From: an uncultured Coprococcus sp.
GTDB lineage: Bacteria > Bacillota > Clostridia > Lachnospirales > Lachnospiraceae
Assembly: GCA_900557435.1 (NCBI GenBank)
Contig: USSH01000196.1
Coordinates: 1-5,170, forward strand
Direction: 5' to 3'
Length of the DNA: 5,170 bases
The notes under the pieces are model-generated. The model made no database searches. It was not told the origin of the DNA and saw only the letters and a program-made list of their open reading frames with translations. The position numbers and the translations under genes are program-made. Of this stretch, positions 1 to 5,170 are shown in pieces; position 1 is the stretch's first letter; every line of letters starts with the position of its first letter.

Positions 1-121
1 TTGATTTTCCAGCGCCATTGCTTCCTAAAATATGGTTTATATATTTCTTATCAAATGAAATGTTTACATTTTCAAGTAGCTTTTTTTTCCCTACTTTCAA
101 ACTATAATTAATCAGTTTCAT
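1..121 (-). CDS. ABC transporter ATP-binding protein, N-terminal fragment (probable peptide exporter)
   Basis: The gene runs off the left edge; only its first 40 codons are visible. The reading from the ATG at 121 starts MKLINYSLKVGKKKLLENVN and reaches a perfect Walker A loop, GSNGAGKS, at residues 33-40, the standard place for an ABC ATPase. The start is supported by a GGAAAGGA ribosome binding site at 129-136, seven bases before the ATG. The protein would sit at the inner face of the membrane and hydrolyse ATP to power a permease, which is not visible. It follows the YydF-like peptide gene by 106 bp on the same strand. In Bacillus subtilis the yydF cluster includes the ABC pair YydI/YydJ, so this is probably the ATPase of the exporter or immunity pump for that peptide. 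The ABC identity is direct; the role is inference from context. Confidence 0.88.
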   Translation of the reverse strand, partial: MKLINYSLKVGKKKLLENVNISFDKKYINHILGSNGAGKS

Positions 122-136
122 TGCAGTATCCTTTCC

Positions 137-183
137 AAATAGGTGTTTATAAAATATATGAAGCATTCTATAAACACCTATTT
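137..183 (-). terminator. Perfect 15-bp inverted repeat between peptide and ABC genes (attenuator or operator)
   Basis: Bases 137-151 (AAATAGGTGTTTATA) and 169-183 are exact reverse complements, separated by 17 bases. In the minus-strand transcript this folds as a hairpin with an A-rich 5' foot and a UUU 3' foot, but no longer U tract follows. It begins 44 bases after the peptide stop codon and ends right at the ribosome binding site of the ABC gene. A partial terminator, or a 3'-end stabilising hairpin that gives more precursor than transporter, is the reading I favour. A protein-binding operator for the ABC gene is the alternative. Confidence 0.55.
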
Positions 184-227
184 CTCATAAAATATGATAA
201 GTCTACAAATCTCTCGTCTTTTTATAT

Positions 228-386
228 TTAGTGTCCTTTACTACCAACGACAGCTTTAAGGGTAGCGACAATGAAGTACCACATGCTGTTAATATTTTCC
301 AGTTTTAAGGCCTCCATTTTCTGATCCATAACCTCTTTTTTTGTTTCGTTATTTTCTTTAAATTCATTAATTTTCATCTTTACCAT
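228..386 (-). CDS. yydF: YydF-like epipeptide precursor (RiPP)
   Basis: A small gene of 52 codons plus TAA. The predicted product has a charged leader (residues 1-34, containing NNETKKE) and a hydrophobic core, M35 followed by WYFIVATLKAVVGSKGH (36-52). It has no cysteine, so lanthionine or sactipeptide chemistry is excluded. Bacillus subtilis YydF, recalled from memory, is 49 residues, also has NNET in the leader, and ends WYFVKSKENRWILGSGH. The shared features are the size, NNET, the WYF motif and the GS-GH tail. In that family the radical SAM epimerase YydG converts one Val and one Ile to D residues, and the secreted peptide stresses the cell envelope. An ABC ATPase gene follows. Translation may start at ATG 386, with AAAG at 394-397 upstream, or at the in-frame ATG 377 (MKINEF, 49 residues, exactly YydF length). 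Neither start has a strong ribosome binding site. The family assignment is inference from motif matching by eye, without a database search. Confidence 0.82.
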   Translation of the reverse strand: MVKMKINEFKENNETKKEVMDQKMEALKLENINSMWYFIVATLKAVVGSKGH

Positions 387-398
387 ATTCTTTCTTTA

Positions 399-436
399 GA
401 TCATGATGAAAATATTAAACTCTTGCCATCATGATC
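399..436. promoter_or_regulatory. 10-bp inverted repeat over the peptide promoter (operator candidate)
   Basis: GATCATGATG (399-408) and CATCATGATC (427-436) are exact reverse complements separated by 18 bases. One arm lies in the -35/-10 spacer and overlaps the -35 element of the candidate promoter; the other lies at the expected transcription start. That placement is typical of a repressor operator, but no regulator gene is visible in the window. Confidence 0.45.
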
Positions 437-489
437 CAATTCAACGCTCAACAATTACGCATCATGCTGATACACTTGTCCCCATCATG
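402..489. repeat. Four copies of the heptamer CATCATG upstream of the peptide gene
   Basis: CATCATG occurs on the plus strand at 427-433, 460-466 and 483-489, and as its complement CATGATG at 402-408. Starts are 25, 33 and 23 bases apart. The first two copies form the inner part of the inverted repeat over the promoter. A 7-mer would be expected by chance less than once in both strands of a window this size, so the clustering looks like a binding-site array. What binds is unknown. Confidence 0.45.
412..439 (-). promoter_or_regulatory. Candidate promoter of the YydF-like peptide gene
   Basis: Read on the minus strand, TTGGAT (434-439) and TAATAT (412-417) are separated by 16 bases and resemble a housekeeping -35/-10 pair with several mismatches. 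Transcription would begin near 405, leaving a leader of about 20-30 bases before the peptide start codon. No other convincing pair lies closer to the gene. The match is moderate, so this is a prediction. Confidence 0.4.
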
Positions 490-503
490 CCGCCTGCCGG
501 CTC

Positions 504-560
504 AATGAGGGCATTCGCATTATGTCGTCTTACGCAAGCGCATCCGTCGCAATGCTCATT
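504..560 (-). other. Long imperfect stem in the gap after the zinc-ribbon gene
   Basis: AATGA (504-508) plus GCATT (511-515) can pair with AATGC (551-555) plus TCATT (556-560), leaving a two-base bulge and a 35-base interior. It lies just after the stop codon of the zinc-ribbon gene on the minus strand, where a terminator is expected, but there is no U tract. The rest of the 387-575 gap holds only the peptide promoter region. I see no further gene there. Confidence 0.25.
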
Positions 561-575
561 ATATCATATATAGTA

Positions 576-1973
576 TTATTGCTCCGGAACCGGCAGTCTT
601 CCGCTCTCATGCTGCACTTCATCCCACACTGATCCAAATTCATATGTAACATCTATAATCTTATCCTGTCCCTTTGGAATACCGTACACAATATATTGAT
701 ACACCACAGACATTGGGGTAAGGGCATCATCTGTATATTCACCATAGAAAATCTTTCTCTTTATTGGATCCGTATCACTGTCCGTATCTATAACCACAAT
801 GTCAAAGTTTCCTGTTCTCGCGCCGTGATTTAACAATATATCGCTCACCAGATAATAGTCATAACTGTCATAATCAAATTCCACTTCACTCAGATAACTT
901 ATCTCATCAGTGGTAATTTCCGCCCCGCCAGGAAGAGTATATTTCTTATCATTCTCAATTTTCTGTCCATACTCTCCATCGTATATTTTGTATAACTTTC
1001 CTTTAGGAGTGTCAAGCTTACTCACATCATACCAAACCGACGCGTCAGCCTTTTCACCTACCACATACATAATATTTGTAGGAGTAGTCTGACCTTCCGG
1101 TGAATCAGGATCATCATTCTGGCAGTATACGACCATATACCCATAATCACCTGACCTGACCATAAAGTACATATGTCCATGATCAGCATCCACTACTTCT
1201 GATATGTCATTGACATCTGCATATCCATCATATGACACCAAAATGTCTATGTCCTCCTGACTCATAGGTTCCAACATCATACAAGATTTTGATCTGAGAT
1301 ATACATCAAAATAATCCCCTCCGTCTGACATATCCTCTGCATCTGAACTTCCATAATCCGAAGCATCCATCTCATATTCCATGTCGTATACTACATATCC
1401 TTCGGGAACATCGGCATCTTCCAGCTCTATCGGCTCCACTGAATTTATCGTCAACCACGCCGTATTTCCATCAGGATCCACATTCACCATCTTGTCTCCA
1501 AATGCATATCCTTTGACTGGGATACTATCAACATAATAATTTCCATCACCACTATATATTTCATCATCTGTATCCTCATATTCGTCTTCTGTTCCTACAT
1601 CATAACCAAGACTTTTGTCATGATCTGACGTGAGCGCCGAATAAACGGTCACCAAACTTATTATCAGAAAAAATACAATGATAATTATCATGCAGACTTT
1701 TTCCAGTCTCTTTTCATTATCGAGTACGTCTTTTTCTTTCTTCTTGAACCACTCGCTGTGCACGTTTCCATACTGTTTATTCTTGTCTTCAGTATATAAT
1801 GTCTGATCCTGATTGTGATCACCGTACTCCCATCCGGCATTTGCCGGAGCTGCTCCGCTTTCAAACTGCCCATCTCTGTTTTTTTCCACATACCACGAAC
1901 CGCATCTCGGACACATATATCCTGTCTTTTCGGGATCAAATTTTTTACCGCAGCTTTTGCATGTAACCTTCAC
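576..1973 (-). CDS. Zinc-ribbon, single-TM protein with acidic extracytoplasmic domain (unknown function)
   Basis: A 465-residue protein. Residues 5-24 form a zinc ribbon (CKSC, 12 residues, CPRC). A polar linker follows, with a lysine-rich stretch at 77-92. One hydrophobic segment (about 94-114, VCMIIIIVFFLIISLVTVYS) then leads to a 350-residue domain very rich in D, E and Y, with an acidic run at 129-139. The positive residues before the helix predict the ribbon in the cytoplasm and the large domain outside. The start is GTG at 1971-1973, chosen because the ATG at 1977 is out of frame and GAGGTG lies five bases upstream. The gene follows the acetyltransferase stop by 13 bp, with its ribosome binding site inside that gap, so the two are probably cotranscribed. 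Ribbon-TM-ectodomain proteins are common in Firmicutes, and some act in envelope sensing. I do not recognise the ectodomain and assign no function. Confidence 0.9.
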   Translation of the reverse strand: MKVTCKSCGKKFDPEKTGYMCPRCGSWYVEKNRDGQFESGAAPANAGWEYGDHNQDQTLYTEDKNKQYGNVHSEWFKKKEKDVLDNEKRLEKVCMIIIIVFFLIISLVTVYSALTSDHDKSLGYDVGTEDEYEDTDDEIYSGDGNYYVDSIPVKGYAFGDKMVNVDPDGNTAWLTINSVEPIELEDADVPEGYVVYDMEYEMDASDYGSSDAEDMSDGGDYFDVYLRSKSCMMLEPMSQEDIDILVSYDGYADVNDISEVVDADHGHMYFMVRSGDYGYMVVYCQNDDPDSPEGQTTPTNIMYVVGEKADASVWYDVSKLDTPKGKLYKIYDGEYGQKIENDKKYTLPGGAEITTDEISYLSEVEFDYDSYDYYLVSDILLNHGARTGNFDIVVIDTDSDTDPIKRKIFYGEYTDDALTPMSVVYQYIVYGIPKGQDKIIDVTYEFGSVWDEVQHESGRLPVPEQ

Positions 1974-1986
1974 TCATTCACCTCAT

Positions 1987-2625
1987 CTAGTCGTTCTTGC
2001 TTACATTATTATATTGGAAGAAATCTATTCTATGATCCTTGAAGTAATACTTTGCGTCACGCTCATTTACCTCTCGGAGCACCTTACATGGATTGCCGAC
2101 AGCAACCACATTCGATGGAATATCCGTTGCAACCACACTTCCCGCTCCTATGACGGTGTTATCACCTATAGTAACCCCTGGAAGTATCGTAACTCCTGCG
2201 CCTATCCAGCAGTTCTTGCCTATTGTTATAGGTGCATTGTACTGATATCCCTGTTTTCTAAGATCTGCATCTATAGGATGACCTGCCGTTGCCAATGTGA
2301 CATTTGGTCCAAACATAGTGTAATCACCCACATAAATATGTGTGTCATCCACCATAGTCAGGTTAAAGTTTGCATAGATATTGCTGCCCCAGTGAACGAA
2401 TTTGCCGCCCCAATTTGCATGAAGCGGTGGCTCTATATAGCAGTTATCGCCAATCTCCTCGAACATCTCCTTAAGCATCTGCTGCCTCTTGACCATCTCT
2501 GTTGGTCTGGTCATATTGAAGTCATACAATCTGTCCAGACATTTTATCTGCTCCCTTGCGATGTCCTCGTCACCCGGAAGATAAAGCTCACATGTGTGCA
2601 TCTTTTCCATCTCTGATTTACTCAT
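1987..2625 (-). CDS. Maltose/galactoside-type sugar O-acetyltransferase (left-handed beta-helix)
   Basis: A 212-residue cytoplasmic enzyme, the usual length for the LacA/Maa group (about 185-205 residues), which moves an acetyl group from acetyl-CoA to a sugar hydroxyl. Residues 8-60 match the N-terminal Maa helical region (MHTCELYLPGDEDI). From about 75 to 185 it has hexapeptide repeats of a left-handed beta-helix (ITIGKNCWIGAGVTILPG, then VTIGDNTVIGAGSVVATDIP), ending in the typical VGNPCKVLREV. The catalytic His is in TAGHPI, at residue 115 by my count, the number I recall for LacA; the CoA-site Trp is in NCWIG (W139). The start is firm: AGGAGG at 2633-2638 lies seven bases before the ATG. 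The true substrate cannot be read from sequence. It probably heads a two-gene operon with the zinc-ribbon gene. Confidence 0.94.
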   Translation of the reverse strand: MSKSEMEKMHTCELYLPGDEDIAREQIKCLDRLYDFNMTRPTEMVKRQQMLKEMFEEIGDNCYIEPPLHANWGGKFVHWGSNIYANFNLTMVDDTHIYVGDYTMFGPNVTLATAGHPIDADLRKQGYQYNAPITIGKNCWIGAGVTILPGVTIGDNTVIGAGSVVATDIPSNVVAVGNPCKVLREVNERDAKYYFKDHRIDFFQYNNVSKND

Positions 2626-2696
2626 TGTAAAACCTCCTGTATTTTATTTTTGTCTTGGCAACCCCGACACGATGCAAATCCTTTCGTCTTCGCCAT
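2622..2696 (-). CDS. Possible 24-residue leader peptide overlapping the acetyltransferase start
   Basis: From the ATG at 2696 a short frame reads MAKTKGFASCRGCQDKNKIQ and four more residues. It stops at a TGA that overlaps the acetyltransferase ATG (ATGA arrangement), which is the geometry of translational coupling. It contains CRGC. A sister frame at 2703-2738 begins with the same MAKTKGF and stops after 11 codons, produced by the 42-bp duplication. There is no clear ribosome binding site upstream of either, so both could be chance. I list it because of the overlap and the conserved start, with low confidence. Confidence 0.22.
   Translation of the reverse strand: MAKTKGFASCRGCQDKNKIQEVLQ
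2633..2638 (-). promoter_or_regulatory. Consensus ribosome binding site of the acetyltransferase
   Basis: A full AGGAGG on the minus strand, seven bases before the ATG at 2625. It fixes the start of the acetyltransferase and marks it as strongly translated compared with the weak site of the YydF-like gene. Confidence 0.9.
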
Positions 2697-2759
2697 TGTG
2701 CATCAGCACTTCAGAATAAATCCTTTCGTCTTTGCCATTATGTATCATCGTCTCAGGAT
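2676..2759. repeat. 42-bp tandem duplication upstream of the acetyltransferase
   Basis: Copy one (2676-2717) and copy two (2718-2759) are adjacent and match at about 34 of 42 positions. The first 15 bases (AAATCCTTTCGTCTT) are identical, and most differences are transitions. A weaker third echo, TGTCTTGGCA, lies at 2651-2660 and is similar to CGTCTTCGCC and CGTCTTTGCC in the two copies. The repeat lies in the probable 5' leader of the acetyltransferase transcript. Confidence 0.7.
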
Positions 2760-2766
2760 CACACAG

Positions 2767-2795
2767 ACTATATGAGTGACAACAGGCACCACCAA
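2767..2795 (-). promoter_or_regulatory. Weak candidate promoter for the acetyltransferase operon
   Basis: On the minus strand, TTGGTG (2790-2795) and TATAGT (2767-2772) are separated by 17 bases. The -10 matches the consensus at five of six positions, the -35 at three of six. It would give a leader of about 135 bases that includes the 42-bp duplication. It overlaps the long hairpin at 2778-2831, so only one of the two roles may be real. Confidence 0.28.
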
Positions 2796-2831
2796 TCCGC
2801 GCAAATGCGCACAATGATGATGCCTGTTATC
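2778..2831 (-). other. Long RNA hairpin in the aconitase/acetyltransferase gap
   Basis: The minus-strand RNA can form about 23 pairs with two internal mismatches around an AUUU loop. Its outer arms are AACAGGCA and TGCCTGTT, and its inner stem is GCGC/GCGC. The four wobble pairs are G-U only in the minus-strand transcript and would be A-C mismatches in the plus strand, so the structure fits an RNA made from the minus strand. No U tract follows, so a simple rho-independent terminator is unlikely. A 3' stabiliser, a processing site or a small RNA element are options. Confidence 0.5.
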
Positions 2832-2844
2832 TCGTCGTATATAC

Positions 2845-2866
2845 ATTATGTGAAAATATACATAAT
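2845..2866 (-). other. Small hairpin, 7-bp arms
   Basis: ATTATGT (2845-2851) and ACATAAT (2860-2866) are exact reverse complements with an 8-base loop. It is AT-rich and weak alone, but it is the middle one of three hairpins lined up after the hydratase stop codon. Confidence 0.35.
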
Positions 2867-2877
2867 CTGCAAATGTA

Positions 2878-2906
2878 CATACATGGCGCACTCGGCACCA
2901 TATATA
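2878..2906 (-). terminator. Hairpin just after the hydratase stop codon (possible weak terminator)
   Basis: The minus-strand RNA pairs UAUAUAUGGUGC with GCGCCAUGUAUG over 12 positions (three G-U) around a CGAGU loop, starting 9 bases after the stop codon. The base after the stem is followed only by ACATTT, so termination would be weak. Position and fold support a 3'-end element; the missing U run argues against a strong terminator. Confidence 0.4.
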
Positions 2907-2915
2907 ATATATAAA

Positions 2916-5170
2916 TTAGTTGTACTTGTAGTAGTTGATGAGGCAACCATCTGTGATGATCTGTCTCTCATCATCTGTGAGTTCTCCAAGTCTCAGCTCT
3001 ATCTCAGCAAAATCCTTGTTCACAACATATGCCTTGATGATTTCTGTCTTGTTCTTCACAGCATCCTTGATACCAGGAATGAATACATAGTCGTCATTGT
3101 CAAAATCAAAGTCCTTGTCGATGACAAATGGAAGCATACCCCAGTTGATAAGGTTTGATCTGTATCTCTTGGTTGCATATTCCTTTGCAATGTTTGCCCA
3201 TCCGCCGAGTACCTTCTGGCATGATGCAGCCTGTTCACGGGCTGAACCATCACCTGGCTTAACAGCATATATGGTGCTTCCTACACCTGTATTGCTTCCG
3301 CATACGTCCTCAAACTTCTCCTTGATGGCATGCATAACTTCCTTAACCTCAGGGAATGCCTTACCCATGCACTCACCAGCCTCACGAACCTTCTCAACCG
3401 CCTGAATTGCCTTTGCTCTTCCGACATACTCAGGATCCTTTCTTGAAAGCGTGAACTCTGCAAGGCCAAGAGGATTTGATCTGTATGATGAAGTCTCTCC
3501 TGATGGAATGAGCTCATCAGTTGTAGTTACAGGATCATGTATAACTGATGCTACTTTCAGGAGAAGGTTGTCTGTTAGAGAAACCATCTCCGGCCAGTCC
3601 TTGATGTTTGGACCAAACTTGATCTCAACTGATGGATCAGCTTTGCCGACACCATTGTATACTCTTCTGTCATATATAGCCTTGTCGAAGAAATACTTTG
3701 GATGTGTGTACTCTATATCTGCAAGGTCTGTTGCTGATGTCAGGTATCCCTTGTTGGCTGCTGTTGCTGCGATCGAACGAGCATCCATAAGTGCAACAGA
3801 TGATATCTGACCATTCTGTATCTTTGATCCCTCTCTGTTAGGGAAGTTTCTTGTTGAATGTCTGATGGAGAATGCATTGTTAGCAGGTGTGTCACCAGCA
3901 CCAAAGCAAGGTCCACAGAATGCTGTCTTAACTATAGAACCCGTCTCGATAAGATCTGCCAGGACTCCGTTCTTTGCGAGCTGCATATATATAGGTGTAC
4001 TTGCAGGGTATACTGACAGGGTAAACTCGTCAGCACCTATGCTCTTGCCTCTGAGTATATCGGCGGCATCGCAGATATTCTCATATCCACCACCGGCACA
4101 TCCGGCGATGATTCCCTGCTCTACATACAGCTTGCCATCTCTCACCTTATCCTTGAGTGTGAAATCTACCTTGCCGTCAAGACTTACAAGTGCACGCTTC
4201 TCAACGTCATCAAGAATATCCATGAGATTTGCATTCAGTTCATCGATGGTGTATGTGTTACTTGGGTGGAACGGCATAGCTATCATAGGCTTAACAGTTG
4301 ACAGATCTACATACACAACTCCGTCATAGTAAGCCACATCGCCAGGATTCATCTCCTTGTATGCCTCACTTCTTCCGTGAATGTCATACCAGTCCTTTAT
4401 CTTGTCATCTGTCTTCCATATGGATGACAGGCAGGTCGTCTCTGTTGTCATTACATCGATACCGATACGGAAATCTGCTGAAAGCTTATCAACTCCAGGA
4501 CCAACAAACTCCATAACCTTATTCTTGACATATCCGCATCCAAATGTTGCTCCGATGATTGCAAGTGCCACATCCTGAGGACCAACACCCTTCTGTACCT
4601 CTCCGTCAAGATAGATGGCGATAACACCCGGCTTTGCAACATCATATGTCTTGCACAGAAGCTGCTTTGCAAGCTCACCGCCGCCCTCTCCTATAGCCAT
4701 GGTACCAAGAGCACCGTAACGTGTATGAGAATCAGATCCGAGGATCATTGCTCCACACTCAGCAAGCATCTCACGGGCAAACTGATGTATAACAGCCTGA
4801 TGAGGTGGTACATACACACCACCAAATTTCTTCGCACATGAAAGACCAAACATATGATCATCCTCATTGATGGTTCCTCCTACCGCACATAATGAATTGT
4901 GACAGTTCGTTAATACATATGGAATCGGGAATTTCTCCAGTCCGGATGCTCTGGCTGTCTGGATAATTCCAACATATGTAATGTCATGGGAAGTCAGCTT
5001 ATCAAATTTGATTTTCAGCTTTTCCATGCTGCCAGATGTGTTGTGGTCCTTTAAAATACCGTATGCAATGGTATTTTTTGCTGCTTCTTCTTTGCTTACC
5101 GCAGTGCCTGTCATGGATGCAATAGCTGCGGATGCTTCGCTATTGTCTTCTACTACGGTACATCCGTTTA
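2916..5170 (-). CDS. Aconitase-family hydratase (probable aconitate hydratase), 5' end outside window
   Basis: The frame is open from the TAA at 2916 to the right edge, with 751 codons visible. Counting from the internal ATG at 5114, the motifs are [19 protein letters not shown] (127-145), the substrate-binding PFHPSN (281-286), the [4Fe-4S] ligands Cys339 in IIAGCAGG and Cys400/Cys403 in CGPCFGAGD, then [10 protein letters not shown] (422-431). A C-terminal swivel domain follows, with [15 protein letters not shown] and the active-site loop [20 protein letters not shown] (621-640). This is the aconitase fold: reversible hydration of a cis-unsaturated tricarboxylate, in the cytosol, probably citrate to isocitrate on the way to 2-oxoglutarate and glutamate. 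The ATG at 5114 is probably internal, because 18 further in-frame codons precede it without a stop and relatives I recall are about 770 residues long. Unlike classical aconitase, the first Cys sits in GCAGG and not SCTN, so another hydroxy-acid substrate remains possible. Confidence 0.93.

What the first reader, a model, noticed from the sequence alone, without database searches (positions are those of the whole stretch)
228..386. Unannotated YydF-like epipeptide precursor in a Lachnospiraceae-like genome
The 52-residue product has the layout of B. subtilis YydF: a charged leader containing NNET, then a cysteine-free core starting WYF and ending GSKGH (GSGH in YydF). Between these anchors the sequence differs (IVATLKAVV against VKSKENRWIL), so it would be a new epipeptide variant, more hydrophobic and less charged. 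The gene is too short for many gene callers. The comparison rests on a YydF sequence recalled from memory, whose residue numbering agrees with the known D-Val36 and D-Ile44 positions.
Basis: partly seen in the sequence, partly recalled or inferred. Interest (0 to 1): 0.93.

Follow-up and report, generated by a model that had tools for sequence, protein, structure and literature searches.

The report
Mobile gut variant of Bacillus epipeptides
This stretch of DNA, likely from a gut bacterium of the family Lachnospiraceae, holds a small gene whose near-identical twin in Faecalimonas umbilicata sits beside a full set of predicted maturation genes; its product is likely a variant of the Bacillus 'epipeptides', antimicrobial peptides in which two amino acids are flipped to their mirror-image form.

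The parts
228..377 (-).
228..386 (-).
231..281 (-). Predicted 17-residue core WYFIVATLKAVVGSKGH (residues 33-49 of the 49-aa product)
   Evidence: Alignment with the published YydF core and Macrococcus precursors
282..377 (-). Predicted 32-residue leader
   Evidence: Same length as the 32-residue YydF leader given in PMC8326336
270..272 (-). Ile36, predicted first D-residue (D-Val36 of YydF)
   Evidence: Val or Ile in 26 of 26 distinct cores
249..251 (-). Val43, predicted second D-residue (D-Ile44 of YydF, two residues before GS)
   Evidence: Ile or Val in 25 of 26 distinct cores; the gap placement is an inference, and the next residue (Val44) is Val or Ile in 19 of 26
137..183 (-). Hairpin of 19-20 bp between precursor and exporter gene, arms 137-155 and 165-183; no T-run after it
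   Evidence: fold z -5.66; similar hairpins after the precursor in Macrococcus, G079 and G315; not called a terminator by the scan
2..121 (-). 5' part of the exporter ATPase gene (EpeA/YydI-like, likely start ATG at 121-119), runs off the window
   Evidence: NF058610 E 5.9e-11 on the fragment read from 166; the full Faecalimonas copy scores 222.8 bits against a cut-off of 240
378..386 (.). Edge of the segment shared with Faecalimonas and of a G+C step (29.0% for 1-386, 41.8-43.0% above)

Best explanation
The gene at 228-377 (minus strand) encodes the precursor of a likely epipeptide: its 17-residue end is predicted to be converted by a YydG/EpeE-type radical SAM epimerase at Ile36 and Val43 into a D-residue-bearing antimicrobial peptide, cut from its leader by an M50-type protease and handled by an EpeAB-type ABC transporter. 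Shown: the ORF, selection on the peptide, the start of the exporter gene in the window, and the complete partner set next to the near-identical Faecalimonas copy. Inferred: epimerisation, the two sites, cleavage, membrane action, and that the partners also continue beyond this window's left end. The hairpin after the precursor probably keeps precursor mRNA in excess over the downstream genes, by analogy with the epeX terminator region of B. subtilis. The G+C step and the near-identity with a genome whose other DNA does not match the window's flank point to recent horizontal acquisition.
Against: All five genes fall below their curated NCBIfam cut-offs. The epimerase is only about 24% identical to EpeE; Asp210 of EpeE has no clear counterpart. 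The middle of the core is one residue shorter than in YydF, and the residue after the predicted second site is also Val/Ile in 19 of 26 cores, so site 2 is not pinned. In the three other genome loci read, the epimerase gene is broken or gone, though the protein collection holds many full-length epimerases. The commonest relative, P0149 (989 contigs), could not be tied to an epimerase. No promoter above chance before the window copy, and the hairpin lacks the T-run of a terminator. No experiment.
Confidence: 0.87

Rival explanations
1. The window copy is a stranded or decaying cassette: family identity is right, but this genome likely lacks a working epimerase or protease and keeps precursor and exporter only, as immunity or as debris.
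For: Three of the three other genome loci read outside Faecalimonas have a broken or missing epimerase gene: G079 (two stops), G279 (truncated; the precursor has a stop too), G315 (absent, protease truncated). The window copy lacks the upstream precursor X1 and its upstream region; one of its two differences changes AAAGGAG to AAAGGAT before the exporter start.
Against: The window precursor and the visible part of the exporter are intact and differ from an intact cassette at 2 of 378 positions. Full-length epimerases are common in the protein collection.
Confidence: 0.25
2. The contig is chimeric: a metagenome assembly joined a host gene region to the cassette at the precursor start.
For: Sequence identity and G+C both change within about 10 bases at the start codon. 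Odd joins of this cassette occur in the protein collection (P0053, P0139). No whole genome is held for the window.
Against: Forms of this precursor with other upstream sequence exist in several contigs (P0001: 9 contigs, P0003: 8), so varied upstream junctions are not unique to this contig. A chimera would not change what the peptide is.
Confidence: 0.12
3. The product is an exported signal rather than an antimicrobial; modification may still happen.
For: The short name of TIGR04077 is expor_sig_YdyF. In Faecalimonas an agr-like block (AgrB, GHKL kinase, LytTR regulator) lies downstream.
Against: B. subtilis YydF kills cells by permeabilising, depolarising and rigidifying the membrane (PMC7026026, passages seen). 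I did not recognise an agr-like block in the ORF lists of the other loci.
Confidence: 0.12
4. A chance ORF with a YydF-like look.
For: The score for the family model is weak.
Against: Homologues, selection and partner genes.
Confidence: 0.01

Closest known systems
Epipeptide EPE/YydF of Bacillus subtilis (epeXEPAB, formerly yydFGHIJ)
   Same: Short leader plus 17-residue Cys-free core starting WYF; Val/Ile at both D-sites; YydG-like epimerase with the C223 position, M50-type protease, ABC pair; structured RNA after the precursor gene
   Different: Core hydrophobic (IVATLKAVV against VKSKENRWIL) and one residue shorter between WYF and GS, so 7 instead of 8 residues between the predicted D-sites; ends GSKGH; order X-A-B-E-P; two tandem precursors and a metK in Faecalimonas; below the curated cut-offs of all five families
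Macrococcus/Macrococcoides plasmid epipeptide loci (NZ_CP065730, NZ_CP092173)
   Same: Same five components, hairpin after the precursor, recombinase or integrase genes nearby
   Different: Canonical order X-E-P-A-B and YydF-type core WYFVKSDKNRW(I/V)AGSAH; precursors 75.8 and 75.2 bits, the caseolyticum epimerase 434.6 bits
Proteusin epimerases and peptides
   Same: Radical SAM epimerisation that includes Val and Ile residues and uses a Cys (PMC8326336, passage seen)
   Different: Epimerases without significant homology to EpeE (same passage); not compared here

Membership tests
Epipeptides (as a mechanism class) | Precursor with short leader and Cys-free core WY(F/L)...GS, Val/Ile at both epimerised positions | tested here: met
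   26 of 26 distinct cores Val/Ile at site 1, 25 of 26 at site 2; these come from 68 of 87 rows, the other 19 have no complete core by the pattern used
Epipeptides (as a mechanism class) | YydG-type radical SAM epimerase encoded beside the precursor | tested here: met
   In Faecalimonas L001; not visible in the window; broken or absent in G079, G279 and G315
Epipeptides (as a mechanism class) | H-atom donor Cys (EpeE C223) and second, C-terminal Fe-S cluster cysteines | tested here: met
   P221-C222-C223-S224, C203, C285 and C288 invariant in the 32 sequences; with two more distant rows in place of the Macrococcus ones, 221-224 stay at 90% or more. SPASM PF13186 E 3.7e-6. The C223A entry shows which Cys
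Epipeptides (as a mechanism class) | Asp210 of EpeE (mutated in 8ai6) | tested here: inconclusive
   Falls beside a 3-residue length difference; D208 is near in L001 but not conserved
Epipeptides (as a mechanism class) | M50-type protease and ABC pair in the operon | tested here: met
   Faecalimonas: NF058609 82.4 bits with HELGH, NF058610 222.8, NF058605 136.5 bits, each the top hit
Epipeptides (as a mechanism class) | D-amino acids in the mature peptide | not testable with these tools
   Needs biochemistry
NCBIfam YydF family TIGR04077 as curated | At least 35 bits | tested here: not met
   16.7 bits; best of the seven gut-type precursors tested 30.0 bits (G079)
NCBIfam YydG/YydH/YydI/YydJ equivalogs as curated | At least 300 / 225 / 240 / 270 bits | tested here: not met
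   142.6 / 82.4 / 222.8 / 136.5 bits for the Faecalimonas proteins

The most novel reading that the evidence does not exclude
A separate, mobile class of epipeptides circulates among gut Lachnospiraceae: hydrophobic cores with D-residues seven rather than eight apart, immunity/export genes placed first, paired precursors, and in Faecalimonas its own SAM synthetase as the last gene of the operon. The cassette jumps between genera, and its epimerase is lost repeatedly while the exporter stays, leaving immune non-producers.
Probability: 0.4. Interest if true: 0.72.

Novelty: new variant of a known kind. Interest (0 to 1): 0.6.

Why it matters
Epipeptides are known from Bacillus and some Bacilli of the microbiota; this adds an anaerobic gut branch that scores below the curated models and whose few source-named members are called only 'hypothetical protein' or radical SAM proteins without a stated function. 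The variable middle with two fixed Val/Ile sites is a natural experiment on how EpeE-type enzymes choose their residues. A cultured strain (Faecalimonas umbilicata DSM 103426) holds an intact-looking cassette, so the prediction can be tested directly.

Tried and rejected
Viral contigs: no precursor relative; the radical SAM search gave 10 distant loci (25-42% in the best segment), not pursued. Phage records: no match. Plasmids: 5 distant records for the radical SAM protein; of 43 plasmid records matching the cassette DNA, the 20 listed match through the metK part only. Pfam: nothing over a gathering score for the peptide; some type-D relatives carry a precomputed PF27801.1, which the local Pfam copy did not return, so part of the family may already have a Pfam entry. 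PDB: no match to the peptide. Upstream of the window precursor against upstream of X1 and X2: no more alike than shuffles, so a simple X1-X2 recombination is not supported. Promoter and intrinsic-terminator scans: nothing above shuffles. Wider genome sampling found few loci: radical SAM 4 of 397 (family, E<=1e-30), 1 of 10 (genus, E<=1e-30), 1 of 398 (phylum, E<=1e-25) genomes; precursor 5 of 369 (family, E<=0.001) and 1 of 392 (order, E<=1e-4); Faecalimonas itself is among the hits each time, the samples overlap, and one of the five (G051, E 6e-4, inside a 404-codon frame) is probably chance. Two of the four radical SAM genomes hold distant relatives (G128 28%; G279 has one of 33% besides its truncated close one). 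Partner of P0149 not found. Popp 2021 on the distribution of epeXEPAB and Benjdia 2017 are not held, so their coverage of Clostridia is unknown to me. One search used too narrow a core pattern and was redone.

Full report
What is in the window. 23 of 39 aligned homologue rows begin at its Met4, so the product is most likely 49 aa (228-377): a 32-residue charged leader and a 17-residue end, WYFIVATLKAVVGSKGH. Behind it (to the left) comes a 19-20 bp hairpin (137-183; z -5.66) and then the start of an ABC ATPase gene that runs off the window. Read from its upstream ATG at 166 the fragment is 55 aa; its best NCBIfam match by far is the YydI epipeptide exporter ATPase (E 5.9e-11). To the right lie genes of an ordinary kind: a protein with a zinc-ribbon-like N-terminus (weak matches only), a maltose/galactoside-type acetyltransferase, an aconitase. 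G+C is 29.0% for 1-386, 41.8% for 387-575 and 43.0% beyond.

Is the ORF a gene? The peptide has 40 homologues at E<=1. In Faecalimonas umbilicata DSM 103426 (NZ_SLZV01000030.1, locus L001, the one locus found in the genome contigs) two copies lie in tandem. They differ at 21.5 of 24.7 synonymous and 4.5 of 122.3 nonsynonymous sites; in the core codons there are 9 synonymous and no nonsynonymous changes. That is strong purifying selection on the peptide. The window copy equals the second one (X2): 2 differences in 378 bases, one of them synonymous in Gly48, the other turning AAAGGAG into AAAGGAT before the exporter start.

Family. NCBIfam TIGR04077 (epipeptide YydF) is the peptide's only hit at E<=10: E 0.0052, 16.7 bits, below the cut-off of 35. 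A search with a small alignment gave 80 proteins. Among 87 rows (80 proteins plus 7 locus translations) 68 have a complete core, 26 of them distinct; the other 19 are truncated, frameshifted or lack the W or the glycine end. All 26 have Val/Ile where YydF has D-Val36; 25 of 26 have Ile/Val two residues before the glycine, where YydF has D-Ile44; the exception (P0027) lacks one residue there. The next residue is Val/Ile in 19 of 26, so the second site is less sharply placed than the first. Position 37 varies widely (10 residue types). The YydF core with its D-residues was read in PMC7026026 (passage). The middle is 9 residues long in 14 of the 26 cores (this type), 10 in 11 and 8 in one; so the predicted D-sites are 7 apart here and 8 apart in YydF.

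Architecture. Canonical loci on Macrococcus plasmids run X-E-P-A-B; the gut loci run X-A-B-E-P, as far as the genes are present. A strong hairpin follows X in both: z -5.50 and -6.54 in Macrococcus, -5.66 in the window, -7.40 in G079, -4.94 in G315; the degraded G279 locus has none (-0.01). The window hairpin has no T-run and the scan does not call it a terminator. For B. subtilis a terminator between epeX and epeE and a roughly 100-fold lower downstream reporter are reported (PMC12871923, abstract and passages). I infer that the hairpin keeps precursor mRNA in excess, whichever gene follows.

Mobility and decay. The shared segment ends within about 10 bases of the precursor start, at the G+C step. 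Within window 1-2650 the Faecalimonas genome matches only inside 1-382; the 576-1973 gene has only short matches (under 40 bases) in 397 sampled Lachnospiraceae, the acetyltransferase reaches 74%, and the aconitase about 75% in the 10 genomes searched with it. So the window's host is another species and probably another genus of that family; it is unnamed. The Faecalimonas cassette (28.7% G+C) comes after a long gene with N6-methylase and helicase domains and two small genes in 44% G+C DNA; downstream of it the DNA stays A+T-rich. In G315 large serine recombinase genes lie on both sides; in G279 it lies between genes that look like a CRISPR set (my reading, no family search). In these three loci the epimerase is broken or missing, while the exporter reads intact in G079 and G315 and its ATPase is broken in G279. 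Three loci are too few to prove a trend towards immune non-producers. In B. subtilis LiaIH, not YydIJ, was the main resistance (PMC7026026, passages), which weakens that idea.

metK. In Faecalimonas a methionine adenosyltransferase gene starts 13 bases after the protease gene, behind an AGGAG. The genome has another copy, 77% identical, elsewhere. An operon-borne SAM supply for a SAM-consuming enzyme is attractive, but this is one locus.

Prior knowledge. [quoted passage not shown] faecalis, S. agalactiae and S. epidermidis (PMC8326336, passage); Popp 2021 reports wide distribution in Firmicutes (its title, as cited in PMC8326336; not readable here). Searches for epipeptide with Lachnospiraceae, with Blautia, with gut and gene clusters, and with Clostridia and human gut listed, by title and abstract, no paper on this subfamily in the held library. 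Hence: known kind, new variant.

Noticed in passing
   Followed up: partly
   Followed up: no
L001 13231-14442: Paralogous metK as likely last gene of the epipeptide operon in Faecalimonas, 13 bases after the protease gene.
   Followed up: partly
L001 14568-17975: agr-like block (AgrB, LytTR regulator, GHKL kinase) after the operon.
   Followed up: no
window 484-572: About 90-base element repeated many times in some Lachnospiraceae genomes (for example more than ten copies in G071, up to 87% identical).
   Followed up: no
window 396-439: Inverted repeat (13-base arms holding GATCATGATG) just beyond the cassette edge.
   Followed up: no
window 128: One of only two differences from Faecalimonas changes the ribosome-binding-like AAAGGAG before the exporter start to AAAGGAT.
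   Followed up: no
P0044, P0053, P0139: Collection proteins that join the epimerase to the permease (P0044), to a different N-terminus labelled PF01076 (P0053) or to a ketosynthase (P0139): frame changes, recombination or assembly chimeras.
   Followed up: no
P0149 and near relatives: A relative with core WYLVVASLKAIVGSKG occurs in 989 contigs, one 4.4 Mb long, named only hypothetical protein; its epimerase partner was not found.
   Followed up: partly
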